The notes under the pieces: generated by a model
Databases searched by the model: none
What the model was told of the DNA's origin: nothing
The model's input: the letters and a program-made list of their open reading frames with translations, nothing else
Translations under genes and position numbers: made by a program
Shown here: piece after piece, positions 1 to 33,203 of the stretch
Position numbering within the stretch: the stretch's first letter is position 1
How the letters are laid out: each line of letters opens with the position of its first letter
DNA from: an uncultured Gammaproteobacteria bacterium
GTDB taxonomy: Bacteria > Pseudomonadota > Gammaproteobacteria > Cardiobacteriales > CAKMZF01
Length of the DNA stretch: 33,203 bases
NCBI GenBank assembly: GCA_929200405.1
Contig: CAKMZF010000012.1
Location: 1-33,203, forward strand
Reading direction: 5' to 3'

Positions 1-83
1 CCGAAATTCAACTACTCACCAATAAAAACTGACTATTGTACTGGGGCAAATTGCTTGTTTTCCTTGAAAGCCCTTATAAACAA

Positions 84-109
84 AAAGAGTCCTCATAGGA
101 GGACTCTTT
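84..109 (-). terminator. Rho-independent terminator downstream of pit
   Basis: Perfect 11-bp inverted repeat AAAGAGTCCTC-ATAG-GAGGACTCTTT. On the minus strand it is followed by TTTTTG, just past the pit stop codon. Confidence 0.85.
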
Positions 110-143
110 GATTGCTACAATCACTATTCTACTTGACTAGAGT

Positions 144-1754
144 TTATACCAGCATCCCTCTAATCATATAGAAAATACCTGCGGCTAAAATAGCCGCCGC
201 TGGAACGGTAATTAGCCATGCTGTAATGATTTTCTTTATCATGCCACGTCGGACATACAATGTTTTCTGGTCTTTCTTTAACGCTCTCTTTACTTCAGCT
301 AGAATGTTCTGCTCCTTATCAATAAGTTCATATAGCTTAGCAATACGCTGATGGTCGGACTTGCTTAAATTTTTCTTCTTCTTTTTCTTGAACTTTTTCA
401 ACTCACTTTGAAGGCTTTTAAGAGTAGATTTTTCATCTTTAATTTCAGCCTTACCTTGCTCGAGATCTTCCTCTAGCGAATTATTGACTTCGAGCCACTC
501 ACGCAGAAAGCCAACGCCAAAGATACCACCGATGGCAATATGAGTAGAACTAACCGGCAGTCCAAGCTGGCTGGCGATAATTACCGTAATTGCCGCCGCC
601 ATCGCGATAGAAAAAGCCCGCATTTGATCTAATTCGGTAATCTCTCCTCCAACGGTTCTAATCAACCTAGGGCCATATAACGCTAATCCGATAGCGATAC
701 CAAATGCCCCAACTGCCATCACCCAAATTGGTATGCTAGCTTTACTATGGATCCCCCCACTAAAGACTGCATCGTTAATTGCCGCTAACGGCCCAATTGC
801 GTTTGCGACATCATTAGCGCCATGCGCAAAACTCAGCAGCGCTGCTGCAAAGATTAGTGGTATGGTAAATAGCAGATTCACACTATCACGGTTATTTTCC
901 AACTTGGAAACTCTGCCTTTTAATGAACGCCTTACTAGCAGGAAGGTGATGATAGCCACGATAAAACCGAGAGATAATGCTGTTAAAAAGGTTGGCTTCT
1001 TGGCTGCCTCTATAGTGATGGGTGAGATTAATGAGATCATGGCTAATAAATCTGGCCAAACTTTCTTTAACCCTTTAAGCACCAGGTATGTCGTGAATGC
1101 CCATGCCATGATGCTTACAAATACTGGCACCCACGTATAAGATGCGCTGACTTTATCCTGTTGATATGTAATACTCTTTTTGATTGCAAATAAAAATGCT
1201 GCCGCGATTACACCACCGATAACTGGCGATATCACCCATGAGCTGGCAATTTTTGCCATGGTTTCCCAGTCAACTATGCCAAACCCAGCTGCTGCAATGC
1301 CTGCCCCCATAACGCCACCTACAATCGAATGCGTGGTGGAAACTGGCGCTTTCGCTATTGTCGCCACATTCAGCCACAAGGCCGCAGCCAACAATGCTGC
1401 CATCATTGCCCACAGAAAGTTTTGAGTGTTGTCTTCAAAGGCATTGATGTCAATGATGCCTTTTTTAATGGTAGAAACCACATCCCCACCGGCAATAAAG
1501 GCACCACTGGCTTCAAATATCACCGCGATAATAATAGCTCCGGTCATGGTCAATGCATTTGAGCCAACAGCCGGCCCAACATTATTAGCAACATCATTCG
1601 CACCAATATTCATCGCCATATAACCGCCAAACACTGCCGCCAATGCTAAGAACCAACTATTAGAGATATGAGAGGTTGATAAACTAAAAATAAGGATGCC
1701 GATCAGAAAGAGTACCGCGATGGAGACTCTGCCAATATCTGGGTGACTTTTCAT
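144..1754 (-). CDS. pit: Inorganic phosphate transporter, PiT family
   Basis: Contains the duplicated PiT signatures GANDVANNVGPAVGS and GANDVANAIGPLAAI plus PVSSTH-type motifs, with many TM segments. The likely start is MKSHPDIG at 1754 (AAGGA upstream) rather than the ORF-track start at 1847. Confidence 0.93.
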   Translation of the reverse strand: MKSHPDIGRVSIAVLFLIGILIFSLSTSHISNSWFLALAAVFGGYMAMNIGANDVANNVGPAVGSNALTMTGAIIIAVIFEASGAFIAGGDVVSTIKKGIIDINAFEDNTQNFLWAMMAALLAAALWLNVATIAKAPVSTTHSIVGGVMGAGIAAAGFGIVDWETMAKIASSWVISPVIGGVIAAAFLFAIKKSITYQQDKVSASYTWVPVFVSIMAWAFTTYLVLKGLKKVWPDLLAMISLISPITIEAAKKPTFLTALSLGFIVAIITFLLVRRSLKGRVSKLENNRDSVNLLFTIPLIFAAALLSFAHGANDVANAIGPLAAINDAVFSGGIHSKASIPIWVMAVGAFGIAIGLALYGPRLIRTVGGEITELDQMRAFSIAMAAAITVIIASQLGLPVSSTHIAIGGIFGVGFLREWLEVNNSLEEDLEQGKAEIKDEKSTLKSLQSELKKFKKKKKKNLSKSDHQRIAKLYELIDKEQNILAEVKRALKKDQKTLYVRRGMIKKIITAWLITVPAAAILAAGIFYMIRGMLV

Positions 1755-2013
1755 TGAGTATAATCCTTTGGTTATGTAGTAATAATTATCCGTGCCTTTT
1801 TTGTCTCGCGAGATTTTACAGCAAAAAAAACAAATTTCATCATTCAAACCGCGAATTTAATTTACTTAGGTAAGCCCCACCAAGAGGCAAGGTTACGGAG
1901 TAATATCTAATGCTCTTTTTCTCAATTTTCAAGTTGAGATATCGCTGATAAGTTACGGTTTACCAGAAACTGCTATCATCGCTTTGAACGAACTGACAAA
2001 GCACAGAATTGTA

Positions 2014-2403
2014 ATGAAAAATATAAACTTTGCAGCCTTAGGGGCTTTATTTATTCTAGCAGGTTGTGAAAACCAACAATCAGCAACACAGTCGCTACTT
2101 GAAGCTCAGATAGAGGAAGCTCACACCTCTTCTTCATCAACCAATTCGTCAACTCGAACAATGGCAGTCACTGTAGAGCCCCAACGAGCCAATTGTTTCG
2201 GCGTTGCCCCAATGCGCTGCTTAATCGTCAATAACGAGCTATTTTATGAAGACATTCAAGGGTTTGATTTTGTCACAGGCAATAGATATCAACTATTGAT
2301 TGAGCGCCAGCAAGCTTATACTAAGGAAAACACACCCGCAGATACCAGTTTATATCAGTACAAATTAATTAAAGTCCTTAGCAGAGTACCAGTCAATAAA
2401 TAG
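2014..2403 (+). CDS. DUF4377-like lipoprotein
   Basis: From ATG 2014 the protein is MKNINFAALGALFILAGC, a signal peptide with lipobox. The pattern CFGVAPMRCLIV...F..DIQGFDFVTGNRYQLLI resembles DUF4377. Confidence 0.7.
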   Translation: MKNINFAALGALFILAGCENQQSATQSLLEAQIEEAHTSSSSTNSSTRTMAVTVEPQRANCFGVAPMRCLIVNNELFYEDIQGFDFVTGNRYQLLIERQQAYTKENTPADTSLYQYKLIKVLSRVPVNK

Positions 2404-2416
2404 CCACGTCAACTCA

Positions 2417-3205
2417 TTATCGGCAAGTCCCCCACCCCGAGGACTGGAGGTGAAAGTGATCTTTATGAGCTGCATTATAGTCTGGCCCTAATACCGTAAC
2501 GAACCATTGACAGGCGCTATCTCGAACAGCATGCAAAAAACGGGCAATGGCTTTTGACTCAGCAGCACCAGCATTATCTTGCCAGTGCTGACTTAATTCA
2601 ATTTTACGACCATCTGTTAATCTAAACCCTGCAACATCCAATGCCTTAGCCTGAGCATGCAAACTCATGCGCTGACTGCCAGCAATAGTACGACAATTAT
2701 AGCTGCCTTGCGTTCGGATATGGCTCACTGACTGTCCTAGAAACTCTTGGGCGGCTGGCTGTATGCCATGCTCCACCCACATAGCAGCCCGTAAAGCCAC
2801 CTCGCAGCGAGTATCGATTTTCCCAATATCAACCAAGCCAAGCTTATCCACAACTACCCTATTTCGAATATGACAACGCTCCGAATATTCTTTATCTACC
2901 GCTGGCCGAAAGCTAACATAACCTCTCAACGCGTTCTGACATTGCTGCTTGTTAAGCATCGCTGATTTTACTTTAAAAGAGGTAAAGGGACCCAGTTTAT
3001 CAGTCACTGATAATGGCGATAATGGATGCCAGCCTCCCACTAAAGGACTATAAGGTGACACAACATAGCCAATACTGAGTGATAACAGACACAGAAATAG
3101 CAGTAGCCAGCGCCATTTCTTAGATCTAGCAATTTTTACTGATTTCTCTATCAAAACGGAATCTTCGGAAATTTGTTGTTCTAAATCTGATTTTGTTTGT
3201 CGCAA
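2417..3205 (-). CDS. Extensin-like C-terminal domain family protein, membrane-anchored
   Basis: N-terminal TM helix. The C-terminal motifs YNCRTIAGSQRMSLHAQAKALDVAGF and DHFHLQ are typical of bacterial extensin-like proteins. Confidence 0.8.
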   Translation of the reverse strand: MRQTKSDLEQQISEDSVLIEKSVKIARSKKWRWLLLFLCLLSLSIGYVVSPYSPLVGGWHPLSPLSVTDKLGPFTSFKVKSAMLNKQQCQNALRGYVSFRPAVDKEYSERCHIRNRVVVDKLGLVDIGKIDTRCEVALRAAMWVEHGIQPAAQEFLGQSVSHIRTQGSYNCRTIAGSQRMSLHAQAKALDVAGFRLTDGRKIELSQHWQDNAGAAESKAIARFLHAVRDSACQWFVTVLGPDYNAAHKDHFHLQSSGWGTCR

Positions 3206-3295
3206 AACTTACCTTTAAAATACGAGCAAAAACACCAACGCATAGTAGCAACATTAACGCACCACAAACTTAATCAAATTTTTCCGACTTCATTT

Positions 3296-4243
3296 TTATT
3301 GACTGTTAGTGATTGATTGTTGATAAATATAATTTGCAATCATCAGGTCTAAATGCGCACCTCCACCATTTTTAAACAGGGTAATATCTTTATCATCAGT
3401 TCTCACTTGTAGACCCTGACAAAGCTGATAAAGGTCGGCCAATACATTATCAGCGCTAATCACTCCATTCGCGATAGGAATCATCAACTCCCCTATCTCT
3501 GCGATCGTAGTATCTCTACTGTCCACACATAGCTTACTTTTGAGCAGCAATGCATCATCCGCTTCTCGCATTTCCGGATTAAAAGCACCAATCAAATCAA
3601 TATGCGTCCCCTCTGCGACCCATTCCCCTTGAATAACGGGGGTTTTAGAAGTCGTTGCAGTGGAGACAATGTCAGCCTGCCTTACTGCCGCTTCTAATGA
3701 TTGTTCGGCTTTCACAGCAATATCAACGCTCTGATATCGCTTCGCTAATTGCAGAGCATTGTCAAAGTTACGACTGCATATCAAAATTTTATCCATTCCT
3801 GGAAAAGAGTTTGCCAATGCCAAATAAGCCTCCACTAAGGATGCAGCCAACACACCACTACCAACCACTACTACCGTCTTGCTGTCATGCCTAGCCAAAA
3901 GCTGCACACCAAGCATAGAGTCTGCCGCAGTCTTCCATTTGGTGATTAACACACCGTCAATAATCGACTTCACATGACCATCATCGTCATCGAATAGCAA
4001 AAACTCACCTTGTACCGTTGGTACTACTGGCTGTAAATTTTTATTCTCTGGGAATATTGTCATGCTTTTCACCCCAAGCCCTAGCCCTCTAATCGCTGCT
4101 GCACGATTCAGTGATATGCCTTTCACAGTTTTTAGCTGCATATCCCTCACAATGGCTTCTGCTAATAAATGCCCTTGTCGAATCGCGTCCACTGCTGATG
4201 ACCAATTTAATTCAGAAGAAATATCGGAGGTAATAATATGCAT
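3296..4243 (-). CDS. Ornithine cyclodeaminase / mu-crystallin family protein
   Basis: Rossmann motif VVVVGSGVLAASLVEAYL, TATTSKTPVIQGEWVAEGTHIDLIGAFNPEMREAD and DLYQLCQG match the OCD/mu-crystallin family. Confidence 0.85.
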   Translation of the reverse strand: MHIITSDISSELNWSSAVDAIRQGHLLAEAIVRDMQLKTVKGISLNRAAAIRGLGLGVKSMTIFPENKNLQPVVPTVQGEFLLFDDDDGHVKSIIDGVLITKWKTAADSMLGVQLLARHDSKTVVVVGSGVLAASLVEAYLALANSFPGMDKILICSRNFDNALQLAKRYQSVDIAVKAEQSLEAAVRQADIVSTATTSKTPVIQGEWVAEGTHIDLIGAFNPEMREADDALLLKSKLCVDSRDTTIAEIGELMIPIANGVISADNVLADLYQLCQGLQVRTDDKDITLFKNGGGAHLDLMIANYIYQQSITNSQ

Positions 4244-4317
4244 AATGTCTCATCAAGCTTATAGTAAAATTTACTGTGTAATAACTGTAGCATACCTTAG
4301 CAACAGATAATCTCCAT

Positions 4318-4342
4318 AAAAAAGGGCAGCTTTCGCCACCCT
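4318..4342 (-). terminator. Rho-independent terminator of metK-ahcY
   Basis: Minus-strand AGGGTGGC-GAAA-GCTGCCCT (8-bp stem with two G-U pairs, GNRA loop) followed by TTTTTT, 25 nt past the ahcY stop. Confidence 0.85.
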
Positions 4343-4366
4343 ATTGTTATGTATAACACCGCTTGT

Positions 4367-5767
4367 TTAGTAGCGATAATGTTCAGGCTTATATGGCCCC
4401 GCTACCGGTACATTGATATAATCTGCCTGATCTTGATTAAGCACTGTCAACTCTACGCCTAATTTTTCTAGGTGTAGTCTGGCCACTTTTTCATCCAACT
4501 GCTTAGGCAAGACATACACTGCATTATTATAGTTCTCACTATGATTCCATAGTTCCATCTGCGCTAAGACCTGGTTGGTAAATGACGCCGACATTACAAA
4601 ACTTGGATGCCCTGTTGCACAAGATAGATTCACCAAACGACCTTCCGCCAACAAGGTAATCCGCTTTCCATCAGGAAATTCAATTTCATCAACCTGTGGT
4701 TTCACATTGTGCCACTTATAGTTGCGCAGCGCTGCAACTTGAATCTCTGAATCAAAATGACCGATATTGCACACGATAGCCCCTGCTTTCATCTCACGCA
4801 TATGCTCAATGGTTATCACATCTTTATTGCCCGTCGTGGTCACAAAGATATCACCTTGACCAGCCGCTGTCTCCATGGAAACAACTTGATAACCTTCCAT
4901 CGCCGCCTGCAGTGCACAAATTGGGTCTATCTCCGTAATCAGCACTCGCGCGCCTTGGGAACGCAAACTCATCGCCGAGCCTTTACCAACATCACCAAAA
5001 CCAACAACCACAGCCACTTTGCCAGCAATCATTACATCAGTTGCCCTTCTAAGACCATCGCCTAGACTTTCTCGACAGCCATAGAGATTATCAAATTTTG
5101 ATTTAGTCACAGAGTCATTCACATTAATCGCTGGGAATGGCAGGCGACCCGTTTTGGCTAGCTCATATAGACGATGAACACCTGTGGTGGTCTCTTCACT
5201 GACACCTTTTATACTATCCCGAATCTTCGCAAACCAGCCTGGGGACTGTTCTAAGCGACGGCGAATAGTATTAAATAGCACAACCTCTTCATCATTGCTT
5301 GGCTTATCTAACACACTCTCATCTTGCTCAGCTTCTGCCCCGATTAAGATATACATGGTCGCATCCCCACCGTCATCTAAGATCATATTACAAGGCGTGT
5401 CATCTCCCCATTGAAAGATTTTATCCACATAATCCCAGTAATCCTCAAGTGTCTCGCCTTTATAAGCAAACACTGGCACGCCTGTTTCAGCAATGGCAGC
5501 TGCGGCATGATCTTGGGTGGAGAATATATTGCAAGAAGCCCAACGCACCTCTGCCCCCAAAGCCGTCAACGTCTCAATCAATACGCCAGTTTGTATTGTC
5601 ATATGCAGACTGCCTGTAATCCGTGCCCCTTTTAGCGGTTGGCTCTCACCAAACTCCTCTCGGAGTGCCATTAATCCCGGCATTTCCGCCTCGGCAATCG
5701 TTAATTCTTTTCGCCCCCAATCAGCCAATGTAATATCGCTGACGATGTAGTTTTCTGTAATATCCAT
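4367..5767 (-). CDS. ahcY: Adenosylhomocysteinase
   Basis: Full-length similarity: [69 protein letters not shown], and C-terminal [10 protein letters not shown]. Confidence 0.98.
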
Positions 5768-5822
5768 GATTTTTCTCCGCTCTACTTCTAATCAAAACGA
5801 GCAATAGTTTTTAAATTAAGTC

Positions 5823-6983
5823 CTAAGCTTCTGCGCGTAGCAAATCCGCTTTGTCTGTTGCTTCCCAAGTGAAATCTGACAACTCACGCCCAAAATGCCC
5901 GTAGGCTGCTGTTTGCTGATAAATTGGTCGTTCCAGATTAAGCATTTGCAAAATCCCGTAAGGCCTTAAATCAAAATGCGCTTTAACCAATTCTACAATT
6001 CTTGTCTCTGGAACTTTCCCAGTACCAAAAGTGTTAACACTAATCGATGTTGGCTCTGCCACACCTATCGCATAAGACACTTGCACTTCACAGCGGTCAG
6101 CCAGGCCCGCTGCAACAATATTCTTAGCAACATATCTGCCAGCGTAGGCCGCTGAGCGATCTACTTTAGAGGGATCTTTACCAGAGAATGCACCGCCACC
6201 ATGCCTTGCCATGCCACCATAAGTATCGACAATAATCTTACGCCCCGTCAAACCGCAATCTCCCACCGGCCCACCGATAATAAATTGTCCAGTTGGGTTA
6301 ATGTGGTATTTAGTATCTGAATGCAGCCACTTTGCTGGCAACACAGATTTAATCACGTTCTCCATAATCGCTTCTTGCAAAGTTTCTTGGGAGATTTCCG
6401 GATTATGCTGCGTTGAAAGTACTACCGCATCAATAGCGACTATCTCACCTTGACTGTTATAACGGAAAGTTACTTGAGATTTAGCATCAGGACGTAACCA
6501 GTCCAGCTCCCCGCTCCTACGTAACTTCGCCTGTCGCTGCACTAGCTGGTGAGCATAGATAATAGGGGCTGGCATTAAAGCCTCTGTCTCATTGCTGGCA
6601 TAACCAAACATAAGGCCTTGGTCACCAGCCCCTTGCTCTTCTGGGCGACTTCTATCCACACCCTGAGCAATATCTGGCGACTGCTTGCCAATGGCATTGA
6701 TAACTGCGCAGGTATTACCATCAAAACCTAGGTCCGAATGATTGTAACCAATATCCACCACAACTTTGCGAATTAGTTCCTCTAAATCGACATAAGCTGA
6801 GGTAGTCAACTCACCAGCGAGGATTACCATGCCAGTTTTCACCATCGTTTCAACGGCAACACGTGCTTTGGGATCTTGCTTAAGAATTTCATCTAAAACC
6901 GCATCAGAGATTTGATCTGCCAGCTTATCTGGATGACCTTCGGATACCGACTCTGAGGTAAAAAGACTGGATGTAGGTGTCAT
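5823..6983 (-). CDS. metK: S-adenosylmethionine synthetase
   Basis: [81 protein letters not shown]. Start preceded by AAGGAG. Confidence 0.98.
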
Positions 6984-7020
6984 GTCAAAACTCCTTGTAC
7001 CTAATAATTTCTAGGAAAAA

Positions 7021-7117
7021 GGAGCGCCGTTAGAAGGATACAACGTATTGCCGTACAGTTTGAGCCTGGCAGAATATCAGCTAATGCCTCATTATTCCGT
7101 CGCAACGCTCCTCAAAC
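7021..7117 (-). ncRNA. S-adenosylhomocysteine (SAH) riboswitch in the metK-ahcY leader
   Basis: The minus-strand RNA reads GUUUGAGGAGCGUUGCGAC...CUGCCAGGCUCAAAC...UAACGGCGCUCC. It has the SAH riboswitch elements: P1 GUUUGAG/CUCAAAC, GAGGAGCGyUGC, CCAGGCUC, and the pseudoknot arms GGAGCG with CGCUCC within AACGGCGCUC. Confidence 0.93.
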
Positions 7118-7213
7118 TCAACGTGCCTAGTGAGAAACTGGGAGCAACTCAGCTTGGCAAATCCTATGAAGGCGGCTATTCTACTCAAAATTAATTTCAT
7201 TTGCAAAGTAGAT

Positions 7214-7708
7214 ATGTCAGAACTTACCCACTTTACCCAACAGGGTCATGCCCATATGGTCGATGTAGCCGATAAAGTCATCACACATAGAATAGCCACC
7301 GCCAAAGGTAGTATAGAAATGCTTCCTGATACCCTCACTACCTTACAGCAGGGCAATAACAAAAAAGGCGATGTGCTTGGTATCGCTAGACTCGCTGGCA
7401 TTATGGCGGCTAAGCAAACTGCCAACCTTATCCCGCTCTGTCACCCGCTCTCGCTGAATGCGGTTACCATAGAGTTTGATGTGAATGAAACCTCTAGCAA
7501 AATTGATTGCACCGCCACTGTTAAAACAGACGGTAAAACAGGGGTAGAGATGGAAGCACTAACCGCGGTTAATATCGCACTACTCACCATTTATGATATG
7601 TGCAAAGCAGTGGATAAAGGCATGGTAATGAAAAATATTCGCTTAGCCGCCAAATCTGGTGGAAAATCTGGCAATTGGTTACACCCAGATGAAACCAACC
7701 TCGCATGA
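7214..7708 (+). CDS. moaC: Cyclic pyranopterin monophosphate synthase MoaC
   Basis: [71 protein letters not shown]. The conserved N terminus begins at ATG 7214, so the ORF-track GTG start at 7130 is over-extended. Confidence 0.96.
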
Positions 7709-8862
7709 TAGATTTTGAACTGATACAGAAACAAAAACAATTGAATCGCTGCGTAGCCGAACTGTCAAAGGCTTCCTACCTCGCGATAGATACCGAGTTT
7801 CGTCGTGAACATAGCTATTTTGCCGAACTTGCTCTCATACAAATTGCCAGCGACACGGCAATTGCCTGCATAGATCCTTTGGCGGATTTAGATTTATCGG
7901 AGTTAAGCGACTTATTATCCAACGATATCCCAACTTATCTGCATGCAGGCTATCAGGATGCAGAAATCTGTATGCAAAGCCTGAACTGCCAGCTTGGCAA
8001 CGTCTTAGATACTCAAATTGCAGCAGCCTTTTGCAATTACCAAGCACAGATAAGCTACCAGAATATCGTTGAAAACTGCTTGGGTATTCAATTAGATAAA
8101 TCCGCATCTCGCTCTGATTGGATGCGCCGGCCGCTAACAGCACATCAGTTAAATTATGCCAAAGCCGATGTACTGCATTTAGGCGATGTGGCTGAAGTAC
8201 TTAAACACCAGCTCAGCGAAAAGAATCATTTAAACTGGGCTTGGGAAGAGTCTGCACGACTTGTCCAAGAAGCCTGCACCCCACCCTCAGCCGAGGCCGC
8301 ATGGGAGCGTATTAAAGTACGCAATGATGTAACAGCGGATGCTCAACGATATTTAATCGCCTTGCACCAATGGCGCGAACAACAAGCAATAGATCTAGAC
8401 AAGCCTAGAAACTGGATCGCGCATGATAATACCCTGCTAGCGATCGCAACCAGCGATACGGTAATTACGGTTGATGAGATTGCAACTCTCTTACAGCAAG
8501 ATCGCCGTGCCGACATTGCGTTAGCTGTACCTATTAAAGAAATCATGCAACATGTCAGCAGCTCTGCCAACCTAGACTCAGATAATAACTCAGCAAAGAC
8601 ATTACAATTAATTGACAGCAGCCCAAAGGAGACTTTATTGCTCAAATCAGTAATGAAGTACGTGCACTGGAAAGCCAATCAGCTAAATTTGCCAGCGAGT
8701 TTGTTGGCCTCAAAGAAAATGGTCACCGCGCTGGTAAGAGAGCAACCAACACCACTAGCTAGCGGTTGGCGCTTAGCTGTTATTGGGGAAACTTTACAAG
8801 CGATTATTGCAGACGAGAAGCAGCTTAGCTTTAGCAAAAATGGCGAACCTACATTAAGCTAA
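7705..8862 (+). CDS. rnd: Ribonuclease D
   Basis: DEDD exonuclease motifs [24 protein letters not shown] and [10 protein letters not shown], then an HRDC-type C-terminal region. 4-bp ATGA overlap with moaC. Confidence 0.92.
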
Positions 8863-8936
8863 AAGTAATTCGGGCAGCTATATTGTAGAAGGCGCTGAGC
8901 ATAGTGACCGGTATAGTTCTCCGCGCATTATTGTCA

Positions 8937-10448
8937 TTATCTACGCCAATAATGCGGACTTAAAAGCACCAACAGGGTGAATATCTCTAAACGACCCAAT
9001 ATCATCTCAAAAGCACTAATCATCTTTGTCAGACCACCAATTCCCTCAAAATGACTGCCGATAGCACCTAATGCAGGCCCCGTATTATTTAACGAGGTCG
9101 CAGACAACGCGAAAGCCGTCGTAAAATCATGCTCTAAAATGAGATAAATTCCCATGAAAAACAACAAACTAATCAAATAAACTGCAAAAAAACCCCACAC
9201 CGAACCCAGCAACGAGTCTGATAGAAATTTGCCATTAAGCAGCACCGGAAACTCACCTTGAGGATGAATTAAACGCTTTATTTCACGCCGTCCCTGCTTC
9301 GTTAATAATGCAATACGAACAACTTTAATTCCCCCTGATGAAGAGCCTTGGCAACCACCAATGCAGCCGATTAAGAACAAAAATACCGTTAAAAATATTG
9401 GCCATTCATTCAAATCCGCAGCAGTATAGCCAGTGCTAGTCATAAAAGAGACGACATGGAAAGTTGACTGAATTAGTGAGTCGAGAAAATTATAATCACC
9501 ATCTAAGTACAAAAAGAAAGTCACTACAATGCTAAAATACAAAATATAACGCGCATAGGTCAGCGTTTCTTCATCCATCATATAGCGAATCGGTCTCCCT
9601 TTCATAATCGCTCCATAATGCAGAGCAAAACTAATTCCCCCCATAAACATAAAAAAAGTGATGACCATTTTAATTAGGTTAGAATCAAAATATCCAATGC
9701 TGGTATCGTAAGGCGAGAAACCACCGGTAGCTAGGGTTGTTAGGCTATGCATAAATGCCTCAAATGGCGTCATTCCAGCCCACCACAGCGCTAGAAAACA
9801 CAAAAAAGTTAGCCCACAGTACACACTAAACAACACCTTAGCGGTATCAGAAATTCTCGGTGCAATTCTGGCTTCTTTAAACGGCCCGGGCGCTTCGGCT
9901 TTGTATATCTGCGCACCACCCACTCCCAATAGTGGCATGATAGCGACCGCCAGCACCACTATTCCTATCCCGCCCAACCATTGCAACCACTGCCGATAAA
10001 ATAATAATGAAGTCGGAAAATGGTCTAATCCAGTAAACGCTGTTGCGCCAGTCGTTGTTAGGCCTGACACTGCTTCAAATACTGCATCCGTCCATATAAA
10101 GCTCACGGGAGAAAAATATTTGGCCAGCAGTAGTGGCAATGCCGCAAATAGCGACAGGCTCAACCAAATCGCCGCGACAATCATAAAACCATCACGAGAA
10201 CGCAAGTTTTCAGTACTACCTTTTTGAGTGTTATAAAAAATGACTCCGCCACCGAATAGCAACAACAATGCAGAGATAGTAAAGCATAGCTGCAAACCAT
10301 CATCAGCAATCACTGAAACAGCCAATGGCAGCAGCAATGTCAAACCAAATAGGCTTTGCAAAAAGCCGATAATCCGCCAGATGGCGTTGCGCCTAGCTTT
10401 GAGTCGTTCAGATCGACTGGCAATAATTTTTACCGCGTGATATTCCAC
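8937..10448 (-). CDS. trkH: Trk potassium uptake system membrane subunit
   Basis: Repeated TrkH pore motifs (SGLTTTGATAF, TLATGGFSPYDTS, MTSTGYTAADL, SLNNTGPALGAIG) and GGCQGSSSGGIKVVR. Confidence 0.95.
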   Translation of the reverse strand: MEYHAVKIIASRSERLKARRNAIWRIIGFLQSLFGLTLLLPLAVSVIADDGLQLCFTISALLLLFGGGVIFYNTQKGSTENLRSRDGFMIVAAIWLSLSLFAALPLLLAKYFSPVSFIWTDAVFEAVSGLTTTGATAFTGLDHFPTSLLFYRQWLQWLGGIGIVVLAVAIMPLLGVGGAQIYKAEAPGPFKEARIAPRISDTAKVLFSVYCGLTFLCFLALWWAGMTPFEAFMHSLTTLATGGFSPYDTSIGYFDSNLIKMVITFFMFMGGISFALHYGAIMKGRPIRYMMDEETLTYARYILYFSIVVTFFLYLDGDYNFLDSLIQSTFHVVSFMTSTGYTAADLNEWPIFLTVFLFLIGCIGGCQGSSSGGIKVVRIALLTKQGRREIKRLIHPQGEFPVLLNGKFLSDSLLGSVWGFFAVYLISLLFFMGIYLILEHDFTTAFALSATSLNNTGPALGAIGSHFEGIGGLTKMISAFEMILGRLEIFTLLVLLSPHYWRR

Positions 10449-10456
10449 ATTTGCCT

Positions 10457-11836
10457 CTAGAAAAAGCCAGCACTGACTTGGAACAGTTTTTCAACATACG
10501 GAATATCTTTCTTTGAGACGATAAACAAAATCACATGATCATCTTCTTCAATTACCGTATCGCCATGCGCTATCAGCACTTTCTCATTCCTGACAATTGC
10601 GCCTATTTTCACAGTACTTGGCAGTCCTAATTCCTTAATACTCCTACCAACGACTTGTGAGGTTTTCTCATCACCATGAGCAACAGCTTCTATAGCCTCT
10701 CCCTCACCTCTGCGAATGGAGTGAACTTTAGCAACATCGCCACGTCTGATCTGCGACAAAATACTACCGATAGTCGCCTGCTGAGGCGATATGACTAAAT
10801 CAATGGTACCTGAGGCCGAAATCATATCTACATAAGCCAATCGGTTAACCAAGGCCATGACTTTCTTGGCGCCAAATTTCTTCGCCAACATCGCTGAGAG
10901 AATGTTCGCCTCATCATCATTGGTAACTGAACAAAAAACGTCGATATCAGCGATATTCTCATCTTTGAGTAGCGCCTCATCCGCTGCATCTCCTGTTAAT
11001 ACAACGGTATTATCCAAAAACTCGGTAATCTTTCTGGCGTTATCAGGATCTCGCTCAATAAGTTTTACCCGATGTTTTTTCTGCAACGACTGCGCTAAAC
11101 GAGAGCCGATATTACCACCTCCAGCAATCATAATATGATCAGCGTCATCTTCTTTGCTACGCCATTCTTTCATTAGCTTACGGATGTTTTGCCTATCCGA
11201 GAGAAAGAAGACTTCGTCCCCTTCGGTAATTACCGTATCTCCTCGAGGATCAATGGATTTACCTTCTCGAAAAATAGCCGCCACTCGCGTTTCTATATTG
11301 GGTAAATGTTCAGCAAGGTCTTTTAAAGCATGACCGTTCATATCTCCATCTTGATCAGCTCGAACGCCAACTAAGCCTACTCGACCTTTGGAGAAATCCA
11401 GCACTTGAAAGGCACCGGGGTGAGTAATTAACGCTTTTATGTGATCGGTCACTAATTGCTCAGGATTAATCAGTACGTCAATCGGCAACATTTTTTTACT
11501 AAAAATATTAGTATGATAATTTTGATATGGCAAACCGCGCACTCTAGCAATACGCTTAGGGGTACGATGTAGTGTGTACGAGAGATAGCAAGCGATCATA
11601 TTGACTTCATCATTACTGGTAACTGCCACCAGCATGTCAGCATCTTCTATACCTGCATCTTCTAGCACATGTGGGTGGCTACCATGGCCTTCTATCACTT
11701 TTAAATCATAGCGCTGTTGTAGCATAGACAACGCTCGAAAGTCATTATCAACAACAGTGACATCATTGCCCTCTTCGCAGAGCCTTCTAGAAACAGAACT
11801 GCCAACTTGCCCAGCACCAATTACTACTACTTTCAT
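10457..11836 (-). CDS. trkA: Trk potassium uptake regulatory subunit TrkA
   Basis: Two RCK domains: MKVVVIGAGQVGSSVSRRLCEEGNDVTVVD and IMIAGGGNIGSRLAQSLQKKHRVKLIERD. Confidence 0.96.
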   Translation of the reverse strand: MKVVVIGAGQVGSSVSRRLCEEGNDVTVVDNDFRALSMLQQRYDLKVIEGHGSHPHVLEDAGIEDADMLVAVTSNDEVNMIACYLSYTLHRTPKRIARVRGLPYQNYHTNIFSKKMLPIDVLINPEQLVTDHIKALITHPGAFQVLDFSKGRVGLVGVRADQDGDMNGHALKDLAEHLPNIETRVAAIFREGKSIDPRGDTVITEGDEVFFLSDRQNIRKLMKEWRSKEDDADHIMIAGGGNIGSRLAQSLQKKHRVKLIERDPDNARKITEFLDNTVVLTGDAADEALLKDENIADIDVFCSVTNDDEANILSAMLAKKFGAKKVMALVNRLAYVDMISASGTIDLVISPQQATIGSILSQIRRGDVAKVHSIRRGEGEAIEAVAHGDEKTSQVVGRSIKELGLPSTVKIGAIVRNEKVLIAHGDTVIEEDDHVILFIVSKKDIPYVEKLFQVSAGFF

Positions 11837-11930
11837 ATATGCATCTCATTCACATTTCTGATACAACTGATACAATCGCCATATGGCAACATTGTGTCAC
11901 CAACATTTATACTAAAACGGATTTTCAAAC

Positions 11931-13343
11931 TCAAATTGACTTGGGATCAATATCTAACGATCTTAGTTTCCGATATAAATTCGTTCGCTCCATACCGACC
12001 TTATCGGCCAACTTGGCGACATTGCCATCGCATACCTTAAACTGTCTCAAGAAGTACTCTCTCTCAAAGGCTTCTCTTGCCTCTTTTAATGGCAAGTGGA
12101 GCGGGATTTCAGAAAAATGCGTCATAGTATCATTCGGAGATAGTCGAATCGCATCATCAACTACCTCTAATTTCACTTCAGTATCGTCAGAAGAAATCAG
12201 CAATCGCTGCACCAAATTTTTCAACTCACGAATATTACCAGGCCAATGGTGCTGTCTAAGCCGGTTTAAAGACGCTACCGTAAATTTACGAAACGGCAGT
12301 TGCTCGGTATCACAAAAATATTTGACGTAATGCATCACCAAGTCTGGTACATCTTCTAAGTGATCTCTTAAAGGCTGGATAGATATCGGCATGGTATTTA
12401 AATGATAGAGCAATGCTTCACTTAAATTGTTATTGCTGACAGATTGATTGGGTTGAAAACGACTAGTAGCAATCAAGCGAATATTAACGCTGGCATCTTG
12501 CAGTCCGTTATCACGAATCAGACGCCCAGTCTCCAAAACCTTCGCTAATCTCTGCTGTATTTCAATGGGCAGTCCTGTGATTTCACCTAGCAATAGAGTG
12601 CCATTATTGGCTAGCTCTATTTTTCCGTAGTGGATAACATCACTGGACTCATCCCCGAACAAGGCTCTTGAAAGCCCTTCAGCATTTGCTTCAGCAGAGC
12701 TAAACTCAATCAATGGACCTTGGTTACGTTGCGATTTATGGTGAATTTGCTTTGCCAATGTTCTTTTGCCAGTACCCAACTCTCCAATCAGAAACACCGA
12801 GGTATCTGTCTCCGCAGCATTATCCACCTCATTCATCAGCTGCACATGCTGAGGTGAGCTGCCGATAAGTTCCATGGTTTCTCCAGCGGCTTTCTTGAGC
12901 GTCTGAATTTCTTGCTTGAGATGGTAATTGTGAATATTACTCTCAACAACATGAAGCACCTCAGAGGAGGTCAATGGCTTTTCCAAGAACGCTACCGCAC
13001 CATATTTAATCGACTCTACAACGCTGTCGTATGTCGCATGACCAGACATCATAATGATTGGACAAGGTATCGCACCCTGTTCAGACCACTCTTTTACCAA
13101 TGAGGTTCCATCTAAGTCCGGCATCCAAATATCCAGCAAAATAGCATTGGGTTTTTGCTGAGTTAATGCCTGTCTTGCTTCAGCAGCATTATTGGCAGTG
13201 ACAACCTCATAGCCAATATCTTCTAAAATACCTTCTAGGGTAAAGCAAATATCGGGCTCATCATCGACGATGAGAATTAACTTTTTCTCAACCTCTAGCG
13301 GTCGATTCATTACGGTAGCGTTCGCGTGCACAGGATTCATCAT
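11931..13343 (-). CDS. ntrX: NtrX-like response regulator (receiver, degenerate AAA+, Fis-type HTH)
   Basis: Receiver LIVDDEPDI...LLDIWMPDLDG...MMSGHA...EKP, an AAA+ scaffold (GELGTGKRT, HHWPGNIRELKNLVQRL) and HTH GNVAKLADKVGMERTNLYRKLRSL. Adjacent to an NtrY-like kinase. Confidence 0.85.
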   Translation of the reverse strand: MMNPVHANATVMNRPLEVEKKLILIVDDEPDICFTLEGILEDIGYEVVTANNAAEARQALTQQKPNAILLDIWMPDLDGTSLVKEWSEQGAIPCPIIMMSGHATYDSVVESIKYGAVAFLEKPLTSSEVLHVVESNIHNYHLKQEIQTLKKAAGETMELIGSSPQHVQLMNEVDNAAETDTSVFLIGELGTGKRTLAKQIHHKSQRNQGPLIEFSSAEANAEGLSRALFGDESSDVIHYGKIELANNGTLLLGEITGLPIEIQQRLAKVLETGRLIRDNGLQDASVNIRLIATSRFQPNQSVSNNNLSEALLYHLNTMPISIQPLRDHLEDVPDLVMHYVKYFCDTEQLPFRKFTVASLNRLRQHHWPGNIRELKNLVQRLLISSDDTEVKLEVVDDAIRLSPNDTMTHFSEIPLHLPLKEAREAFEREYFLRQFKVCDGNVAKLADKVGMERTNLYRKLRSLDIDPKSI

Positions 13344-13470
13344 AATGTCCTAAGTGTATTACTTATCCCAGAGTTACTTTTGTTTACAACATCTATCATC
13401 ATAGCCTAGCTTTCTTTTGCACCAACAAGCATGATCGGCTAATCCTTAGCATATCAACATTCAGGCAAAA

Positions 13471-15717
13471 TTATTTTAACACGTCGTTAGATGATGCCAT
13501 TTTAGGCAACAGCATAACTATTTTAGCACCACCCACCACCTTGCTGGAACTAATATCAACAAAACCGTGGTGCTCTTCGACAATTTTCTTCACGACAGCC
13601 AGTCCCAAGCCCGTTCCTTTGACCTTTTGCGTTACATAAGGCTCAAAGTAGTCTGTACCTGTATCCAGTGAAAAACCGCTACCTGAGTCTTCTAATGATA
13701 GCTGCAACCATTCATCACCAGAATATTTTACCAGTTTTATCTCAGCGATGATTTTTTTCCGCTCACTTCGCATAATCGCTTCCACTGCATTTTTATATAG
13801 ATTATTTAACACTTGGCGAATTCGGCGGATATCAATCTTAATGCTTGGCATATCTTCAGCAATCTCTAGTACAAACTCAATAGAAGGATTGGCAGCCTGA
13901 AACAAGTAATGCACCTCTTTTGCTAGCTCGGGCAGGCTGGCGATTTCCGTTTTACTACTGGAAGTTTTGGCAAACTCACTAAATTCACCAACGATATCTT
14001 TAAGAGATGACACCTGTCGTGTGATCACATCAACACTTTTGCTCAACAGCTCTGCATTCTCATCTGTCAACTCAGCTGCCAGTTTCTTCTGCATTCGCTC
14101 TGCGGCAAGCTGTATCGGCGTTAATGGATTCTTCACCTCATGTGCGAGCCGCTGCGCCACCTCACCCCATGCCGCATTTCGCTGCGCTGAAACGAGTCCG
14201 GTAATATCATCAAACACAATAACCGAGCCTTGCTCATTGCGATTTTTATAGGGGATAGAGACTCGTGTGCCACGACACATTAATATCAATCTATTCAAGC
14301 CAATAGATAACTGTATTTCGTGACTCCAGTTTACGGAATCCGCAGAATGCTGATGAATTTTGCGAAGGAATGTTTTGATATGCTCCGGCTTACTAATCGG
14401 CTCTGGCATTCCCGGTAGCACCTCTTGATTCTCTTGCACTGGCACAGGCTCTTCTTCATCGGCATTAACACTTAACGCTGCCAACTTGCTGCCAATAAAA
14501 GGCTTGAGATCAAAGCTCAAAATAGATTTTGCTGCATCATTCACATCGTACAACATGCCATTGGCGCCCACCGTCAGCACACCAGCACTAAGTCTACCGA
14601 GAATAGTTTCTAAAAAGTTCTTCTGCTGTTCGATATACTTTTGGTTCAGAGCGAGTTTTTTCTGGGTTTCATCCAAGCTAGACGTCATCGCATTAAAGGA
14701 CGACACCAGCTCACCGAGTTCATCTGAGGACTCTATTTCCAGCTTTTTAACATAGTCACCACGCGCAACAGACCTTGTTCCTCTGGCCAAAGTCACAATA
14801 GGACGAGTGATATTATCGGATGCTCTCAGTGAGAAAAAAGTACCAACCAAAACTGCAAATAGCACCACAAACAGCAGAACCAACGAAAAAGTTTTTTTCA
14901 GAGGCTCTTTCAAATAACTCAGCTCTCGATAGCGTTCATAAGCATTGCTTACATCCTCTGCTAACTCGCTCTGCTCCGCTGAAATTGGAAAAACACCTTG
15001 CAATAGCGCTTTTCTAGAGCCTCCAATCACTTTAACAGCTCTAAATACCAAACCATAGGGCGCTATTTGCTCTAGCGTAAATTTAGTTGAGTTGACCGAT
15101 GCAAAGTCGCCCAACGATGATGTTGGAAACTTAGGTGGCCTCAGGTAGTTCGTATCTAAATTAACCGACGCTAGCAAGAAACCATTGGTTTCAAACATAT
15201 CTAACTGTAATGCCTCTGTTTGATCAAAAGCATCGGTTAGCTGATTTTGCAAATCTTGATTATTAACATCAAGCTGAAAAGCAACTCTGTCCATCTGGCG
15301 GGTGATCTCTCGACGTTGCAAGTTAATCGCCGTTTTAGACAAATCCAGAGATTTCTCTAGCGCTTCCTCCACCTCAACACTCACCCAGCTATCAATTCCT
15401 TTCTGTAAAAACTGATTGGAAAAGTAATAAACCATGCCCGCTGGTAGCAACGCTAGCAATGCAAAAATCAGCATTAACTTCCCTCGAAGCATTACCCCCA
15501 AATCTTTACGCAGATACGCCACGATAAGGTTAAATGTTTCAATGGCAACAATGATCACCAATATCACCAGCCCAATAACCGTCGCCGCCAACAAAGCACT
15601 AAAATAACGACCAAAAAGCGCGGTATTTTCAGTGGCGTTTGAGAGCAGGAATAACACGCCCACCAAGACGACAATTAAGAACCCTATCCCATAACGATAA
15701 AAAGGATGATGCCTCAT
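13471..15717 (-). CDS. ntrY: NtrY-like sensor histidine kinase
   Basis: N-terminal TM helices, a HAMP-like segment, PAS-like region, H-box RLAHEVKNPLTPIQLAAERMQKK, N-box LNNLYKNAVEAI, and G-boxes EDSGSGF and GTGLGLAVVKKIVEEHHG. Likely start at 15717 (MRHHPFYRYG), overlapping the DUF4390 stop as ATGA. Confidence 0.92.
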   Translation of the reverse strand: MRHHPFYRYGIGFLIVVLVGVLFLLSNATENTALFGRYFSALLAATVIGLVILVIIVAIETFNLIVAYLRKDLGVMLRGKLMLIFALLALLPAGMVYYFSNQFLQKGIDSWVSVEVEEALEKSLDLSKTAINLQRREITRQMDRVAFQLDVNNQDLQNQLTDAFDQTEALQLDMFETNGFLLASVNLDTNYLRPPKFPTSSLGDFASVNSTKFTLEQIAPYGLVFRAVKVIGGSRKALLQGVFPISAEQSELAEDVSNAYERYRELSYLKEPLKKTFSLVLLFVVLFAVLVGTFFSLRASDNITRPIVTLARGTRSVARGDYVKKLEIESSDELGELVSSFNAMTSSLDETQKKLALNQKYIEQQKNFLETILGRLSAGVLTVGANGMLYDVNDAAKSILSFDLKPFIGSKLAALSVNADEEEPVPVQENQEVLPGMPEPISKPEHIKTFLRKIHQHSADSVNWSHEIQLSIGLNRLILMCRGTRVSIPYKNRNEQGSVIVFDDITGLVSAQRNAAWGEVAQRLAHEVKNPLTPIQLAAERMQKKLAAELTDENAELLSKSVDVITRQVSSLKDIVGEFSEFAKTSSSKTEIASLPELAKEVHYLFQAANPSIEFVLEIAEDMPSIKIDIRRIRQVLNNLYKNAVEAIMRSERKKIIAEIKLVKYSGDEWLQLSLEDSGSGFSLDTGTDYFEPYVTQKVKGTGLGLAVVKKIVEEHHGFVDISSSKVVGGAKIVMLLPKMASSNDVLK

Positions 15718-16397
15718 ATAACTAAAGCCCAATCTATCCAATCAGAATCGACCTGCCAACTATTATTGGCAAAAGCATAAGGTCGCAAGGGTGCCGGCAA
15801 GGCATCAACATCTAAGCGTAGTCTTGCCTGCAATCTAATCGACTTATTTTTATTCGTCTCTGGCAGCGCTTTCTTAAAACTAACAGCGTAGGTCTCAACA
15901 GCGATAATAAAAGTCAGCGCTGAAGCTAATGTCGGATAGCTATCGGTAATCGACTGTTCAAGATTATCTGTAAATGTATGTTTGAGGGAATAATGCCTAA
16001 GCAAGGCATGGTAACGCAATTCAATTAACTGAGAGGTTTGACCTAAAGTTTTTTGACCAAACCAAGCATCACGATCTACCACCTGACAATCGAACACAAA
16101 TGTTAATGGCACGCTATTTTGCAGCGCCTCTACTACCACATCTGCTAGAGCTATTTGTGATCTAAAACGAAATAATGCTCCAATTCTATCGTCATGAACA
16201 CTACCGAAGGCATTAACAATGGTAATGCTAGAGCTTTTAGGGTTTCTTATCTCTGTCTTTGAGGCAAGTTGCTGCTGAGCACCTGCGGCCTGCCCCATCA
16301 ATAACAATGGCACGCTCATAGCAGAAGCAGCATAAACCCCATACTGACAAAATATTCTTCTGGTTGAGTTTTTGCGCCGAAGTTGCAAAGCGACCAC
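15714..16397 (-). CDS. DUF4390 domain-containing protein
   Basis: ALLRHYSLKHTFTDNLEQS...ALTFI, LRLDVDALPAPLRPYAFANNSWQVDSDWIDW. Located between rsmB and ntrY, as is usual for this family. Confidence 0.8.
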   Translation of the reverse strand: MVALQLRRKNSTRRIFCQYGVYAASAMSVPLLLMGQAAGAQQQLASKTEIRNPKSSSITIVNAFGSVHDDRIGALFRFRSQIALADVVVEALQNSVPLTFVFDCQVVDRDAWFGQKTLGQTSQLIELRYHALLRHYSLKHTFTDNLEQSITDSYPTLASALTFIIAVETYAVSFKKALPETNKNKSIRLQARLRLDVDALPAPLRPYAFANNSWQVDSDWIDWALVI

Positions 16398-16400
16398 TCC

Positions 16401-18014
16401 TCACACTGGTTTTTTTAAAAGCGAATAAAAGAAACCATCCATTCTAGGTTGCTCAGGTTTGAAATCAAGGCCATCAATATCTGTCGTCTCTGCTTGCGGC
16501 ATTAACCCAGCTTGCTGATCAGGATAAATAATACTGCCCAATGTCTGCTCACCATTAACACTGAAATAAGGCGCTTTCAGGGGCAATACATCCGCTGTTT
16601 GTTGCTGCAAAAAATCAGTCAACACATCAGTCGTTTCAGCCCTAAGATAAGAACAGGTGATATACACTAAATAGCCATTTGGCTTGAGCTTAGGCCATAA
16701 ATTTTTGAGAATAGTTTGCTGAGCTTTTTGGGCATTCATCACTGTTTTTGGCACTCTAAGATGCTTAATATCTGGATGCCGTCGAATAACACCTATCGCA
16801 GAACAAGGCGCATCTAAAACAATGCAATCATACTGCATTTGCTCAGCATAAAAATCTTCATCAGCATTCGCTAAATCTGCCTGTGCAATTTTGACCACCA
16901 TATCTTGTCGCATCAGATTTTCACGCATCCGCTCTAGTCTTGCCACGGATTGATCGACTGCGGTAATCTGCCAATCAGGCCATCTCTCTGCCATAAGCGA
17001 GGTCTTACCGCCCGGTGCTGCACAGGCATCTAGCACCTCTGCATTTGCAGGCAAATCTGCTGAAACTTCAGTCAACACGTCAGCCAATACCTGTGCACTT
17101 ATATCTTGCACGGTAACGTGCTTGCCACCCAGCTCCAAAGCATTAACGATATTTACATGAGGCGGCAATAAAAAAGCCGAGTTAATCTCAGCAGATTGTT
17201 GCAACTTGATACCAGCGTCTGCAAATTCTTCCATAACCATCGTTTGGTAATTTGGACTTACTCTCATCCAAGTCGCCGGAGTCTCATCATTTGCCTGTAA
17301 AACCGAGACTAGCTTCTCTGACCCTCCGTTGGCACATGAGTCCGCTATCGCCTCTACTAACCAGTTGGGATGTGTTTTTAACCCCGGCACCAATAACGCT
17401 TCACTGTCTGCCTTATCAGCAACGCATTTGCGCAAAACTGCATTAATCAAACCTGCTGCTCTAGGCTTTCCGACTTGCTTAGCAGCCTCCACCAAAGTGT
17501 TAATTACCACATAATCTGGTTGTCGCATAATATGAAATTGATAAATTCCCATCGCCAAGATCACATTGAGTATTTGATCTTTCGGAGAGATATCGCTTTC
17601 CAAATGTCGGCTATATAAAGGTTCCAGCGCCAAATTCCAGCGCAGCACACCCTGCACAAGATGCGTTAGCAGGCCTTGATCTCGGCTATGGATAGCAGCT
17701 CGAGATGCTTCAAATACGCTATCTAAACTTTGACGCTGATTAAGCACCTTGTGTAAAATTTGCGCAGCCACTACCCTGACTTTAATACCTTTTTGACTAT
17801 TATCATCAGAGGATTGATAACTAATATTATTTGTCGTTTCGGCATCTGTTGATGCACTTGCGGTTTGATTGGCTGGAAACTTGGCTTTGCTTTGCAAAGT
17901 TGTTCGGGCGCGATCGTAATAGGTCGAACTACTAGGCTTGCCATCCGTCGATTTTTTTGAAGTACTCGTACACGATTTTTTAATCGACTTTTTTTTAAGA
18001 GTTAGCTTAGCCAA
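16401..18014 (-). CDS. rsmB: 16S rRNA (cytosine-967 C5) methyltransferase
   Basis: NusB-like N domain, then VLDACAAPGGKTSLMAE, VLDAPCSAIGVIRRHPDIKHLR and LVYITCSYLRAE. The start at 18014 is a TTG overlapping the end of fmt. Confidence 0.93.
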   Translation of the reverse strand: MAKLTLKKKSIKKSCTSTSKKSTDGKPSSSTYYDRARTTLQSKAKFPANQTASASTDAETTNNISYQSSDDNSQKGIKVRVVAAQILHKVLNQRQSLDSVFEASRAAIHSRDQGLLTHLVQGVLRWNLALEPLYSRHLESDISPKDQILNVILAMGIYQFHIMRQPDYVVINTLVEAAKQVGKPRAAGLINAVLRKCVADKADSEALLVPGLKTHPNWLVEAIADSCANGGSEKLVSVLQANDETPATWMRVSPNYQTMVMEEFADAGIKLQQSAEINSAFLLPPHVNIVNALELGGKHVTVQDISAQVLADVLTEVSADLPANAEVLDACAAPGGKTSLMAERWPDWQITAVDQSVARLERMRENLMRQDMVVKIAQADLANADEDFYAEQMQYDCIVLDAPCSAIGVIRRHPDIKHLRVPKTVMNAQKAQQTILKNLWPKLKPNGYLVYITCSYLRAETTDVLTDFLQQQTADVLPLKAPYFSVNGEQTLGSIIYPDQQAGLMPQAETTDIDGLDFKPEQPRMDGFFYSLLKKPV

Positions 18015-18960
18015 ATTGCATACCTAACAGCGCTCTACCATTGGCAAAATCTTTGGCGAGCATTTTGGCTTTACTGGGTGGCTGCAACATAATAATTCTC
18101 AAACATCCCAGACCTGTTGCCACGGTAATCCCTTCACCATTGGTTTCCAATATCTCACCTGGTTGAGCATCATCATTCTTTGAATTGTTTGAAGCATCAT
18201 CAACCACTTCCGCCTGCCACAGTCGCAGAGGCTGCTCTTGCCACATAGTATAAGCCACCGGCCAAGGTTGAAAAGCCCTAATTTTTCGCTGTATGACTGC
18301 TGCTGGTTGCTGCCAATTAATTCGCGCCTCGGTTTTTTTAAGCTTATGAGCATAAAGTTCACCCATCTGTTGCTGCGCTGCAGCTTGTATTTCTCCGCTA
18401 ACAATAGAAGTAATGCTATCCGCTAACAACCGTCCGCCAAGTTCTGCCAATTGATCGTGTAGTTGCATGGATGTCACTTGCTCATCAATCGCCAAACTAG
18501 CCGAGGCAAAAACTGGCCCGGTATCTAAACCCTTATCCATTTGCATAATACATACACCCGTTTCGGCATCACCTGCCTCTATCGCTCTCTGAATGGGTGC
18601 TGCACCGCGCCACCTAGGCAATAACGAGCCATGAACATTTATACAACCTTTCTTAGGTGTTTGTAATACCGCCTCTGGTAGCAATAAACCATAGGCCACC
18701 ACCACCATAATATCTGCTTGGTAGCTTGCAAGCTTTTCCTGCACATCCGTTTGTTTTAGCGACAACGGCTGCTCTACTAGGTAATTATGCTCTAACGCAA
18801 AAGCTTTGACAGAACTAGGCTGTAGCTGTTGCCCACGACCTTTGGGACGATCTGGCTGGGTATACACAGCCACTATTTCAACATCCTGCTGCTGATGCAA
18901 CGCCGCCAAACTGACTTTCGCAAACTCAGGCGTGCCAGCAAATATTACCCGAATAGTCAT
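18007..18960 (-). CDS. fmt: Methionyl-tRNA formyltransferase
   Basis: RVIFAGTPEFAKVSLAAL, INVHGSLLPRWRGAAPIQRAIEAGDAETGVCIMQMDKGLDTGPV. Confidence 0.98.
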   Translation of the reverse strand: MTIRVIFAGTPEFAKVSLAALHQQQDVEIVAVYTQPDRPKGRGQQLQPSSVKAFALEHNYLVEQPLSLKQTDVQEKLASYQADIMVVVAYGLLLPEAVLQTPKKGCINVHGSLLPRWRGAAPIQRAIEAGDAETGVCIMQMDKGLDTGPVFASASLAIDEQVTSMQLHDQLAELGGRLLADSITSIVSGEIQAAAQQQMGELYAHKLKKTEARINWQQPAAVIQRKIRAFQPWPVAYTMWQEQPLRLWQAEVVDDASNNSKNDDAQPGEILETNGEGITVATGLGCLRIIMLQPPSKAKMLAKDFANGRALLGMQFG

Positions 18961-18992
18961 TTAATTAAGCCTTTTTAGCATAATTATCAGCG

Positions 18993-19514
18993 TTAATCAG
19001 CGGTAGCTGGTTGCTGGCGTTCTTTACTAATTCTTTTCATTAATTTGATTGCCTTATCTCTCTTAATATCAGAAAGATAGTCTACAAAGAGCCGCCCATT
19101 AAGATGATCAATTTCATGCTGAATACAAATCGCTAAAATACCATCGGCTTCCAACTCATGCTTTTTCCCATCAACGTCTTGATATTGCACTGTAATACAC
19201 TCAGCTCGCTGCACCTCCTCATAGTATTCAGGGACTGACAGGCAACCCTCCCGATGAACCGTCTTCCCTGATTTATCAGTAATTTCTGGGTTTACAAATA
19301 CCTGCGGAGCATTTTGCTCCTCAGAAACATCCACCGTAATCACTCTCTTGGTGACATTCACTTGTATCGCTGCCAAGCCAATACCTTCATTCTTGTACAT
19401 AGTTTCAATCATATTCTCAGCAAATAATTTGAGGTTTTCATCAAAATTTTGCACAGGTAGCGCTTTTTTTCTTAGCCTAGGGTCAGGAAATTGTAGTATA
19501 TTTAATAAAGCCAT
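18993..19514 (-). CDS. def: Peptide deformylase
   Basis: Motifs GIGLAAIQV, EGCLSVPEYYEEVQRAE and QHEIDHLNGRLFVDYLS. The canonical GLAAPQ motif reads GLAAIQ here. Confidence 0.97.
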   Translation of the reverse strand: MALLNILQFPDPRLRKKALPVQNFDENLKLFAENMIETMYKNEGIGLAAIQVNVTKRVITVDVSEEQNAPQVFVNPEITDKSGKTVHREGCLSVPEYYEEVQRAECITVQYQDVDGKKHELEADGILAICIQHEIDHLNGRLFVDYLSDIKRDKAIKLMKRISKERQQPATAD

Positions 19515-19616
19515 GTTTTGTTGATTTCAGTAGTGTGCAATTAATATAAAGAACATGATATCATTTAAGAAAAACTAAATAATTCACCCTCTCACTAGAT
19601 TAATCAGGATACCATT

Positions 19617-20576
19617 ATGTTGGGCTCTCGACCATTTTATCAAGCCAATTTACGCTCAAATATACTTCATTCTTTACTATTCTCTGGTTTTCTAGTTATT
19701 TTGAGTGGCTGCGCTCACAAAGACTCACCTAGGACTACAACCGAAAACTCTGCCATCATTGGCAACGCCAAAGTACAAAAATTTGACCATCAAAGATTCA
19801 TCAACACATCTGAATTCAAGTTACCCAACTCTAACATCTCCAATAGAATCCCTAGAGTCAAAACCTCACTAAGCTCAGGTCAAAAAGGCAGCAAATCAAC
19901 TTTCAGCGGAAACATCCCTCCCTTCATTTTGATAGAGTCCGACGAAGTGAACCAATGGCGCTTCGCCACTGTAAAAGCGCCAGCTGGCGGCAGAAGTTTA
20001 TTCGCAGCCCCAATGCGACTTCCTATTTCTACAACAGTCCCCATTGGCGAATACATTGTTATTCGCCCTGTTAGCCAGATACAAAATGATCCTGCAGCTA
20101 AACAACCACAGGCCTATTTATTTAAAGTTATCACCAGTGCCTCAGCTGAAAAGAATCGCGGTAATTTACTAACCTTGCGAAATAGCATTTCTCCGGCCAA
20201 ACCAAATGACTGGATCGTCCCAATAGACTATCTTGACCAAACAGATATTGGCATATCTAGCGTTATTGGTAATATAGGCGAAATTTCTATATTAGATATT
20301 GTTCCCAGACGCTCGTTTGGCAGCAATGGCCATATCGCCATCATTAACGCTGGGGTACAACAGGGGCTAAGCGTTAATGACACATTCGCCGCACATGCTG
20401 GCCGTATGGAAGGAAACCACGGCCGCGCTATCCGTGATGGTCGAGACATTCAACCAGAAGGCAATGCAAAGCTGGTTATTATCCAATCGTCTTACAACTA
20501 CGCATTAGCAGAGATCCAACAATCCAATCAACCTATTGTTGCAGGTGATATTTTGTTGCCTCTATCACAGAAATAA
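19617..20576 (+). CDS. Predicted lipoprotein, LysM-protein-like, upstream of dprA
   Basis: Signal peptide and lipobox (LVILSGCAHKD). The C-terminal half (GEISILDIVPRR...HIAIINAGVQQGLSVNDTFAAH...AKLVIIQSSYNYALAEIQQSNQPIVAGDILL) resembles the C-terminal region of the LysM protein usually upstream of dprA. Confidence 0.6.
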   Translation: MLGSRPFYQANLRSNILHSLLFSGFLVILSGCAHKDSPRTTTENSAIIGNAKVQKFDHQRFINTSEFKLPNSNISNRIPRVKTSLSSGQKGSKSTFSGNIPPFILIESDEVNQWRFATVKAPAGGRSLFAAPMRLPISTTVPIGEYIVIRPVSQIQNDPAAKQPQAYLFKVITSASAEKNRGNLLTLRNSISPAKPNDWIVPIDYLDQTDIGISSVIGNIGEISILDIVPRRSFGSNGHIAIINAGVQQGLSVNDTFAAHAGRMEGNHGRAIRDGRDIQPEGNAKLVIIQSSYNYALAEIQQSNQPIVAGDILLPLSQK

Positions 20577-20612
20577 CTCGCTCTGCGCTAACATGGGTTT
20601 ATAACCACAGCC

Positions 20613-21782
20613 ATGAAACGATCTACGCTCGCCTATGCGATAGCACTTAATCAAACCAAACTTCTTGGCCCCTCTCGTTTTAAAAAACTGGTAAGTTTAG
20701 CGGGTTCCATACCTGCTATATTCGATCCTGAGTTTCTTTCCAGCTTAGAAGGCAGTGAATTCCCCAAATCAATGATTAACGCTTTGCAAGCACCGGATTG
20801 GGAAGCAGTTGAAGAGACGCTCAATTGGCAAAGCTCAGCTGATAACCATATTATCAACCTAGGGCACCCTCTATATCCCAAAGCGCTCGAACAATTGACA
20901 GATGCACCAACGCTACTTTATGTGATTGGCGAACCTGCATTGTTATCTCAGCCACAAATCGCGATTGTAGGCAGCAGAAAACCAAGCAAATACGGAGAGT
21001 CTGCCACAGCACACCTTGCCAAGTCATTGAGTCAAGAAAACATCATTATCACTAGTGGCTTGGCATATGGTATAGATGGCATTGCCCATCTAGCGACTGT
21101 GCAAGAACAGAAACCAACAATCGCCGTTATGGGGAGGGGGTTAGAAAAAATTTATCCCGCTCGACACACCAAATTAGCCGAAAACATTTTACTAAACAAC
21201 GGCGCTTTAGTTTCTGAGTTTCCTTTGAAGACCGAACCACTGGCACAAAATTTTCCTCGTAGAAATCGCATTATCAGCGGCATGAGTTTAGGCACAGTGG
21301 TGATAGAAGCGCAAATAAAATCTGGCTCATTAATCACCGCAAAACTAGCCGCGGACCAAGGCAAAGAAGTTTTTGCAGTGCCTGGCAGCATATTCAACCC
21401 GCTATCATCGGGCTGCCACCATCTCATTCAGCAAGGAGCAAAGCTTATTCAATCCGCTGAGGATGTCATTGAAGAAATTCAATTTCAGCCGCCACCGTCA
21501 CAAGGTTTTTATGATAAATCAGGTCAAAGAAACCCAAAATCGCCGCAAATTGGTATAGATTCTAGTAAAAATAATCACACTAACGATGACAAAGACACGG
21601 CTCCTGCAGACAAAAAATACCGCGATTGTCTGGCAATTATCGGCTTTGACCCAATTGCTTTCGATGAAATACATAGACTAAGTGGATTGACGATTGCTGA
21701 GCTTTCCGCCATGCTGTTAGACTTAGAATTGGAAGATTGGATAGCAAAAGATGCTGGTGGCAGCTATCAACGAATACGATAG
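20613..21782 (+). CDS. dprA: DNA processing protein DprA/Smf
   Basis: IAIVGSRKPSKYGES, ITSGLAYGIDGIAHLA, TIAVMGRGLEKIYPARH, SEFPL, NFPRRNRIISGMSLGTVVIEAQIKSGSLITAKLAADQGKEVFAVPGS. Confidence 0.97.
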   Translation: MKRSTLAYAIALNQTKLLGPSRFKKLVSLAGSIPAIFDPEFLSSLEGSEFPKSMINALQAPDWEAVEETLNWQSSADNHIINLGHPLYPKALEQLTDAPTLLYVIGEPALLSQPQIAIVGSRKPSKYGESATAHLAKSLSQENIIITSGLAYGIDGIAHLATVQEQKPTIAVMGRGLEKIYPARHTKLAENILLNNGALVSEFPLKTEPLAQNFPRRNRIISGMSLGTVVIEAQIKSGSLITAKLAADQGKEVFAVPGSIFNPLSSGCHHLIQQGAKLIQSAEDVIEEIQFQPPPSQGFYDKSGQRNPKSPQIGIDSSKNNHTNDDKDTAPADKKYRDCLAIIGFDPIAFDEIHRLSGLTIAELSAMLLDLELEDWIAKDAGGSYQRIR

Positions 21783-21861
21783 AACGTGTAGAAAATACCT
21801 GCTAAAACCAAGGCTTGCCATAATTGTAGACGGCATAATATATAGAAAAACATAGAAAAAT

Positions 21862-24303
21862 ATGAGTAAAAATTTAGTAATTGTAGAATCACCCGCCAAG
21901 GCGAAAACCATTGAGAAATACCTCGGCCCAGATTTCACCGTATTGGCATCTTATGGCCATATCAGAGATTTGATCAGCAAAGAAGGCGCTGTAGAGCCAA
22001 ACAATAATTTCTTTATGCACTACGCACCTATCGATCGCAATACCAAACATTTCAGCGCTATTAAAAAAGCACTCAAAGATGCTGACAATCTATATCTGGC
22101 GACGGATCCGGATAGAGAAGGTGAAGCGATTTCTTGGCATTTACTGGAAATGATCTTAGAAGATAAAAAGCTAAAAGACATACCGCACTCAAGAGTCGTG
22201 TTTCACGAAATCACCAAAAAAGCCGTCAATGATGCAATCGCCTCACCGCGCTCTCTGGCAATGGATTTAGTGAATGCTCAGCAAGCGCGACGCGCCCTCG
22301 ATTATCTCGTTGGTTTCAACCTCTCTCCCTTACTATGGCGTAAGATAAAGCCAGGGCTGTCAGCAGGTAGAGTGCAATCACCAGCCCTGCGATTAATTGT
22401 TGAGCGCGAAGAAGAAATTGAAAAATTCGTCACCCAAGAATATTGGTCACACCATGGCGACTTTGCGATAAAAAATCAAAAATTTACCGCAAAATTACAG
22501 CAATACGATGGCAATAAAATCGAGCAATTTAGCTTTACAAATGAAAAAGAAGCCATGGCTGTTCGTGATGCTGTGCTAGCTGCTGCCAACGGTGAAGTCA
22601 CCGTTACCAAAGTCGAGAAAAAACAGCGCAAAAGAAATCCTGCTGCGCCGTTTACAACCTCTACTCTACAACAAGAGGCCGCTAGAAAACTGGGTTTTAC
22701 TTCTCAGCGAACCATGCGCATTGCGCAGCAACTCTATGAAGGTGTAGAAACTAATGAAGGCACAGTGGGCCTCATCAGTTATATGCGTACTGATGCCGTA
22801 ACGCTATCAAAAGAAGCGTTGAGTGAAATTCGCAAAGTCATTGCCGAACGTTATGGCAAAGACAATGTGCCAGAGGTATCAAGAACCTATAAAACCAAAT
22901 CAAAAAATGCTCAGGAAGCGCACGAAGCGATTCGACCAACTTCTGCATTTCGCACACCTGACTCTATTACAAGCTACCTAACCAGTGAACAAAGCAAACT
23001 CTATGATTTGATTTGGAAAAGAACCATCGCCTGCCAAATGATTCATGCCACCATGAACACTGTTTCCAACACATTATCGGCAGGAAACCATGCATTTAGA
23101 GCAACCGGTAGCACCATTGCTAACCCCGGTTTTATGAGTGTATATTTGGAAGGAAAAGATGATATCAAAGGCGATGACGACAGTGATGAAGAAAAAATCT
23201 TACCAGAAATGACCGAAGGACAGCTGATACCACTTGCAGATGTCGCCGCCAATCAACACTTTACTGACCCACCACCTCGCTTTAGTGAAGCAAGTTTAGT
23301 CAAAACCTTAGAAGAGTATGGCATTGGCCGCCCCTCAACCTATGCCAGCATTATTTCTACTCTGCAATACCGTGAATATGTAGAAATGGATGGTCGCCGC
23401 TTTATCCCCACCGATACCGGCCGCATTGTCAGTCGTTTTCTAAGTGGTCACTTTACCCAATATGTAGACTATGAATTCACGGCAACACTAGAAGATGACC
23501 TAGACGCCGTTTCTAGAGGCGAGTTGGACTGGATAGAAGTGCTGCAAAAATTTTGGCAACCCTTCCATGTGCAGTGCGAAGACAAAATGGAGTCGGTGAC
23601 TCGTGAAGAAGTGCAGATGGTGCGCGAACTGGGAATTGACCCGAGAACCGAAAAGCCGGTTTACGCCCGAATGGCACGCTACGGTGCGGTGGTGCAGCTA
23701 GGCCATAGAGATGATGATGAAAAACCAAAATTCTCATCCCTTCGCAAACACCAACGCATAGAGAGCATCACTTTAGAAGAGGCATTAGAGCTATTTAACT
23801 TACCTCGTGATTTAGGGGAAACTGAAGAGGGTGATACCATATCGACTAACTTCGGCCGCTTTGGACCTTACGTCCGTTATGGTAGCAAATTTGTTTCCAT
23901 CAAAGAAGACGACCCCTACACAATCACTAGGGACCGAGCACTGGAAGTGATTGCTGAGCACAAAGCCAAAGAAGCCGCCAAGTTAATTCGCGACTTTGGG
24001 GATGAGATAAAAATTCTCAACGGCAGATGGGGGCCATACGTCACCAATGGTGAAAAGAATGCTCGTGTGCCAAAAGATATAGAAGCAGCTGAGCTAACAC
24101 ATGCTGAGTGCATTGAAATGCTAGAAAAAGCGCCTGCTAAACCAACAAGAGGCAAAAAGAAAGCAACGATAAGCACCAAAAAAGCAGCTGCTAAAAAAGC
24201 GCCTGCCAAGAAAGCAACTGCGAAGAAGGCAACGACCAAAAAAGCCGCTACTGCTAAAAAAACAGCAGCTAAGAAGCCTTCAGCCAAAAAGACCAGCGAA
24301 TAA
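21862..24303 (+). CDS. topA: DNA topoisomerase I with Lys/Ala-rich C-terminal tail
   Basis: KNLVIVESPAKAKTIEKYLG, YLATDPDREGEAISWHL, GRVQSPALRLI, SYMRTDAVTLS, YGIGRPSTYASIISTLQ. The C-terminal Toprim_C_rpt-like repeats are followed by KKAAAKKAPAKKATAKKATTKKA. Confidence 0.97.
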   Translation: MSKNLVIVESPAKAKTIEKYLGPDFTVLASYGHIRDLISKEGAVEPNNNFFMHYAPIDRNTKHFSAIKKALKDADNLYLATDPDREGEAISWHLLEMILEDKKLKDIPHSRVVFHEITKKAVNDAIASPRSLAMDLVNAQQARRALDYLVGFNLSPLLWRKIKPGLSAGRVQSPALRLIVEREEEIEKFVTQEYWSHHGDFAIKNQKFTAKLQQYDGNKIEQFSFTNEKEAMAVRDAVLAAANGEVTVTKVEKKQRKRNPAAPFTTSTLQQEAARKLGFTSQRTMRIAQQLYEGVETNEGTVGLISYMRTDAVTLSKEALSEIRKVIAERYGKDNVPEVSRTYKTKSKNAQEAHEAIRPTSAFRTPDSITSYLTSEQSKLYDLIWKRTIACQMIHATMNTVSNTLSAGNHAFRATGSTIANPGFMSVYLEGKDDIKGDDDSDEEKILPEMTEGQLIPLADVAANQHFTDPPPRFSEASLVKTLEEYGIGRPSTYASIISTLQYREYVEMDGRRFIPTDTGRIVSRFLSGHFTQYVDYEFTATLEDDLDAVSRGELDWIEVLQKFWQPFHVQCEDKMESVTREEVQMVRELGIDPRTEKPVYARMARYGAVVQLGHRDDDEKPKFSSLRKHQRIESITLEEALELFNLPRDLGETEEGDTISTNFGRFGPYVRYGSKFVSIKEDDPYTITRDRALEVIAEHKAKEAAKLIRDFGDEIKILNGRWGPYVTNGEKNARVPKDIEAAELTHAECIEMLEKAPAKPTRGKKKATISTKKAAAKKAPAKKATAKKATTKKAATAKKTAAKKPSAKKTSE

Positions 24304-24315
24304 AATCGCTGGTCT
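24290..24315. repeat. Inverted repeat spanning the topA stop codon
   Basis: AGACCAGCGA-ataaaa-TCGCTGGTCT: perfect 10-bp arms with the TAA stop codon in the 6-nt spacer. On the minus strand it is followed by TTTTT. Confidence 0.85.
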
Positions 24316-24372
24316 AAGATCAACACCTCGCACAATTTAGCAGAAGGTTACCGTGATTTCAGAATAGCAGCT

Positions 24373-24957
24373 ATGGTATTTAATAGATTTAAACTGAGAC
24401 ATATTTCACGGCAGCTAAATCATGGCGCCACAATCGCCTACCCCACCGAAGGCGTTTATGGCTTAGGCTGTCTTCCTGATCACCAAGCGGCAATCAAACA
24501 TTTATTACAGGTTAAAAACAGGCCTTGGCAAAAAGGCATGTTACTGGTTGGCAGCGATTTAAGTCAATTCGCGCCATATATACTGCAATTAAACCAGCAA
24601 CAGCAAGCTATTATTTACGCACACTTTAAGTCAGTTCTAGCTGGAAAATCCCATCCAACAACATGGATAGTCCCAGCCAAAGCCCACACCTCCGAGTTAC
24701 TTCGCGGTCAACACAGCAGTATAGGCATTCGATTATGCACACACCCTTTAGTACAACAGATCTGTCAACAATGCCAAAGCCCCTTGGTATCAAGTAGCGC
24801 TAATATTTCTAAACGCCCTCCTGCTAGAAATGCCTATGTACTGAAAAAATGGTTTCGTGATAGCATTGATATAATCGTCTCGCAAGCAACTCTTGGGTAC
24901 TCAAAGCCCTCGCAGATCAAAACGCTGGATGAGCAAAAAATACTCCGTAATATTTAA
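24373..24957 (+). CDS. tsaC: TsaC/YrdC-family threonylcarbamoyl-AMP synthase
   Basis: AYPTEGVYGLGCLPDHQAAIKHLLQVKNRPWQKGMLLVGSDLSQF, IGIRLCTHPLVQQICQQCQSPLVSSSANIS. Lies between topA and hemF. Confidence 0.93.
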   Translation: MVFNRFKLRHISRQLNHGATIAYPTEGVYGLGCLPDHQAAIKHLLQVKNRPWQKGMLLVGSDLSQFAPYILQLNQQQQAIIYAHFKSVLAGKSHPTTWIVPAKAHTSELLRGQHSSIGIRLCTHPLVQQICQQCQSPLVSSSANISKRPPARNAYVLKKWFRDSIDIIVSQATLGYSKPSQIKTLDEQKILRNI

Positions 24958-25035
24958 TTTTAGATTTTTGTTTTGCGGATTGCTTTTAGCCATTAGAAAA
25001 CATCAAAATACCGCATAGAACCAGAGTCATAATCC

Positions 25036-25962
25036 ATGTCTGATATCACCACGCTACTCCCCGCTATAGAAGATTATCTCAAGACGCTGCAAAGCAATAT
25101 CTGCAATACCTTAAGTGATATTGATGGCAGCCAACAATTCATCAGCGATGAATGGCAACGCCCATACGGCGAAAGACTGCAGGGCTATGGCATTACTCGC
25201 GTACTCAAAGGCGGTGACGTAATAGAACAAGGCGGTGTCAATTTCTCTTATGTCAAAGCCAACAGCCTACCGCCAGCAGCAACCCAATCACGACCAGAAT
25301 TAGCGAATCATCCCTATCAAGCCATGGGGGTATCCCTAGTTATACACCCTAGAAACCCATTCGCACCAACCACCCATGCCAATGTTCGTGTCTTTATGGT
25401 TACTCCCAAAGATAAACCTGCTGTCTGTTGGTTTGGTGGTGGCTTTGACCTTACACCCTATTATCTATTTAATGAAGATGCGATTGCTTGGCACCAACAA
25501 GCCGAAGACCTCTGCCAGCCATTCGGCGACAACGTCTATAGGGATTACAAAAAATGGTGTGATGAATACTTTTATATCAAACACAGAAATGAGACCCGTG
25601 GTATCGGTGGCCTATTCTTTGATGATATCAGCGAATGGCCCGCTGAAAAAAGCTTCGCCTTTATGCAAGCAGTCGGCGATGGCTTCTTAGAGGCCTACGC
25701 CCCAATATTAGTAAAGCGAAAAGACACGCCTTATAATGCGTCGCATAGAGATTTTCAGCTCTATCGTCGAGGCCGTTATGTTGAGTTCAACCTAGTTTAT
25801 GATCGCGGCACCATCTTCGGACTGCAATCTGGCGGACGCATAGAGTCCATCCTAATGAGCATGCCACCCGAAGTCCGCTTTCGCTACAACTGGCAACCAG
25901 AAGAAGGCAGTCCAGAAGCCAAGCTATATGAGGTACTGGTAACTCCTAAAGACTGGGTGTAA
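25036..25962 (+). CDS. hemF: Coproporphyrinogen III oxidase, oxygen-dependent
   Basis: [81 protein letters not shown]. Confidence 0.98.
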
Positions 25963-26150
25963 ATATTGAGACAACTAACACGATCCAATTATCTAAACAT
26001 TGTCTATCGCTCCCCGCTTCACTTAATATTGTTTTTTTAGATGCATCACAGTCATTACACTTCTCCACTATCGCTTTCATTGGATCAGTAAGCAGAAACA
26101 ATAACCATGGCACTGATAATTTCAGCCAGTGATATTTCAATCCTAGCCGG

Positions 26151-26498
26151 TTAGGAACCAAAGAACCATTTACTGAGAAAGAAAATTACTAGCCCAACCG
26201 CTATTGTCAATAGCGATGAGCGAGATAATAGACCAACCGAAAATGCCGCTAAACTGCCGATCAACCATGGATTTTGCCAATTCATAACAATGCTATCTGC
26301 TTGGTTTGGTAGTAATATCATAGGCATAATAATCGCGGTCAGCACTGCAACAGGTACAAACTTTAACATCTGTTCCACCCACTCCGGCATTTGAATTTTA
26401 TCGGCTCTAGCATATAACACGAAACGAATCCCAAATGTCACCACTACCATGCCAAAGATCATGGTGAGATAATAAACTACCGAGTGATCAGAGATCAT
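26151..26498 (-). CDS. azlD: AzlD-family branched-chain amino acid transport protein
   Basis: Small (115 aa) hydrophobic protein with FVPVAVLTAIIMPMIL. It overlaps azlC by 4 bp. Confidence 0.85.
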   Translation of the reverse strand: MISDHSVVYYLTMIFGMVVVTFGIRFVLYARADKIQMPEWVEQMLKFVPVAVLTAIIMPMILLPNQADSIVMNWQNPWLIGSLAAFSVGLLSRSSLLTIAVGLVIFFLSKWFFGS

Positions 26499-27289
26499 AG
26501 CGCACCTCCATCTGAATCCTTTGCTATATGATTTTTTATCGTATTTTCTGAGTTGGTAATGTTACTGAGTTTGCTGCTGATTATACCCGCCAATAAACCC
26601 AGTAGCGCCGCGCTGAGCATGCCAAGATTATTTGGCAAGTTCACTAGCACTATCGCACTAACACCGCTGACGACAAACACTGACCAATAGGCAAAGTTAT
26701 TAAGATATGGTGCAATAATACCGATAAAGGTGGCAACCATCGCAAACTCTAAGCCCCAGTTGCTCAGCTCTGGAATAAACTCACCTGCAGCAATACCTAA
26801 GGCGGTGGAGACATTCCAGACAATGTAATAACTCAGAAACGAACCGAAATAGGCATAATGCCCCGTGCTGAGCGATAGCTTACCACTGTCATAATGTGGT
26901 CGCGTTGCCGCATAGACCTCATCTATAAGACCAAACCCTAATACTAACCTCCATGGCAAGCTTAGGTGGCGGATATATTTAACCAAATCCGCCGCATAAA
27001 GCAGATGCCGTAGATTAACAATAAATGTGGTAAAGATTATAACAGGCAGCGTGGCTCCTGCCATCAGCAGTCCCAACACTACAAACTGAGAGGAACCTGC
27101 AAACACCAATAGAGACATTAACATAGGCACCCACGGTTCCAGACCATAGCTCGTGGCAAGTGTGCCAAATATTAGCCCAAAAGGTATACCACCAATAATC
27201 ATCGGTATACATACCATCACCCCAAACCAAAATGCCTGCTTTGGGGCTAACTCCGTGTTTTTGTCTGTTTTGTTAGATACTTGATTCAT
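26495..27289 (-). CDS. azlC: AzlC-family branched-chain amino acid permease
   Basis: IPFGLIFGTLATSYGLEPW, SLLVFAGSSQFVVLGLL, NLRHLLYAADL, GFGLIDEVYA. Confidence 0.92.
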   Translation of the reverse strand: MNQVSNKTDKNTELAPKQAFWFGVMVCIPMIIGGIPFGLIFGTLATSYGLEPWVPMLMSLLVFAGSSQFVVLGLLMAGATLPVIIFTTFIVNLRHLLYAADLVKYIRHLSLPWRLVLGFGLIDEVYAATRPHYDSGKLSLSTGHYAYFGSFLSYYIVWNVSTALGIAAGEFIPELSNWGLEFAMVATFIGIIAPYLNNFAYWSVFVVSGVSAIVLVNLPNNLGMLSAALLGLLAGIISSKLSNITNSENTIKNHIAKDSDGGAL

Positions 27290-27476
27290 CTTAATAATCG
27301 TCTACTCTTCATCGTTTTTATACGGGTTACTCTGGGGGGTAATTCACTAAGTTTCAAGGTGGAATCTGCCTCTTTCAACATTGAAATTAGCGAGTACATG
27401 AGACAGTATCACATCATTTCTCTTCTGCTGTATAATATAGTTCACAAAAATTGCTTTGCCCATAAAGATAGCGAAT

Positions 27477-28364
27477 ATGATTGACCTAATTACGATCGAT
27501 AAAGATGACTTAACCGCTGCCATTAACCAAGATGTAGCTAGCGCTTTACAAGAAGACTTGCAGGAAAATGGCGACTTAACCGCACACTTAATTGATGCGA
27601 ACACTCACGCTAAAGCGCGTATTATCTCCAGAGAGCATGCAGTTTTCTGCGGAAAAGAGTGGGCTGTCGCCACTTTTTCCAGCCAATCACCTGATGCTAA
27701 ATTAATTTGGCACAAAAAAGATGGCGATCTTTTGACTCCTGATGAAGTGGTAGTTGAGATAGAAGGCAATGCCAGAGCATTGTTAACCGCTGAACGTACG
27801 GCGTTAAATTTCATGCAGTTACTATCTGGCGTCGCAACCAAAACTCGTGGCTATGTAGATCAAATAGTAGGCACCCATGCCAGAATTGTAGATACTCGAA
27901 AAACCATACCTGGTTTACGTTTGGCTCAGAAATATGCAGTGACTGTCGGTGGCGGCACTTCTCATCGACTTGGCCTATATGATGCGGTACTGATTAAAGA
28001 GAACCATATCATGGCGGCAGGTAGCATTTCAAAAGCAGTGGCTGCAACCAAAGAGCAACCCATAGCCCCTAAGTTTATTGAGGTAGAGGTAGAAACTCAC
28101 GAGCAGCTTATTGAGGCCTTACGCGCTAATGTAACGATGGTTCTACTCGATAATATGAACATAGAAGCACTTAAAAAGTCGGTAGAGATAAACGCTGCCG
28201 AACAAAAGTTAGATCCCTCGCATGGCGCTCTGCTAGAAGCAAGTGGCAATGTCAGTATGGATACTGTAAGAGATATTGCTGAAACCGGCGTCGATAGAAT
28301 ATCCATTGGCGGGCTTACCAAGCATGTTCGAGCAACGGATTATTCCATGCGCTTTGTGATGTAA
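27477..28364 (+). CDS. nadC: Nicotinate-nucleotide pyrophosphorylase (carboxylating)
   Basis: ALQEDLQENGDLTAHLI, ALNFMQLLSGVATKT, VDTRKTIPGLRLAQKYAVTVGGGTSHRLGLYDAVLIKENHI, SGNVSMDTVRDIAETGVDRISIGGLTK. Likely ATG at 27477. Confidence 0.97.
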   Translation: MIDLITIDKDDLTAAINQDVASALQEDLQENGDLTAHLIDANTHAKARIISREHAVFCGKEWAVATFSSQSPDAKLIWHKKDGDLLTPDEVVVEIEGNARALLTAERTALNFMQLLSGVATKTRGYVDQIVGTHARIVDTRKTIPGLRLAQKYAVTVGGGTSHRLGLYDAVLIKENHIMAAGSISKAVAATKEQPIAPKFIEVEVETHEQLIEALRANVTMVLLDNMNIEALKKSVEINAAEQKLDPSHGALLEASGNVSMDTVRDIAETGVDRISIGGLTKHVRATDYSMRFVM

Positions 28365-28462
28365 TAAGCGCTGATTTGTCAACTGATATAGACCGTTCAA
28401 CCGACTAATCGACAACGTTGAATAAAAAGATAAAAAGAAATCTGACCAGACTGGAGAGCACC

Positions 28463-29575
28463 ATGACTGATAATAGTTTACCCAATGAGATAATGGATAT
28501 TGAATACGAATCTCCCAGTTGCCCAACCAATGCAGCTTGGGCGCGTATTCCCAAAGAGCCGAGCAAATCTGAACGGACTGAGTTAATTGCTCGAGTCAAA
28601 CAGCTGCTAATCGAGAAAGATGCGGTGATGGTTTCACACTACTATGTGCACCCAGACCTGCAAGATCTAGCTATTGAAACTGGCGGCTGCGTCTCTGACT
28701 CTCTGGAGATGGCAAGATTTGGACGAGATCACAAAGCCAAAACCCTGATTGTTTCTGGGGTTAAGTTCATGGGCGAGACAGCCAAGATTCTCTCGCCTGA
28801 GAAAACCGTAATCATGCCAGATTTAGATGCCAACTGTTCTCTAGATTTAGGCTGCCCTATTGATGAGTTTAGCGCATTCTGCGACCAACATTCTGATCGC
28901 AAAGTGGTGGTTTATGCCAATACCTCGGCAGCAGTTAAAGCTCGTACAGATTGGATGGTCACATCAAGCTGTGCTTTAGAAATTGTTAACCACCTTAAAG
29001 ATCAGGGCGAGAAAATACTCTGGGCTCCAGACAAACATTTAGGTCGTTATATCCAAGAGAAGACTGGCGCAGACATGGTGTTCTGGGAGGGCAGCTGCAT
29101 TGTCCATGATGAGTTTAAAGCAGTCGAACTTATCGAGCTAAAAAAGCAGCATCCAGATGCCAAGGTTTTGGTGCATCCGGAGTCGCCATATGATGTAATC
29201 TCACTCGCAGATGCAGTTGGTTCAACTTCAGCGATATTAAAAGCGGCGACCGAGATAGATGCCACTACTTTTATCGTGGCTACTGACAAAGGCATGTTTC
29301 ATAAACTACAGCAAATGAACCCTGAAAAGACCTTTATTGAAGCACCAACTGCTGGCAATAGTGCGACATGCAAAAGCTGTGCCTCTTGTCCGTGGATGGC
29401 TATGAATGGGCTTGCCAATCTTGCTGAAGCATTAGAGAAAGGACTAAATAAAATAAAGGTTGATGATAGCATTCGCGAGCGAGCTAAGTTACCAATTGAT
29501 CGCATGTTAGATTTCACCGCCAAACTCGCTGAGCAACGTAAGTCTGGCATCGTGCCAAATATCGGCGCTGCATAG
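28463..29575 (+). CDS. nadA: Quinolinate synthase
   Basis: [49 protein letters not shown] cysteine motif. ATG 28463 is preceded by GGAGAG. Confidence 0.97.
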
Positions 29576-29604
29576 CAAGCAACAACTACGCATAGATTTA
29601 CCCC

Positions 29605-29637
29605 TGCTAGTTATTTATCATAAGTAAAATGCTAGCA
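29605..29637. repeat. Imperfect inverted repeat between nadA and the hydrolase gene
   Basis: TGCTAG ... TTTA-tcataag-TAAA ... CTAGCA, with a mismatched internal segment. No strong T-tract. Confidence 0.4.
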
Positions 29638-29668
29638 AATTTGAATTATCATTGAGGAGTCATTGATT

Positions 29669-30268
29669 ATGGATTCTGCCTTCTACCCTTATCAGCAGAA
29701 ATTAGCTGATTATCGAGTTTTATTATTGCCGGGTTATTTAAACTCACCAGTTGATCATTGGATGAGCATCTGGGAACGAAATCTGAGCAATGTCACCCGA
29801 GTTATTCAAGATGATTGGGAAAATCCCAATAAGGCGCTTTGGATTGCTCGCTTAGAGGCCACAGTGCAACAGGCATCACTCACCTCTCGCAAGCCAATTT
29901 TATTAGTGGCACATAGCTTAGGCTGTTTGCTAGCCTCAGAATGGGCAAATTTATTTCAATCTGAAACTAATAATGCTGTCAAAGGTGCGCTGTTAGTAGC
30001 GCCACCGGACCCAGAGAGTGATGATTTCCCTAGCCACAGCTTAGGCTTTGAGAAAGCCCATCAGCAGAGAATACCTTTTGCATCTAGCATTATCGCTAGT
30101 ACAGATGACCCTAGCGCCAGTATAGAGTTTGCCCAACTCTGCGCAAACTATTGGGGCAGTACATTAATTAATGTCGGCAAGCAGGGACATATCAACGCAG
30201 ACAGTCACCTTGGAAACTGGACCGAGGGTTTGGACCACCTCTGTAGTCTAGTTGAAGACAAAGATTAA
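29669..30268 (+). CDS. RBBP9/YdeN-family serine hydrolase (alpha/beta fold)
   Basis: VLLLPGYLNSPVDHWMSIWE, LLVAHSLGCLLASEWA nucleophile elbow, LLVAPPDPES, GKQGHINADSHLGNWTEG. ATG 29669 is preceded by GAGGAG. Confidence 0.88.
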   Translation: MDSAFYPYQQKLADYRVLLLPGYLNSPVDHWMSIWERNLSNVTRVIQDDWENPNKALWIARLEATVQQASLTSRKPILLVAHSLGCLLASEWANLFQSETNNAVKGALLVAPPDPESDDFPSHSLGFEKAHQQRIPFASSIIASTDDPSASIEFAQLCANYWGSTLINVGKQGHINADSHLGNWTEGLDHLCSLVEDKD

Positions 30269-30317
30269 CGCCCTAAAACCATCATCGCATTACACAGACT
30301 AAGAGACAGCCGTTCAC

Positions 30318-31928
30318 ATGAGCAATTTACACCATTATGACACCTTAATTATCGGCAGCGGCCTTGCTGGCGTTACGGTTGCTCTAGAGCTTGCCGAGCA
30401 TAAAAAAATCGCCATTTTAACCAAAGGCGAGCTACTCTCTGGCTCTAGTAATTGGGCGCAGGGCGGCATATCTGCGGTTATGGACAGCGAAGACACTCTG
30501 GAGTCTCATTATCAAGACACCCTCATTGCAGGTGCCAACCTAAATGACCCCGCGGCCACGCGGGCGGTAATTAACGGGGCACCAGAGGCAATCAATTGGT
30601 TACTGTCTTTTGATGTTCCTTTCACTCGCGAAGACTCCGGTGAGCTTCACCTCACCAGAGAAGGCGGTCATTCGGCTAGGCGCGTGGTTCATGCCGCTGA
30701 TGCCACTGGTCACGCGATTCAAAAGCAACTTACTGCTGCAGTAGAACAGCATCCTAATATTGATATTTTCACACATCATATTGCGATAGACCTTATCACC
30801 AATAAACACCCAAAACTCAATAGCAATGAGGATTGCTGCTACGGTGTCTATGCGCTAGATTCTGAAACCCAGAACGTTGATATTTTCTCTGCCAATAACA
30901 CAGTATTAAGCACTGGTGGCGCTGGAAAAGTGTATCTGTACACTACCAACCCAGACTCTACCTCTGGCGATGGCATTGCCATGGCCTATCGTGCAGGCTG
31001 TCAGATAACCAATATGGAGTTCATGCAATTCCACCCCACCTGCCTATTCCATCCGCTAGAAAAGTCTTTTCTGATTACCGAAGCGGTTCGTGGAGAAGGT
31101 GGCTACCTTAGACTGCCCGACAAACAAGGTCAAGGCAGCATAGATGGCCATCGCTTTATGCTAGACCATGATGAAAGAGCTGAGCTGGCTCCCCGAGACA
31201 TTGTCGCCAGAGCTATTGACTATGAAATGAAAAAAGGCGGGTATGACTGTGTGTATCTTGATATCACTCATCGCCCGAAAGAATTTATTCTCGAACATTT
31301 CCCGACCATATACGCTAAATGTTTGAGCTTAGGCATTGATATAGCAACCAGCCCAATACCTGTTGTACCCGCAGCGCACTACACCTGCGGTGGTGTTGCT
31401 ACAGACACCGATGCCAAAACCAATATAAAGAACCTATTGGCGATTGGAGAGACTACCTACACAGGCCTTCATGGCGCAAACCGCTTAGCCAGCAACTCAT
31501 TAGTCGAGTGTATTGTGTTTGGAAAAGCAGCGGCAAAAACCATACTCTCCTCTACCGCAACTGCTCACCCTACTTTGCCAGCATGGGATGAGAGTCAAGT
31601 TAGCGACCCTGATGAGCAAGTTATAATCTCTCATAACTGGGATGAGTTACGCCGATTTATGTGGAACTATGTTGGTATCGTCCGCACTGACAAAAGACTG
31701 GCTCGCGCTGCCAATCGCATCGCACTACTACATGAAGAAATTGATGATTTTTATGCAAACTTCAAAGTAAACCCAGACCTCATTGAGCTGAGAAACCTAG
31801 CTCAGGTCGCAGACCTAATCGTGCAGTCGGCACAGCAACGCAAAGAGTCTCGTGGACTGCACTTTACCAAAGACTATCCTGATCTAGTTGACAGCGAAAA
31901 GAAAGTCACAATACTACAAAAAAGCTAA
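30318..31928 (+). CDS. nadB: L-aspartate oxidase
   Basis: LIIGSGLAGVTVALELAEHKKIAILTKG, SNWAQGGISAV, REGGHSARRVVHAADATGHAIQ, MEFMQFHPTCLF, HYTCGGVATD, GLHGANRLASNSLVECIVFG. Confidence 0.98.
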   Translation: MSNLHHYDTLIIGSGLAGVTVALELAEHKKIAILTKGELLSGSSNWAQGGISAVMDSEDTLESHYQDTLIAGANLNDPAATRAVINGAPEAINWLLSFDVPFTREDSGELHLTREGGHSARRVVHAADATGHAIQKQLTAAVEQHPNIDIFTHHIAIDLITNKHPKLNSNEDCCYGVYALDSETQNVDIFSANNTVLSTGGAGKVYLYTTNPDSTSGDGIAMAYRAGCQITNMEFMQFHPTCLFHPLEKSFLITEAVRGEGGYLRLPDKQGQGSIDGHRFMLDHDERAELAPRDIVARAIDYEMKKGGYDCVYLDITHRPKEFILEHFPTIYAKCLSLGIDIATSPIPVVPAAHYTCGGVATDTDAKTNIKNLLAIGETTYTGLHGANRLASNSLVECIVFGKAAAKTILSSTATAHPTLPAWDESQVSDPDEQVIISHNWDELRRFMWNYVGIVRTDKRLARAANRIALLHEEIDDFYANFKVNPDLIELRNLAQVADLIVQSAQQRKESRGLHFTKDYPDLVDSEKKVTILQKS

Positions 31929-32007
31929 TCGCAAACACTCTGCTACCACAACCTTTACTGCTAGCCGTAGCATATGATTAGCAGTATTTAGGAAAGCATA
32001 GCGATTT

Positions 32008-32029
32008 CTTATTGGTAAAAACCAATGAG
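32008..32029 (+). terminator. Possible weak terminator or leader hairpin between nadB and gcvT
   Basis: CTTATTGGT-aaaa-ACCAATGAG (9-bp stem, one G-T pair) followed by TTTACC. The U-tract is short. Confidence 0.35.
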
Positions 32030-32109
32030 TTTACCTACAGTAACCTCTATAACGTAATCTTTACATGACCTTAGTTATCCATAATTAAACTCAGGAGTTG
32101 GAAATTTCT

Positions 32110-33203
32110 ATGACCGATGCAACCGAATTAAAAACCGTTGACCTTAATCAGTGGCATATTGACCAAGGTGCCAAAATGGTTCCTTTCGCTGGCTACTCTA
32201 TGCCGGTGCAATACCCAGAAGGCATTATGCAAGAGCATTTGCATACCCGCACCCAAGCCGGATTATTTGATGTATCTCATATGGGACAGATCTGGTTATC
32301 AGGAGACAATGTCGCGGCATTTTTAGAGCAAATAACACCAGCGAATGTTGTGGATTTAAAAATAGGTCAAATGCGCTATGGGCTACTACTTAATGAAGAA
32401 GGCGGCGTCATAGATGATTTGATGATGGTCAGAATGGCCGAAAATGCATTCTGGGTAATTATCAACGCCTCAAGGATTACCGAAGATTTGGCACATATCA
32501 ATGAGCACATCACCCCAGATGTTAAGTTGCGCCAGATCAACGATCGCATATTAATCGCCCTACAAGGTCCTGCTGCCGCAGCAGCCTTGGCAACCCTGAA
32601 CCCTGCTGTTCAAGAATTGACATTTTTAACAGCCACTACAGTAGACTTACTTGGTGCAGAATGTTGGATATCTCGCTCAGGTTACACAGGTGAAGATGGC
32701 TATGAAATCTCCATTCCTGCTGACAAAGGCCTAGAAGTAGTTACTGCCCTTACTACGCTAGAGACTGTAAAGCCTGCTGGTTTAGGATCTAGAGATTCCC
32801 TAAGACTAGAAGCAGGATTACCTTTATATGGCAATGAGCTAAACGAAACCACTAACCCCGTATCATCGGGATTACGTTGGGCTATAGGCAAAGCAAGACG
32901 CATCGATGGTGACCGTGCTGGCGGCTTTATCGGTGCAGATGCAGTATTAGATGCCATGCAAAGTGGCAGTAGCCATAAGCTAATTGGAGTACTGCCAGAA
33001 GGCAGAGCAATTTTGCGTACAGGTGCAGATATCAAATCTGGGGATAAAGTCGTGGGTAAAGTTACCAGTGGCGTGTTCTCTCCTAGCCTAGAGCGCCCTA
33101 TAGCCGTAGCATTAGTAGAAGCAGCGCACAGTGATGATGAACTAACCGCAGAATTGCGAGGTAAATCAGTCGCCATCACCAAAGCTAAGTTACCGTTTGT
33201 GGC
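32110..33203 (+). CDS. gcvT: Glycine cleavage system T protein (aminomethyltransferase), truncated by window end
   Basis: The open frame from ATG 32110 translates MTDATELKTVDLNQWHIDQGAKMVPFAGYSMPVQYPEGIMQEHLHTRTQAGLFDVSHMGQIW and stays open to 33203. It is absent from the ORF track because no stop lies within the window. Confidence 0.96.
   Translation, partial: MTDATELKTVDLNQWHIDQGAKMVPFAGYSMPVQYPEGIMQEHLHTRTQAGLFDVSHMGQIWLSGDNVAAFLEQITPANVVDLKIGQMRYGLLLNEEGGVIDDLMMVRMAENAFWVIINASRITEDLAHINEHITPDVKLRQINDRILIALQGPAAAAALATLNPAVQELTFLTATTVDLLGAECWISRSGYTGEDGYEISIPADKGLEVVTALTTLETVKPAGLGSRDSLRLEAGLPLYGNELNETTNPVSSGLRWAIGKARRIDGDRAGGFIGADAVLDAMQSGSSHKLIGVLPEGRAILRTGADIKSGDKVVGKVTSGVFSPSLERPIAVALVEAAHSDDELTAELRGKSVAITKAKLPFV

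What the first reader, a model, noticed from the sequence alone, without database searches (positions are those of the whole stretch)
7021..7117. SAH riboswitch placed in front of metK rather than directly in front of ahcY
The minus-strand leader carries the SAH aptamer signature (GAGGAGCGUUGC, CCAGGCUC, AACGGCGCUC, P1 GUUUGAG/CUCAAAC, pseudoknot GGAGCG/CGCUCC). SAH riboswitches are known mainly as ON switches for SAH recycling genes such as ahcY. Here the first gene is metK, so SAH would also gate SAM synthesis. A single terminator after ahcY suggests both genes are expressed together.
Basis: partly seen in the sequence, partly recalled or inferred. Interest (0 to 1): 0.7.

Follow-up and report, generated by a model that had tools for sequence, protein, structure and literature searches.

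The report
SAH riboswitch controlling SAM synthetase metK
A known RNA sensor for the methylation by-product SAH, which normally sits just before the SAH-recycling gene ahcY, here sits before the SAM-making gene metK, with ahcY second; the same layout recurs in scattered gammaproteobacteria although a published survey said it does not occur, so these cells probably raise SAM production when SAH builds up.

Summary
Rfam RF01057 (SAH riboswitch) matches 7015-7119 on the minus strand at 54.5 bits (cut-off 37), the only copy in the genome. It lies 31 nt before metK, and ahcY follows 55 nt after metK. A survey puts this in context. Of 162 SAH riboswitches, mostly from an even sample of the class, 148 directly precede ahcY, 119 of those in the order metK-riboswitch-ahcY. 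Only 10 precede metK, always with ahcY next. A scan of about 85,000 genomes found 21 Rfam-confirmed riboswitch-metK loci, mainly Thiothrix, Thiolinea, Thiofilum and other Thiotrichaceae; six carry a second riboswitch before ahcY. The aptamers covary strongly and the pseudoknot pairs in every row. In the window, the 3' pseudoknot strand and an anti-Shine-Dalgarno strand share five bases. Without ligand that strand hides the metK ribosome site. This predicts a translational ON switch: SAH raises MetK, and AhcY indirectly. A 2014 survey states that SAH riboswitches do not control metK. This is a known riboswitch class in a rare, recurrent, apparently undescribed arrangement. SAH binding and switching were not tested.

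The parts
7015..7119 (-). SAH riboswitch aptamer (RF01057), with inserts in the P2 loop and in the linker to the 3' pseudoknot strand
   Evidence: cmscan 54.5 bits, E 1.4e-7, full model
7112..7118 (-). P1 5' strand AGUUUGA (pairs with 7063-7057)
7057..7063 (-). P1 3' strand UCAAACU
   Evidence: 6 of 7 P1 pairs covary across 28 metK-first aptamers
7094..7099 (-). P2 5' strand CGGAAU (pairs with 7075-7070)
7070..7075 (-). P2 3' strand AUUCUG
7106..7111 (-). pseudoknot 5' strand GGAGCG
   Evidence: pseudoknot 100% paired in 28 rows
7021..7026 (-). pseudoknot 3' strand CGCUCC; 7025-7021 are shared with the anti-Shine-Dalgarno strand
7019..7025 (-). anti-Shine-Dalgarno strand GCUCCUU, pairs with 6996-6990 AAGGAGU
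   Evidence: hairpin -13.0 kcal/mol, z -2.49, 4 of 200 shuffles as stable
6991..6996 (-). Shine-Dalgarno AAGGAG of metK, 7 nt before the ATG
   Evidence: sequence; mean unpaired probability 0.04 in the ligand-free fold, 0.23 with the pseudoknot strands masked
5823..6983 (-). metK, methionine adenosyltransferase (SAM synthetase)
   Evidence: TIGR01034 626.9 bits
4367..5767 (-). ahcY, adenosylhomocysteinase, 55 nt after metK
   Evidence: TIGR00936 606.6 bits
4323..4342 (-). candidate intrinsic terminator of the metK-ahcY unit
   Evidence: 8-pair stem, 5 G-C pairs, then TTTTT; number of such sites in the region is at chance level
7178..7206 (-). candidate promoter TTGCAA-17-TAGAAT
   Evidence: consensus match, 9 of 12; such matches are at chance level, weak evidence

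Best explanation
The leader is a SAH-class riboswitch that acts as a translational ON switch for metK at the head of a metK-ahcY unit. Without SAH, GCUCCUU (7025-7019) pairs with the metK Shine-Dalgarno AAGGAGU (6996-6990) and blocks initiation. When SAH binds, CGCUCC (7026-7021) is held in the pseudoknot with GGAGCG (7111-7106). Bases 7025-7021 are then no longer available, the ribosome site opens and MetK is made. AhcY, 55 nt downstream with its own GGAG site, would rise with it through co-transcription and coupling or polarity. The effect would be to answer SAH accumulation from both sides, removing SAH and replenishing SAM. Shown by computation: aptamer, its position, gene order, covariation, mutually exclusive helices. 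Inferred: SAH binding, ON direction, co-transcription, physiological purpose.
For: Full-length RF01057 match, single copy in the genome, metK and ahcY identities. In 28 riboswitch-metK loci, 93.4% of cells pair (31.6-46.4% when partners are slid), 13 of 18 pairs have two-sided changes, and the pseudoknot is paired in every row with a G-C to A-U change on both sides in three rows. In the window the Shine-Dalgarno is 96% paired when free; the platform fold has z = -2.49. In 22 of 23 metK-first leaders tested, at least 3 nt of the initiation region pair with the pseudoknot-strand segment, and 22 of 23 have z below -2. Thiotrichaceae reach the same result with a different sequence, CUCAGUCAUU against AAUGACUGAG, which is the metK start codon itself. 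The aptamer-metK-ahcY order recurs in every metK-first locus with enough sequence to tell.
Against: No binding or expression data. Shuffling only the platform upstream of the window's Shine-Dalgarno gave an equally hidden site in 33 of 1000 cases, so the helix in this one sequence is only moderately beyond chance. In the bound-state model the Shine-Dalgarno is only partly free (mean 0.23) because it can pair weakly with early coding sequence. The promoter is not established. Control of ahcY by a translational switch at metK would be indirect. In six other metK-first genomes the aptamer lies about 90-175 nt from metK and the same mechanism is not evident there.
Confidence: 0.76

Rival explanations
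1. The switch is transcriptional or polar rather than translational: SAH changes whether the transcript continues through metK-ahcY, and ahcY is the real target, with metK a passenger.
For: ahcY follows metK in every metK-first locus with enough sequence and is the classical target. In six metK-first genomes the aptamer is about 90-175 nt from metK and a local hairpin uses the pseudoknot strand.
Against: No terminator-like site between aptamer and metK in the window. The competing helix in the window and most relatives covers the metK ribosome site or start codon itself. Six loci keep a separate riboswitch for ahcY while having one for metK, so metK is a target in its own right there.
Confidence: 0.13
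2. The element is an OFF switch: the pseudoknot stem GGAGCG/CGCUCC followed by UUUUU terminates transcription when SAH is bound, so SAH lowers MetK.
For: In the window CGCUCC is followed directly by UUUUU.
Against: The U-run is explained by complementarity to AAGGAG; relatives have CGCUCAGUCAUU or CGCUCAUAAAUA there, without a U-run. The scan calls no terminator there. The class is an ON switch by the literature (own knowledge).
Confidence: 0.03
3. The aptamer has drifted to bind another ligand (SAM, or SAM and SAH alike), as the SAM/SAH class in front of metK in Rhodobacterales does.
For: metK leaders usually sense SAM (PMC2864571).
Against: The Rfam-conserved core (GAGGAGCG.UGC, GCCAGGCUC, AACGGCGCUC) is intact; core columns are invariant across metK-first loci and agree with the ahcY-first loci read. 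RF01727 (SAM/SAH) does not match.
Confidence: 0.05
4. The sequence is a decayed relic or chance match with no function in this genome.
For: The window's order otherwise lacks the element, and the contig is from a 226-contig assembly.
Against: 54.5 bits over the full model, all helices intact, stable mutually exclusive helix, and independent relatives with the same placement.
Confidence: 0.03

Closest known systems
SAH riboswitch (RF01057) in front of ahcY in beta- and gammaproteobacteria
   Same: Same aptamer, core, pseudoknot and, in most, pairing of the pseudoknot 3' strand segment with the initiation region
   Different: First gene is metK, not ahcY; the usual order is metK-riboswitch-ahcY, with metK outside the switch. 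PMC4239095 says SAH riboswitches do not control metK
SahR regulon (DNA-binding SAH-responsive regulator)
   Same: Core regulon includes metK as well as ahcY, metH and metF (PMC4239095): the same regulatory logic
   Different: Protein regulator, not RNA; no relation by sequence
SAM/SAH riboswitch (RF01727) in front of metK in Rhodobacterales
   Same: Small pseudoknotted aptamer directly before metK (PMC2864571)
   Different: Different family, binds both ligands, not detected here
SAM-Chlorobi motif (RF01724) in front of metK-ahcY operons
   Same: RNA element in leaders of metK/ahcY operons (PMC2864571)
   Different: Different family in Chlorobi; no SAM or SAH binding seen in preliminary tests there

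Membership tests
SAH riboswitch (RF01057) | Covariance-model score above the curated gathering score over the full model | tested here: met
   54.5 bits against 37, positions 1-78 of 78
SAH riboswitch (RF01057) | P1, P2 and pseudoknot intact and conserved by covariation | tested here: met
   P1 and P2 90.8% paired with two-sided changes, pseudoknot 100%
SAH riboswitch (RF01057) | Conserved core of J1/2, J2/1 and 3' tail | tested here: met
   cmscan alignment; invariant columns
SAH riboswitch (RF01057) | Located upstream of SAM-cycle genes | tested here: met
   metK then ahcY
SAH riboswitch (RF01057) | Binds SAH and discriminates against SAM | not testable with these tools
   needs in-line probing or ITC
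SAH riboswitch (RF01057) | SAH turns expression on | tested here: inconclusive
   mutually exclusive pseudoknot and Shine-Dalgarno helices predict ON; not measured
SAM/SAH riboswitch (RF01727) | RF01727 covariance-model match upstream of metK | tested here: not met
   only RF01057 reached threshold in the window

The most novel reading that the evidence does not exclude
SAH-sensing RNA has repeatedly been moved or copied from its usual place between metK and ahcY to in front of metK, each time refitted with a new expression platform (start-codon pairing in Thiotrichaceae, Shine-Dalgarno pairing here), giving an RNA-only circuit in which the inhibitory by-product SAH directly raises SAM synthesis; it does by RNA what SahR does by protein.
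Probability: 0.6. Interest if true: 0.52.

Novelty: new variant of a known kind. Interest (0 to 1): 0.43.

Why it matters
[quoted passage not shown] The usual view has metK repressed by its product SAM; here it would be activated by SAH, a control on the methylation ratio. Sister lineages with the riboswitch before ahcY, before metK, or before both give a natural series for studying how a riboswitch changes target. Cultured species (Thiothrix, Thiolinea, Thiofilum) make it testable.

Tried and rejected
Weinberg 2007 and Wang 2008, the original descriptions of the class, are not held, so whether they list a metK case could not be checked. A simple statistic, how much the pseudoknot 3' strand pairs with anything in the platform, did not separate real from shuffled leaders (3 of 25 at p <= 0.05); the fold z-score and pairing with the initiation region did. 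My first bound-state fold failed to apply the constraints and was redone. Seven of the 28 pattern hits in genome contigs had no SAH riboswitch (two carry SAM-I or SAM-II instead) and were dropped. Recent duplication in the tandem loci was rejected: the ahcY-side copies of L168, L171 and L181 are 87-91% alike but only 59-66% like the metK-side copy of their own genome. A search for sub-threshold second copies in ten loci found none. A test look-up of a dummy accession gave nothing.

Full report
CHECK OF THE OBSERVATION. Rfam RF01057 (SAH riboswitch) matches window 7015-7119 on the minus strand over the full model, 54.5 bits against a cut-off of 37, and nowhere else in the 2.64 Mb genome. The next gene on that strand is metK (5823-6983, TIGR01034), then ahcY (4367-5767, TIGR00936) after 55 nt. 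moaC is divergent at 7214. A terminator-like hairpin follows ahcY (4342-4323) and none separates the genes, but such sites are at chance frequency in the region.

HOW UNUSUAL IT IS. RF01057 was searched in 96 relatives (22 positive) and in 369 genomes drawn evenly from the class (154 positive). Of 162 riboswitch places read out, 148 have ahcY as first gene, and in 119 of these metK lies just upstream on the same strand, giving metK-riboswitch-ahcY. Ten have metK first and ahcY second. Of the remaining four, three are in front of metH-like genes and one is at a contig end. So in the usual layout metK is outside the switch, and in the window it is inside.

NAMED RELATIVES. A pattern scan of about 85,000 genomes for aptamer core, 3' pseudoknot strand and the MetK motif EGHPDK at short distance gave 28 loci, of which 21 are confirmed by Rfam. 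They are Thiothrix caldifontis, lacustris, fructosivorans, eikelboomii, Ca. singaporensis and further Thiothrix MAGs; Thiolinea disciformis; Thiofilum flexile; other Thiotrichaceae; a Sulfuriferula MAG; and unnamed gammaproteobacteria. All loci with enough sequence have ahcY second. Six (L162, L168, L171, L173, L181, L189) carry a second SAH riboswitch in front of ahcY. The scan covers only short leaders and may leave out the window's own genome.

EVOLUTION. On a MetK tree the metK-first state needs 7 changes, and well-supported branches force at least 5, against 25 for shuffled labels. It is therefore clustered but apparently not of single origin, provided MetK follows descent; gains, losses and transfer are not told apart. 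In the tandem Thiothrix and Thiolinea loci the ahcY-side copies resemble each other (87-91%) and not their own metK-side copy (59-66%), so the duplication is old and most Thiothrix seem to have lost the second copy. In L175 and L186 the same stretch GGTTTATTTATGAAC stands in front of both metK and ahcY, and their kin G294 (same family and genus code as G389, which is L172) still has metK-riboswitch-ahcY. This looks like the footprint of a rearrangement that copied the ahcY start region to metK (inference). In the window's order only 3 of 32 genomes have an ahcY above the family cut-off, and only the window genome has the riboswitch. Its MetK groups with the order (support 92) but its AhcY does not group with the other two ahcY of the order, so lateral gain of ahcY with the riboswitch is possible but not shown.

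MECHANISM. In 28 metK-first aptamers the structure pairs in 93.4% of cells against 31.6-46.4% when slid, with two-sided changes at 13 of 18 pairs and a fully paired pseudoknot that includes three G-C to A-U replacements. In the window GCUCCUU (7025-7019) pairs with AAGGAGU (6996-6990), the metK Shine-Dalgarno: -13.0 kcal/mol, z -2.49, 4 of 200 shuffles as stable. Its mean unpaired probability is 0.04 free and 0.23 with the pseudoknot strands masked. Bases 7025-7021 belong to both helices, so they exclude each other. Shuffling only the upstream platform gave an equally hidden site in 33 of 1000 cases. In Thiotrichaceae the same strand reads CUCAGUCAUU and pairs with AAUGACUGAG, the metK start codon and first codons; in L172, L175 and L186 CUCAUAAAUA pairs with UAUUUAUG. 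Of 23 metK-first leaders tested, 22 have z below -2 and 22 pair the initiation region with the pseudoknot-strand segment. Among 132 ahcY-first leaders the latter holds in 91. Different sequences thus reach the same exclusive pairing, which predicts a translational ON switch. Six metK-first genomes (G033, G190, G392, G168, G374, G375) have a longer leader, about 90-175 nt, with a local hairpin on the pseudoknot strand; their mechanism is not resolved.

WHAT IT WOULD DO. By established pathway knowledge, SAH inhibits methyltransferases, AhcY removes SAH and MetK makes SAM. Raising both restores the SAM to SAH ratio. Because the switch acts at metK translation, AhcY would follow only by coupling or polarity. 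This is inference.

COMPARISON WITH WHAT IS KNOWN. PMC4239095 (199 proteobacterial genomes) states that SAH riboswitches, unlike SahR, do not control metK and lie upstream of ahcY in all genomes studied; Thiothrix is not named in its main text. SahR has metK and ahcY in its core regulon, so the logic has a protein precedent. SAM/SAH riboswitches precede metK in Rhodobacterales and SAM-Chlorobi precedes metK-ahcY operons, but these are other families. No held paper joins SAH riboswitch and Thiothrix. The founding papers could not be read.

VERDICT. A genuine SAH-class riboswitch in a rare but recurrent placement that contradicts a published generalisation. Function is predicted, not measured.

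Noticed in passing
L162, L168, L171, L173, L181, L189: Two SAH riboswitches in one metK-ahcY unit, one before each gene; in L168, L171 and L181 the ahcY-side copies form an old, separate lineage.
   Followed up: partly
L175, L186 (and less clearly L172), metK and ahcY starts: Nearly identical initiation regions (GGTTTATTTATGAAC) before both metK and ahcY, a possible rearrangement footprint; ahcY keeps the complement of the platform strand although the aptamer is now more than 1 kb upstream.
   Followed up: partly
L236 (G033), L233 (G392), L234 (G190), L235 (G374), L230 (G375), L231 (G168): Long-leader metK-first class: SAH aptamer about 90-175 nt from metK with a strong local hairpin on the pseudoknot strand (GCGUUCAUUAUUAACAGGUAACUGAUAGUAAUGGAC and similar), mechanism unclear.
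   Followed up: partly
window order, G002 and G029 against G000: Only 3 of 32 genomes of the order have an ahcY above the family cut-off and the three AhcY do not group together; ahcY may have been gained more than once.
   Followed up: partly
L165 27-85 (+) and L183 1508-1601 (-): SAM-II (RF01726) and SAM-I riboswitches near the metK-start pattern in a Muribaculaceae and a Clostridiales MAG, picked up by the same pattern scan.
   Followed up: no
L068, L096, L108: Second SAH riboswitches placed directly in front of a methionine synthase gene (metH-like, by reading the translation).
   Followed up: partly
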